Part shown: positions 1 to 52,015 of the stretch, piece by piece
Layout of the letters: the number at the start of each line of letters is the position of its first letter
Numbering within the stretch: the stretch's first letter is position 1
Origin: Candidatus Poribacteria bacterium
GTDB lineage: Bacteria > Poribacteria > WGA-4E > UBA9662
Length of the DNA stretch: 52,015 bases
Direction of reading: 5' to 3'
Assembly (NCBI GenBank): GCA_002709695.1
Contig: PAQF01000010.1
Coordinates: 1 to 52,015, forward strand
Program-made: the position numbers and the translations under genes
Notes under the pieces: generated by a model
The model's database searches: none
Seen by the model: only the letters and a program-made list of their open reading frames with translations
Told to the model about the DNA's origin: nothing

Positions 1-36
1 TCCCAGTTGGCCTTTTTTGTTTTTTTGTATTTGTTG

Positions 37-65
37 ATTCTATTGTCTGGCCCAGACAATAGAAT
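37..65. repeat. Near-perfect 29-bp palindrome
   Basis: Two 14-base arms, attctattgtctgg (37-50) and ccagacaatagaat (52-65), are exact reverse complements around a single central C. As RNA this would be a 13-bp stem with a 3-nt loop. No T-run follows it on either strand, so it is not a standard intrinsic terminator. It lies 72 bp upstream of the Gfo/Idh/MocA gene, so an operator or a processing hairpin at the end of an upstream transcript are both possible. Confidence 0.75.
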
Positions 66-137
66 TGCGATGTTCCTCAACTTCTTGTAGAATGGCTGGG
101 TTGTAAGGGGCTGTTCTACTGAAGACGGGAGTCTATA

Positions 138-1223
138 ATGAGTAAAAAGCATTATCGTGCGGGAGCCATCGGATACACTGGAGAAGGCAACTACGGACAT
201 GGCCTTCATCTTGCCTACCATCACTTGGAAAATGTTGAATTTATTGCGGTCGCAGACCCTGAGCCTGTTGGTCGACAGAAAGCTTTAGAAGAAACTAATG
301 CTTTACGAAGTTATGTGGACTATCATGAGATGTTAGAGCGGGAAGACCTAGATATTGTAAGTGTTTGTCCTAGATGGGTAACAAATCATGTGGAAATGGT
401 GTTGGCTTGTTTAGAGGTCAATTGTCATGTGTATTGTGAGAAACCGATGACGGCAACTTTAGCCGATGGGGATTTGATTGTCGACGTGGCAGCGGAGAAA
501 GGTCTAAAAGTTGCCGTCGCCCACCAGGGAGTCTATTTCCCATCTACTTATGCACTGAAACAGATGTTACAGGATGGAAAAATTGGAAAAGTCGAATTGA
601 TTCGGGGCCATGGGAAACAAGATGGACGTGGAGGTGGAGAGGATATGATAACTCTTGGAACTCACACTTTCAATATGATGCGTTTTCTCGTAGGGGATGT
701 TGAGTGGATGAGTGGTCATGTGACTGAAGCTGGGGAAGAAGTTAGCCTTGACCATGTGCGCGTGCCAACTGAGCCCGTTGGGCCTGTGGCGGGAGATTGT
801 ATTCAAAGTTACTTCGCTTTCAAAAGTGGTGTAACTGGCTTTTACGATTCTCGGAAGGATCGGTTTGGGCGGGGGGGGATGGAGATCTACGGTAGTGAGG
901 GTATCATTTCTCCAAATGTAGGCCGAGCTGATCAAGTTGCTATATGTCTAGATCCGTGCTGGAGAATTGGTGACCCTTCCCAAAAGTGGGAAATAATCGA
1001 AATTTGCGATTTGCCACCTATAAGTAAACGAGCACTCGATTATGGAAATCATTTGGCGATTGTAGATTTGATTGAGGCAATTGAACAAAATCGGAAACCT
1101 CTTTCCAGTGCCAGTGATGCGGTAGCTGCCCTAGAGATGATTGTTGGGGCATACCAGTCACAATTGACTAAAGCTCGTGTTAATTTTCCAATAAAAAATC
1201 GTCAACATCCACTGAGTTGTTAA
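138..1223 (+). CDS. Gfo/Idh/MocA family NAD(P)-dependent oxidoreductase
   Basis: This 361-residue cytoplasmic protein has the two-domain layout of the family: an N-terminal Rossmann domain (about residues 5-125) and a C-terminal alpha/beta domain. The N-terminal region shows ADPEPVGR after the second strand, DLDIVSVCPRW, and the family hallmark EKP in YCEKPMTATLADG, whose Lys is usually part of the active site. A later segment, MITLGTHTFNMMRFLVGDV, carries the His expected from the GxHxxDxxxFLxG region. A GGGAG-type ribosome site (near 126-131) precedes the ATG. The family oxidises or reduces sugars, inositols and related polyols; the substrate cannot be read from the sequence. The gene leads a plus-strand block of PhyH-like oxygenases, which suggests a shared catabolic role. 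A run of eight G (871-878) lies in frame. Confidence 0.9.
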   Translation: MSKKHYRAGAIGYTGEGNYGHGLHLAYHHLENVEFIAVADPEPVGRQKALEETNALRSYVDYHEMLEREDLDIVSVCPRWVTNHVEMVLACLEVNCHVYCEKPMTATLADGDLIVDVAAEKGLKVAVAHQGVYFPSTYALKQMLQDGKIGKVELIRGHGKQDGRGGGEDMITLGTHTFNMMRFLVGDVEWMSGHVTEAGEEVSLDHVRVPTEPVGPVAGDCIQSYFAFKSGVTGFYDSRKDRFGRGGMEIYGSEGIISPNVGRADQVAICLDPCWRIGDPSQKWEIIEICDLPPISKRALDYGNHLAIVDLIEAIEQNRKPLSSASDAVAALEMIVGAYQSQLTKARVNFPIKNRQHPLSC

Positions 1224-2065
1224 TGATTTAGTAAGGTGATATTAGTAGGGATCATTTATTATTTGATTGATAATAGGAGTGGACGGAGTCGAGAATATAT
1301 CTGTTTTTATTGGCAAGTAAGCAGGTCTGTTACGTTGTGAGAAGGATGTTCTGCTAGTGGGAACAGTTGAGATGTGAAATGCAACCGGATATAGGCATAG
1401 GCTATGCTAAGTTAGTACGATGGGACTTATTTTGTCTGTGCTTTGAGCTGGTTTCCCATGAATGTCTCACTGCCTTTTAGAATTAGCTAATGTCAAGTAT
1501 AGCTTAGAGGTACATTATGTATTTCTTTTGCTAGTGTTACGTTAGCGTATCCGCCTTAGATACATGGCAGTCAAGTATTTGACTACTCTTGGAAGTTGAA
1601 AAACCGGTCGGTGGTCAGGAGTTCATGTCGATCAATTTAGCTGGTTGTCGGCTAAGAGAATGAGGTGTGAAAATTTTTCTTGTTGAATCAGATTTATGAT
1701 TCCCATTTACCTTTAAGTATTTAGTTGGTAAGCTTGGCGCAAAATTTCCTTCTTCGCTCCTTTTTTTTGAGAGTTGTGGATTTGGGCGATACATTTTCCT
1801 TGTTTTTTTGGAAGATATCTTTATTAAGCAAGAGTGTTTAGGTTTCCTCAATGGAGAGATCGTTAGTATGTTTTTTGTTATCATAGGTTGTGGTGTTGGT
1901 ATAAAACCTGCTTAGCTTTTGCTGGCAGTTGTGAAGCAGACTGTATCGACAGAAACTTGAGTTTGAATATCGAGTTTACAGATTAAATTGATATGGTAAA
2001 ATGTTTTTGGTGTAATAATTTATTTTTTGAAAGGACGTGCAAATAATAGTTATGAGGGTAGGCCA
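1224..2065. other. Intergenic stretch, no gene recognised
   Basis: About 840 bases separate the dehydrogenase from the first PhyH gene. Short open frames exist on both strands, including an 89-codon one on the minus strand (1615-1884), but none reads like a known protein or has a convincing ribosome site. No tRNA, clear terminator or repeat was seen. Decayed coding sequence is possible, since other gaps here hold remnants. Confidence 0.4.
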
Positions 2066-2887
2066 ATGTTGAATGTGGATCAGATACGAGATTTTCAGCG
2101 GAATGGTTTTTTGCTTGGTGATCGAATCTTGGATGATAATCAGGTAGAAGAACTTCGTGAGGAATTAGACCGTGTTATTGCTGAAGGGCCGGAGGAACCG
2201 GATCTTAGTCGGTCAAGAGCAACACGCATTGCCAATTTGGGCGGTAACCCAGATACACCGGTTTGGCAAATTGTCAATATGTGGCAAGCTAGCGAAGCTT
2301 TCCGTGCCTTAACTTTCCATCCTGTAATTGTCGAGGAAGTTGCACAATTACTGGATGCTGAGGAACTTCGTGTTTGGCATGATCAAGTTCAGTATAAGCC
2401 ATCGGGTATTGGTGGTATAACTGGTTGGCATCAGGATTCCCCCGCGTGGCCTAATATTGCGCCGAAAACGACACAAATTTCGTCGTGGGTTGCGTTAGAT
2501 GATGTGGATGAATCAAATGGTTGTATGAGTATGATTCAAGGATCACATAAATGGGGTGTTTGCGGACATTTCTTGCACCAGATGAGGTCTCAGATGCAGT
2601 CTTTTCAAGACGTTCCTGAATCGTTCGAAAGTCAAGAACTACATGTTGTTTTACGACCTGTTAAGAAAGGTTATGTTCATTATCATCATGCTTTGACGGT
2701 GCATGGTTCCCACCATAACAACAGTGGTCGTAAACGTCGGGCAATTGCTAATCATTATATGACGGAAAATACGGTCTACGATGAAACAGGTGGTCACTTG
2801 ATGAAGCCTTTTGTTACTGTAGCACATGGTGAGAAACTTGTTGGAGATGTTTTTCCTCTAGTTTGGCAGAAAGATGATGAGGTGTAA
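2066..2887 (+). CDS. Phytanoyl-CoA dioxygenase (PhyH) family protein, copy A
   Basis: A non-haem Fe(II)/2-oxoglutarate oxygenase of the PhyH family, which hydroxylates small organic substrates. It opens with the typical DQIRDFQRNGFLLGDRIL. The iron-binding facial triad is visible as His-x-Asp in GWHQDSPAWPN and a distal His in ALTVHGSHHNNSGRKRR, whose following Arg is the usual 2-oxoglutarate anchor. The ATG at 2066 is preferred over an in-frame TTG at 2027 because GAGGG (2054-2058) sits about 7 bases upstream and the protein then begins exactly where relatives do. It ends 3 bp before the next PhyH gene, so the two are probably co-transcribed. Substrate unknown; many bacterial PhyH proteins are annotated only by fold. 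Confidence 0.9.
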   Translation: MLNVDQIRDFQRNGFLLGDRILDDNQVEELREELDRVIAEGPEEPDLSRSRATRIANLGGNPDTPVWQIVNMWQASEAFRALTFHPVIVEEVAQLLDAEELRVWHDQVQYKPSGIGGITGWHQDSPAWPNIAPKTTQISSWVALDDVDESNGCMSMIQGSHKWGVCGHFLHQMRSQMQSFQDVPESFESQELHVVLRPVKKGYVHYHHALTVHGSHHNNSGRKRRAIANHYMTENTVYDETGGHLMKPFVTVAHGEKLVGDVFPLVWQKDDEV

Positions 2888-2890
2888 AGA

Positions 2891-3646
2891 TTGACAAACG
2901 AGGAAAAATTCATAGTTGATTTGGAAGGATACTTGGTAATTAAAAACGTCTTGGAAGAAGACGAAATTATGGAAATGAATCAGGTTATTGATAATGGTGA
3001 CAGAAGTGGTCCACCGAGCCGTTGGGGGAAACTTTTTAACAGATTGATAGATCATCCCAAAATTCTGCCCTATTTGATTGAGTTAATTGGTCCAAGTGTT
3101 CGATTGGATCATGACTATGCTATTTTAATGCAAAATGGTAGTTCGGGTGGAGGTCTTCATGGTGGGGAGGATGGTGGTAGACCCGGGGGAAATGAGGGAG
3201 ACCATTGGTACAAGTGCCGAGATGGGGTGATTCGCAATGGATTGTGTGTGATGGCCTATAATCTGGCTCCAGCAAAGTCTGGTGATGGTGGTTTTGCCTG
3301 TATTCCTGGAAGCCACAAAAGCCATTTCCTGCGTAATTTGTCTGATGATGTCCGCCATTTTAAGCGCCAAGTTCATTATGTCGTTCAGCCGGAAGTTGGA
3401 GTTGGAGACGTTGTGTTCTTTACTGAGGCTCTAGTACATGGTACGATGCCGTGGACATCCGCAGTAGAGCGACGTTCTTTACTCTATAAATACAGTCCGG
3501 GACACTCTGCTTGGTCTGGTAATTATTATAATCTTGATGATTACGAAGAATTATCGCCAAGACAAAAACTAATGTTATCTCCGCCTTCTATTCACATGTC
3601 ACTGTCAAGGGAGAGGAACTGGTACCTGAATGGAGATCAGGAATAA
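2891..3646 (+). CDS. PhyH family protein, copy B, with atypical HGG motif
   Basis: A 251-residue PhyH-fold protein beginning at TTG, with GAGGTG about 6 bases upstream in the end of copy A. The N-terminal FIVDLEGYLVIKNVLEEDEI and the distal LVHGTMPW with a following RRSLLYKY (His and Arg) fit the family. Where copies A, C and D have His-x-Asp, this protein has LHGGEDGG, that is His-Gly-Gly, so the carboxylate ligand is missing or supplied from a shifted position. A Gly-rich loop with GGRPGGNEGDHWYKC follows. In known Fe/2OG halogenases the Asp is replaced by Ala or Gly, opening a halide site; whether that applies here is inference. It may instead mark a PhyH subfamily with a different ligand arrangement. 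It is the second gene of a four-gene PhyH run. Confidence 0.85.
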   Translation: MTNEEKFIVDLEGYLVIKNVLEEDEIMEMNQVIDNGDRSGPPSRWGKLFNRLIDHPKILPYLIELIGPSVRLDHDYAILMQNGSSGGGLHGGEDGGRPGGNEGDHWYKCRDGVIRNGLCVMAYNLAPAKSGDGGFACIPGSHKSHFLRNLSDDVRHFKRQVHYVVQPEVGVGDVVFFTEALVHGTMPWTSAVERRSLLYKYSPGHSAWSGNYYNLDDYEELSPRQKLMLSPPSIHMSLSRERNWYLNGDQE

Positions 3647-3704
3647 TATATCTAGTAGAGAGTCTTCCGTGGAGTTTCGTCTATTGATGGGATTTGAGTA
3701 GGAA

Positions 3705-4553
3705 ATGAAAGCAGAAGATTATCAGTTTTTTCAGCACAATGGGTATCTTTCTTTAGGGAAAATTTTAACTGATGAAGAGTTAGAGTTTTACTTGCGCCTT
3801 TATGATCAAGATCGTGATAGAAAAGGGAGATTTTGGTTTGATTATGGACACCATCATCAGACTGCGAATTATGATGTACTTGTTAGTACTCCTGAGTTTG
3901 ATGGTTTGATCCGTCATCCTAATGTTATGGAACCTATATCCAATTTGATGGGAGGTGACATTTGTTTTTCGGAGATTGGTATAAGACACATGGCAGCTTA
4001 TACTGGTGAACCAAGACATTGTGTTTGGCATCGAGATAGTGATGTTCGTGGAGAGAGACATCTGATGGAACACCCACTTTGGATAAGGAATGTGCAACTG
4101 ATGGTGTATTTGTCTGATGTGAACGAAACCAGCCATTGTTTTTCGATTTCTCCTGAATCAGTTGGTCAGCCAGTCTTAGAAAAAGAAGCTCAGTTGGAAC
4201 GCGGAGGTGTTCATAATCTATATGGCCAAGCTGGAACAGCTATCTTGTGTAATTTTTCCGTTTTACATTCGGCCACTGTACGTGTGACAAAAAGCGAACG
4301 AAAGACTGCTCAGGTTTATTATGGGCATAGAAATCGGCCGCATATGGCCAATGATTCTCTAATACCTGTTGGGTTTTGGCGAGATCACCCAGATGAAGAA
4401 GTCCGTGCGTTCTATGGGGTTCTAAACGATAAAACTCGCAAATATCTGGAGCTTGGGGGGACTGAGCCGCACTCATTAGACAAATCCGCAGAGATCTTAT
4501 ATGAAATTGATTATAAAAATCGACCCGAACGGTCACTGACACAAAATGCTTAG
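3705..4553 (+). CDS. PhyH family protein, copy C
   Basis: A 282-residue PhyH-family Fe(II)/2-oxoglutarate oxygenase starting at ATG with a GTAGGA ribosome site just upstream. The N terminus, YQFFQHNGYLSLGKILTDEE, matches the family opening. Metal ligands are His-x-Asp in CVWHRDSDVRGERH and the distal His in FSVLHSATVRV, with an Arg about 10 residues later (KSERKTAQVYYGH) as the likely 2-oxoglutarate contact. It is clearly diverged from copies A, B and D, so this is not a recent tandem duplication; different substrates or steps are more likely. Gaps of 58 and 74 bp flank it, consistent with one operon or several closely spaced units. Confidence 0.88.
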   Translation: MKAEDYQFFQHNGYLSLGKILTDEELEFYLRLYDQDRDRKGRFWFDYGHHHQTANYDVLVSTPEFDGLIRHPNVMEPISNLMGGDICFSEIGIRHMAAYTGEPRHCVWHRDSDVRGERHLMEHPLWIRNVQLMVYLSDVNETSHCFSISPESVGQPVLEKEAQLERGGVHNLYGQAGTAILCNFSVLHSATVRVTKSERKTAQVYYGHRNRPHMANDSLIPVGFWRDHPDEEVRAFYGVLNDKTRKYLELGGTEPHSLDKSAEILYEIDYKNRPERSLTQNA

Positions 4554-4627
4554 GGCAGAAATTACCTTTCTAAGCATGAATTGAACTGGTAGTGAAATTA
4601 TCAATGAATTAACAAAGAGGTTGTGAT

Positions 4628-5506
4628 ATGGTATTGACGATTGAAGAAATTGACGCCTATAATGCGCAAGGTTTTGTCTTGGTTAAGGATGTCTTGAATC
4701 CTAGTGATACAAAACCTGTAATTGATGAATTGGAAGCTTTTATTGATGGTCAAGCTCGTGAATTATATGATCAAGGGAAAATTACTGATTTATGTAGTGA
4801 TGCACCTTTTGATGTGCGGTATGGTTTATTACTTAAGCAATGTGCGGAAATTGGTAAAGGTATGGACATTATGCATATGCGTTCACCTGCCATGTTTACA
4901 TTTTTAGGTAATCCTAATTTTCTAGATGCAGTTGAATCGTTGGTAGGGCCTGAAATTACCTGTAATCCAATACAGCACATTCGTGCTAAACCTCCATCAG
5001 ATTATGGTAGTAGTAGCTGGTCACATGGGGTTCCTTGGCACCAAGATGCCGCTGTAATGATGAAGGAAGCGGAGAACTCAAATGTTATTACTTGCTGGTT
5101 GCCACTTAGCAAGAGCACAATTCAGCGAGGTTGCCTACAGGTTTTACCTGAGGTTTCCAAAATGGGCTATTTACGGCACCAGAAAGAAGGAGGTACTATG
5201 ATTGTGCCTGACTTAATGCCTGAGATTGACCCGGTCTTTTTGGAATGTGATCGTGGTGATGTTGTGTTTATTAGCCGATTTACACCACACTGTTCTGTAC
5301 CGAACAAGTCTGACTACTGTCGTTGGTCGCTTGACTTGCGTTATCAACCGACAGGCCAACATACAGGACGAACATCAAATCCTGATTTTGTTGTTCGTAG
5401 TCAAAGTAACCCGGACAGTGTATTAACCGATTACGCTGAGTGGTGCCATCTTTGGGTTGATGCATTTGAAAATCCAAGAGGTCATTCTGTTCATCGAACG
5501 GATTGA
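4628..5506 (+). CDS. PhyH family protein, copy D
   Basis: A 292-residue PhyH-family oxygenase starting at ATG behind AGAGG. The opening IEEIDAYNAQGFVLVKDVLN is typical. The iron site shows His-x-Asp in VPWHQDAAVMMKEAEN and the distal His in SRFTPHCSVPN, followed by an Arg in RWSLDLRYQPTGQ that probably binds 2-oxoglutarate. The residues TCWLPLSKSTIQRGCLQVLP form the strand and turn that commonly follow the HxD motif. Last of four successive PhyH genes. Function inferred from family only. Confidence 0.9.
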   Translation: MVLTIEEIDAYNAQGFVLVKDVLNPSDTKPVIDELEAFIDGQARELYDQGKITDLCSDAPFDVRYGLLLKQCAEIGKGMDIMHMRSPAMFTFLGNPNFLDAVESLVGPEITCNPIQHIRAKPPSDYGSSSWSHGVPWHQDAAVMMKEAENSNVITCWLPLSKSTIQRGCLQVLPEVSKMGYLRHQKEGGTMIVPDLMPEIDPVFLECDRGDVVFISRFTPHCSVPNKSDYCRWSLDLRYQPTGQHTGRTSNPDFVVRSQSNPDSVLTDYAEWCHLWVDAFENPRGHSVHRTD

Positions 5507-5963
5507 GATAATTATTTTGGATACCTGTTTTCCTGCGGCAAGATCTTTGTCAGATGGTGAGAATGCGCATTGTACTATTCGTCCGGGAGTTTGGTGGGAA
5601 AAAATGTTACAGCCGATTATACTTGATTATCCGGGTGTAAAGTATTGTTTTCTCGTGGAATACTTTTATATCGATGTTGTTGAAAAAAAACGTATATTTC
5701 AGGTACTTAGCAATTTTAATGATGTTTCGGACAGCATACGGTTGGGTCCTCCAGTTAAGTCAATTTTGGAGAAGAAATGGCTTCAGGTAAATTAAAGAAA
5801 ATTATAACAAGATTTGTACTTGGAATGTTGAAGGGTAACTAATCAGAAATTAAATTTATAAGATTCATTGATACTAGCACCTGTATATATAGTAATCGGG
5901 TAGTAACTAGGAGTATTGAGAATGAAATCTACTGCATTTGATAAAAAAATATTAGAATCAGAA
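5507..5963. other. Intergenic stretch with one doubtful open frame
   Basis: A plus-strand frame that begins inside copy D stays open to 5795. Its downstream part includes IRPGVWWEKMLQPIILDYPG and looks somewhat protein-like, but it lacks a ribosome site and I do not recognise it. It could be the tail of a lost gene or chance. Nothing else was seen before the next start at 5964. Confidence 0.25.
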
Positions 5964-8126
5964 ATGAAGGTAATAAATCTCTTTTTGTTTTTCTCCCTGT
6001 TTTTGATAGCTAATGTCATTAGAGGTGAAGAGGTGATTGTGACTGATTGGGAAATTGTTGATGGGGTACCAACGGCATGGGAGTTTCTGACTGAGGGCAT
6101 TCAGTGTGAGGTTGCTAATGCTGGAATGCATCGTATTCTTTCCAAGAAAATTGTCGAAGGGGATTGGGTTATTGAGGCTGAGATAGAATGTTCTAATAAT
6201 CGTAGCTCTGCTTCACAGTCGATTCATTTTAGCGTTGCAGAGGACTATTCGTATGGATATATCCTTACTTTAAAGGGATCAGAACTTCTGCTCACTCGCA
6301 CTGTGGTGGGAGAAGGAGAGGCAAGTTGGACAAAGAATATCGTTTCTAATGCGATAAGTGCTGAACTCCTTGGCTTTGGCACGGGTGATTATGAGATAGT
6401 GGTTGATAGCTTTGCAATGGAAAGTTCTAAAAAAGAAGCAATCACTGATAATTTTGAGTCGGATCTTAGCAAATGGAATTGTTATATTGGTCAAGCGACC
6501 ACACATGGTGGGAAACTGCTTCTGGGCAACAATAATGTAGCAGCACATAATGAAGGGATAAGAACTATAGATCATATTGCTCCAACAGAATACCTAGAGG
6601 CAATCATAGAAGTGGATACAGCATCAGGGGAGGGAGGATACCAGTTTGATTTCAGATTAGCGACAGATGATTCGGGTTATATTGGCATACAAAGGCGATT
6701 CGGCCATTTCGGATCAAAAATTCTCTTTAAGGTTGTTCCTGGTTGGGACTTACCTTCAATCGATGTTCCCAATCAGAATAGACAGTTTAAATTGAAAATT
6801 ACGTGTGACCAGTCGATTGGTGTGTCTGCTGGTTACTACGATTTGCTCGATGGGAAGGGTTGGGTCAAAATAGGTGATACTATACAGATCGAAGCCGCCA
6901 GAAGGAATGTGAAGGTCTGGCCGGTTGCCGTTAATATGTCCATGCGTAAGCTCAAAATTTTCAAACGAGGTGGAACCTATGCTTTCAGTTTGGACGACCA
7001 TATTGTTGGTACTATAACAAATCCAAAGCTTCGAGGTGCTATCCAGATTAATGATTTATATAAGTTTCCTGAGCCAAATAAAGGTCGTTATGGTCTTGCC
7101 TTCATTGATAGTGGAAAATATAGAATATCGAAGTTTCAGATACGCTCGCTTCAATCAGTCAGGAAATATAAAGGCAACCCGATTTTACCTTCGCATGCTC
7201 CTCAAGGGGCATGGGATCAAAATCAGGCTTTCCCCGCTACAATAAGGAAATTTGGGGATATGTATTATCTGTATTACACAGGTGTAGATAATGCAGATCC
7301 AAAATTGGAAGGTGGAGGGATCGGACGCATTGGTGTTGCAACAAGTAATGACGGTTATTATTTCGAGAAGTATGACAAGAATCCTATTTTTGACCGGGTT
7401 GTTCCAGATAGTGATTCTAGCTTGAAACTGCAAGGAATGGCCTCTGTAAAGTTGCCGGATGGGAAGTATGCGTTGACATATACTGTTTGGAACGGTAAAA
7501 GATGGGGCGCACTGGAATATGCCGTTGGATCATCCCCACTAGGACCGTTCCATTTGGGATTAAAAAATCCAATGATTGTAACGAGTAATGGCCCAGATTT
7601 TGATGAATCGCATGTACATCTTCACAATGTTGTTCGAGAGGATGACGGTAGTTATGTGATGCTTTACACAGGGTTTGGGCGTGTGCTTGATTATTGGGGG
7701 GACAGAGGAGGGTTTGCTACGAGTAAGGATTTTACGATGTGGACTAAATATGCAGGAAATCCAGTTTTTCCACTTGGCGAAAATGGAGCTTGGGATGATA
7801 ACCATGTACGTCCCAAAGGGTTTATTAAATATGGTAATTACTATTATATGTTTTATGAAGGTGCACATTATGCAGAGCATGTAGAACTTTGGTTTGATCA
7901 AGTTGGTATGGCACGTTCAAAAGACTTGATTCATTGGGAACGTTATCCTTATAATCCAATTATCCCTATTGATGCAGGAGGTGGTAGGGATACTCTTGTA
8001 ACAGAATGGCCAACGCCAATTGAAACTGAAAGTGGTCTTGCCGTGTTCTATTGGGGGGGGATGCCAGGAGATGTTGGGATTTCTAGAGCTGAAATTTCTA
8101 GAGAACTTCTAGAGGCATGGAAATAA
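5964..8126 (+). CDS. Secreted multidomain protein with C-terminal GH43/GH130-like beta-propeller
   Basis: A large exported protein of about 720 residues. The ATG at 5964 gives a clean signal peptide (MKVINLFLFFSLFLIANVIRG); upstream in-frame starts at 5916 and 5922 would bury it. The first 390 or so residues are beta-rich, with two segments resembling concanavalin-like or laminin-like sandwich modules (FSVAEDYSYGYILTLKGSEL; YQFDFRLATDDSGYIGIQRR). The last 330 residues carry repeated blade motifs: GNPILPSHAPQGAWDQNQAF, KNPIFDRV, KNPMIVTSNGPDFDESHVH, GNPVFPLGENGAWDDNHVR, YNPIIPIDAG. This pattern is typical of five-bladed GH43/GH32/GH130-like propellers acting on polysaccharides or glycosides; exact activity is not assignable. 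It lies directly after the PhyH genes, which hints at release and then oxidation of a sugar-derived substrate. A G8 run occurs in frame (8053-8060). Confidence 0.75.
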   Translation: MKVINLFLFFSLFLIANVIRGEEVIVTDWEIVDGVPTAWEFLTEGIQCEVANAGMHRILSKKIVEGDWVIEAEIECSNNRSSASQSIHFSVAEDYSYGYILTLKGSELLLTRTVVGEGEASWTKNIVSNAISAELLGFGTGDYEIVVDSFAMESSKKEAITDNFESDLSKWNCYIGQATTHGGKLLLGNNNVAAHNEGIRTIDHIAPTEYLEAIIEVDTASGEGGYQFDFRLATDDSGYIGIQRRFGHFGSKILFKVVPGWDLPSIDVPNQNRQFKLKITCDQSIGVSAGYYDLLDGKGWVKIGDTIQIEAARRNVKVWPVAVNMSMRKLKIFKRGGTYAFSLDDHIVGTITNPKLRGAIQINDLYKFPEPNKGRYGLAFIDSGKYRISKFQIRSLQSVRKYKGNPILPSHAPQGAWDQNQAFPATIRKFGDMYYLYYTGVDNADPKLEGGGIGRIGVATSNDGYYFEKYDKNPIFDRVVPDSDSSLKLQGMASVKLPDGKYALTYTVWNGKRWGALEYAVGSSPLGPFHLGLKNPMIVTSNGPDFDESHVHLHNVVREDDGSYVMLYTGFGRVLDYWGDRGGFATSKDFTMWTKYAGNPVFPLGENGAWDDNHVRPKGFIKYGNYYYMFYEGAHYAEHVELWFDQVGMARSKDLIHWERYPYNPIIPIDAGGGRDTLVTEWPTPIETESGLAVFYWGGMPGDVGISRAEISRELLEAWK

Positions 8127-8200
8127 CCAGTACTACGTCTGTTTAAATTTGGTGGATTTTTGGGTCGGAAATTGATGCCAGCAGAGTTTTAAAGGATTAG

Positions 8201-8323
8201 ATGCGTTTAGGACATAATAATTTACATGAGTCTCGATTTGCATTATTAATCGAAGGTTGGCTTGCACGCAAAATTCCTGTTTTTTTGAGAAAACTCTATG
8301 GCTCCATTTTAAACAATACCTAA
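8201..8323 (+). CDS. Possible 40-residue small protein
   Basis: In the 300-base gap between the propeller protein and the LamG gene, an ATG preceded by AAAGGA opens a 40-codon frame. The predicted peptide is basic and amphipathic in its second half (IEGWLARKIPVFLRKLYG). I do not recognise it. The ribosome site is the main support; a chance frame or the remnant of a lost gene is as likely. Confidence 0.2.
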   Translation: MRLGHNNLHESRFALLIEGWLARKIPVFLRKLYGSILNNT

Positions 8324-8435
8324 CGCATTTAATATATTTATTTCACCTGCCACAATAGCTGGATTTATATCTTAAGTATGTGTTAGGCTAACTTGGATTA
8401 TCTTAAAGATTATGTCTAATTGAGGTGTGTATATT

Positions 8436-9161
8436 TTGTTTCAAAAACTATCTTGTTGTTATCTCTTTATTTTTTTTACGAGCTTGATTGTTAGTAGCAT
8501 GGCTGTTGCGGAGCTTGTCGCTAGTTATGATTTTGAAGACAACTTCAAAGATACTTCTGGGAATGATCTTCATGGCAAAGAACATAATGGAGCATCTATT
8601 GTTAAGGATGCTGATAGAGAAAGCCAAGTTTTGCTTCTAGATGGAAAGAATGATTATGTGAATATTGGAAATGATAAGCGCTTTGATTGGGGTGGTGCTT
8701 TCTCGGCTTGTTTCTGGATGAAAGTAAACCTATGGCAGGTTAATTGGGAGACAGTTCTTAAGAAAGACAACGTTTTCAGCTTTGAGAGGGATATTGGTAG
8801 GGAAGCGCTCGCTTTTTACCATTGGCCAGGTTTTGTTCCAACAACGATGGACATCGATGACCAATGGCATCATATTGCTGCCACATATGACAAAAAAGCG
8901 CAGAAGTTTTATAAAGACGGCGAGTTGATTGCTAATAAGCCAAACGCGGCTGATATGAACATAAATCCCAAGCCCATCATTATTGGTGCTGCCGATGGGA
9001 CAACTCGTTACTTCAATGGTCGCATGGATGACGTTCGCATATATAGTAAAGCTTTATCAGAAGATGAAGTCAAAAAGAGTATGACTGCGCTAGAACGCCA
9101 AGCTACTGATCCAAGACATAAATTGACAATCGTTTGGGGAAGGATAAAAGTTTTGAGATAG
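8436..9161 (+). CDS. Secreted LamG-domain protein with C-terminal W-G-x-I-K motif
   Basis: The protein has a signal peptide (hydrophobic YLFIFFTSLIVSSMAVA) and one LamG/concanavalin A-like jelly-roll domain: LVASYDFEDNFKDTSGNDLH at the start, then FSACFWMKVN, WHHIAATYDKKAQKFYKDGE and MDDVRIYSKALSEDEVKK. The DDVRIYSKALS segment is a classic end of such domains. Start: TTG at 8436 sits 10 bases after GAGG; a GTG at 8427 is in frame but almost touches that site. The last residues, KLTIVWGRIKVLR, match the C termini of four other secreted proteins in this window. LamG domains bind carbohydrate or protein ligands; here a surface or exported binding role is inferred. Confidence 0.85.
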   Translation: MFQKLSCCYLFIFFTSLIVSSMAVAELVASYDFEDNFKDTSGNDLHGKEHNGASIVKDADRESQVLLLDGKNDYVNIGNDKRFDWGGAFSACFWMKVNLWQVNWETVLKKDNVFSFERDIGREALAFYHWPGFVPTTMDIDDQWHHIAATYDKKAQKFYKDGELIANKPNAADMNINPKPIIIGAADGTTRYFNGRMDDVRIYSKALSEDEVKKSMTALERQATDPRHKLTIVWGRIKVLR

Positions 9162-9593
9162 GTTTCTTACAAGCAAAGTGTGTTGGGCTTTAAGGAAATT
9201 AATTTTTAAATAGAAAGCAAAAAAATCTGCAGCATTAGTTTCTTCAGAAGTTACAAGGTTTTCATGTAATCAAGGTGCAAACCATATTATCGCTTTTATG
9301 TGTAACTGATAATTGAATGTTTTTGTCAATTTGCAAAGGAGGGATAATTTTAGGTTCGGTTTGTCTCCAATGCCACGGATATTTCGTGATAATGATTTTT
9401 GGCTTGTTTTAGCTTTATTTTTGGAAGGGGTGAGGTCAAGAGTTAAGAAATAAACATTGTGCTAGCGAACACAATAGATATCCAATCAGTAATTTGAACA
9501 CTGGTGTCAGGTTTGGGGATAGCCTAGTTTTTGGAATCATTGTCTACTAGTTACAAAGTTATACATTGATACTTATAATTGATTGGTGGATGA
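9162..9593. other. Intergenic region between convergent LamG genes
   Basis: About 430 AT-rich bases between two convergent genes. No open frame with family resemblance, no convincing stem followed by a T-run, and no tRNA was found. Confidence 0.4.
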
Positions 9594-10355
9594 TTATCTT
9601 GTTGCTTCACGCTTCAGACTCCCCCAAGTTGTAGTTAACTTATCAGTAGGAGCTATAGCGAGAAAAGGCTCTACACCGTCTTCATAAATAGTTTTTGCTT
9701 CTTCTTCCGTCAACGCGCGATTAAAAATTGATAGCTCGTCTAGAACCCCAGCACCTTTGTTTCCTTTTCCATCATCACCCACTAGCACGTTAATATCATT
9801 TCCAATTGCTGTTGGTAAAGGGTTTGTGGCCTTGTCCAGCTTACCATTGATATAAAAAGAAACGGTTTTTACCCCATCATGTGTTACTGTCAGGTGAATC
9901 CAATTCCCATCCAACGGGATTTTTGTAACCGCGTGGGTTTGGCCACTCGGCTTGTTTTCATAATCCCATATACCATCTTTTCCGACCCAGGTGTGAAAAT
10001 TATCGTTCTCTCCAATTGTTTTGGAGATAAATGGTGACCAATTAGCTCCTTGCTTATCCCATTTTAGCCAATAACTAATTGTGTGGCCTTTTCCTTTAAG
10101 TGCATTCAGGTTTTTATTGTGTTGGATTTCGATGGCACCAGTTCCATCATAATTTATCGCTTTTCCTAATTTCCCGTCCACCCATTTTGGTTTCCCCAGG
10201 TATTTGCCATGGTTTTTGGCTAGGGATCCGTCTTTTGCATTGTTACCTTGTCCTTCATCAAGGGAAAGGTACAGGACTAAAGATTCGTCAATAGCCTGAA
10301 CAAAACTACAGAAAGCTAAGAACAAACCTAGTAAACTAAATACCAAGATTTTCAC
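9594..10355 (-). CDS. Secreted LamG-domain protein with C-terminal W-G-x-L-K motif
   Basis: A 253-residue exported protein. The start is GTG with AGGAG about 10 bases upstream; it yields the signal peptide MKILVFSLLGLFLAFCSFVQA. One LamG domain follows: LVLYLSLDEGQGNNAKDGS, HTISYWLKWDKQG, WIHLTVTHDGVKTVSFYING and LDELSIFNRALTEEEAKTIY. The C terminus is KLTTTWGSLKREATR, the clearest copy of the shared tag. Sequence similarity to the neighbouring LamG gene is limited to the fold motifs and the tag, so the tag is conserved beyond the domain itself. Role: probably an exported carbohydrate- or protein-binding protein. Confidence 0.88.
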   Translation of the reverse strand: MKILVFSLLGLFLAFCSFVQAIDESLVLYLSLDEGQGNNAKDGSLAKNHGKYLGKPKWVDGKLGKAINYDGTGAIEIQHNKNLNALKGKGHTISYWLKWDKQGANWSPFISKTIGENDNFHTWVGKDGIWDYENKPSGQTHAVTKIPLDGNWIHLTVTHDGVKTVSFYINGKLDKATNPLPTAIGNDINVLVGDDGKGNKGAGVLDELSIFNRALTEEEAKTIYEDGVEPFLAIAPTDKLTTTWGSLKREATR

Positions 10356-10771
10356 TGAATGGCTTCTCCTAATTTATTATTTAATGATTAGTTAGGGTTA
10401 TACTCTAGTCGAATGTCAGGGCAAAGCACACTACCCTAATATAGCAATGGCAGAGGGAGGGAATAGCGAAAACTCGAAACTCCGTTTCTCAGTAATGAGA
10501 GCATAACGGCAAGCTCGCAATATTAGTGCTTAAACTGGAGTGCCTAACTGACTTGTTCCACATCCTACGTTTCTGTTCCTTCATTTATGCAAAGGTATTG
10601 GATTAATTTCTATTGTCTTGTATGTTATTCAAAGGTTTTGATAAACGCAAGAAATGCAAGAGGGTTGAATTCGATGTTAAGCATGTAAAAGTGAGAAGTT
10701 TCTGCAAATCGATTTTGGAAACTAACCATATGAAGACATATGAAAAACTGTCAGCATGTGGTCATATTAGG
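10356..10771. other. Intergenic region, nothing recognised
   Basis: About 415 bases between two minus-strand secreted-protein genes. A plus-strand frame starting near 10613 runs into the next gene antisense and has no protein-like features. A short catatg/catatg inverted pair near 10728 is the only symmetric element seen. Confidence 0.35.
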
Positions 10772-11353
10772 TTACCTTTGAATTTTCAAATTTGCCCAAG
10801 TTGTTGTCAACAAACCAGCGGGATTGACAGGTGCGGTATCGATTTCAGGATCAAAGAATATTTCAATTTCCCACAGACTAGGTTCATCAGAAGCTCCGAT
10901 GGTCTTAGTTACGTGGTACTGGAGGATAGTCGTCTGAATTGTATCGAAAGTCAAAATATGATCTGGAACTACGACCGGCTTTTTTTGATTGCCGGGATGA
11001 TTGGCAGAAGCGTCTGCAGTTTCTGGTTTTAGGATTAATCCCTTAACTTCTTTTAAAGATTTGTCGTATTCAATAGTGTGACCGCGGAGACGAGATCGAA
11101 ATTCAGTGACGTGTACCCGGTTGATCTTCTGTTTTTTGTTCCAGGTAAACTTAATCCATGTATCAACGTCATCATTTTTGGCATTCCATCGCGTATCGAA
11201 ATTTTCATCGTTAATGTGAATAACAGGATGATCCTGACCATCTGTGTCTAATTTCGCTAGAGGGGCAATATTTTTCAGATCTTTGTGTCCCTGGCTATAA
11301 GTTGGAGTAATCAAAAAAGCAAATAGAATAAATGAAAGGACTAGTTTTTTCAC
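10772..11353 (-). CDS. Secreted discoidin (F5/8 type C)-like protein with C-terminal W-A-x-L-K motif
   Basis: An exported protein of about 193 residues. The GTG at 11353 is preferred because GAGG lies 8 bases upstream and the product then starts with a clean signal peptide (MKKLVLSFILFAFLITPTYS); a TTG at 11371 would add six residues. The body resembles a discoidin-type beta-sandwich: ENFDTRWNAKNDDVDTWIKF, INRVHVTEFRSRLRGHTIEY and a closing SLWEIEIFFDPEI. Such domains bind glycans or phospholipids. It ends LLTTTWANLKIQR, the same tag as in the neighbouring LamG proteins although the fold is different, which argues the tag has its own role. Confidence 0.75.
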   Translation of the reverse strand: MKKLVLSFILFAFLITPTYSQGHKDLKNIAPLAKLDTDGQDHPVIHINDENFDTRWNAKNDDVDTWIKFTWNKKQKINRVHVTEFRSRLRGHTIEYDKSLKEVKGLILKPETADASANHPGNQKKPVVVPDHILTFDTIQTTILQYHVTKTIGASDEPSLWEIEIFFDPEIDTAPVNPAGLLTTTWANLKIQR

Positions 11354-11756
11354 TATAAATTCCTCACTCAATTTGGGTTATGACTTCACTTAGAAAATTC
11401 AACAATATTTACTACATCTGAACAGGCAAAAGATGTTACAATCGCTCTGAAGAATATATCATGTCTGCTCAAAAAGCTCAACCAGTTTTTCAGTAACTTC
11501 TAGGCTGACTAGCAGTATTGTCCATATTGTTTTCTGTTTTTTAATAATGGCTTATTGGAAGCTGCACATTTTTCTATAAACAGAGTTGGGGGCGTATGAA
11601 TATCATTGCTAAGTTGGTCAGCAATCCCATTTTAGGATATACTGCAAGATAAAGATGCGTGTGATGATTCTATTGTCTTAGTATCTTTTAAACTTCTGGG
11701 TTTTATCTATTGTTAGTTTCAGAGAATAAAATTAGCATAAATTGCAGGAGAGAGTT
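11354..11756. other. Intergenic region, nothing recognised
   Basis: About 400 bases between the divergent discoidin-like gene and the ThuA remnant. Short frames such as one near 11380-11512 on the plus strand have no clear relatives. The string gattctattgtct (about 11666) repeats the left arm of the palindrome at 37-65 but without its partner arm. Confidence 0.3.
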
Positions 11757-11960
11757 ATGAGTAGTCAGATTGGAATTACCGTTTGGAACAAAAACAGACA
11801 CGAACCGTAAAACGAATTTATTGGTGGTCTTTGCCTCAATAAATCCATGATGTGATTGCTGGAAGGGGTAGCCGAGTGTTTGGAAGCAGAAGTTCGTTGT
11901 GCTACACTAGGTGACTACGAACATGGATTAGCAGAGGAAGTTCTTAAAAATACCGATTAA
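11757..11960 (+). pseudogene. Remnant of a ThuA (trehalose utilization) family gene
   Basis: An intact ribosome site (AGGAG) and ATG open with MSSQIGITVWNKNRHEP, matching the usual ThuA-type start (I-x-V-T-V-W-N-E-x-R-H-E), then hit TAA at 11808. A segment reading IHDVIAG appears in another frame, where relatives have GIHDVIA. The first frame then resumes with EVRCATLGDYEHGLAEEV and LKNTD before a stop, where relatives have ATLDxPEHGLTEEVLxNTDVLIWWG. So about 65 of an expected 230-250 codons remain, with stops, frameshifts and a lost 3' part. Family resemblance is from memory of ThuA sequences. The retained ribosome site suggests fairly recent decay. Confidence 0.8.
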
Positions 11961-11991
11961 TAATATTTCGCTTAGAATGTTGTATATATTT

Positions 11992-12270
11992 CTATATAAA
12001 CAAGTCGTCGGCTAGAGTAATATCTCCCCAAGCGCTCCACGCCATTATGTTTTCTAAAGGGGTTTTAAACTGGTTATAATCCCAAATGGCGAGTTCTCTC
12101 CCATCTTGATGTCGCACGGCCCAACTTACTCGCACTTTTGATGTATCGTCGTCAATGTTTGGTGTTCCTAATTGTTCTTGTATTTGATCATAGGTTGCAA
12201 GCACTTGGAATTGGAGGTAAGATCCGTTTTGGATATAGTATAGTTGATTATTTGGTGGAGAACCTATCAT
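11992..12270 (-). CDS. Small conserved-looking protein of unknown function
   Basis: A 92-residue frame from ATG. The sequence is well balanced and protein-like: LQFQVLATYDQIQEQLGTPN, then VRVSWAVRHQDGRELAIWDY and LENIMAWSAWGDITLADDL. The pattern of a beta-hairpin (V-R-V-x-W ... DG-R-x-L-A-I-W-D-Y) followed by a Trp-rich tail resembles small proteins often found in phages and mobile DNA, but I cannot name a family. No strong ribosome site is visible, only a purine-rich GAAGAAACAAGAA. It lies in an accessory gap beside the ThuA remnant. It could be real or another remnant. Confidence 0.5.
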   Translation of the reverse strand: MIGSPPNNQLYYIQNGSYLQFQVLATYDQIQEQLGTPNIDDDTSKVRVSWAVRHQDGRELAIWDYNQFKTPLENIMAWSAWGDITLADDLFI

Positions 12271-12586
12271 TTCTTGTTTCTTCAGATGTTGTGAATATTA
12301 GGATTACAACTAGATATACGATTCAATTGGAGAAACAGTTTCAAAGGGGAGTGATTTTTTGAGTTTCTAAGAGATAATTTCGGCTTTACATCCGAGTTAG
12401 GGCGTGTACTATTGAAGCTACCGCGCAGGATTTAAAAATGAATTTGCATTTATATAGTAGAGATTTGAAGGAATAGAGATTATGTTAGATGCAGGATTGT
12501 ATTACTAAACTAATGTTACTGGAGATTGTTAGGCTTTAGTACTGTGATTTTTAAAGTGGAAGGGCTGTATTTCATTGGCTATTTGA

Positions 12587-12650
12587 TATAATAGTGGTAA
12601 TTTCAGTAGATTCAACATTGTTGTTTAAGTATGTATTTATATGGTACAAT
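12587..12650 (+). promoter_or_regulatory. Two candidate extended -10 promoters for rpmG
   Basis: The first is TGA-TATAAT (-10 at 12587-12592), a consensus hexamer with the TGn extension and no good -35. The second is TTGTTT (12621-12626), an 18-base spacer and TGG-TACAAT (-10 at 12645-12650). Either would place the transcript start upstream of rpmG (ATG 12722). Downstream of the second, attgtct (12661-12667) and agacaat (12683-12689) could form a 7-bp leader hairpin. Confidence 0.45.
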
Positions 12651-12721
12651 CTCCTATTATATTGTCTTTGAAATTGTTTTGGAGACAATGAAAATAATTT
12701 TGTATTTAAAGGAGCTTGGGA

Positions 12722-12886
12722 ATGGCGAGAGCAGGACGGGAAAAAGTTAAACTTGAAAGTACTGCTGGGACTGGTTATTTCTACATTACAACAAAGCCAA
12801 CTAGGTCTCAAGATAAAATTGAGCGAAAAAAGTACGATCCTAAAATTCGTAAACATGTTTTATTTGTTGAAAAACGACTCAGATAA
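12722..12886 (+). CDS. rpmG: 50S ribosomal protein L33
   Basis: A 54-residue basic protein of the large ribosomal subunit. It contains the family pattern [18 protein letters not shown] and ends [18 protein letters not shown]. It has no cysteines, so it is the zinc-free form of L33. A strong AAGGAG site lies 8 bases before the ATG. In many bacteria rpmG is followed by secE and nusG; here it is followed by an unrelated two-segment membrane protein and purM. Confidence 0.95.
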
Positions 12887-12900
12887 TTGATTTGGGTTCT

Positions 12901-13230
12901 ATGCAACGTCAGAATTTAAGATCTATTCACAATACTAGATCTTCACTTTCCTTCAAAAGTGCTGTCAGGGATATCCATACTCCGCAAGGTAGGTATGTAC
13001 TTTGTGTTATTTTGGTTATGTCAATTATGGCGTTTATATTTCAGAAGGTGCTTGTTTTAGTCGCTGATGAAAATATTGCTTTTTGTATTACGTTAGGGAT
13101 TGTGGTTGTAAGTTCATTTTATGCTGTGTTTAAGATGGATAAAATCTTGAAGGTAATTAGCCGGCGTCAACTGGAAAAGTTTAACCGACGCTTAAAGAAT
13201 AGGATGGAAGCTGATCGTTCAGATGCCTAA
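12901..13230 (+). CDS. Small two-segment membrane protein, unknown
   Basis: About 109 residues (ATG at 12901; a TTG at 12892 is also in frame). A basic N terminus (MQRQNLRSIHNTRSSLSFKS) precedes two hydrophobic stretches, YVLCVILVMSIMAFIFQKVL and IAFCITLGIVVVSSFYAVF, and a strongly basic C-terminal tail (KVISRRQLEKFNRRLKNRME). Position after rpmG invites comparison with SecE, but SecE normally has one main membrane segment with a conserved amphipathic helix, which is not seen here. Its stop overlaps the purM start by 8 bases, so the two are probably translationally coupled. Function unknown. Confidence 0.6.
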   Translation: MQRQNLRSIHNTRSSLSFKSAVRDIHTPQGRYVLCVILVMSIMAFIFQKVLVLVADENIAFCITLGIVVVSSFYAVFKMDKILKVISRRQLEKFNRRLKNRMEADRSDA

Positions 13231-14254
13231 AGCAGAGTTGACTTATGCTAGTGCTGGCGTGTCCTTTGATGCCAATGAAGCGGCCATGACCAGTATTAAA
13301 TCAACGATTGAATCGACCTATCGTCCGGAAGTCCTAAGCCATGTTGGAAGTTTTGGTGGCCTTTTTCAGCTTGGTGATTACAGTCAGCCTGTTTTGGTTT
13401 CTAGTACTGATAGTGTTGGTACCAAGCTTAAGTTAGCTTTTATGACGGGACGCTATGACACTACGGGTTTTGACCTAGTTTCGCATTGTGGCAATGATAT
13501 TGTGGTGCAAGGAGCAGAGCCGCTTTTTTTCTTGGACTATATTGGTACGGGGAAGTTGTCTCCTGAAGTTACTTCCGAAATTGTAAATGGTCTAGCGAAA
13601 GGGTGCTTGGAAATTGGGTGTGCCTTGATTGGTGGTGAAACAGCGGAATTACCTGGTTTTTACAACGATGGAGAGTATGATCTCGTGGGGACTATTGTTG
13701 GTGTTGTTGAGAGAGATCAAGTAATTAGTGGTGATCGAATTGAGGTCGGAGATTTGTTAATAGGTCTTGCCTCTACAGGATTGCATACAAATGGTTTTTC
13801 GTTGGCTCGGAAAATTGTCTTTGAGCATTGTGGCTATGGAGTAAATCAGAATATACCTGAGCTTGGCATGACAATTGGTGATGAGTTGCTTAAAAATCAT
13901 AAGAGTTATGTTAAGACTGTTTTAGGTTTGCGAAAACACGTTGAGATTAAAGGGCTCGCCCATATTACAGGTGGTGGCTTGCCAGACAATTTGATTCGTA
14001 TCCTTCCAAAAGATTGTCAAGCTGTAATTAGAACGAACAGTTGGTGTATACCTCCTGTTTTTTCTTTTTTACAGGTAGCAGGGAATGTTTCACCGGAGGA
14101 GATGTTCCGTGTGTTTAATATGGGGATTGGGTTGGTAATTGTTGTGTCTAGAGATCACGTAGATGCTGCGGTGGTATTTCTGGAAGATTTGGAGGAAACA
14201 CCATTTTTAATTGGAGAAATTGTTTCAGGTGAACGCCGGGTCGAAATTATCTAG
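13223..14254 (+). CDS. purM: Phosphoribosylformylglycinamidine cyclo-ligase (AIR synthetase)
   Basis: PurM catalyses ATP-dependent closure of FGAM to aminoimidazole ribonucleotide, the fifth step of purine synthesis, in the cytoplasm. Length 343 is normal. Visible hallmarks: TYASAGVSFDANEAAM at the N terminus, VSSTDSVGTKLKLAF, HCGNDIVVQGAEPLFFLDYI, ALIGGETAELPGFY, STGLHTNGFSLARKI and HITGGGLPDNLIRILP. It starts inside the end of the upstream small membrane protein gene and its own 3' end overlaps the next frame, so the region is compact and probably one transcript. Confidence 0.96.
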   Translation: MPKAELTYASAGVSFDANEAAMTSIKSTIESTYRPEVLSHVGSFGGLFQLGDYSQPVLVSSTDSVGTKLKLAFMTGRYDTTGFDLVSHCGNDIVVQGAEPLFFLDYIGTGKLSPEVTSEIVNGLAKGCLEIGCALIGGETAELPGFYNDGEYDLVGTIVGVVERDQVISGDRIEVGDLLIGLASTGLHTNGFSLARKIVFEHCGYGVNQNIPELGMTIGDELLKNHKSYVKTVLGLRKHVEIKGLAHITGGGLPDNLIRILPKDCQAVIRTNSWCIPPVFSFLQVAGNVSPEEMFRVFNMGIGLVIVVSRDHVDAAVVFLEDLEETPFLIGEIVSGERRVEII

Positions 14255-14969
14255 ACCAATTTTGGATCAAGCAGCCATAAAAGAAATTTGCGATGTTCTA
14301 GCAACAACTAATTCGCAAGTTGCATTTCGGTCGATTGCAGAAGAGGAGGCAGCCGATCTCGCCGTTTTCTTGTTGATCCTTCATCATACTTCGGATGAAC
14401 TTGCTAAGCATGCATCTGAAATCCTGCTTGCCCTTTCCCCGGAAAAACAAGCTGTTGTGGCAGAGCATGTGGTAAAAATTGAAATGGCTGACATTGATGA
14501 AGTAAAAGCGATAACACATCGGATCGTTGCGCAGATTACAGAGGCTGCGGAGAAGATGATTGCCTTTGGAGATGGGAAAGTGAACCTAATAAATATGTTA
14601 TCGGATATGTCGCAAGAAGATCGGGGAAGTTTGCTTGAGTCGCTGGAGCTAAATAATGAGGATCTAGTGACTGAAATTAATCAAACCCTCTTTCCATTTG
14701 ATGATTTGACAAAGCTTGACGATGATGCCATTGGAACAATTATAAATTATCTTGGAACTCCTACGCTTTCTGTGGCTCTGCACAATGTTTCTCCGGAAGT
14801 CCAGAATAAATTTTTCGATGTCATGGATTCGGAATCCGCAGACGCTATCAAATCAAAGTTTGATGAACTGAGTTTTACAGAAAAGCAAACTGCTTTAACT
14901 GCACAGCAGTCGATTATTGATCTCGTGCAAAGGCTTGCGGCGAAAGGATTCATCAAGGTTAGTTCTTAA
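14229..14969 (+). CDS. Solitary FliG-like protein
   Basis: About 246 residues resembling the middle and C-terminal domains of flagellar motor switch protein FliG. Matching blocks are the helical AVFLLILHHTSDELAKHASE with LSPEKQAVVAEHVVKIE, and VNLINMLSDMSQEDRGSLLE leading to FPFDDLTKLDDDAIGTII, LSVALHNVSPEVQNKFFDVM and a final IIDLVQRLAAKGFIKVS. The usual N-terminal domain is short or missing and the EHPQT motif is absent. By my alignment from memory, the E. coli charges R281, D288, D289 and R297 correspond to Glu, Ser, Lys and Glu. The start is uncertain: GTG 14229 (GGAG 12 bases upstream) or TTG 14211; both overlap purM. No flagellar gene is nearby, so a non-motor role is likely. Confidence 0.6.
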   Translation: MNAGSKLSRPILDQAAIKEICDVLATTNSQVAFRSIAEEEAADLAVFLLILHHTSDELAKHASEILLALSPEKQAVVAEHVVKIEMADIDEVKAITHRIVAQITEAAEKMIAFGDGKVNLINMLSDMSQEDRGSLLESLELNNEDLVTEINQTLFPFDDLTKLDDDAIGTIINYLGTPTLSVALHNVSPEVQNKFFDVMDSESADAIKSKFDELSFTEKQTALTAQQSIIDLVQRLAAKGFIKVSS

Positions 14970-15120
14970 TATAAATGTCGTATTTGTGTCATTCCAATAG
15001 ATTGGAAAAACACTGTAGTAGTTAGTGAATCATTCCATCCATGATTAGCCATATCAAGTGATTTAAGGGAATAATTTCCTTGAGAAACATTGTTGTGAGA
15101 TATTGACTTCCATATCGGAA

Positions 15121-16455
15121 ATGAATTTCAATAGACTTGCCTCTCTAATCCCTCTAATAGTTTTGGCCCACGTTAGCCTGGCTAATGAGAGCCAGAGTGT
15201 CAGTATCTATAATGCTCCGTTCACTGTTTCTTCAAGACAGTTGACATATCTTTCTAAGTCTATAATATCTGCGATCAATAATCAGTTTCTGTCGTTTCCC
15301 GAGATAAAGATTTATAGTGCTGAGGGCGAAATTGAAAATACCTTTCAGGATCCTAATCAAATTCTGTTTTTAGATAAAGTTCAGCTTCTGCAGATTCGGC
15401 GTCGAATGGGCTTTGATGGCTTTGTCGCTGGTAGCTTGGAACAGGATGGAGCAAAGATCCTTGTCAAACTGCATCTTGTTGATTTTTCATCCGGAAAGAT
15501 CTATTTTAATGGTCAATTTGAAGGCAAGTTTGGAGCGGGATTACTTGAAAGTATTGAAAAGCACGTCAGCGCCTTTGCAAACACATTGATTCATTATTAT
15601 GACTCTACCATCACAATTACTTCTGAACCATCTGGTGCGGATGTATTTGTAAATAGGACCTTGGTAGGGCAAACACCAATCAAATCACTGGGTGTAGCCG
15701 ATGGTACTCTCAAGATTAGAATTAGCAAAGATGGTTATACGTCATACCAAAAAGAGGTAAGGGTTCTCCGAGGCCAACGTACATATGTGCATGGTCATAT
15801 GTACGATGAGATTGCGGAGCATTTGCTGAACAAAACAAGCAAATGGAAGCTCGACTCCATGAATTTTAGTATTGGTACCTGTATGCAGGTACAGAATTGG
15901 GGACAGATCAATGTTGAAACAGGAAACGTGGGCAATTTTCGGTATACGTCTAAGTTCAATCGATGGGAACTTGGTTTGGAAGTTAGCTCAGCAGTAGGAT
16001 CTTCTTGGCGTGCAAATCAGAAGTTTGAAACTTTTCTTGGCAACGATTCATCCATTAATGAGTTTGAAATCTCTTTTTCACGACTTAGTTTTGTTGGTCA
16101 ATTCAATCTCGTGGAAAAGCTAAATCAGTTTGACCTTTACTTGGGAGCACAGTTGGGTTGTGCGTCAGTCCACTCTTCGCAATATAATCTTGGGTGGTAT
16201 GATTTGGGAGATAATAGTATTGAAGGGCGAGATGTTAATGCCGTTTTGGGTGGCGAAATAGGGGCTCGGTTTTATCTTGGGGTAGACTTGAAACTTTCTA
16301 CCTTCATTGGTGGAAACTTTGCTGGAAATATGAGCTATAAACACAAAACGGCAAGCTACTGGGGAGAGGCGATTTACAGCAGCAAATCGCTTAGCTCAGA
16401 TCATATGTATTTTGGAGTGGCATTAACTTACAGTTATTGGTCTTTGAGGAAATAG
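15121..16455 (+). CDS. PEGA-domain protein with predicted outer-membrane beta-barrel C terminus
   Basis: The ATG at 15121 gives a signal peptide (MNFNRLASLIPLIVLAHVSL); an in-frame TTG at 15103 is less likely. Residues about 25-165 resemble a periplasmic alpha/beta domain (LQIRRRMGFDGFVAGSLEQD). A PEGA domain follows: TITITSEPSGADVFVNRTLV, GQTPIKSLGVADGTLKIRIS and KDGYTSYQKEVRVLRGQ. The last 190 residues alternate polar and hydrophobic positions with many aromatics and end in TYSYWSLRK, as expected of a beta-barrel porin-like unit. PEGA domains are often envelope-associated. A lipoprotein gene follows 13 bases later, suggesting an envelope pair. Family beyond the domains is not recognised. 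Confidence 0.7.
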   Translation: MNFNRLASLIPLIVLAHVSLANESQSVSIYNAPFTVSSRQLTYLSKSIISAINNQFLSFPEIKIYSAEGEIENTFQDPNQILFLDKVQLLQIRRRMGFDGFVAGSLEQDGAKILVKLHLVDFSSGKIYFNGQFEGKFGAGLLESIEKHVSAFANTLIHYYDSTITITSEPSGADVFVNRTLVGQTPIKSLGVADGTLKIRISKDGYTSYQKEVRVLRGQRTYVHGHMYDEIAEHLLNKTSKWKLDSMNFSIGTCMQVQNWGQINVETGNVGNFRYTSKFNRWELGLEVSSAVGSSWRANQKFETFLGNDSSINEFEISFSRLSFVGQFNLVEKLNQFDLYLGAQLGCASVHSSQYNLGWYDLGDNSIEGRDVNAVLGGEIGARFYLGVDLKLSTFIGGNFAGNMSYKHKTASYWGEAIYSSKSLSSDHMYFGVALTYSYWSLRK

Positions 16456-16468
16456 TAGGAGTAAGGAA

Positions 16469-16987
16469 ATGGGAGGGTTTTATTTTCTACTTATTAGCTT
16501 GTTTCTTTTCTTGAGTTGTGGAGATTCTGATGAGAGCTATAGGGAGGTAGAAACTGTGAGTATGGATGGAATGCTTGTTCCTAGAGACGATTATACTCAA
16601 CTGCAAAATCAGATCTTTTATGGCACTATTCAAATTGATTTGGAAATTACGCCAAAGTCAAATATACCTTCTTTTGCTTGGAGGACAATTGGTTCTAGAT
16701 TCATGGTTTTAGCTGTTTTCGAGGATAAAATAGATCTAGAAGGGAAAACAATTACAAATCCGAAAGATGTTGTTTGGACTTGGCATTCAGGTATTGGAAA
16801 AGGTCGCGAAGGAAACGTTAGTTTCAGTGATGGCGTTGATGTGAGAAACGGTGAAATCGCGAATTCTACAGCCGTAACTTCCTTGGAGGCCAATTCAATC
16901 TACTACGTTGCGATTTGGGGTTATGACGATGCGTACAATTTAATGTATTCTAGCAAGGAGTACAAGTATCAGACATCTCTTAGATAA
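16469..16987 (+). CDS. Small lipoprotein of unknown function
   Basis: A 172-residue protein starting at ATG behind GTAAGGA. The N terminus MGGFYFLLISLFLFLSCGDS has a lipobox-like LFLSC, so Cys17 is the probable lipidated residue. The mature part is beta-rich (IFYGTIQIDLEITPKSNIPS, RFMVLAVFEDKID, YYVAIWGYDDAYNLMYSSKE) and may be a single Ig-like or fibronectin-like domain. It follows the PEGA/barrel gene by 13 bases and its stop abuts the converging purF stop. Function unknown; partnership with the barrel protein is inference. Confidence 0.7.
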   Translation: MGGFYFLLISLFLFLSCGDSDESYREVETVSMDGMLVPRDDYTQLQNQIFYGTIQIDLEITPKSNIPSFAWRTIGSRFMVLAVFEDKIDLEGKTITNPKDVVWTWHSGIGKGREGNVSFSDGVDVRNGEIANSTAVTSLEANSIYYVAIWGYDDAYNLMYSSKEYKYQTSLR

Positions 16988-18427
16988 TTACAAGCCTTTA
17001 ACTTCAAACTCAATTGCTAGTTGTTTGCCAGGTTGCCCACTAAATTCTATGGGATATTGGCCATCAAAACAAGCTGTACAGAAATTCCTTGGCGATTTAA
17101 CGCACTTCAACATACCTTCAATACTCAAGTAACCGAGACTATCGGCTTCGATGTATTTCTGGATTTCTTCCACTGACCATGAATTAGCAATTAACTCTTT
17201 TCTTGTTGGCGTATCTACACCATAAAAGCAAGGATATTTATTGGGTGGTGAAGAGACGCGGAAATGGACTTCTTTCGCTCCTCCTTCCTCACGAATTAGT
17301 TTGACGATCTTTCGTGAATTTGTACCTCGCATGATCGAGTCATCAACAACAATAACCCGTTTACCTTCCAGTACATTTCTCACAGGATTCAGTTTTACAC
17401 GTACCATTAGATCCCGTATTTCCTGCGAGGGATTCATAAATGTTCGTCCAACGTATGGATTTCGATGCAGTCCAAACTCGAAAGGTATACTTAGTTCTTC
17501 CGCGTACCCAATGGCAGCAATAGTAGCGGAGTCAGGAACAGGGATGACAATATCAGCCTCGGCAGGGCATTCACGTGCTAGTTGTCTGCCAAATTCGCGC
17601 CTTGGGCGATTAACTAATTGGTTAAACACGATGCTGTCTGGGCGTGCGAGATATATATGTTCAAAAATGCATTGCGACAACTCCAATTTAGCGGAACCGA
17701 TAAAAAATGATTTTGGTTCTTCCTCTGTGGAAGTGATTACAACCATTTCACCTGGTGCGACTTCACGTATTGGCTCCGCTTCGATTACATCAAAGGCGCA
17801 AGTTTCAGATGCTAATACATAGGCTTGGTTCAGACGTCCTAGCCAGAGTGGGCGGAAGGCATGTGGGTCACGAACACCCACCATAATTGATTTACCCATA
17901 AATATCAGTGAGTAGGCACCCCGAACTTCTTCGAGTGCATCCAGAATCCTGTCTTCCAGAAGAACGTGCTGGGATTGAGCTATAAGGTGTGCAATGACTT
18001 CCGTATCAGAGGTAGAACTAAATATTGACCCTTTGTCCTCTAAATCACTACGAATTCGGAATGCATTGATCAGGTTACCATTGTGTGCTATTGCCAAAGG
18101 TCCTCGTTTATATTGTCGCACCAGTGGTTGTGCATTCTCAATTTTGCTACTTCCTGCGGTTGAATAGCGATTATGGCCGATGGCTATGTTTCCTGACATT
18201 TTAGCTAAAATGTCAGAGTTGAAAATGTTTGCAACAAGGCCCATTGCATGATGATAAGAAAAAGATTCGGAGTCTGAGACAACAATTCCAGCGCTTTCTT
18301 GACCACGGTGCTGAAGTGCTCTTAGTCCTAAATAAGTGAGCTCGGCTGCTTGAGGGTGACCAAAAATACTAAAGACACCACATTCGTCTTTTGGTTTATC
18401 ATCACTCCAATCATCAAGAAACTGCAT
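16988..18427 (-). CDS. purF: Amidophosphoribosyltransferase
   Basis: PurF converts PRPP and glutamine to phosphoribosylamine, the committed step of purine synthesis. Length 479 is typical of the Bacillus-type enzyme. The sequence shows a short propeptide before the catalytic Cys in DECGVFSIFG, then LGLRALQHRGQESAGI, IGHNRYSTAG and AIAHNGNLIN of the glutaminase domain. The PRPP loop is VIVVDDSIMRGTNSRKIV. Cysteines in SQCIFEHIYLARPDS, KYPCFYGVDTP and FCTACFDGQYP match the four ligands of the 4Fe-4S cluster in the B. subtilis type. The start is ATG at 18427. It converges tail to tail with the lipoprotein gene. Confidence 0.97.
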   Translation of the reverse strand: MQFLDDWSDDKPKDECGVFSIFGHPQAAELTYLGLRALQHRGQESAGIVVSDSESFSYHHAMGLVANIFNSDILAKMSGNIAIGHNRYSTAGSSKIENAQPLVRQYKRGPLAIAHNGNLINAFRIRSDLEDKGSIFSSTSDTEVIAHLIAQSQHVLLEDRILDALEEVRGAYSLIFMGKSIMVGVRDPHAFRPLWLGRLNQAYVLASETCAFDVIEAEPIREVAPGEMVVITSTEEEPKSFFIGSAKLELSQCIFEHIYLARPDSIVFNQLVNRPRREFGRQLARECPAEADIVIPVPDSATIAAIGYAEELSIPFEFGLHRNPYVGRTFMNPSQEIRDLMVRVKLNPVRNVLEGKRVIVVDDSIMRGTNSRKIVKLIREEGGAKEVHFRVSSPPNKYPCFYGVDTPTRKELIANSWSVEEIQKYIEADSLGYLSIEGMLKCVKSPRNFCTACFDGQYPIEFSGQPGKQLAIEFEVKGL

Positions 18428-18481
18428 CTTATACGAACGTCCTGTTTTTGTATTGGCTAATAATAGTGTGTCTTTAATTTG

Positions 18482-19075
18482 TTATGTGGGTTGCTCGGCT
18501 GAGTCGCTGTTAGTAATTGAGCTTTCTAGTTTTGTTTCTATACGTTCACTGAACGTGTTTCCTAGAATAGCCCCTACCGCCGCCGAAAGAATCAGTAGTA
18601 GTTCTATTGGGAACTTGATTTTGAGTAAAAACCTTAGGGGAAGTGTAAGGACAAAGGCAAATGGCCTGAACATATGAATAAAGTAAGCTAATGTGGTTTG
18701 TCCAAACGAATCGATAATTGAGTCCCAAGATTTGCACCGAGCATATGTATTTAGCAACAAAATTAAGACAACTACAGCTGGAGCGCCAAGAAAAGCTCCG
18801 TTAAAAGTATTTCTCCAGTCAATCTCTTCTCCAAATCGTTTGCCGATAAGTTGAATGCCTTCAGTCATACTAGCAATACCACTTCCGTAAGTGATTCCGA
18901 GGGAGATAAATGTTAGCAATCCAACTAAGAATCCATGTTCAATTTGGTTTCCCACTAGAGTTTTAACAAAAAATTCGTAGGTAAGAAGATAACAAATTAA
19001 TGAGATGATAAAACCGATGATACTACCACATATAATTTGACCAATGATTTTTATGAAGGTATCTCTTTGTGACAT
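18482..19075 (-). CDS. Multi-pass membrane protein, unknown
   Basis: The ATG at 19075 has TTGAGG about 6 bases upstream, so it is preferred over TTG at 19087. The product, about 197 residues, has four or five hydrophobic segments: IICGSIIGFIISLICYLLTY, GFLVGLLTFISLGITYGSGI, GAFLGAPAVVVLILLLNTY, LAYFIHMFRPFAFVLTLPLR and LLLILSAAVGAILGNTF. A short acidic tail follows. No family recognised. It lies 54 bases upstream of purF on the same strand and may be co-transcribed. Confidence 0.65.
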   Translation of the reverse strand: MSQRDTFIKIIGQIICGSIIGFIISLICYLLTYEFFVKTLVGNQIEHGFLVGLLTFISLGITYGSGIASMTEGIQLIGKRFGEEIDWRNTFNGAFLGAPAVVVLILLLNTYARCKSWDSIIDSFGQTTLAYFIHMFRPFAFVLTLPLRFLLKIKFPIELLLILSAAVGAILGNTFSERIETKLESSITNSDSAEQPT

Positions 19076-19432
19076 GTAAAACCTCAATTCTGGAAAACTT
19101 GAGGATTATATCACGGTAGTTTTTAGCTGTCAATAATGATAGCTGTTTAATTATAAGAAGAGGTGATTCCTATCTATTCTTGTGGTAGGCGGGAAGTTGT
19201 ATATAGGGAAGTGGAGAAGGTTGAGGTTAAATAGTTGAAACAAATGGAAGGCAAAAAGGTATAGCTTTGATGGGTGCTTATGAATTTTGGCGATCATTTC
19301 GGCAGGGGCATTAGCCAAGGACGGTAGTATATATTTTGTATGATCCTTAACTTGGCCTAGCAGAGGGTTTGGGTATATAGAAATTTTCTTATGGAGAAGT
19401 ATTCAACACTGTAATATGTTTACTGGATACTT
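19076..19432. other. Intergenic region, nothing recognised
   Basis: About 350 bases. A 14-codon plus-strand frame near 19270 ends quickly. No tRNA, terminator or repeat was identified. Confidence 0.35.
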
Positions 19433-20479
19433 TCAATCAGCTGGTTCAACATTCCATTTAATTTCTTCTATGGAATCATATGATCGGACGCATCTAAAAC
19501 CTATTTTGTTGTCAGCTTTATCTGGAGATTGTTTGTTACGGAGTGCGACGCGTAGTCCATACCATTTAAAGTACCAGCACCCTCCACGTAAGACGTGGGG
19601 TTGCAACATATTCTTATTTTCTCGTTTCTTTCTTTCTTGGCTTTGAACTTTAAAGTCATCAACACTGATTTCTCCAGCGATTAATTCAATCAGATGATTG
19701 TATCCGGATAATGGATTCTTTAACAGATTGTGTTTTTGACTAATTTTAAGGAAATAGAAATCGTCGTATTCATCTAGGCACCACTCGCGTGCATTACCTG
19801 CTAGGTCATATAAACCATAACTGTTTGGAGGGAAACTACCTACTGGTGCTGTATAGCGGTATCCGTCTGCAGATCCGTTAATTCCAACGTATTGACTGGT
19901 TATATAATTTCCATCTATGTCTGGTATATTGGGTTCGCTGTTGCCCCAAGGGAACTTTTTACGAGTTTGTCCTCCACGGACAGCGTAAGCCCATTCGGCT
20001 TCAGTTGGTAGCCTCTTTCCAGCCCAAATAGCATAATTCATTGCATCATACCAAGTTACACCTACCACTGGTTGATCGGGACCATTGAAGTCAGGGTCTT
20101 CCCAGAAAGTTGGTTCTTTGTATCCTGTTTCCTGAATAAATTTATTGTATTGAGTATTAGTAATCTCGTAGACATCAATGTAGAAGGATGAGAGTTCAAC
20201 AGTGTGGACTGGTTTTTCGTAAATTGGTCCATCATTGAATTGATCTCCCATTTCGAAAGACCCTGAAGGAATTCGCAACATTTTGGACCCATCCTTCCAA
20301 GTGATTTCTTCTAATTGTGTGGTTTGCATTTCTTCTTCGTCTTGGTTGCATCCTATGAACCAAATTAGAGAAATCCAAGATAATAAGGTGAAAACTACTG
20401 TTATTTTTTCTATAAGGTATAAGTAGATGAAAAAACGTTTAATTGTGGCAAGCAGGAAATCTAAGGAATTTCCGAGCAT
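19433..20479 (-). CDS. Formylglycine-generating enzyme (SUMF1)-like lipoprotein
   Basis: The ATG at 20479 is chosen because a near-perfect GGAGGTG precedes it; the frame is open further upstream but only as overlap with the next gene. The product has about 348 residues. A long hydrophobic N terminus (VVFTLLSWISLIWFIGC) ends in a lipobox-like Cys near residue 44. The FGE/SUMF1 fold follows: MLRIPSGSFEMGDQFNDGP, SSFYIDVYEITNTQYNKFIQ, RLPTEAEWAYAVRGG, YDLAGNAREWCLDEYDD, VLRGGCWYFKWYGLRVALRN and IGFRCVRS. True FGE activates sulfatases; many bacterial members instead are extracellular, C-type-lectin-like or of unknown role. No sulfatase is present nearby. It overlaps the amidohydrolase gene end by 41 bases. 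Confidence 0.85.
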   Translation of the reverse strand: MLGNSLDFLLATIKRFFIYLYLIEKITVVFTLLSWISLIWFIGCNQDEEEMQTTQLEEITWKDGSKMLRIPSGSFEMGDQFNDGPIYEKPVHTVELSSFYIDVYEITNTQYNKFIQETGYKEPTFWEDPDFNGPDQPVVGVTWYDAMNYAIWAGKRLPTEAEWAYAVRGGQTRKKFPWGNSEPNIPDIDGNYITSQYVGINGSADGYRYTAPVGSFPPNSYGLYDLAGNAREWCLDEYDDFYFLKISQKHNLLKNPLSGYNHLIELIAGEISVDDFKVQSQERKKRENKNMLQPHVLRGGCWYFKWYGLRVALRNKQSPDKADNKIGFRCVRSYDSIEEIKWNVEPAD

Positions 20480-21341
20480 TTTCACCTCCAATTTGGTCGT
20501 ATTCATATTCAGATAGGTCCGGTAACAATTCGCTAATAATGCGCGACATTTTCTCATAACCAGGATTGTTGAAAATCCAAGGGAAATCAGTTGCCCACAT
20601 AAGCCTTTCTGTTCCGTATATTTCATATAGACTTCGGTGCCAGCTTGCCAGATCTTGATATGGGTAATCCTCTTTGCTAAAAGCGTATTGGCCTGACAAA
20701 TGGATCATAACATTTTCGTACCGCGCGAGTCGATGTGTGGTGTGGAAAGCAGGATTATACGCTGGCGTTTCGACTTGTGGTCGACCGTCTTGATCAACGG
20801 AGAACTTTTCTCGCCCAGGGCAAATCCCAAGGTGGTTTATTACAACTCGAACTTGTGGAAACTCTTCTAGTAAATATGGAATTAGGTGTGCATCTATGGC
20901 GCGTAAGTATAGCCAAAGGACGTAATCCTTTTCAGCCGCGTGTTTCCAGATAGGAAATGTCTTAAATTCTCTGATATCGATTTGTGCAAATGGGTCTCGC
21001 GGGCCTCCCAATGTAGAAAGGCGAAATCCCACGATCGCCGAATTATTTGCTAGTTTGTCCATGTGTTGTGTTATGTTGGAAGCATCTTGGGGAATCAGTC
21101 CAATTCCTAGGAAATGCTTAGGGTGAGATTTCAAACAGTGTAGTAAATAGGCATGGGATCTTATGTCAGCGCCTCCAGTTTGCACCAATACTGCTTGATC
21201 AACTTGATTATGCTCCATTTCTATTAATAGTTTTTCGATTGGTTCTTCATGGTCTTTGGGAATTAACTCACTAACTTCCCTTGGAAATTCTCTTGAAACC
21301 TTGGTAAATACATGACCATGTGAGTCAATTTTAGGTGTCAT
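20439..21341 (-). CDS. Amidohydrolase family (Amidohydro_2) hydrolase
   Basis: A 300-residue TIM-barrel metal-dependent hydrolase. It begins with the metal-binding His-x-His in IDSHGHVF, then shows QAVLVQTGG, FLGIGLIPQDA, VRVVINHLGICPG with a likely third ligand His, and RLMWATDFPWIFNNPGY with the conserved Asp of strand 8. This subgroup includes lactonases (fuconolactonase, 2-pyrone-4,6-dicarboxylate lactonase) and decarboxylases; the substrate is unknown. Its start overlaps the end of the PhyH gene by 11 bases, so the two are coupled and may act in one pathway with the adjacent Gfo/Idh dehydrogenase, which could produce a lactone. Confidence 0.88.
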   Translation of the reverse strand: MTPKIDSHGHVFTKVSREFPREVSELIPKDHEEPIEKLLIEMEHNQVDQAVLVQTGGADIRSHAYLLHCLKSHPKHFLGIGLIPQDASNITQHMDKLANNSAIVGFRLSTLGGPRDPFAQIDIREFKTFPIWKHAAEKDYVLWLYLRAIDAHLIPYLLEEFPQVRVVINHLGICPGREKFSVDQDGRPQVETPAYNPAFHTTHRLARYENVMIHLSGQYAFSKEDYPYQDLASWHRSLYEIYGTERLMWATDFPWIFNNPGYEKMSRIISELLPDLSEYEYDQIGGENARKFLRFPACHN

Positions 21342-22062
21342 ATTTCTCCAGACTAAAAAGTTTGCGTCGTTGTTTTGTTTTACAATGTTGAGCGATGGAG
21401 GCGAATGTGTCAGGGCTTATTCGCTCAGATGTTGATTTTTCGTAGATGAGAATGATAGATTTTCGGGCGATATTGGTATGGTTATCCATACTGGTGTGCC
21501 AGCCGTAAGAGTTGAAAACGATGGCAGTACCTGCTTTGCTGGGGAAGGCTTTGTACCCTGGCATGCTACTAGGTCGTCTGACTTTAGGATATGGCCCACT
21601 GCTTGGTTTATGACTTGCTGGGACAAAAGCAAATTCGCCGGATTTTGGTAAGACATCGTGTACGTAGATCTGAACTTTAATATGTAATGGATTGCTAAGG
21701 GGGACGTCTGGATGCCAACTGGTATAGCTTATTGGCCAAGGGGGTACGGTTCGTACTTGTGGGCCAAGTAGTATTAGTTGGTCATTGGTAAAAGACATTA
21801 ATGTACCATAGTAACTAGGATGGTCAACCAGATCAATGAATATTTCGTCTTTGGCAAAAGGATCGGGTATATCATAAAAAGTGCTGGAATTTTCGCCTGT
21901 TTCAATTCTATTGAGCCAGTCTTCCTTGCAAATGGCTGACCAATGATCAAATGCATCTTGTAGTCGTTTCAGATCATCGCCTTGAATAGCTTTTTCGAAG
22001 ACTAAGTATCCCTCGTCGTCCCATTGTTTTTGTCGCTCTGCAGTTGGTCTAATCATTATCAT
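21331..22062 (-). CDS. Phytanoyl-CoA dioxygenase (PhyH) family protein, copy E
   Basis: A 243-residue Fe(II)/2-oxoglutarate oxygenase. Visible features are RQKQWDDEGYLVFEKAIQGD at the N terminus, His-x-Asp in SWHPDVPLSN, and the distal His in NSYGWHTSMDN, with an Arg about 10 residues later in NIARKSIILIYEK. Two ATG codons lie 6 bases apart (22062, 22056); GAGG sits 4 or 10 bases upstream respectively, so the second is also plausible. It is coupled to the amidohydrolase and lies 41 bases downstream of a Gfo/Idh gene, forming a compact three-gene set that mirrors the gene types at the left end of the window. Confidence 0.9.
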   Translation of the reverse strand: MIMIRPTAERQKQWDDEGYLVFEKAIQGDDLKRLQDAFDHWSAICKEDWLNRIETGENSSTFYDIPDPFAKDEIFIDLVDHPSYYGTLMSFTNDQLILLGPQVRTVPPWPISYTSWHPDVPLSNPLHIKVQIYVHDVLPKSGEFAFVPASHKPSSGPYPKVRRPSSMPGYKAFPSKAGTAIVFNSYGWHTSMDNHTNIARKSIILIYEKSTSERISPDTFASIAQHCKTKQRRKLFSLEKYDT

Positions 22063-22103
22063 TTAGCCTCAAATCAGGTTAAAATATCCTCAGCGTTTAA
22101 TTT

Positions 22104-23135
22104 TCAACACAAACTTATCATTGTTTTTGTTGAAATACTGTCGCTAATTGCTTTTAAGACTTTCATATTGTGGTAGGCATCTTCAAGACTAGCTTCGGGT
22201 TGGTTGCCTTGCTGCAAGGATTTTGCCCAATGTTGCATCTCCTCGACATAACCAGGGCGGCCAATGCTATGGAATGCTGTATTGAGATCCCATTCCTCTG
22301 TGGGAGTGTCCGCATACCCACCACCTTGTCCTGACCATGTTGGAACGCGATATCGACGAAGTTTACGAGTGTCGAATACTTGAATAGCCTGATTATTTAA
22401 GCCCTTAATATAAACCATTGCTTCCAGAATTGCTCCTATACCTAATGTCATTGTGCCAACTGCTCCATTAGTATAACGTAGGTTAACGCTTATTGAAACG
22501 GTTCCCGTATTTGTATCTGTGCCATCGAAGGCAAATACATCATTGACCGGTCCCATAAAAAATCTCATGCAGTCTGTTGGGTGAATTGCTTGATCTAACA
22601 TGAAAGGCCAAGCGAAAGGTTGATCAGATGAATGCGAATGTATGCGTGGAGACGGTGCCACGTAACGTGTATGGTATTGACAAACGCGGCCAAAATCGTC
22701 TTTCTCAATTAGATTTTTTGCCATTTTATGGGCGGGAGCGTGTCTCCACATGGTGCCAACCATGCCTGTTTTTCCGGTTCGAACCGATGTATCCACCAAA
22801 AGTTTAGCGCCTTCGATAGTTGTTGCGGGTGGCTTCTCGATGTAAATGTGATAGCCGCGTTCCAAACATTCGATTCCAATATCACGGTGTAATTTATCCT
22901 CAGGTCGACCAACCACGGCAACTGCGTTCAAATCTTCGTTGCGGAGCATTTCATCATAGTTGGTGTAGTGTCGAAGAGCACCAAAATTCCGTGCGTTTGA
23001 TTGTGCTCGCTCCTCTACTAAATCGCATGTGGCTATAAAGTTGAATTCGGGTATCATAGGGATACATCTTTGTAGTTGCGATGACATTCCTCCGCAACCA
23101 ATAAAAGCAATTCGAATCTGAGACATTTGTTCCAT
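22104..23135 (-). CDS. Gfo/Idh/MocA family oxidoreductase
   Basis: A 343-residue NAD(P)-dependent dehydrogenase-type protein. The Rossmann motif is clear: IRIAFIGCGGMSSQLQRCIP, then FNFIATCDLVEERAQSNARN. The family Lys motif is HIYIEKPPATTIEGAKLLVD. The C-terminal domain includes FMLDQAIHPTDCMRFFMGPV, where the His and Asp fit the usual catalytic His region (G-x-H-x-x-D). Start is either ATG 23135 or ATG 23126; upstream spacing does not decide. Substrate unknown. It is the first gene of the dehydrogenase, PhyH, amidohydrolase set. Confidence 0.9.
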   Translation of the reverse strand: MEQMSQIRIAFIGCGGMSSQLQRCIPMIPEFNFIATCDLVEERAQSNARNFGALRHYTNYDEMLRNEDLNAVAVVGRPEDKLHRDIGIECLERGYHIYIEKPPATTIEGAKLLVDTSVRTGKTGMVGTMWRHAPAHKMAKNLIEKDDFGRVCQYHTRYVAPSPRIHSHSSDQPFAWPFMLDQAIHPTDCMRFFMGPVNDVFAFDGTDTNTGTVSISVNLRYTNGAVGTMTLGIGAILEAMVYIKGLNNQAIQVFDTRKLRRYRVPTWSGQGGGYADTPTEEWDLNTAFHSIGRPGYVEEMQHWAKSLQQGNQPEASLEDAYHNMKVLKAISDSISTKTMISLC

Positions 23136-23216
23136 AACCTGTCTATGAATTTATTTGAGATGGTTCTACTGATTTTATCACAAAGTCAACTGTGGGTATA
23201 TTAAAAGTCGGTTTGC

Positions 23217-23843
23217 TTAACCTTTTTGACCTGTGACCACGTATACTGGATCAGTATAGCCCTCACATTTTGTTGTGATATCAATACATCGGATGTTTTC
23301 GTAATTTCTAGCTATGTTGAAGTAGGATTCAATGAGTTGTTGATGTTGTTGCCCAGTGGGTATTCTACGCCATATTGACACCGCTTTGGTTGGAAACATC
23401 CGGTTTGAAAAGACGACGATCAAAGAGCCTGAGGTTTCGAGCACCCGATGGGCCTCCTGAAAAACCTCTATTGGTTGAGTGAGATATTGGATTGATACGG
23501 TAATGACGATTGCTCCAAAGTTGTTATTGTCAAACGGTAATATTGGATCATGGTTTAAATTGTGTACAACATACGAAGTCAACATTGGATTTGTCGCCAT
23601 TTCATTGCTATTCATACCTAAACCGATGACGCGTTCTCTTAACATGCGGGTGGGGAAATGAGAGAACGCACTACTCATTAGGTCTAAGATGGTCTTTCCT
23701 GTAGGTAAAATTTTATCGTAGAAAGTCTCAATCGCTAAGCAAGCATTTTCATCAATATGTTTTACTATGCGTGGTGTTCGATAAAATAATTCATCATCAT
23801 TTTCGTCGATACGAGCGAAAAATTCTGGTTTTAGTTCTTGCAT
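23217..23843 (-). CDS. SAM-dependent methyltransferase-like protein
   Basis: A 208-residue class I methyltransferase fold. Motif I reads TILDLMSSAFSHFP rather than the glycine-rich LDxGxGxG, then RVIGLGMNSNEMATN, LNHDPILPFDNNNFGAIVIT and VFQEAHRVLETSGSLIVVFS, which match motifs post I, II and III. The LDLMSS form of motif I recurs in a known Methyltransf_11-like subgroup in my recollection, so it need not mean inactivity. It lies 11 bases downstream of the MATE gene on the same strand. Substrate unknown. Confidence 0.75.
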   Translation of the reverse strand: MQELKPEFFARIDENDDELFYRTPRIVKHIDENACLAIETFYDKILPTGKTILDLMSSAFSHFPTRMLRERVIGLGMNSNEMATNPMLTSYVVHNLNHDPILPFDNNNFGAIVITVSIQYLTQPIEVFQEAHRVLETSGSLIVVFSNRMFPTKAVSIWRRIPTGQQHQQLIESYFNIARNYENIRCIDITTKCEGYTDPVYVVTGQKG

Positions 23844-23854
23844 GTTTTAAATTG

Positions 23855-25150
23855 TTAATGATTTTTAAAAATGTGTTTAGGTGCTAGTAAGGACAGTGAA
23901 GCCCCACGAGCAATATTCAGTAGTGTCAGTGAGAACCAAAGTCCGTGGTTCCCATATGGGGAAAATATATAATAGGATGGTAAAAATATACATAGTGTTG
24001 AAAATACCATGGCATTTCTCATTGTTTGAGCCGCTGTTGCTCCCAGAAAGACACCATCCCAGATATATGGAGCAATATTAATGATAGGTGCTAACACAAT
24101 CCATATCATGTATGGTGACGCTTGAGTGATAATTCCTTCTTGGTTTGTGAATAGATGAAGTATATTTTCACCTGCAATTAAAAATGTTAGGCTGAAGAAG
24201 CAACCAAAGATGTATGCCCATAAAAAAGCATATTTCACTGTTAGTTTGAGGTTGATATAATCGTGAGCGCCTTTATATTTTCCCACTAAGCTTTCGGTAG
24301 CAAAAGCAAAACCATCGACAGCATAGGCTACAAATGTTATGAGCTGGAGCAAGATGGCGTTTGCTGCCAGAATGGTATCGCTAATTAAGGCCGATTTTGA
24401 TGTGAAGAAAGCGTGACTTGAAACTAAGCAAAGCGTTCTTATGAAAATGTCGCGGCTGATTATATAAAATTGACTTAAGAGTGAGAGATCTAATGTCATT
24501 AGCGAAGGTGTGTTTCTTAAGAACTTACCATACCTATATAGAAACAATGTAATAGCCAAAAACAAACCGAAATATTGTGCACATGCTGTACCTAGTGCTA
24601 CACCATCTGATTTCATTTGGAATACCTTAACAAATAGTACGTTCAGCACGATATTCAAGCTGTTGACGGCGATAGCTAAGATCATTGGATATTGGGCGTT
24701 TTGTAGGCCTAAAAACCAACCATGAAAAGTCCGAAGTGCTAAGGTTGCGGGTGCCGCAAGGATGCAGATACGAAAGTATACTTTGGCTAGTTGTTCCACT
24801 TCGGAACTGGCCTCGATTAATCGGAAACTAATCTCAGCGATGATCGGAAAAAAAACAACTAAAAATATACTACTGGTAAAGGCAAAGAGTAAAGCAACCT
24901 TCAGAATTGAAAGACATCGTTCTGAATTACCCTCTCCATAGGCTTGTGCTACCATGCCAGTTGAACTCATCCTAAGAAATCCAAACCCCCAATCGATCAC
25001 ACTAAAGATGATTCCGCCAATGGCGACAGCCCCTAAATGTTTTTCTGTCGATAAATGTCCCATCAATATGAGGTCAACGGCACTTAGCATCGGGACTGAT
25101 ATGTTGCTAGCGATATTCGGAATTGCTAAACGAAGAATTTCTTTGTTCAT
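23855..25150 (-). CDS. MATE family multidrug/cation antiporter
   Basis: A 431-residue inner-membrane protein with about twelve hydrophobic segments. The N terminus LRLAIPNIASNISVPMLSAV followed by LILMGHLSTEKHLGAVAIGG is typical of the first two MATE helices, and a second copy of the bundle begins near residue 230 with a characteristic FVAYAVDGFAFATESLVGKY. MATE proteins export drugs or metabolites in exchange for Na+ or H+. ATG at 25150 lacks an obvious ribosome site. It precedes the methyltransferase gene and may export the product of a neighbouring pathway; that link is inference. Confidence 0.9.
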   Translation of the reverse strand: MNKEILRLAIPNIASNISVPMLSAVDLILMGHLSTEKHLGAVAIGGIIFSVIDWGFGFLRMSSTGMVAQAYGEGNSERCLSILKVALLFAFTSSIFLVVFFPIIAEISFRLIEASSEVEQLAKVYFRICILAAPATLALRTFHGWFLGLQNAQYPMILAIAVNSLNIVLNVLFVKVFQMKSDGVALGTACAQYFGLFLAITLFLYRYGKFLRNTPSLMTLDLSLLSQFYIISRDIFIRTLCLVSSHAFFTSKSALISDTILAANAILLQLITFVAYAVDGFAFATESLVGKYKGAHDYINLKLTVKYAFLWAYIFGCFFSLTFLIAGENILHLFTNQEGIITQASPYMIWIVLAPIINIAPYIWDGVFLGATAAQTMRNAMVFSTLCIFLPSYYIFSPYGNHGLWFSLTLLNIARGASLSLLAPKHIFKNH

Positions 25151-25405
25151 GTATAGTCACATTTTCGCTATGTGGGATTCAGACGAATCCAATCCCCCCA
25201 GGTTAGGAGAAAGCATTTAAATATCGTACGTTCTCCAGATAGGTTGAGCGAAAAAAACTAGTTTGTTTTCTGAAGAGATCGAATTCAATAGTGGTTGTGG
25301 TCTGATTTGTGCTTGTTGATAGAACGAGCAATCGCTTGGATGATTTTTGTGGTACTTGTGTCATTGTTTGTGAGTGTTATCGATTTATTAGAGTTTTTCC
25401 GAAGT

Positions 25406-26257
25406 TTATAGGTTTAACAAATAGGTTAGAAGCTGATCTGCTTCGCGAAAATCGGGGCAGATAATATCTGCACCGGCACGGATTAGGCGTTGACGTTTAT
25501 TTGCATTCATATCGTAAATGTTGTTTTCTTTTGTGACGATACCAACGGCGATTGCATTTGCTGACTTTGCATTTTGAATTTCGACGTACCCGTCCCCGAC
25601 GATCAGCAATTCGTTTCCATGGAGATTAAAATCTTCTAGGATTTTTTTAATTACCATTTCTTTTGAAAATTTCGAAAAGTCGCGAAGGGCACCGAAAATC
25701 CCTCCATCAAAGTATTCAGCTACGCCTAGGAGTTTTGCTTCATGCTTGACAAATTCAATATCGGTTCCACTAGCAAGATAGCATTTAATATTATATGTAG
25801 AGAGTTTCTGTAGAAATTCAAGGGACATGGGAACGCGTAGGTCCTCGCTTTTAATTTCCTGATTCTCTAGTTTCGCAATTCGGTCATTGACGATTGGTAG
25901 TAATCTATTATTATACATATCTTTGTAATCAAGAGGTTCCTTGGCAGTTCCTCCCCTCTTTTGGACTTCTTTACAGAGTTGTATCATCTGGTATATCGTT
26001 TGTTTCCCCGTAAGTTTGTCAACGAATTTGACTACGGTTGACTCGAGTTGTTTGTGAGATTCGTCTGTAGGAGTCTCCATTAGGATATCAATCATCATCG
26101 GTACCATCACGTTCTGCCATCCATCACGGATGAGAGAAATTGTCCCGTCAAAATCTAGAACAGCATGGCAAACTTTACCTGTGTCTATGTGATTAAGTAT
26201 TTCAATTGAAGTGCTATTTTCAAGAATGTTGTTTGTTTCCATATCCATCCATATCAT
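25406..26257 (-). CDS. HAD-superfamily hydrolase
   Basis: A 283-residue predicted phosphatase. HAD motif I is AVLDFDGTISLIRDGW with the nucleophile Asp and the acid Asp; motif II is IKCYLASGTD (Ser/Thr); a Lys lies in a motif III-like stretch (FSKEMVIKKI); motif IV is LLIVGDGYVEIQNAKSA. A helical cap of about 110 residues lies between motifs I and II, as in phosphoglycolate phosphatase-like C1-cap members. The specific substrate is not clear. Three close ATG codons compete for the start (26257, 26248, 26242) and none has a strong ribosome site. Confidence 0.82.
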   Translation of the reverse strand: MIWMDMETNNILENSTSIEILNHIDTGKVCHAVLDFDGTISLIRDGWQNVMVPMMIDILMETPTDESHKQLESTVVKFVDKLTGKQTIYQMIQLCKEVQKRGGTAKEPLDYKDMYNNRLLPIVNDRIAKLENQEIKSEDLRVPMSLEFLQKLSTYNIKCYLASGTDIEFVKHEAKLLGVAEYFDGGIFGALRDFSKFSKEMVIKKILEDFNLHGNELLIVGDGYVEIQNAKSANAIAVGIVTKENNIYDMNANKRQRLIRAGADIICPDFREADQLLTYLLNL

Positions 26258-26328
26258 ATTTTATGAGTTTGGCCGACTATTCTCTGCCGTTTTTGATAGT
26301 TTCTCAATGTTGATCTATCCGTTGAGTT

Positions 26329-26627
26329 TTATGCACACTTAACTTTTAAGGTCTGTCTTTCCATGGCCTTCGATTTTCCTATGGTTTCTATCTTCAATCC
26401 GAAAGGATAGAGGGTTTGGTTGTCTTGGAGCATAGCTGTTTGATCTTCGGCTGTATACTGCGTCAATTTTCGATCTTGTCATCAGCGTTTTATATCACAA
26501 TATTTTTGGTGTTTATTGGCCGGCCAACTGTGTGGTTATATTTCCTCTGTTCGGGATCATAGTGAATAATTGGAAATTGCGCAGACGTCGCCACTTTGAT
26601 GTATGCTTTTGGCTCGTTGATTGTTAG
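26329..26627 (-). pseudogene. Probable decayed gene, family not recognised
   Basis: Two adjacent open stretches in different minus-strand frames read like real protein. The first (26627-26490) includes INEPKAYIKVATSAQFPIIH and YDPEQRKYNHTVGRPINTK; the second (about 26475-26329) includes KLTQYTAEDQTAMLQDNQTL and YPFGLKIETIGKSKAMERQ. No start codon with a ribosome site joins them, and a stop and frame change separate them. The simplest reading is a frameshifted, truncated gene. I cannot name the family. Confidence 0.35.
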
Positions 26628-27300
26628 TTAAACTGCAATATGTAGTAAAACAAAGATATTGTTGTTAAAATAGTTTCTGTGCAGGTACTTTCGTTTCGAT
26701 GCTTAGATTCCCAAATTTTTTTCTTAATCAGAGTTGTATTGTTTGTTGTCGGTAATAGGAATATGGGTTAGGATTCAGCTCAGACAGCAGAAGATATCCT
26801 TCGTGTTAGATTAGACACCCAAGATTTGCTATGATAATAGTTGGACCTCAGGATAAAGTTAAAACATGATAATTTATAACATAGGTGGACATCTGACTAG
26901 ATTCATTAGTTTTTGTATTGTGGATTGTTTAAAATCGAAACCAATTAGATATCTGGAAATGTTGTTAGTTCTGTCCTCTCGGACGGAATTTCATTGTTAT
27001 TCTGATGTCTGATAGTGAATTTCCTAATTTGTGAATTCTAGCTGCATTGGTATTTGGCACAAATGTTTTTTTTGTACGTTAAGATTTTATAAAAACGTGG
27101 GTTTCTAATGGCATATGCTCAGCTAATTGGCAGGTATAGTAGCGAGGGGGTTTCTATTGGATGTTGTGAAATCTGGTTCCTTGATTGTGAGATCTCTACT
27201 TTAAATAATGGAGGTTACAAAGAGGGTATGTTTTGTTTAGGCTCTGGTTAAATGTGATTCATATTCTTAGGCGATTCTGGATACCTGTGACCGTGAGCAG
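26628..27300. other. Intergenic region, nothing recognised
   Basis: About 670 AT-rich bases with stops in all frames. I saw no RNA gene, repeat or convincing coding remnant. Together with the neighbouring decayed gene this is the longest non-coding stretch in the window. Confidence 0.35.
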
Positions 27301-28362
27301 CTAACTGTTAATAAATTTTCTTAAATCAACCCCGACTTTTTTGGCAGATTCTTCAATTTGTTGCCATGTGTTTTCTTCGATGAAGATCCCTTCTTTTTGA
27401 CGTTTTTGTTTTGTACGGTCTTCAGGTTCTCCTGGAATAGTTATCTCAGTGAATCCGGGAGCCAGCTTGGCTGACTTGACCCAGTTAACAAAGTTGTCAA
27501 CGTCTTGATAGAATTCCTCGATAGGGACAAAACTACTGATGTCAAATAGCGTCATGAAGATAGCATTCCCGAGTTTTTCAGGTGACTCTCGGCTACAGCC
27601 CGCACCGCTTAATGCACCGGAAAGGATATCGATGACCATACTTAGTGCGAATCCTTTATGACCAACTTGACCCCCAAAAGGTAAGATTGCTCCCATGGGG
27701 GATTCGTATAGATCATTAGGGTTATTGGTAGGATTTCCATTTGAGTCAACGATCCATCCTTCCGGCAATTCTTCGTTTCGATTCCGCTTAACTCTTACTT
27801 TACCTTCGGCAACGACACTAGTTGTGATATCAACTAGGATTGGTTTACTGCTTTCTCTTGGGATAGCGAAACAAATTGGGTTAGTCGATAAGCGTCCTTC
27901 ACTTCCTCCCCAAGGCGCAACGCGTGTGCCTCCTCCGTGATTATTAACCGTTAACATCGCGATTAAGTTTTGGTTGGCGGCGATGTGTGCATAGTCAGCT
28001 AAGCGGCCGACATGATTGCAAGATCGTACAGTAACGGTACTGACAGAAGATAATTGTGCTTTTTCAATGGCAAGATTCATCGCCTGGGAGGCGATAATTT
28101 GGCCAAATCCCCAATTTCCATTGATAACAGCGCTTGATTTGGTTTGACGAAGTATCTCGATTTTATTGTTTAGAATGATCTGGCCTGTTTCAATAAGGTC
28201 GAGATATTGAGGGATGCGAATCACTCCATGCGAATCATGTCCAATCAAGTTTGCATTGGCTAGTAAACCTGCGACAATTTCTGCTTCTGTTTGTGGAGAA
28301 CCGACAGCTTGGAAAATGCATTTTCCGATGGATTTAAGTTGGTCTACATCAAAGACTGGCAT
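27301..28362 (-). CDS. Ldh2 family (malate/L-lactate/ureidoglycolate-type) dehydrogenase
   Basis: A 353-residue NAD(P)-dependent oxidoreductase of the Ldh_2 fold, distinct from classical lactate and malate dehydrogenases. Family marks: NLIGHDSHGVIRIPQYLDLI near the N terminus, SCNHVGRLADYAHIAANQNL, APWGGSEGRLSTNPICFAIP, DITTSVVAEGKVRVKRNRNE and GGQVGHKGFALSMVIDILSG. Members reduce 2-oxo acids or oxidise 2-hydroxy acids; the substrate is open. It starts 12 bases after thrC on the same strand, so it is likely the last gene of that transcript. Confidence 0.9.
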   Translation of the reverse strand: MPVFDVDQLKSIGKCIFQAVGSPQTEAEIVAGLLANANLIGHDSHGVIRIPQYLDLIETGQIILNNKIEILRQTKSSAVINGNWGFGQIIASQAMNLAIEKAQLSSVSTVTVRSCNHVGRLADYAHIAANQNLIAMLTVNNHGGGTRVAPWGGSEGRLSTNPICFAIPRESSKPILVDITTSVVAEGKVRVKRNRNEELPEGWIVDSNGNPTNNPNDLYESPMGAILPFGGQVGHKGFALSMVIDILSGALSGAGCSRESPEKLGNAIFMTLFDISSFVPIEEFYQDVDNFVNWVKSAKLAPGFTEITIPGEPEDRTKQKRQKEGIFIEENTWQQIEESAKKVGVDLRKFINS

Positions 28363-28374
28363 AGCTAATAATTC

Positions 28375-29703
28375 CTAATTGTTGAACCTTTCATCGATAG
28401 TTTGTAGGATTGTGTCGTAGTTTGCAGCTAGTTCAACGGGTAGATTTCGATGTAGAGGCTTTACTTCTTCTTGTTCTTTGTTATGATAGTCCACTTTAAA
28501 CTCTGGGAATTTAAGTCCGGTAGCAGTAGAAATGACTACAACTCGGTCATTTTTCTGAATTTCCTGTCGTTCAATCAATTTGAACAGGGCAGTTAGTGCA
28601 ACGCCTGTGTGTGGGCAATTGAAAAGACCTGTTCTATCCGCGAGTGCAGCGGCATTTGCTAGTTCGCTTTCTGTGGCTTGTTCAACTATTCCATTAAATT
28701 CTTCAATCACTTTGATTGCTTTTCGTATGGAGACAGGATTACCAATTTGTATGGCTGTTGCTAATGTGGTTTGGGCACTCATGCTTGAAAAATCTGTGAA
28801 TTTGTTAAGGTAACTTGTATAAAGCGGGTTTGCTTTCGCCGACTGGGCGCAGGCAATGCGTGGTAGTTTACTGATGATACCGAGGTCCTGCATCATACGG
28901 AATCCCAAGCCTAAGGCGCTGACGTTACCAAGATTACCTCCAGGAATAATTATCCAATCAGGTACTTCCCATTCGAACTGTTGAACAATTTCAATACTAA
29001 TTGTTTTTTGCCCTTCAATTCGCAAGGAGTTAATCGAGTTGGCTAGGTAGAAATAGGGAGTTTCAGCCAGCTTCTGAACGATTGTCATGCATCCGTCGAA
29101 ATCAGTATCTAATGATAGTGTTAGGGCGTTGTTGCAAATTGGTTGAATTAGTTGTGTCATAGAAACTTTTGCTCTGGGTAGCAGAATAACAGCTGGGATT
29201 CCGGCCGCTGCAGCATATGCAGCCAGTGAAGCAGACGTATCTCCTGTGGAGGCGCAGATGACAGCACTGATATCTTTTCCTTCAGATATGATCTGCTTGA
29301 CCATTGAAACCAACACTGTCATACCGAGGTCTTTGAAGGATCCTGTGTGACTTATACCACATTGTTTGATCCATAGGTCTGGTACATTGATTGATTCTCC
29401 TAGCCGTTCTGCCCAGAAGAGATTAGTGCCTCCTTCGTAGGTCGAAACAATATTTTCGTTATCGATATTTGGACAAATAAGCTCCTTCTTCCCCCAAACC
29501 CCGCTTCCGTAAGGGTAAGCGGTTCTCATATAGCGTTTCTCGAAAAGTGACATCCAGGCAGCGGCGCTCCGTGCCTTAAGCCTGTCAACATCATGCTTGA
29601 CTTCAAGTAGGCTGTTGCATGTGGGGCACCTATATATAACTTCATTTAGTTCATGTCTTTCTTCACAGCCTTGTACGCACTGAAACCAAGCGTCATAGTT
29701 CAT
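28375..29703 (-). CDS. thrC: Threonine synthase
   Basis: A PLP enzyme that turns O-phosphohomoserine into threonine. Length 442. The N terminus holds a zinc-ribbon-like pair of cysteines (CVQGC and YRCPTC). The PLP Lys is in [14 protein letters not shown]; the phosphate-binding and Ser/Thr-rich loop is [39 protein letters not shown] follows. This layout is that of archaeal and many bacterial threonine synthases of the shorter, SAM-independent type. It lies downstream of scpA/scpB and upstream of the Ldh2 gene on the same strand. Confidence 0.93.
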
Positions 29704-29788
29704 TCTTCATTCCTACTTTAAATAGTTCTATTTGACAGAGAGATTCTAACTGCAAGTGTTTCATTCGTCAATTGAAAAGTGGGAAATG

Positions 29789-30358
29789 TTAATTGGTGAG
29801 TAAAAACTGCTGGATTTCTTCTGCTGATGGTAGGTCTGATAAATTCTTGAGACCGAATTGGTCAAGGAATTGATCGGTGGTTTCGAATTGGAAAGACCTG
29901 CCTGAATCTGGTGTCCGGCGGGAAATTCCGATGAGTCCTTTTTCTAGTAGGGAGTTTAATACACTGTCGCTGTTTACACCGCGTACTGCTTCAACATCAG
30001 CGCGTGTAACCGGTTGCTTGTAGGCTACAATGGCTAACGCTTCGAGGGCCGCTGGTGTTAGTTTTATTCGAACCTGCTTCGTATGGAATTTGCTTACCCA
30101 ATCGTGATATTCAGGATGTGTGGTGATTTGATAGCCGTTTGCAATTTCCGTCAACTGAAAACTTCGTCCTGATTCCTGATATTCTTTAGTTAATTTTGCC
30201 AGTTCGCCCTTGATTTGTTTGGATGAGGCACCATCAATAATTTGACAAAATTGTTCGATTGTAATGGTTTCACTTGAGACAAAGAGAATAGCCTCAAGAA
30301 TCGACTTTAACTGGTCTGGTGGAGCTTCCTTAGTGGTTGTATTGATTTGTTGGGCCAT
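29789..30358 (-). CDS. scpB: Segregation and condensation protein B
   Basis: ScpB is the winged-helix (kite) partner of ScpA in the SMC complex that compacts and separates chromosomes. The 189-residue product shows LKSILEAILFVSSETITIEQ, FQLTEIANGYQITTHPEYHD, LTPAALEALAIVAYKQPVTR, ADVEAVRGVNSDSVLNSLLE and RTPDSGRSFQFETTDQFLDQ, all strong family signatures. It starts 9 bases after scpA, a typical operon arrangement. Confidence 0.96.
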   Translation of the reverse strand: MAQQINTTTKEAPPDQLKSILEAILFVSSETITIEQFCQIIDGASSKQIKGELAKLTKEYQESGRSFQLTEIANGYQITTHPEYHDWVSKFHTKQVRIKLTPAALEALAIVAYKQPVTRADVEAVRGVNSDSVLNSLLEKGLIGISRRTPDSGRSFQFETTDQFLDQFGLKNLSDLPSAEEIQQFLLTN

Positions 30359-30367
30359 AATTGTTAG

Positions 30368-31132
30368 CTATATAGTATCGGTGTTTCGCTTTTGCAAGTA
30401 GATTTCAGTGAAATGTCCAGATTGTATTGAAGTGATATGTTTTAGTCGTATAAGTTCTAAGATTGCCAGGAAAGTCACAATCTTTTCGGCTTTATTAGCG
30501 TGGATTGGGAACAGGTCGGTGAAGTTTACCGGTTCCCCCGATTCGAGAATGCGTTCGACAAAATCGATTTTTTCTTCAACTGTAATTGGTTCTTCGTGTA
30601 GCTCTTCATAGTAATCATCGTCTAATTCGAATTGGTGTCGATCCTCAAGTTGCTGAAAGGCCGTAATTAGGTCAAATAAGGTTGCGCGGATATGAAACTC
30701 ACGTTGGTCTGCAAGTTCAAAATTAACTGGCCGTTCATGGATTAGTTCTCGAGAGAGAGCACGTTGATCCAGTGCTCGTGTCATTTCCTTGAATTGTTTG
30801 TATTCTAGCAATTGCCGAACCAATTGTTCCCGATCTTTGAAAACTTTAGATTGTTTTTCGTTTGCTTTGGGAGACGGTAGCAAGGATTGCGATTTTATCT
30901 GCAGTAAGGTTGCACCCATCACTAAAAATTCTGATGCTACATCGAGGTCAAGTTCTTCCATTACATTAATGTAGTTAATGTATTGATCAGTGATATCAGC
31001 TATTGATACATCACAGATATCCATTTCATCTTTTTGGATTAGGTGAAGTAGAAGATCAAGGGGGCCTTCAAAGACATCCAGCCTAATTGGATAATATGAT
31101 ATTTGTTGATCTTGGATTTCGGCTGTTTGCAT
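30368..31132 (-). CDS. scpA: Segregation and condensation protein A
   Basis: The kleisin subunit of the bacterial SMC condensin. Length 254. The N-terminal SMC-binding region has RLDVFEGPLDLLLHLIQKDE, MDICDVSIADITDQYINYIN and LDLDVASEFLVMGATLLQIK, and the C-terminal winged helix includes VTFLAILELIRLKHI. Acidic linker residues lie in the middle (DDDYYEELHEEPITVEEK). Forms an operon with scpB; trpS lies 48 bases upstream. Confidence 0.96.
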   Translation of the reverse strand: MQTAEIQDQQISYYPIRLDVFEGPLDLLLHLIQKDEMDICDVSIADITDQYINYINVMEELDLDVASEFLVMGATLLQIKSQSLLPSPKANEKQSKVFKDREQLVRQLLEYKQFKEMTRALDQRALSRELIHERPVNFELADQREFHIRATLFDLITAFQQLEDRHQFELDDDYYEELHEEPITVEEKIDFVERILESGEPVNFTDLFPIHANKAEKIVTFLAILELIRLKHITSIQSGHFTEIYLQKRNTDTI

Positions 31133-31180
31133 TATTTAAAATTGACTATGATGTTGTTTGGTTTGCTCTTTTGTCCAGGT

Positions 31181-32143
31181 TTATTCTAATCCAACTGCGC
31201 TTCGAGCTGCAGTTAAGGTTGGTATAATAACCTTCTTAGCCCGTGCGGCACCGTCTTGCAGGATTGATTCAACATGATTTATATTGTTTGCTAATTCTTC
31301 CCGGCGTGTGCGCATTGGTGCAAAATGTTCTTCAAACTTGGTAACCAGTTCTTTCTTGGCATTGCCATAACCCATTCCACCTGTACGGTAGTGACTCTCC
31401 AATTTTTTACATTCTTCTGAGTTCGCAAAAAGTTTGTACAAAGCAAAAATATTACAATTATCTGGATCTTTTGGTTCTTCAAGGGTCTTGCTATCGGTAA
31501 CAATACGCATGATAGCTTTTCGGGTCTGTTTTTTTGAACCGAAGATCTCAATAGTATTGTCATAAGATTTTGACATCTTTTGTCCATCTATACCTGGAAC
31601 GACTGCAACTTCCTCCTGAATCATTGGCTCAGGGATTTTGAATACTTTTTTGTATTGGTTGTTAAATTTAAGAGCTACATCGCGAGCGACTTCCAAGTGT
31701 TGTTTTTGGTCCTTTCCAACGGGGACAATTGCAGATTGTACAGCCAAAATGTCGGCTGTCATTAGCACTGGATAGGAAAACAGCGCGTGGCTTGCGGCAA
31801 TGCCTTTAGCTAATTTATCTTTGTAGGAATGACAACGTTCCAGCAATCCCATTGGTGTTGTTACGGATAGTAACCAAGTCAGTTCGGTAATCTCTGGGAC
31901 ATCGCTCTGACGGTAAAACACGGTTTTATGTGGGTCCAGACCACAGGCTAAAAAATCCAAGGCGACATCCAAAGTTCCTTGGCGCATGATATTGGCATCA
32001 TGTACTGTAGTCAAAGCATGATAATTGGCAATAAACAAGTAGACTTGATGTTTTTGCTGTAAGGCCAAAGCAGGTTTCATCATACCAAAGTAGTTACCGA
32101 TGTGTAATTTGCCCGACGGCTGTATTCCAGATAAGACTCGCAA
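31181..32143 (-). CDS. trpS: Tryptophan--tRNA ligase
   Basis: Class I aminoacyl-tRNA synthetase charging tRNA-Trp. Length 320. The first signature is SGKLHIGNYFG (the HIGH-type motif) and the second is GQKMSKSYDNTI (KMSKS). It also has VFYRQSDVPEITELTWLLSV, typical of TrpRS. It starts at TTG (32143) with GGAG about 12 bases upstream. Part of a minus-strand run cca, M50 protease, trpS, scpA, scpB. Confidence 0.96.
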   Translation of the reverse strand: MRVLSGIQPSGKLHIGNYFGMMKPALALQQKHQVYLFIANYHALTTVHDANIMRQGTLDVALDFLACGLDPHKTVFYRQSDVPEITELTWLLSVTTPMGLLERCHSYKDKLAKGIAASHALFSYPVLMTADILAVQSAIVPVGKDQKQHLEVARDVALKFNNQYKKVFKIPEPMIQEEVAVVPGIDGQKMSKSYDNTIEIFGSKKQTRKAIMRIVTDSKTLEEPKDPDNCNIFALYKLFANSEECKKLESHYRTGGMGYGNAKKELVTKFEEHFAPMRTRREELANNINHVESILQDGAARAKKVIIPTLTAARSAVGLE

Positions 32144-32229
32144 GTGAATATTCGCTCCGTTCGAAATGTTGTCTGAAAAGTATTATTTTTGTTCCTCTCA
32201 GGATGTTTTCGATGCTTGGTTAATTGTAT

Positions 32230-32907
32230 TCATCGTAGTCCTACAATTTTGGCAATGAGATCGAAAGTTCCATATGAGATCTGGCTAAGTAACCAAAACA
32301 CTGGGTTTTGTATACGAATTAAGTTTGGTAGAAATAAAATAATCATTAATATCATCATGCCGTACTGCCTTGATTTATTAAAGATCTCTGCTTGACGTAT
32401 TGGCAAAAGTCCGTAAGTAATACTGAAACCATCGAGTGGAAATATTGGTAACATATTGAAAGCTGCCAAGAAAATGCTAATAAGTGCTGAGTCAAGGATT
32501 AGGAGCCGTACAATTTTGTATTGTTCAGGTGTGTTAGGATAACCTAATTGGTTTTTTAGTAAGCTATATCCTAAAAGGATTGCAACAGTACAAATGATGT
32601 TCATCATTGGTCCTGCACCAGCAATGAGCATCATATCACGCTTGGGATTTCTAAGGTTACGTGGGTCCACTGGTACTGGTTTAGCCCAACCGAAGAAGCC
32701 TCCTCCCAGTAAAGTGCCAATTAATGGGAAAATGATAGTGCCTATAATATCAATATGCACAGCGGGATTAAAGGAGACGCGATCTAGGTCTTTTGCTGTT
32801 GGATCTCCCAACAGCTCTGCTGATTTAGCATGTCCCCATTCGTGGAAAGTAAGCAGAATAATGAACTGGCAGACTCTAAGAATTGCATCGATAGGATTTA
32901 GTGTCAT
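32230..32907 (-). CDS. Site-2 protease-like (M50) intramembrane metalloprotease
   Basis: A 225-residue membrane protein with about five hydrophobic segments. The zinc site is visible: HEWGH in LLTFHEWGHAKSAELLGDPT (HExxH) and the distal Asp in FNMLPIFPLDGF (the N-x-x-P-x-x-x-x-D-G motif). FNPAVHIDIIGTIIFPLIGT and GWAKPVPVDPRNLRNPKRDM are family features of the compact M50B group. It starts within the stop of cca (ATGA overlap), so the two are translationally coupled. Substrate unknown; such proteases often release membrane-bound regulators. Confidence 0.92.
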   Translation of the reverse strand: MTLNPIDAILRVCQFIILLTFHEWGHAKSAELLGDPTAKDLDRVSFNPAVHIDIIGTIIFPLIGTLLGGGFFGWAKPVPVDPRNLRNPKRDMMLIAGAGPMMNIICTVAILLGYSLLKNQLGYPNTPEQYKIVRLLILDSALISIFLAAFNMLPIFPLDGFSITYGLLPIRQAEIFNKSRQYGMMILMIILFLPNLIRIQNPVFWLLSQISYGTFDLIAKIVGLR

Positions 32908-34163
32908 CTTTTCAATTCGTCCAGTTGTCTCGCCAAACTATTCCACAAAGTATCGGCCATTTCGGGGCCGGGAATGTGACCTTGCTTAAGCAGATCTTTT
33001 CCTGTGATTTTGGGTTGGACATGGCGCAGTGTCAGCAAATAGTTTCTGATTTGTTCTTTTTGCCAGTGATGTTCATGATTCCAAAAACTGAAAATTAGTG
33101 TTTCTAAAGGATAAGAATTCAGTAGCTGATACACGTGGCTAGGTTTTGCACTATAGGAAAGCTTTTTCAAGTCTGTTATTAATCGGCTTTTAGCATTCAA
33201 CTTTTCTTGTAGTCGTTTTTCAAATTTAAGTCGATGACTTACAGTCTTAGTTGTTTTTTTGTCCAACAGAGCCATCCAAAGCATTGTGTTCTGATCTATC
33301 TGCTCGTTTGGAAGATACTGCTTGCTCCAGTCGATTGCCTGAAGCGTATTTTTCCATATCTGACTGAAGTCCTGTGGAAGATTCCAACATGGTACTATAG
33401 CAGAAAACAGAACGAAGTCTTCCATCCTGTGGAAAGATTTTTGTGCGAATTCTTCGGAGAAAATTCGATTAAACTCCTTGCGAATACGTTGTCCGCTGAT
33501 GTTATCTAGATGGTTTTGATTGATTGAATTTTGAATTAAGCCTTGGTCTGTTTGGCTTATTCGGAAATTATAACGTTGTTCGTATCGAATTGCTCGGAAG
33601 ATCCGTGTTGGGTCATCACGATAGCTTTGATTATGTAGTGTTCGAACCGACGCATTTTTCAGGTCTATTAGCCCGCCTGTATAATCAAGGAGATTTCCGA
33701 AATCAGTGGGCAAAATCGACATGGCTATAGCATTGATTGAAAAATCACGCCGGTATAAATCTTCCTTAATGGAATTGAAAGTTACTGATGGTAACGCTCC
33801 TGAAGTCTGATAAGTTTCACTGCGTGCAGTCACAAAATCAATCCGAAAATCTTCTTTGGTAATGATTTTTGCCGTGCCAAATTGTTTATGTATATTGATT
33901 GATGTTGTGAAGTCGTCCGCAATCTTTTGGGCGACACCAATAGCATTATTTTCAATTACGATATCTAGGTCCAATGTCCCGTCTTTTATTTGGCACTCAT
34001 TCGACAAAATCAGATCGCGTACAACCCCACCAACAGTATAAGCTTTAACTGACCTTTGATTGGAAACAGATCCAATTTGCCTTAAGTACGTCAGTAACCT
34101 ATCGGGAATATTTAAAGCAATGTTTTTAACGATTGAGACCATTGATCCGAAACGGGTGGACAC
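32904..34163 (-). CDS. cca: CCA tRNA nucleotidyltransferase / poly(A) polymerase family
   Basis: Adds or repairs the CCA end of tRNAs. The nucleotidyltransferase head shows AYTVGGVVRDLILSNEC and LDLDIVIEN (the DxD metal pair), then KFGTAKI-like KQFGTAKIITKEDFRIDFVT with a further Asp, RRDFSINAIAMSI and RTLHNQSYRDDPTRIFRAIR, which are class II signatures. Length 419 and a helical tail fit CCA or A-adding enzymes; the two cannot be told apart here. It starts at GTG (34163) or at ATG (34142); neither ribosome site is strong. Confidence 0.9.
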   Translation of the reverse strand: MSTRFGSMVSIVKNIALNIPDRLLTYLRQIGSVSNQRSVKAYTVGGVVRDLILSNECQIKDGTLDLDIVIENNAIGVAQKIADDFTTSINIHKQFGTAKIITKEDFRIDFVTARSETYQTSGALPSVTFNSIKEDLYRRDFSINAIAMSILPTDFGNLLDYTGGLIDLKNASVRTLHNQSYRDDPTRIFRAIRYEQRYNFRISQTDQGLIQNSINQNHLDNISGQRIRKEFNRIFSEEFAQKSFHRMEDFVLFSAIVPCWNLPQDFSQIWKNTLQAIDWSKQYLPNEQIDQNTMLWMALLDKKTTKTVSHRLKFEKRLQEKLNAKSRLITDLKKLSYSAKPSHVYQLLNSYPLETLIFSFWNHEHHWQKEQIRNYLLTLRHVQPKITGKDLLKQGHIPGPEMADTLWNSLARQLDELKR

Positions 34164-34337
34164 ATTCTTTCGGGGTACCTCGCCTCAAATTGAATGTGAC
34201 GTGAGTTGCTGTTGACCCAACTAGTTGTTCAAAGTAACATTAAGTTTTTTGTTCGTAGGTTTGGATATTAATTTGTTTTTCTTATTTGCTGATTTCTTAA
34301 TTCTAAGAATTCATCTGCGAAATTTTCCAGTTTAGAT

Positions 34338-34629
34338 CTAACAAGTTGATTGTTTTTTTACCTCAGAAGGTTGTATGATTAACTCAGCGAATTTAAGATT
34401 CAAGTTGGTATTAGTTAGAGCCTCAAGCCAAGTTTTTATTGTTTTTAGATTCCCGATAATTGTTATCCTATATAGAGGGAGAGATAAGGAAAAATGTTAA
34501 GTTAGTCTGAGGGGCTAGGTCTATCAGTAGTACCTGATAATCGTGAAAGGCGAGTTCAGCACTAAGGTTTGCTGTTAATATGGTTTTTCCAACTCCACCT
34601 TTGTAATTAATAAAGGAAATAGTGTACAT
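34338..34629 (-). pseudogene. Frameshifted remnant of a ParA/Soj-type ATPase gene
   Basis: From ATG 34629 the frame reads MYTISFINYKGGVGKTILTA, with an intact Walker A (KGGVGKT), then VLLIDLAPQTNLTFFLISPS, where functional ParA has DLDPQ, and stops at 34468. In another frame it resumes (34463-34338) with NLKTIKTWLEALTNTNLNLK and FAELIIQPSEVKKQ, which matches the next ParA segment. The stop after this ends it. So the gene has at least one frameshift and lost its C-terminal half. Such ParA genes are common on mobile elements as well as chromosomes. Confidence 0.85.
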
Positions 34630-34893
34630 TCTTAGCCATATCCTGTGGCACGGAACTAAGGATTCTCTTGATAGTTTTTTTATAAGGAATTATTTTTACT
34701 TTAGAATAGACAAAACTCACATTAGTCAAACCAATGGTAGTTTAATTTGAAAATAAATTACTTGCAAAATAGAATAAGAGGATTCATCAAGTGGATTGTG
34801 GACAAATCCGATTATAACATAGCACTCTTAAAATTCTCAACCTAGGGTGAATATATAAAGAGAGTATTTGGTAATAGGCATTTGGGATAAACT

Positions 34894-35646
34894 ATGTTTT
34901 TGAATGAAGTGGTTATGAAGTTAATTGTACCTTTAGCGATGGAAGTATTTGTGACTGGTATAGTTTACAGATTCCTATCCTTTGCTAAGTTAGGAACGTT
35001 AGTTGAACTCGTTCATCTTTCTGTAGTTATTACTGTTTTTCTTTTTTCTGCCTATTTTTCGGTCAAAGCGTTTGCATGCATGGATTCGGAAGAATTCAAA
35101 TTTTTTTGTCCCTCAGTCCAACGATTTGTTCTAGCTAAACAGGTTTTTCGCTCTTTAATCCCCTGCTTCGTATACGTTACAATATTTGCCATAGTTTTCT
35201 TTCTTGCTCTTCAATGGGACATTTCCGCGTCGTTTATGGTAGTAGTAAAAGTTTATTTAATTTTTTTGATTTATGTATTGGTGGGTGCTTCAATTGGGCT
35301 TTTTGGGTGGATGGTCTTCGGCCATGAAGTCTTGGCTACATTATTTTCGATAGTGGTATGGAGCCTACTCATTGGTAGCTGTTTTTCGCTTGTTCTTATT
35401 GAACGTTATGTTGAAGACTTGAGGTTCTACATCCCAGTGTTTTTGCATATCAATCCGTTAATTGCAGTGTGCCATGTGCTGGAATATGACATTTTTCGTA
35501 CACCAAAGTTATATGAATTAACTCCGATATCGTCTTATTTGTTTGTATATCCCAAATGGTATTTAATTTGTGGTTGGCAAGTTCTAATTGGTATCTTTTG
35601 CTCTGTTATAATATTGCGTTTTAAATTAAGTCATAAGATGGTTTAA
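34894..35646 (+). CDS. Six-segment membrane protein, ABC-2 permease-like
   Basis: A 250-residue protein with about six hydrophobic segments: VELVHLSVVITVFLFSAYFS, CFVYVTIFAIVFFLALQWDI, VYLIFLIYVLVGASIGLFGW, LATLFSIVVWSLLIGSCFSL and a C-terminal WQVLIGIFCSVIILRFKL. The cytoplasmic SVQRFVLAKQVFRSLIP after the second segment and the HINPLIAVCHVLEY near the end resemble ABC-2 type permeases. No ATPase gene is adjacent. It ends exactly one base before the GTG of glmM, so the two are probably coupled. Function uncertain. Confidence 0.6.
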   Translation: MFLNEVVMKLIVPLAMEVFVTGIVYRFLSFAKLGTLVELVHLSVVITVFLFSAYFSVKAFACMDSEEFKFFCPSVQRFVLAKQVFRSLIPCFVYVTIFAIVFFLALQWDISASFMVVVKVYLIFLIYVLVGASIGLFGWMVFGHEVLATLFSIVVWSLLIGSCFSLVLIERYVEDLRFYIPVFLHINPLIAVCHVLEYDIFRTPKLYELTPISSYLFVYPKWYLICGWQVLIGIFCSVIILRFKLSHKMV

Positions 35647-36999
35647 GTGGAAGGTCTAATAGTTAGTTCCTCTGGAGTTCGCGGGATGATTGGAAGTTCA
35701 TTATCTCCTATAGAGATTTCGCGGTTTGCAACTGCGTTTGGTACATTCATCGGTGGTCAAACTGTTGTTGTGGGCAGGGATACCCGTGCGTCGGGAGAAA
35801 TGGTCAAAGGTTCGCTTGTCAGTGGTCTAGTTGCTACTGGTTGTTGTATAATCGATGTTGGTGTTTGTCCAACACCAACTATCTTATTGATGGCAAAAAA
35901 AATGGGGGTTGAAGGGACTGTTGTTATTACTGCTAGTCATAACCCGGTTAATTGGAATGGTCTTAAGTTGGCTGGGAAATCAGGTTGCTTACTTAGCGCT
36001 GATGCCCAAGGTCGATTTCAAAAGATTTATCAGTCCGAAAAAGTCAAACTTGTGTCTTGGGATCAGCTAGGGGGAGTTGAAACAGTTGATGGTGCCATAG
36101 ATTATCATATTGCTCAGATCTTAGATTTGGATTGGTTGAATTTGGCTCAGATCCGACAACGGTCGTTGAAAGTTGTTATTGATGCATGTAATGGTGCAGG
36201 TAGTATAATCAGCCCTATGTTACTGCGTCGGCTTGGGTGTGAAGTGATTGAGGTAAATTGTACCCCCAACGGTATATTCCCACGATCAAGTGAGCCGACT
36301 CCAGGAGCCCTGAAAGAATTGTGCCAGGTCGTTAAATCTGAGGGAGCACATCTTGGTTTAGCTCATGATGGAGATGCGGATCGGTTGGTTTTGGTTTCAG
36401 ATCAGGGGGTTCCTCTAAGTAGTGAATATACTTATGCATTGATTGCTGACTTTCTTGTTGGCCAAAGGACAGGGGGTTTAGTAGCAACAGTATCTACAAG
36501 TCGGATGCTTGATGATATTGCTGACAAGCATAGTGTGAAACTCCATCGGACTCCAGTTGGAGTTGGCCATGTCATTGAAAAGATGGGAAAAATCGGTGCA
36601 GCTCTTGGTGGGGAAGGAACAGGAGGTGTTATCTTTCCTGAAATTTTGCATACTGCAGATGGTATTACGTCGATTGCCGCAATTTTACAGTTACTTGTGT
36701 CTTCACATGGGAGTATAACGGATTTAGTTTCATTGATGCCGAGGTACTGGATGAACAAGAGAAAAATTGGCGTGCCATCTCAAGATGTAGCAGATGCGAT
36801 TCTTGAGATGGCTCTCACTGTTTTTGCTAATGATGATCTTGACATTACGGATGGAGTTAAACGGGTTTGGGGTGACAAATGGGTAAACATTCGGAAGTCT
36901 GGGACTGAACCAGCAATCCGCGTCTTTAGTGAAGCTCGATCTATTCAAGACGCAGAGGAACTTTGTCAGTCGACAGTTGAAGCCTTGGGTTTTTTTTAA
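35647..36999 (+). CDS. glmM: Phosphoglucosamine mutase (phosphohexomutase family)
   Basis: An alpha-D-phosphohexomutase of 450 residues. The N terminus VSSSGVRGMIGSSLSPIEIS is typical. The phosphoserine loop is VVITASHNPVNWNGLKLAG, the metal site is LAHDGDADRLVLVSD, the sugar-specificity loop is GGEGTGGVIFPE, and the phosphate-binding end is RKSGTEPAIRVFSEA. GlmM converts glucosamine-6-P to glucosamine-1-P for UDP-GlcNAc synthesis; a phosphomannomutase role cannot be excluded from sequence alone, but the loop and the yvcK neighbour favour GlmM. It starts at GTG directly after the upstream stop. Confidence 0.82.
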   Translation: MEGLIVSSSGVRGMIGSSLSPIEISRFATAFGTFIGGQTVVVGRDTRASGEMVKGSLVSGLVATGCCIIDVGVCPTPTILLMAKKMGVEGTVVITASHNPVNWNGLKLAGKSGCLLSADAQGRFQKIYQSEKVKLVSWDQLGGVETVDGAIDYHIAQILDLDWLNLAQIRQRSLKVVIDACNGAGSIISPMLLRRLGCEVIEVNCTPNGIFPRSSEPTPGALKELCQVVKSEGAHLGLAHDGDADRLVLVSDQGVPLSSEYTYALIADFLVGQRTGGLVATVSTSRMLDDIADKHSVKLHRTPVGVGHVIEKMGKIGAALGGEGTGGVIFPEILHTADGITSIAAILQLLVSSHGSITDLVSLMPRYWMNKRKIGVPSQDVADAILEMALTVFANDDLDITDGVKRVWGDKWVNIRKSGTEPAIRVFSEARSIQDAEELCQSTVEALGFF

Positions 37000-37079
37000 A
37001 CGCGTAACAAACTGTGACTGATGTACGTTTTTCTAAGATGGTTTGGAGTGATAAATGATATTGGATTTGGAGTCATATT

Positions 37080-38306
37080 ATGGTTAGTAAACCCTTGAAA
37101 TTAACTTGTATTGGAGGTGGCACTGGTTTATCTGCGTTGCTTAGTGGAATTAGGAAGTATTCCTATCTTGGTCGAAGTGGTATGCAAATTGTTGATATGG
37201 ATGAATTATCAGCAGTTGTGTCTGTATCTGATGATGGGGGCAGCACTGGCCGTTTGATTGATGAGTTTGACGTTTTGCCTCCGGGAGATGTTCGGAAACT
37301 CCTTGTGTCTCTTTCTGAGGCGGATGAGCTTGTTGCGAGGCTTTTCGAGTATCGTTTTTCAGGGGATGGTGATCTAGGAGGTCATACAGTTGGTAATATT
37401 TTGTTGACTGCGCTGATTGACCAAAATGAAGGTAGTTTTCCGAAAGCCATTTTGGCAGCCTCGAAACTTCTTGCTGTACGTGGGCGGATTATTCCCGCTA
37501 GTTTACAAGGTAATGTTCTTTGTGCTGAACTTACCGATGGTGAGATTATTCGAGGCCAATCGAGCATTCCAGTCCGGCAAAATCGGGAGTTGATTAGACG
37601 TATTTTTCTAGAACCACGGCAAAACGGTGATCGAATAGAAGGTTCTGACTCAATTGAATGTGTTGCTAATGTTGATGCGGTTGAAGCTATTTCTAATTCA
37701 GATGCAATTATTGTTGGTCCTGGGAGTTTGTATACTAGTATTTTGCCGAATCTTGCTTATAAAGAAATAGCTGAAGCTGTGTCTAGATCTAATGCTGTAA
37801 AGGTCTATGTATGTAATGTAATGTCACAACCGGGTGAAACAGATGGGTATTCTGTCCGCGACCATATTTGTGCGATTCAAGATCACGCTGATATTTCATT
37901 AGATTACGTTGTTGTAAACAATGGGCTTGCACCTGAGCATGTTATCCTGAATTATGTTCAAAAACAGCTCTTAAACCAATTCTCTCGAATTCAAGTTTTT
38001 GTCGATGAAGGGGCATTAATGATTCAAGAGCAGTTTGGACAGGCAATTGGTGCCATGGGAAGTCTAACGAAAAACATATCCCAAATCTCCGAAGAAATTT
38101 TGCATATGTCAGATCCTTCGCGGGTTCAGGTTCTATATGATCCGGAAAAAGATGATTTCCGAGAGGTCAAGGTTGTTGAAGCTGATGTTATCCGTGAGAT
38201 AATGGTTGTTGAAAATGGTGTTGAATTGAATGTCATCCGTCACGACCCTCAAAGATTAGCAAAAATTCTTTTCAAGACGCTGCAAGATCATTTTAGGTTG
38301 GAATAA
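37080..38306 (+). CDS. yvcK: YvcK/CofD-like UDP-sugar-binding regulator
   Basis: A 408-residue member of the YvcK (gluconeogenesis factor) family, related to the CofD fold. Signatures are LTCIGGGTGLSALLSGIRKY, VVSVSDDGGSTGRLIDEFDV with PPGDVRKLLVSL, GDGDLGGHTVGNILLTALID, DAIIVGPGSLYTSILPNL and VYVCNVMSQPGETDGYSVRD. YvcK binds UDP-GlcNAc in studied bacteria and controls carbon flow and cell-wall growth; glmM directly upstream fits that role. GGAG lies 7 bases before the ATG. In other bacteria it often neighbours whiA and rapZ, which are not here. Confidence 0.93.
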   Translation: MVSKPLKLTCIGGGTGLSALLSGIRKYSYLGRSGMQIVDMDELSAVVSVSDDGGSTGRLIDEFDVLPPGDVRKLLVSLSEADELVARLFEYRFSGDGDLGGHTVGNILLTALIDQNEGSFPKAILAASKLLAVRGRIIPASLQGNVLCAELTDGEIIRGQSSIPVRQNRELIRRIFLEPRQNGDRIEGSDSIECVANVDAVEAISNSDAIIVGPGSLYTSILPNLAYKEIAEAVSRSNAVKVYVCNVMSQPGETDGYSVRDHICAIQDHADISLDYVVVNNGLAPEHVILNYVQKQLLNQFSRIQVFVDEGALMIQEQFGQAIGAMGSLTKNISQISEEILHMSDPSRVQVLYDPEKDDFREVKVVEADVIREIMVVENGVELNVIRHDPQRLAKILFKTLQDHFRLE

Positions 38307-38313
38307 ATTCCTT

Positions 38314-39480
38314 ATGAAATTTCTAATCGTTTCTCTGATGAAAACCATGTTGATTTATATGATCTTCATTTTTTTCTTTTGTGTGCTGTCTTTCACTCGA
38401 ACACATGTTCAAGAACCTGAGGAGGCAAATTCATCTAATCTCATTTATGTGAAAGAAGTTCGAGCTAACAACATTACATTTTTAGGCGGGTTAGGGCATA
38501 GGTTTACTACTGGGATTTATGTTGAGGTCGTAGATCAAGAAACCATGCAGGTAGACGCACAGGCGCAAATTACACAGGTGACTACGGAGGAGGTTACCGC
38601 TATAATATCGGATTTTCGTCTGTCTCGTGTTGATGTGGGTGATCTTGTTCGTTTGCCTGCAAAAGTTGTTAGGTCTAATCCAAACTGGGTTGAGATTGAT
38701 CACGGCCTACGTCAAGGTTTGACAGAAGGTACGACTTTCAAGATTTTTCGGATGGGTGTCGCTACTGAGATTGGATTGGATGGGAAGGAAGGGCTCTCTC
38801 CAAAAATAGCCGTTAGCAGGGCTGTTTTAATTGATGTTCGCCAAGAGGATGCAACGGCTCGGATTATTGGTAAGCGTACTATACAATCCATTGAAGGGGA
38901 TTTCGTCCAGATTGAAACTTACACGACCATCCACCAGAAATCTGGGAATATGGTTTATTTAGATGTTGCTTCAGATGCAATGTCGAGGTTGTCAGAGGGT
39001 ATGGTGGTATATGTGTTCCAAAAGAACTTCGTTTCGCACCCTGATGAAAGCCGTCGGTTCGTTGAGTGGTATGAGACTGTTTGTAATCTCACAATTCAGC
39101 ATCTGGCAAAAGGATCTTATATGGCTAGATGCACCATCAATGATGATATAGAATATGTCCCGTCGAGTAATGATTATGTTTCGATTAAGGATTTACATGT
39201 TCTTCAAAGGGATGTAGCGGCTCGAAATACCTATGTGCTTAAGTCTGGTGCTGATAAGATCTATCTTAGCAGGTTTCCTGAAGCCGAAGAGGATTTAGTT
39301 TTTATCGCCACCAGAAAAAAGAATGGTTCAAATCAGATAGATCCAAATTTTCTTAATGCTGACTTACAGGATTGTAGCTTGCAGATTGAGTCCGTACGAG
39401 ACCAGATTATAGCTGCAACTTTTCTAGTCCAATCAAAAAATCCATATCAAGTCGGCGATTGCATCCGAATTTTTCGTTAG
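38314..39480 (+). CDS. Secreted protein with four divergent FlgT_C-like repeats
   Basis: A 388-residue protein with a long signal peptide (MLIYMIFIFFFCVLSFTRTH region). Four segments of about 85-95 residues each end in a similar closing strand: VDVGDLVRLP, IEGDFVQIET, SSNDYVSIKD and YQVGDCIRIF. Each opens with a G-x-x-[FVY]-x-[IVF] strand (GIYVEVVD, GTTFKIFRM, GMVVYVFQ, DLVFIATR) and has an internal Ala before the closing strand. This recalls FlgT C-terminal-like beta-barrel units, but the match is weak and from memory. The gene follows yvcK by 7 bases and overlaps the convergent purE stop by 4. An envelope role is likely. Confidence 0.6.
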   Translation: MKFLIVSLMKTMLIYMIFIFFFCVLSFTRTHVQEPEEANSSNLIYVKEVRANNITFLGGLGHRFTTGIYVEVVDQETMQVDAQAQITQVTTEEVTAIISDFRLSRVDVGDLVRLPAKVVRSNPNWVEIDHGLRQGLTEGTTFKIFRMGVATEIGLDGKEGLSPKIAVSRAVLIDVRQEDATARIIGKRTIQSIEGDFVQIETYTTIHQKSGNMVYLDVASDAMSRLSEGMVVYVFQKNFVSHPDESRRFVEWYETVCNLTIQHLAKGSYMARCTINDDIEYVPSSNDYVSIKDLHVLQRDVAARNTYVLKSGADKIYLSRFPEAEEDLVFIATRKKNGSNQIDPNFLNADLQDCSLQIESVRDQIIAATFLVQSKNPYQVGDCIRIFR

Positions 39481-39995
39481 TAATTTTCATAGCCTACGTC
39501 TGCTAGTCGATTCGCCTTTTCTGCCACTCCTTGGCTAAGTGTTTCTTTATATTGTTTAAGCTTAGATTGTAAGTTTGGGTATTTAATACTCAGGATTTGT
39601 GCAGCAAATATTCCTGCATTTCTAGCACCTCCTGAACCTATTGCCATAGTCCCGACTGGGATTCCCGGCGGCATTTGTACCGTAGAGTATAATGCATCAA
39701 TGCCATTCAAGGGGCCGCCATCGATTGGAACTCCGATAACTGGCAGTGTGGTATGCGCGGCGATTACTCCCGCTAAGTGGGCAGCTCTACCTGCCCCCGC
39801 CACGATTACTTCTATGCCGCGGTTTCTGGCACTTTCGGCGTATTCCATTGTGGCTTTTGGAGATCTATGTGCTGATGATATTGTTATTTCAAAAGGAATA
39901 TCGAATTCATCTAAAATTTTAGCGCATTCATTCATCCTGTCTAAATCTGAATCGCTACCCATTACAATGCTAACCAGAGTTTTTTCAGTAGTCAT
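39477..39995 (-). CDS. purE: N5-carboxyaminoimidazole ribonucleotide mutase
   Basis: PurE class I shifts the carboxyl group of N5-CAIR to make CAIR in purine synthesis. The 172-residue product has VSIVMGSDSDLDRMNECAKI, ITISSAHRSPKATMEYAES with the catalytic His and Arg, GIEVIVAGAGRAAHLAGVIA, PVIGVPIDG and MAIGSGGARNAGIFAAQILS. AGGGG precedes the ATG by about 8 bases. purK, its usual partner, is not in this window. Its 3' end overlaps the converging gene by 4 bases. Confidence 0.96.
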   Translation of the reverse strand: MTTEKTLVSIVMGSDSDLDRMNECAKILDEFDIPFEITISSAHRSPKATMEYAESARNRGIEVIVAGAGRAAHLAGVIAAHTTLPVIGVPIDGGPLNGIDALYSTVQMPPGIPVGTMAIGSGGARNAGIFAAQILSIKYPNLQSKLKQYKETLSQGVAEKANRLADVGYENY

Positions 39996-39998
39996 TTG

Positions 39999-40385
39999 TT
40001 ACCCCTTATTATTTGTTTTTGTTAGGTTGAACAGTTCTTTGTTAATTTTGGACTTGAGTTCTAGGTCCCTGCGTCGCTTCAATTTCCAGTTTTTACGAAA
40101 TATGATTTTACCAGTAGGACTGATCACATAAAGATTCGGAAATTTTGGCTGGATTTTATATTGTTGATGAACTTTTCCTTGTCAGTCAAGGGAAAATGTG
40201 GCAGTTGTATTTTTTTGCATGTGTTTCTTAAGAAGGCTCTTTGATACAAATCTGGTTACGCTTCGCATATCACCAATTATGAAAGTAGCAACTGGTGATT
40301 TCGTTCGAAATCTTTCTGGATTATTTTTTTATTATCTTCCTTTTGGGTCTTTCGGTTACCTATAATTCGGACAATAATTCTTCAT
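39999..40385 (-). pseudogene. Remnant of a thioredoxin-fold (redoxin-like) gene
   Basis: An ATG at 40385 has AAGGA just upstream but runs into a stop after nine codons. Three short coding-like stretches in different frames then follow: IIVRIIGNRKTQKEDNKK, then KSPVATFIIGDMRSVTRFVS, then KFPNLYVISPTGKIIFRKNW. The last is the typical end of a redoxin or thioredoxin domain (P-N-L-Y-V-I-S-P-x-G-K-I-x-F-R). At least two frameshifts are needed to join them, so the gene is broken. Its tail abuts purE. Confidence 0.7.
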
Positions 40386-40513
40386 TGTAATTTCCTTATT
40401 GAGTATTCGTTAATATCCATAGATTTTAGTATGAAACTTGGTACTACTCTCCTATTATGAGCTGTTCCTGAGTGGAGACAGCAAAACTGATGATACAAAT
40501 AATACAGTTGAAG

Positions 40514-41581
40514 TCATCGGATACCATCTTGGTTTTTGAATAGGCTAGGCCACATTTTTTTAACTAAAGTGTAATTTGATTTGGTAATTATACGACTGGA
40601 AGTAAATTTAGTTTTTGTCATGATTCTTCCATTCTGTAGTTGCTGGTCGAAATCAAAAGGCTTTTGTTTGATGGCCTTCATAGCTGCGTTGAATGCTTCC
40701 TCTCCACGTTGCTCTGGTTGTAGGTCTACTTCTGCATCATGTTGGTTTTCAATAATCAGTTTACATGCTTCTTTACTGGCACCAACCCCTATTGTTAGGA
40801 TGAGATCCGTCATTTTGTGTAGTTGTACTGCCTGAATGGCTCCAACTGCAAGCCGGCTATCGACGGCTAGGACGGCTTGGATATTTTTAGCATAGTCCCT
40901 TAATACCTGATCGGTTGTACTAGATGCTGATTGCTCATTCAACAGAGACGCACGATTATGTATATGAATTTGTTTGTATGCATAAAGCACATTGTAAACA
41001 CCAATGGATATATTTCGTAATGATGGAATTCCAATTGGCCCTTCAAGAACTAATACTTTCCCTCTTCCCTTTATTTGATTGATAAGGTATTGTGCAGCTT
41101 GCTCTCCAAGGCTAATTTCATTTATATCTATGTGGCCATAGGTTGAGACTCCAGTGATCATTTGATCGAGAGATATAACTGGAACTGGTGGTTTTCGATT
41201 TTTTGCTTTACTTACGATTGTATATGCTGAGTTTGGGGCTAGTGGTTTTAGGATTAGTACCTTGATATTGAGATTAAGCATTTCTTCAATTTGCTGTTTT
41301 TCCCGTGCAATATGATTTTTCTTAGAACCTTGGTCTTCAGCACCATGCCAGATGACTTCAACATTGTGCTTTTCCGCTTTTCCTAGTTCTATCATTTTTT
41401 CGCGCATTAGAGTGTAAATTGGTGCTGTTGTTTTCGGAACGCTTACACCGATTCTAATTTTTGATTCATCTTGACGGCAACCGAACGGGAGAATTGCTAG
41501 CAATATTAGGGGAAGTACCAATGCGAATCTTATAATATTCATATTTTGTGATGGTAAGATTAGGTTGGGTTTCATCGGCAA
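40514..41581 (-). CDS. Periplasmic sugar-binding lipoprotein (Peripla_BP_4/RbsB-like)
   Basis: A substrate-binding protein of the type used by sugar ABC transporters. The N terminus has a lipoprotein signal, LVLPLILLAILPFGCRQDES, with Cys in the lipobox position. The mature domain shows IRIGVSVPKTTAPIYTLMRE, QQIEEMLNLNIKVLILKPLA, PVPVISLDQMITGVSTYGHI, GRGKVLVLEGPIGIPSLRNI and a C-terminal half with VLAVDSRLAVGAIQAVQL. The start may be TTG 41581 or ATG 41542; the latter gives a tighter signal peptide. No permease or ATPase gene is adjacent, so the transporter is elsewhere or the protein is a solitary sensor. Confidence 0.85.
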   Translation of the reverse strand: MPMKPNLILPSQNMNIIRFALVLPLILLAILPFGCRQDESKIRIGVSVPKTTAPIYTLMREKMIELGKAEKHNVEVIWHGAEDQGSKKNHIAREKQQIEEMLNLNIKVLILKPLAPNSAYTIVSKAKNRKPPVPVISLDQMITGVSTYGHIDINEISLGEQAAQYLINQIKGRGKVLVLEGPIGIPSLRNISIGVYNVLYAYKQIHIHNRASLLNEQSASSTTDQVLRDYAKNIQAVLAVDSRLAVGAIQAVQLHKMTDLILTIGVGASKEACKLIIENQHDAEVDLQPEQRGEEAFNAAMKAIKQKPFDFDQQLQNGRIMTKTKFTSSRIITKSNYTLVKKMWPSLFKNQDGIR

Positions 41582-41685
41582 AGTAAGTTGTTTAGTTTGA
41601 CATATCTTGTGTGTTGGTGTTTATCCTTTTCCAAATCGAATGCAATGTTCTCAAATGGTACTTAATCGTTAAGGTTCTGAGTCTT

Positions 41686-42729
41686 TCAGTTGTTTCGGAG
41701 AAAGATTGGGTTGGAAAAAATCCATGGTTGTCCATCGATGTAAACTTCAACTCGGTACACGCCGGGTTTATTTGTCGAGATATGTAATTTTTTTGCGTTT
41801 ATATTTTGTATTATTTTCCCGTTTCGGAGTAATTGTATTTCAGCTTGATATGGAACGGATGCGCGTAGGTTAACCATCTGGTTGAATGTGGTTTCTTGGC
41901 CCATAACGAGATAGTCTCTGTTTTTTGTTTCGCCTGAGAACAGGAATCCGGAGGAATCAGCGATTATGTCATGTGCGATGAAGCAATTTCCTGCTTTAAG
42001 AGCGGCATAAATTTTTTGTTTGTCTTCATGCAGATTTGATTTTGATAGTGGCTCATTTAGTAAGATATGTGTGCGTATTGTCCGATATAGATATTCGTAG
42101 GGCAGAAATTTAATGAATCCCAAAAAGGGGAGTGGAAGTGCATGTGCATCTGTTGACCCTATGCCAACAACATGCCGTTTTTGAGCTATTTCGTCCCATT
42201 TCTTCAGGGTTTTGCTTGAGGGACCTTTTATCGCTTTTTCGGGGAAAAATTTATAATACATAAATGTGAAAAAATTGACATGATTGACCCAATCTGCCAT
42301 ATAAGACCATATTTCAAGGCCGGAGTACCTATCAACTTGCCAATCTGTCCAAAGATTTCCCTTTTTTATCATAAAAGGTGGTTGCTTGGCTCCGTAAGGG
42401 TGCGCGATGAAGCCAAAGCCACCTGATTTGTTTACTTCGTCAATTAAGTTTTGATAATCGATTCTGTCTTTACCTTGGATTTCCCTATTCAGATTAAAAG
42501 CGAGGTAGTGGCATCCTGATTTGGGAGAAATCTCCTGACCAACTAACAATAATAGCTCATCGTACCATGCTTCGTATCCATCAAAAAGTGGTGCTAATGT
42601 GTCGTGGTCAGTAAGTATGACAAAATCGAGTTCGGCTAAAGTAGCTTTTTTAATGATTTCTTTGATGGTACCGCTTCCGTCTGAATAACGTGAGTGGCAG
42701 TGTATGGAGCCGGCATATTCGTAGAACAT
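41686..42729 (-). CDS. PHP-domain phosphoesterase
   Basis: A 347-residue protein whose first 220 residues form a PHP metal-dependent hydrolase domain: AGSIHCHSRYSDGSGTIKEI (H-x-H and Asp), DFVILTDHDTLAPLFDG, LVGQEISPKSGCHYLAF, GGFGFIAHPYGAKQPPF and VVGIGSTDAHALPLPF with an Asp-x-His. These residues form the usual three-metal site. The C-terminal 110 residues look like a beta-sandwich (LRASVPYQAEIQLLRNGKII). PHP enzymes cleave phosphoesters of nucleotides or sugars; this substrate is unknown. It lies 12 bases downstream of the PfkB kinase gene, likely co-transcribed. Confidence 0.85.
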   Translation of the reverse strand: MFYEYAGSIHCHSRYSDGSGTIKEIIKKATLAELDFVILTDHDTLAPLFDGYEAWYDELLLLVGQEISPKSGCHYLAFNLNREIQGKDRIDYQNLIDEVNKSGGFGFIAHPYGAKQPPFMIKKGNLWTDWQVDRYSGLEIWSYMADWVNHVNFFTFMYYKFFPEKAIKGPSSKTLKKWDEIAQKRHVVGIGSTDAHALPLPFLGFIKFLPYEYLYRTIRTHILLNEPLSKSNLHEDKQKIYAALKAGNCFIAHDIIADSSGFLFSGETKNRDYLVMGQETTFNQMVNLRASVPYQAEIQLLRNGKIIQNINAKKLHISTNKPGVYRVEVYIDGQPWIFSNPIFLRNN

Positions 42730-42741
42730 CTTTATTCAAGG

Positions 42742-43647
42742 TTAGAATCTAACGATCTCTTCAAGTTGGCGGAAACGTTCGCCAATTTCTTGGGGAGTGA
42801 GTGTCCGTTGGCGATCTAGACTGAAGTCTTCAACATTGAAAGAGGCAATCACTGTACCATTAATAATTGACCGGCGTATACTTTGTTCGGAAAAGCTGTT
42901 GAGAGTAGCGAGTGATCCCATGAACCCACCTGCGAAACTGTCGCCTGCGCCAGTTGGGTCCACAACGTTAGTTAAGGGATAGGCTGGTGCGGCAAAAAAA
43001 GTCGATTCAGTCAGAGATATTGCACCGTGCTCGCCTTTTTTGATGATAACACGAGTTGGGCCAAAGGTGAGGATCTTTTTGCCTGCACGGGTTAGGTTGT
43101 CTTCTCCTGTCAATTGGCGGGCTTCGGCATCATTCAAGATTAGAATGTCTACTTCCTTTAGTGTTTCTAGGAGCATTGGTTGGGATATGTCAATCCAGAG
43201 GTTCATGGTATCGCATACTACCAGTTTAGGGGTAGTCATTTGCCTAAGCACGTTTATTTGGAGTTCTGGATTGATGTTAGCCAGGAAAACGTATGGTGAA
43301 TTCTGGTAGGATTTGGGCAGTTTAGGCTGGAAATTACTGAAGACATTCAAATCTGTAAAATGGGTTTCAGCAGCATTCAAATCATTTATGTAACTGCCAC
43401 CCCACCGAAAAGTTTTTCCGTCTTCAATCTGTTCCAATCCATCAAGATCGATGCCTTGGGATATCAGGAAATCAACGTGTTCCTTTGGGAAATCGGTTCC
43501 AACAACACCAACTAAATATATGTTATTGTAGAAAAAGCTTGCTGCTACTGAGAAATAGGTTGCTGATCCCCCAAGAGCATTTTCGATTTTACCAAATGGG
43601 GTTTCAACGCTATCTAGTGCAACTGACCCAACGACTAAAATACTCAT
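42742..43647 (-). CDS. PfkB-family kinase, candidate adenosine kinase
   Basis: A 301-residue ribokinase-fold enzyme. Family motifs are ILVVGSVALDSVETPFGKIE, ALGGSATYFSVAASFF (substrate-binding glycines), DILILNDAEARQLTGEDNL and the active-site VVDPTGAGDSFAGGFMGSLA with the catalytic Asp. PfkB enzymes phosphorylate sugars or nucleosides. In this locus, the gene lies downstream of metK and ahcY on the same strand; AhcY releases adenosine, so an adenosine kinase role is a reasonable inference, not shown by sequence. Confidence 0.88.
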   Translation of the reverse strand: MSILVVGSVALDSVETPFGKIENALGGSATYFSVAASFFYNNIYLVGVVGTDFPKEHVDFLISQGIDLDGLEQIEDGKTFRWGGSYINDLNAAETHFTDLNVFSNFQPKLPKSYQNSPYVFLANINPELQINVLRQMTTPKLVVCDTMNLWIDISQPMLLETLKEVDILILNDAEARQLTGEDNLTRAGKKILTFGPTRVIIKKGEHGAISLTESTFFAAPAYPLTNVVDPTGAGDSFAGGFMGSLATLNSFSEQSIRRSIINGTVIASFNVEDFSLDRQRTLTPQEIGERFRQLEEIVRF

Positions 43648-43656
43648 GAGATATTT

Positions 43657-43890
43657 TTAACGTCTCCTGTTTTCTCGGAATGCTGTTGATATTCGGCTAA
43701 CTCTTCGCACAAAAATAATTAGTAAAACGCATAGAATCACGACTAACAGGATTTTGTAAGGTTTAACCCAAATCGTTTCTGAATCTACTTTTTTGATTTT
43801 AGATAAGTAAATTGTTGGCCAAAGCGAGATTATAGAGAGAATAATAGCAAAATTCTCCCAAATCTCCGTTGTTTTAAATCGCTTTTGCAT
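43657..43890 (-). CDS. Small two-segment membrane protein in the methyl-cycle operon
   Basis: A 77-residue protein with a basic N terminus, a first hydrophobic stretch (FAIILSIISLWPTIYLS), a short polar loop (KIKKVDSETIWVKPY), a second hydrophobic stretch (KILLVVILCVLLIIFVRR) and a very basic tail ending RENRRR. I do not recognise a family. It sits 9 bases before the PfkB gene and 80 bases after ahcY, all on the minus strand, so it is likely co-transcribed. The two-helix, positively charged tail layout is similar to that of the protein before purM, but without clear sequence identity. Confidence 0.6.
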   Translation of the reverse strand: MQKRFKTTEIWENFAIILSIISLWPTIYLSKIKKVDSETIWVKPYKILLVVILCVLLIIFVRRVSRISTAFRENRRR

Positions 43891-43970
43891 TGGGTTTCGT
43901 CCACAAAATTAAGATTGTAGATGCATCAAGGAATCTGACAATCTTGTTTTTTTAAATATGCTGAATGTTT

Positions 43971-45233
43971 TTAGGTGCCCATTGTCCAAGAGTTTAAGTA
44001 CTCTTGCTGTTCGTCAGTCAATTGATCAATTTCAATACCCAGCGCTTTTAGTTTTAAACTGGCAATGGATGCATCAATCTGGTTAGGTACATTGTAAACT
44101 TGATTTTCCATGTTCTGGTAGTTTGTGGCAATGTACTCTGCAGACAAGGCTTGGTTGGCGAAGCTCATGTCCATCACGCTAGCAGGATGTCCTTCAGCGG
44201 ATGAAAGATTAATCAACCTACCTTCCGCAAGCAGAAAGATTTTTCGGCCATCCTTGAGAGTGTATTCATCCACGAAATTACGAACATTGACTTTGTGTTG
44301 GCTTAATTCCTCTAGGGAAGGAATGTCAATTTCAACATTGAAATGTCCAGAATTAGCAACAATTGCCCCGTCTTTCATAGCTTCAAAATGCTCTTGGCGG
44401 AGTACATGGATGTCACCTGTGATTGTGCATATAATATCTGCTTCTTTGACTGCATCAATCATTGGCATCACGCGGAAGCCATCCATAACAGCTTCAAGGG
44501 CGTTTAGAGAATTGACCTCAGTAACAATTACATTTGCACCTAACCCACTTGCGCGGCTAGCGAAACCTCGTCCACACCAACCGTAACCGGCAACAACAAC
44601 TGTTGAACCAGAGATAAGAATGTTAGTGGCTCGAATAATACCATCAAGTGTACTTTGCCCTGTACCATACCTATTATCAAAGAAATGCTTAGTTTTGGCA
44701 TCGTTTACGGCAATGATAGGGTATTTCAGAACGCCGTCATTGGCCATACTCTTAAGGCGAATGACACCTGTGGTTGTTTCTTCTGTACCTGCAATGACAT
44801 TATCCAAGAGTTTTTCGTCTGTTTCAGCACTGTGAAGTATTGAAACTAAGTCTGCACCGTCGTCCATGGTAATGTGCGGCTTAAAGTTGATAGCAGCATC
44901 AATATGGTGATAATAGGTTTCGGTGTCCTCACCTTTGATTGCAAAAACGGGAATATCGTAATCAGATACCAGTGACGCGGCAACGTCGTCTTGTGTACTT
45001 AAAGGGTTAGAGGCACACAAGACAGTTTCGGCTCCACCTGATTTCAACGTCCTCATCAAATTGGCAGTTTCAGTTGTTACATGTAGGCATGCTGCAATCC
45101 GTATACCTTCAAGTGGCCTGTTTCTCGCAAATTGTTCTCGGATTTTTGCCAATACTGGCATAAACCTATCTGCCCAGTAGATACGTTGTTTTCCTTCTTT
45201 GGCAAGGTTTAAATCCTTAATATCGTAATTCAT
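43971..45233 (-). CDS. ahcY: Adenosylhomocysteinase
   Basis: AhcY hydrolyses S-adenosylhomocysteine to adenosine and homocysteine in the activated methyl cycle. The 420-residue length matches the shorter bacterial and archaeal form. Signatures are [88 protein letters not shown] (NAD+ site), [20 protein letters not shown] and [14 protein letters not shown]. It lies 28 bases downstream of metK. Confidence 0.97.
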
Positions 45234-45261
45234 TTTGATCCTTTAATTGTGTATTTGATGA

Positions 45262-46401
45262 TTATGCTTCTGACTTTAACCTTTCAGCGTAATCTGTTAA
45301 TTCCCAAGTAAATCCATCCTCCTCGCGTCCAAAATGTCCGTAAGCGGAGGTGTTTTTATAGATTGGCTTACGTAGATCAAGGCGTTCGATGATTCCCATA
45401 GGTGTTAGGTCGAAGTGTTGATTGACTAGTTCGATCAATCGGTGGTCTGGGATAGTCCCAGTACCAAATGTTTCGATCATAATTGATGTTGGTTTGATAA
45501 CTCCGATTGCGTAAGAAATTTGTACTTCGCAACGTTCTGCAAGTCTGGCTGCGACAATATTTTTAGCTACATGCCGTGCTGCATAAGTTGCGCTTCGGTC
45601 AACTTTGGTTGGGTCTTTTCCAGAGAATGCACCTCCACCATGTCTACCCATACCGCCATAGGTGTCAGCAATGATTTTTCTACCGGTTAATCCTGTGTCA
45701 CCTTGAGGACCTCCAATAACAAATCTTCCTGTGGGGTTTATATGATAGGTTATGTTTGGGTGTCTTAGGTTGCTAGGGATGATAGGTTTTATCACTTCCT
45801 CAATTATGGCTTCTCTGAGCTCAGGTTCTTCAATTTCGGGGTTATGCTGAGCCGAGATTACAACCATACTAACGTCAGTTGGTTGACCATCATGATATGA
45901 GACTGTAACTTGAGATTTTCCATCTGGCCGTAGGAAATCAAGAAGATTGGCCTTACGTACGTTCGAAAGTTGACGTGTCAATTTATGTGCTATCATAATC
46001 GGCATAGGCATTAATTCCGTGGTTTCGTTGCATGCATAGCCAAACATCATTCCTTGGTCCCCAGCCCCAAGTCGGTCGACACCCATTGCAATATCGGGCG
46101 ACTGCTTATCAATCGATGTTAGGATGGCAGAATGCTCATAATCAAAACCGTATTCCGCTTTGGTGTAACCGATTTCATTAACAACTGCTCGAACAATTTC
46201 AGGAATATTAAGTGATGAACTTGTCGTGATTTCTCCTGAGATAAGTGCCAAGCCAGTTGTAACTAGTGTTTCGCAGGCTATCCGGGAACTTGGATCTTCC
46301 GAGATTGCTGCGTCTAGGACTGAATCAGATATAGCATCTGCTATTTTGTCAGGATGTCCTTCAGTGATTGATTCTGATGTGAACAGAAATTCCTTGTTCA
46401 A
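45262..46401 (-). CDS. metK: S-adenosylmethionine synthetase
   Basis: MetK makes S-adenosylmethionine from methionine and ATP. The chosen start is TTG at 46401: AGGGGG (46411-46416) lies 9 bases upstream and the product then opens [20 protein letters not shown], the normal MetK N terminus; the frame is open for 18 codons further, including an ATG at 46422 that contains part of the ribosome site. Hallmarks are [36 protein letters not shown] and [20 protein letters not shown]. It is followed by ahcY, a small membrane protein gene and the PfkB kinase gene. Confidence 0.96.
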
Positions 46402-46511
46402 TGGAATTGCCCCCCTAATCATTGGTTGGAAACATTGCTTTAGATCAACAAGCAATCTCTATTGATTATCACGCTTGTTCTCTTTGGGTAGGAAAAATCC
46501 TGCTGGATTAA

Positions 46512-48548
46512 TTATTCTTCTTCGGAACGGAAATCAAGAACATTTCTCAAGGCTGCACCAAAAGATGTTGTTTCTTCAGCCTCTTCTACATTTGGTTTTT
46601 TGATTTCACGCTTAGGTTTTGTTACTGCTTGTTTGGGTTTTGGTTCGTACTGTTCTACCACTTCACGTTCTCGATCAGCAACTGCTTGTTTTAAGCTAAG
46701 TCCAATTCTTTGTTCGTCCATCTTTAGCTCAATAACTTTCAGGTCGAGGACATCGCCTTTGGACACAACGTCATCGGGCTTATTAATGCGCTCCTCGGAA
46801 AGTTCAGATATGTGAATGAGTCCTTCGATACCTTCTTCAAGCCGGGCAAAAGCGCCAAATTCAGTCAAGTTGACGATTTCACCGCTGGCTATTGATCCTA
46901 CTGCGTATTTTGTCGAAACAAGATTCCATGGGTTCGGTTCTACGTGCTTTATGCTGAGTGATATTCGTTGTTCCTGAGGATCAATCTTTTGTACAACTGC
47001 TTCAACTTCCTGACCTTCACTCAAAATGCTCCGTGGATTTACATTCCGTTTGAGCCAAGAAAAATCGGAAGAGTGCACTAGTCCATCTATTCCTTCTTCG
47101 ATTTCGATGAAGGCACCAAAGTTTGTCACGTTTTTGACTGTCCCAGTAACTTTGGTACCAAATGGGTATTTTACGTCAAGCAATTCCCATGGGTTAGGAA
47201 CTAGTTGCTTGTAGCTTAGGGAAATTCGTTTCTTCTCTGTATCGATGTCGATCACTCGAGCTTCAAGTTCTTGGTCTTTCATGACAATTTTCGAGGGAGC
47301 TACGTTGCGCTGTGTCCAAGATATTTCGGATATATGGATTAGCCCTTCTACACCTTCTTCGAGTTCGATGAAAACTCCATAACTCACAATATTAACAACT
47401 TGGCCTTTGACGGTTGAACCGATGGGATATTTATCAAATACTGATTCCCATGGATCAGTAGTTTTTTGTTTCAGCCCTAGAGATATCCGTTCGCTTTCAA
47501 GATCTACATTGATAACAAAAGCTTCGATTTCTTCATCTATAGAGACAACTTCAGAAGGATTGTGAATTTTTCTCCATGACATATCACTTTTATGTAGGAG
47601 TCCATCTATTCCGTTAAGGTCTATAAATGCGCCAAATTCAGTGATATTCTTCACTGTTCCTTTGATCAGTTCGCCTTCTTTAATGTTGCTGAGGAGTTCA
47701 GCCTTCCTCGTGCTTAGTTCTTCTTCCAGAAGCGATCGCCGTGACACGACTATGTTACGTTTACGTTTGTCTAATTTGACAATTTTCATCGGGTAAGTTT
47801 GGTTAATATAGTCGTCCCAGTTTCGAATTGGGTGTAATTCGATTTGAGAGGCAGGTAGAAAAGCCTTTAGAGCTCCAACTTCGACGCGCATACCTCCCTT
47901 GATACGTTCGGTGATTTTGCCTTCTACAACCTCCCCCGATTGTTCTGCGTTAGCTAGAGAATCCCATAGTTTCTGTTCTTCTGCATATTGTTTCGATAAG
48001 ACTAGTTGGCCATCTGCGTCTTCATGACGTACAATGTATACTTCTACTTGGTCTCCAACGTTAAGATTGGAATTCCCTTTTTCATCGGTTTTAAATTCAT
48101 GTATGGGAACATAGCCTTCAGACTTGAATCCAATGTCGACCATGACTTCGTCGGAGGTAACGTTTACGATATGACCTACTACAATCTCACCTTCGTCAAA
48201 TGCCTTTAAGGAATCACTATAAAGCGCATCCATGTCTGTCATAGATTCAGTGTCAAGGTCTGTAGCACTTGATTCTTCATCAGTAACAGCAGCTGTTTGT
48301 TCTGTTACTTGCTTAGTTTCTGCAGACTCCTGCTGTGGAGTATCCCCCTCGTCTGGAGATTTTTCTTCGTTAGGCTGATCTTCTTCAACCGGTTCTGTGG
48401 GTAAGGAGCTTTCACCATTATCTTCGCCAGGCGCTACGGATTCTTCAATGGTTTGACTTTCTTCGGTTTCTGATTCATTACTATGAGCCTGTTGTGCTTC
48501 ATCCATAGGCTCTTCTGTGGTTTGTTCGTTTTTTGACGACTTGTCCAT
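46512..48548 (-). CDS. rpsA: 30S ribosomal protein S1 with long acidic N-terminal extension
   Basis: S1 binds mRNA and helps ribosomes start on structured or weakly marked messages. About 678 residues. The first 110 residues are highly acidic and low complexity (repeated Glu, Ser, Thr, Pro). Six S1 domains follow: starting near GEIVVGHIVNVTSDEVMVDI, GEVVEGKITERIKGGMRVEV, GELIKGTVKNITEFGAFIDL, GSTVKGQVVNIVSYGVFIEL, GTKVTGTVKNVTNFGAFIEI and GSIASGEIVNLTEFGAFARL. Four or five carry the classic GLxHxSxxSW. A basic, Lys/Pro-rich tail ends the protein. ATG 48548 is preferred to TTG 48551; neither has a Shine-Dalgarno at normal distance (see leader). Confidence 0.96.
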   Translation of the reverse strand: MDKSSKNEQTTEEPMDEAQQAHSNESETEESQTIEESVAPGEDNGESSLPTEPVEEDQPNEEKSPDEGDTPQQESAETKQVTEQTAAVTDEESSATDLDTESMTDMDALYSDSLKAFDEGEIVVGHIVNVTSDEVMVDIGFKSEGYVPIHEFKTDEKGNSNLNVGDQVEVYIVRHEDADGQLVLSKQYAEEQKLWDSLANAEQSGEVVEGKITERIKGGMRVEVGALKAFLPASQIELHPIRNWDDYINQTYPMKIVKLDKRKRNIVVSRRSLLEEELSTRKAELLSNIKEGELIKGTVKNITEFGAFIDLNGIDGLLHKSDMSWRKIHNPSEVVSIDEEIEAFVINVDLESERISLGLKQKTTDPWESVFDKYPIGSTVKGQVVNIVSYGVFIELEEGVEGLIHISEISWTQRNVAPSKIVMKDQELEARVIDIDTEKKRISLSYKQLVPNPWELLDVKYPFGTKVTGTVKNVTNFGAFIEIEEGIDGLVHSSDFSWLKRNVNPRSILSEGQEVEAVVQKIDPQEQRISLSIKHVEPNPWNLVSTKYAVGSIASGEIVNLTEFGAFARLEEGIEGLIHISELSEERINKPDDVVSKGDVLDLKVIELKMDEQRIGLSLKQAVADREREVVEQYEPKPKQAVTKPKREIKKPNVEEAEETTSFGAALRNVLDFRSEEE

Positions 48549-48611
48549 CAAGTTATCTAGTTAGTATTAAACAACTGCTAAAGGCAACATACAACTAACT
48601 AGCTCCTCCTT
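48549..48611 (-). promoter_or_regulatory. rpsA leader: displaced Shine-Dalgarno, 9-bp hairpin and 13-codon upstream frame
   Basis: In the mRNA, AAGGAGGAG (48611-48603) directly abuts one arm of a perfect 9-bp inverted repeat, CUAGUUAGU (48602-48594) and ACUAACUAG (48565-48557), with a 28-nt loop that can form a further small stem. Then AUAACUUG leads to AUG 48548. Linear distance from AGGAGG to AUG is 56 nt, but about 10 nt if the hairpin folds. The same strong site also lies 10 nt before a UUG (48594) opening MYVAFSSCLILTR, whose UAA (48555-48553) ends 4 nt before the rpsA AUG. Either a folded split ribosome site or coupling through the upstream frame could start S1 translation. Confidence 0.7.
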
Positions 48612-48683
48612 CAAATGTGTGTTAAGCTACAGCCAGTTTGTGTCAACTTAGAAAAATACGCTTAGACCCAATCAGGGTATTCT

Positions 48684-48712
48684 AGTATATCATAAACCTC
48701 ATCTTAGCGCAA
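48684..48712 (-). promoter_or_regulatory. Candidate rpsA promoter with extended -10
   Basis: On the minus strand TTGCGC (48712-48707), a 17-base spacer and TATACT (48689-48684) preceded by TGA give a sigma-70-like promoter with an extended -10. Transcription would start near 48677, leaving a leader of about 130 nt that contains the hairpin and the displaced Shine-Dalgarno. From 48713 to the TPR gene stop at 49012 nothing further was recognised. Confidence 0.5.
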
Positions 48713-49011
48713 CTACAATGCAACCTTCTTTTCTTCCCAAAAATTAGGTTTATTTCCTTTAGTTTCAATCCTTTGCCCACTGTCATGGAATTCTCTCTGC
48801 TGTTGTATTAATGGTGTTCATTTGTTAAAGCCATTTTGTAGGATTAAGTTTAGTCTATTTGTGATTGCTTCCTCAACAAAAGCAAGCTATAGGTATGTTT
48901 GTTTTTTGTAGCCAAATATTCGTTATAATCGGGTGGTATCCCAGTAGCTATATTGCTGAAGTTTGTTTATTCAAGTAGTACCAACTCACTTTTATGATAG
49001 GGCAGCGTTTA

Positions 49012-50346
49012 TTATTGTATTAGTCCTTGATAGGTTGGATGATGACGTACATTGTTAAAATCAGTATCCTTTTTAGAATGGTCTTTATAGCTTGGGTCTA
49101 AGGTAATAGCTTTTTGAAAGAAGAACATTGCTTGATTTGTCTCTTTCTTCAGTGAGTGAATACAGGCTAGATTATAATAGGCCATGGCTAAACTAGGATT
49201 AATATTTACTGTTTGTGTTAGAGCTGAGATGGCTTGGTTTAACTTTCCCTGCGTCATCAAGGCTAACCCCAGTCCATAATGGGCCGCTACGGATTGCGGC
49301 GCGAGGTCTATAGCCTTTTGGTAAGCCCCGGCTGCTTGGTTTGGTTTACCTAACTTGGTATAAGTCATTCCCAATTTAAAGTGTATGCTCGCGTCATTAG
49401 GCGCAATTTCGCTTGCAGCTTTATACAGATTTAGAGCTTTTACCTGTTTCCCTTGACGGTCGTAAATGTCTCCAAGGGAAATATATGCTGTTTTATAATT
49501 GGGGTTGAGGGTTATTGCTTGCTGGTAGGCTGTAATAGCTGGATTAAGTTGTTCCCTTTTTAGATAAGTTGTGCCTAAATTGTTATAGGCTGTAGCATAA
49601 CTTGGGTTGATGGCAATTGCTTGCTGATAAGCAATTATTGCTTTATCTAAGCTTTTTTGGTCATGATAAACTAATCCCAAATTGTTATAAGTTCTGTTGT
49701 CCTCTGGAGTTAACACTAACACTTTTTGATATGATGAAATGGCTTCTTCATGTTGTTCTAAGTGGTAGTAGGCTAAGCCCATATTAAAATAGGCAGCTGT
49801 GTAATCGGGATTGATGGTTACTGCTTTCAGATAAGCTTCGATAGCTCGTTCAAGCCGACCTTGTTGCCCGTAAGCTACACCTAAGTTGTTGTAGACTTCG
49901 TAATCACTGGGGTTAATATCAATTGCTTTTTGAAAGGAGGAGACTGCCTTTTCTAGCTGTTTCCCATCCCGATACACTTTTCCCAAGTTGAAGTAAGCTT
50001 GGAAAAAATCGGGTTTAATAGTAATGGCTTTTTGGTAAGCATTAGCTCCCTCTTGCAGGAGTCCTTGCTTAGCGTAAGCTAAGCCTAGGTTGTTATAGGC
50101 TTTGGCATATTCAGGTTGAAGGGAAACGGCTTTCTGATAGGATATGACTGCCTGTTTCAGTCTTCCTTGACTGAAGTAAGCACTTCCCAAATAATAGTGT
50201 GCTTCAGCATCTGCTGGGTTATCATCAACCTCTTTCTTGAAACTAGCAATGGCTTGGTCCAATTGATTGACGGGTACTTTATCTACAGCCAGTACCAGAA
50301 TAGAAATCAGCACACAAAATAGTATGGGAAGTGCTTTTAGAAACAT
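49012..50346 (-). CDS. Secreted or membrane-anchored TPR protein with 11 repeats
   Basis: A 444-residue protein. The N terminus (MFLKALPILFCVLISILVLA) is a signal peptide or anchor. From about residue 45, eleven contiguous 34-residue tetratricopeptide repeats run to about residue 418, with strong consensus (AYNNLGLAYAKQGLLQEGAN, AYQKAITIKPDF and the like), plus a partial one at the start. It closes with DTDFNNVRHHPTYQGLI, a capping pattern seen at the end of many TPR arrays. TPR arrays are protein-binding scaffolds; partners unknown. It lies between two tag-bearing LamG genes and rpsA. Confidence 0.93.
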   Translation of the reverse strand: MFLKALPILFCVLISILVLAVDKVPVNQLDQAIASFKKEVDDNPADAEAHYYLGSAYFSQGRLKQAVISYQKAVSLQPEYAKAYNNLGLAYAKQGLLQEGANAYQKAITIKPDFFQAYFNLGKVYRDGKQLEKAVSSFQKAIDINPSDYEVYNNLGVAYGQQGRLERAIEAYLKAVTINPDYTAAYFNMGLAYYHLEQHEEAISSYQKVLVLTPEDNRTYNNLGLVYHDQKSLDKAIIAYQQAIAINPSYATAYNNLGTTYLKREQLNPAITAYQQAITLNPNYKTAYISLGDIYDRQGKQVKALNLYKAASEIAPNDASIHFKLGMTYTKLGKPNQAAGAYQKAIDLAPQSVAAHYGLGLALMTQGKLNQAISALTQTVNINPSLAMAYYNLACIHSLKKETNQAMFFFQKAITLDPSYKDHSKKDTDFNNVRHHPTYQGLIQ

Positions 50347-50384
50347 AGTTGGTTCTTATTTGAACCAGTAAGGTGTACGAATAG

Positions 50385-51188
50385 TTATTCTTTCTTTAAC
50401 TTCCCCCAGTATACAGGAAGACTTGATGATTGAAAATTCACGGCTTGGGGGCGATCGAAATTTGCACTGAGTTCCTCAGCTGTTCTGGCTATAGAACTGA
50501 CCCTGACTTCATCAATGAAACCTTTCCAATTAAATTCACGGCTGGCTTTGGTTCCAACCATAACATCCCAAGGTGAGCCGGTTGACAATTTACCTTTGTG
50601 TGGGGCCGAACCTTCCAATTTACCATTAATATAAATTTTGATTTTGGCGCCATCGTATGTACCTGCAACGTGATACCATTCTTTGACTCCCATCTTCAAT
50701 GCAGATGCTGCATTCGCTGTTCCTTTGTCAGTATTAACATGCATGTTTGGAACGCCGTTAGTAACACCCAGATGATACTTCCCAACCGCCCCTGCCCAAT
50801 GACAGCAAATTAGCTTCCAGCTAGTCATATCGGTTGGATAGACCCAAGCTTCAACGGTGATTGCGTCGTCAGGGGTCAGCAGTTTATTGGCACGTTTATC
50901 TTTTACAGAGCCAATAACAATGGCAGTAGTACCATCGAATTCAACAGATTTTCCGCCACCTTCTTTATTCCAGTCATCTGGACCCCACGCGGCTTTCCCT
51001 TCAATTTCGCCTTTTAGATTGTTCTTGGATTCATCTTTGACCGTGTTACCTGAACCCTCGTTAAAATGCCAAAGGCCAATCGTGTGTTCATCCGGCCGAT
51101 ACTCAAATCCTGTGGCTGCATCGGTTACATGGTAAAGTCCACTAATTACCATAATTGTGGCTAAACAAATTACGAACTTAAATTGCAT
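50385..51188 (-). CDS. Secreted LamG-domain protein with C-terminal W-G-x-L-K motif
   Basis: About 267 residues from ATG 51188, which has AAAGGA about 8 bases upstream and gives a signal peptide (MQFKFVICLATIMVISGLYH). A LamG domain follows: HTIGLWHFNEGSGNTVKDES, ITVEAWVYPTDMTSWKLICC, WYHVAGTYDGAKIKIYINGK and FIDEVRVSSIARTAEELSAN. The C terminus SLPVYWGKLKKE is a variant of the tag in the 8-11 kb cluster. It is a close paralogue of the next gene, sharing GVPNMHVNTDKGT and a near-identical SPWDVMVGTKASREF. A tandem duplication is the simplest origin. Confidence 0.9.
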   Translation of the reverse strand: MQFKFVICLATIMVISGLYHVTDAATGFEYRPDEHTIGLWHFNEGSGNTVKDESKNNLKGEIEGKAAWGPDDWNKEGGGKSVEFDGTTAIVIGSVKDKRANKLLTPDDAITVEAWVYPTDMTSWKLICCHWAGAVGKYHLGVTNGVPNMHVNTDKGTANAASALKMGVKEWYHVAGTYDGAKIKIYINGKLEGSAPHKGKLSTGSPWDVMVGTKASREFNWKGFIDEVRVSSIARTAEELSANFDRPQAVNFQSSSLPVYWGKLKKE

Positions 51189-51223
51189 GATGAGTTCCTT
51201 TGCTTTTTGTACCTGTTTGGTTT

Positions 51224-52015
51224 TTATCGTTTCTTCATATTTGCCCAAAATACAGGAAATTTGGTCGAATCGAGATCTACAGGGGTTGGTCCTGAAGACA
51301 AATTCGGACTGAGTTCCTCAGTTTTTCTAGCTACAGAACTAAACCTAACTTCATCCATCAAACCGACCCAATGAAATTCACGGCTGGCTTTGGTTCCGAT
51401 CATCACATCCCAGGGACTACCTGTGGTAAGTTTACCACTATGTGCCACAGCTTCTGACAATTTGCCATCGACATAGATCTTGATCTCTTTACCATCGTAT
51501 GAGCCAGCAAGATGGTACCATTTGTTGACGTCTATTTTTGGCGCTTTGGCGTTCTTTGTTCCTTTGTCGGTATTAACGTGCATGTTCGGAACACCATTGC
51601 TAACGCCAAAATGGTACTTCCCAACAGCCCCTGCCCAATGAGCACCAACCAATTTCCAAGCTGTCAAGTCGGTTGGGTAAACCCAGGCTTCGATCGTAAT
51701 AGCTTGGTCAGGAGTTAAGATTTTATTCCCAACTGTATCCTTAATCGGAATGGCTAAGGCAGTTTTCCCATCGAATGCTAAAGAATGTCCCCCCCCGGCT
51801 TTATTCCAACTAGCCTTATCCCACTTAGCTTTCCCTTCAATTACTGTTTTGATTTTATTCTTGGATGCATCTTTAACTGCATTGCCCGAACCTTCGTTAA
51901 AATGCCAAAGACCAAGTGTGTGTTCGTCTGACTGATATTCGAATCCAGTGGCGGCAAAGCTGAGAATTGAACCCATAAAAACAAATATTCCGAAAATACA
52001 TATGCTTAATCTACT
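51224..52015 (-). CDS. Secreted LamG-domain protein, N terminus cut by window edge
   Basis: The frame is open to the window edge. Upstream of an internal ATG (51976) it reads SRLSICIFGIFVFMGSILSF, a hydrophobic signal peptide whose start lies beyond 52015. The LamG domain shows HTLGLWHFNEGSGNAVKDAS, ITIEAWVYPTDLTAWKLVGA, WYHLAGSYDGKEIKIYVDGK and LMDEVRFSSVARKTEELSPN. It ends KFPVFWANMKKR, again the W-[GA]-x-[LIM]-K tag. The adjacent LamG gene is its paralogue. A G8 run on the coding strand (51796-51789) encodes part of AGGGHS, where the paralogue uses mixed glycine codons. Confidence 0.9.
   Translation of the reverse strand, partial: SRLSICIFGIFVFMGSILSFAATGFEYQSDEHTLGLWHFNEGSGNAVKDASKNKIKTVIEGKAKWDKASWNKAGGGHSLAFDGKTALAIPIKDTVGNKILTPDQAITIEAWVYPTDLTAWKLVGAHWAGAVGKYHFGVSNGVPNMHVNTDKGTKNAKAPKIDVNKWYHLAGSYDGKEIKIYVDGKLSEAVAHSGKLTTGSPWDVMIGTKASREFHWVGLMDEVRFSSVARKTEELSPNLSSGPTPVDLDSTKFPVFWANMKKR

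Follow-up and report, generated by a model that had tools for sequence, protein, structure and literature searches.

Several described systems place one C-terminal signal on many otherwise unrelated exported proteins. The type A CTD of the type IX secretion system (T9SS; TIGR04183) serves as the C-terminal signal of Sec-exported proteins with many different folds, and the LPXTG, PEP-CTERM, GlyGly-CTERM and MYXO-CTERM types likewise give many unrelated exported proteins a single short tail across a whole lineage, MYXO-CTERM being phylum-wide (PMC11980579). T9SS signals can themselves be short: for HBP35, the final 22 residues can be enough (PMC11285876, PMC11969387), and the short CTDs of Prevotella intermedia have 43-55 residues arranged as a three-stranded sheet, with a GxY motif D and a conserved glycine in motif B (PMC11969387). 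In Poribacteria, Kamke et al. (2014) reported T9SS-like tails and the absence of the structural genes (PMC3909097), and a 2024 paper confines the T9SS to FCB phyla (PMC11285876).

Three neighbouring ORFs of a poribacterial genome end in a common tail, the ‘WG-K tag’ (Table 1), and its presence on all three is beyond chance. They lie in a window of 52,015 nucleotides, the whole stretch of DNA that was analysed, which starts at base 1 of its contig in a genome of 5.2 Mb in 87 contigs; Poribacteria are a bacterial phylum, mostly sponge symbionts. The ORFs and their C termini are as an earlier note on this DNA described them. The first two are LamG (Laminin_G_3) proteins, the third is discoidin-like by a weak F5_F8_type_C_2 match (E 1.2e-4, under the Pfam curated cut-off), and all three have the signal-peptide-like N termini that the note had reported. 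Its placing of the shared tail in the last 13-15 residues holds only in part: the tail is real but longer, running from about -11 to +4 around the tryptophan. At the far end of the window (50388-52015, minus strand) lies a tandem pair of further tagged LamG proteins, with the tag variants SSSLPVYWGKLK and STKFPVFWANMK. Close to the tagged genes, at 2027-5506 on the plus strand, are two ORFs of 286 and 292 aa belonging to one BLAST family, which also occurs in several other stretches of the same genome; the second of them (292 aa) is PhyH by Pfam.

Table 1. Coordinates of the tagged ORFs and tags of the window, and of two genes for SprA/Sov-like proteins
Feature	Position	Strand	Details
Small secreted LamG (Laminin_G_3) protein, tagged	8427..9161	+	244 aa; C terminus ...KLTIVWGRIKVLR; Pfam E 3.9e-28
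C-terminal WG-K tag ATDPRHKLTIVWGRIKVLR of ORF 8427-9161	9102..9158	+	ORF translation, pattern search
Small secreted LamG protein, tagged	9594..10355	-	253 aa; C terminus ...KLTTTWGSLKREATR; Pfam E 5.9e-20
C-terminal WG-K tag AIAPTDKLTTTWGSLKREATR of ORF 9594-10355	9597..9659	-	Outside LamG fold, modelled helix 240-252
Small secreted discoidin-like (F5/8 type C) protein, tagged	10772..11371	-	Up to 199 aa; C terminus ...LLTTTWANLKIQR
C-terminal WG-K tag PVNPAGLLTTTWANLKIQR of ORF 10772-11371	10775..10831	-	ORF translation, pattern search
Secreted LamG protein, tagged	50388..51188	-	267 aa; tag ...SSSLPVYWGKLKKE at 50388-50441
LamG protein running to contig end, tagged	51227..52015	-	Tag ...STKFPVFWANMKKR at 51227-51280
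SprA/Sov-like translocon	G000:C86:77089-83586	+	Spans L074/L075
SprA/Sov-like translocon, further copy	L078:9730-16341		

Used as a DNA pattern, [LF][TA]xxW[GA]x[hydrophobic]K matches 49 sites in the source genome and its reversed control 4; the longer V-x4-K-[LF]-[TAS]-x-x-W-[GA]-x-[hydrophobic]-K matches 45 and its control 0. Tag carriers in this genome number about 50-60 by DNA pattern, with 0-4 matches for the reversed-pattern controls; the true count is higher, since relaxed forms such as GNSTTIWGAIK and GMLTTTWGQIK, met on further ORFs in LamG searches, escape the patterns. The motif lies at the C terminus in 40/43 matching ORFs of the first 30 own-genome loci (neighbours common to several loci being entered each time) and in 25/26 and 41/41 matches at loci elsewhere in Poribacteria. 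Among the Poribacteria-wide scan matches listed, all 87 of the 87 strict matches are C-terminal rather than internal, with the stop at most 8 residues after the tag. These four samples overlap partly.

The tail can be summarised as A-V-[ED]-P-x-G-K-L-[AT]-T-T-W-[GA]-x-[LI]-K-x(1-4)-stop. The logo of 260 distinct tagged proteins reads, in per cent, A55 V97 [E55/D24] [P56/A28] x G67 K94 L96 in its N-terminal half and [A50/T37] T78 T74 W100 [G58/A39] x [L48/I39/V10] K100 in its C-terminal half, values that are somewhat inflated because many loci were fetched by DNA patterns fixing some positions. The register is fixed, with V at -10 (97%), K at -5 (94%), L at -4 (96%), W (100%) and K at +4 (100%). 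The regular expression behind the logo fixed the W and a K or R at +4 and set residue classes at -5 (K/R/Q/S/N), -4 (hydrophobic), -3, +1 and +3, leaving free the V at -10, the E/D, P and G positions and the T-T before the W. After the last K most of the 260 tags continue for 1-4 residues, among which R and K are frequent, and the NCBIfam CTERM models have no match on tagged proteins, both in line with the claim that the tail lacks the hydrophobic helix of the LPXTG and PEP-CTERM types.

Third codon positions in the tag, except those that the genetic code constrains, are nearly without information (at most 0.31 bit, at valine), and there is no conservation in the 30 bases sampled downstream of the stop; selection therefore acts on the protein and not on the DNA. 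A DNA-level element at gene 3' ends, such as a recombination site or terminator translated by accident, would share the fixed position at gene ends, but it was rejected on both measures, its probability being negligible.

The carriers are predominantly export-like proteins. In a sample of 310 ORFs from own-genome stretches picked around tags, export-like N termini, called by a home-made heuristic with a simple hydrophobicity rule, are found on 39 of the 41 tagged and 70 of the 269 untagged ORFs (Fisher p = 5e-18). The tag is thus enriched among signal-peptide proteins and does not occur equally in cytoplasmic ones; the two tagged ORFs lacking an export signal are truncated or at a contig end. 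A similar hydrophobicity rule gives a signal-peptide-like N terminus to 246 of the 260 distinct tagged proteins (~95%), and the 14 that fail it appear for the most part to have misassigned start codons or to be truncated. One tagged DUF362 protein (L037:1495-2595, minus strand) begins with a twin-arginine-like sequence; were it a genuine Tat substrate, recognition of the tag would follow both folding and passage through the inner membrane.

Tagged proteins are small (median 265 aa, 5-95% range 221-312 aa, maximum 432 aa). At 30 fetched LamG loci, all 26 ORFs of up to 310 aa carry the tag, or a relaxed version of it, at their end (two of these loci display one identical ORF), and none of the four LamG ORFs of 441-685 aa does so. 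Once the last 22 residues are removed, the 260 proteins fall into 37 mutually unrelated BLAST clusters (sizes 162, 19, 9, 6, 5, 5, 5 and downwards), the largest of which is LamG. The folds represented are LamG, DUF1080, CBM9, CBM4_9, F5/8C, GH43_C2, Kelch propeller, DUF4960 and some unknown.

In the AlphaFold2 model of the protein from ORF 9594-10355 (mean pLDDT 84), no part of the LamG fold extends past residue 226, and the tag forms a separate C-terminal helix at 240-252, with pLDDT in the 80s; in the model of an unrelated alpha/beta cargo it is disordered beyond the domain (pLDDT ~32). Given these positions, after the LamG fold or in disorder, and its presence on 37 clusters that are unrelated outside the tail, the tag is not the last strand of a domain. 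A PDB sequence search found no meaningful relative of the tag peptide. The fold search returned just generic ConA-like/LamG jelly rolls; toxin receptor-binding domains of the same fold are among them but say nothing about toxicity. With 162 of the 260 tagged proteins in a single LamG cluster, the tail could be imagined as a structural cap that has hitch-hiked by descent, spread by duplication and domain shuffling and having no partner. However, the 36 other clusters are dissimilar outside the tail and yet keep V, K, L, W and K at 94-100%, and the tail lies outside the fold or is disordered relative to it; this explanation is very improbable.

By pattern matching, the tag is found throughout Poribacteria and nowhere else in the samples searched, which outside the phylum are the matches listed from a scan of the GTDB species collection and 90 genomes of other phyla. 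The longer pattern is present in 85/85 Poribacteria genomes, at 12-140 strict copies per genome, whilst the reversed control over the same genomes gives zero except for one single match. The DNA pattern found no real case in the 90 other-phylum genomes; its one match, internal to a coiled-coil protein (genome G167), was rejected. In the strict-pattern GTDB scan (~85,000 species), 78 of the 80 loci listed are titled Poribacteria, and no tag was seen in other T9SS-bearing phyla among the matches listed. Two loci, JAPPIL010000222.1 and JACNGQ010000400.1, are in MAGs labelled Pseudomonadota and Planctomycetota and have poribacterial-looking tagged genes. These MAGs have just 2 tags each, on small contigs, and the loci were discounted as true carriers, being probably bin contamination.

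The tail is, on sequence evidence, an export-linked, fold-independent, short C-terminal peptide under protein-level selection, and from these properties together we infer a common envelope receptor. The earlier note had proposed a sorting, anchoring or assembly signal. This proposal is supported, the motif being neither internal or cytoplasmic nor the last strand of a domain, and the tail is rather likely to be a phylum-specific C-terminal sorting (or docking) signal. The N-terminal signal, normally of the Sec type and in the one DUF362 case Tat-like, would bring a tagged protein across the inner membrane; folding in the periplasm would leave the tag accessible on a linker. The K-L-x3-W-[GA]-x-[LI]-K stretch could be bound there by one common envelope receptor, which would carry the protein to or across the outer membrane and there hold or release it.

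Within the sorting-signal reading, the leading candidate for the system that reads the tag is, tentatively, a divergent poribacterial type IX system. A SprA/Sov-like protein of ~2,200 aa, one per genome examined, is present in 84/85 Poribacteria genomes, including 56/56 of high quality. One copy matches TIGR04189 at E 7e-40; most are under the equivalog cut-off, and one genome, from another order of the class, is over it (508 bits summed). Each genome has 15-21 PorV-family proteins, some of which exceed the cut-off in 13/13 genomes, and each genome examined has two giant PorU-like proteins (E 1e-75 to 1e-86, under the equivalog cut-off); in one complete genome a PorU-like gene lies just upstream of a PorV-family gene. 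TIGR04183 tails occur beside the tag in 13/13 genomes, at 34-82 per genome. The GldM profile search gave no match in Poribacteria and none in the control genomes either. By these profile matches, Poribacteria have the SprA translocon, PorV-family shuttle and CTD-bearing proteins of a T9SS, and their SprA-, PorV- and PorU-like proteins run contrary to the 2014 report of absent structural genes.

In such a system, one PorV-family shuttle might recognise the tag as a minimal counterpart of the usual T9SS CTD, which larger proteins of the same genomes carry. Flavobacterium johnsoniae is known to use specialised PorV/PorP-type shuttles for different classes of signal (PMC12618676), and it is because of this specialisation, together with the many poribacterial PorV-family proteins, that T9SS shuttles are ranked as the leading candidate. 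The link to the tag is indirect: near tag genes, 875 kb contain 3 PorV-family genes where their overall density predicts ~2.9, which is no enrichment, and the tag is not in itself a CTD. Across the 13 genomes, tag counts tend to fall as T9SS-CTD counts rise (Spearman -0.55, p 0.05; per Mb -0.62, p 0.03), but no weight is placed on this since the statistics ignore the kinship of the genomes.

The number of ordinary T9SS tails in each genome also means that the T9SS already has a signal, so that the tag may serve something else. One possibility, a sub-case of the sorting-signal reading that shares part of its probability, is a T9SS-independent route through the outer membrane, either type II secretion or an undescribed system of this phylum, equipped with a receptor or protease of its own. 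Such a route is somewhat unlikely. A secretin over the cut-off, one per genome, in both of the two genomes tested would be consistent with it, as would a T9SS already served by its own CTDs and the restriction of the tag to a single phylum, which a private system would be expected to show. The secretin may, however, belong to type IV pili, and no recurring tag-linked gene was found; to our knowledge, moreover, the known T2SS substrates lack a conserved linear C-terminal signal, which counts against the type II route. No dedicated tag-processing enzyme was found. Tag gene neighbourhoods were searched for a partner, and the recurring neighbours there (the PhyH family, Gfo/Idh-like and sulfatase-like genes, and a conserved cytidylyltransferase-PyrG locus) were rejected as tag partners, since they look generally expanded or syntenic. 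A private envelope-sorting system, with a ~20-residue motif that has neither membrane helix nor folded domain and is read by a dedicated receptor after export, could operate beside the CTD-based T9SS and serve a large surface repertoire of small proteins; this is credible, if short of probable.

In cellulosomes, dockerins plug modules into a scaffold. The tag might similarly be a docking or assembly peptide, by which small binding modules, once exported, are plugged into a shared scaffold or surface layer. Most of the cargo consists of single small putative carbohydrate- or ligand-binding domains with many paralogues per genome, and the fixed register and hydrophobic L-W-[LI] pattern would suit a docking peptide. 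But the cargo also takes in Kelch propeller, DUF4960 and DUF362 proteins, and no scaffold with repeated receptor domains was met, albeit without a systematic search. Docking is thus unlikely, and the mix-and-match display of lectin-like modules that it would give is equally so. Sorting to the outer membrane or surface is ranked first, with a private receptor or scaffold docking fitting nearly as well.

For the uncultured Poribacteria, which are abundant sponge symbionts, the tag provides a sequence-readable list of probable surface or secreted proteins. Together with the SprA, PorV and PorU relatives, it makes the 2014 question of poribacterial CTD export (PMC3909097) directly testable.

No published description of the tag was found in the open-access literature, and the claim that it belongs to no named family agrees with searches of Pfam and NCBIfam, in which no model covering it was found. 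The tag shares with C-terminal sorting signals in general its terminal position, its exported carriers of unrelated folds and its rarity elsewhere. Against the T9SS, the earlier note was right to call it far shorter: at ~20 residues, with an invariant W and without GxY, it differs from the T9SS CTD, a longer beta domain with GxY and Gly motifs, and CTD models (TIGR04183, TIGR04131) match 0/51 tagged proteins at NCBIfam E <= 0.01, Pfam likewise. Nor does it resemble the short form of the type A CTD, since its W and K are invariant, it has no GxY, and helix or disorder is modelled. The carriers also differ in size, with a median of 265 aa for tagged proteins against 886 aa for the T9SS CTD ORFs sampled. 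CTERM tails have a transmembrane helix, whereas the poribacterial tag has none and ends in its short R/K-rich stretch of 1-4 residues, which leaves an intramembrane sortase or rhomboid nothing obvious to act on. Dockerins resemble the tag as short terminal elements on modular binding proteins, but they are calcium-binding repeats of ~60-70 residues, and encapsulin and microcompartment peptides, again unlike the tag, act on cytosolic proteins. The tail thus looks like an undescribed ‘address label’ for proteins placed at or beyond the outer membrane: a C-terminal signal much shorter than the CTDs of the T9SS and without the membrane helix of the sortase-type tails.
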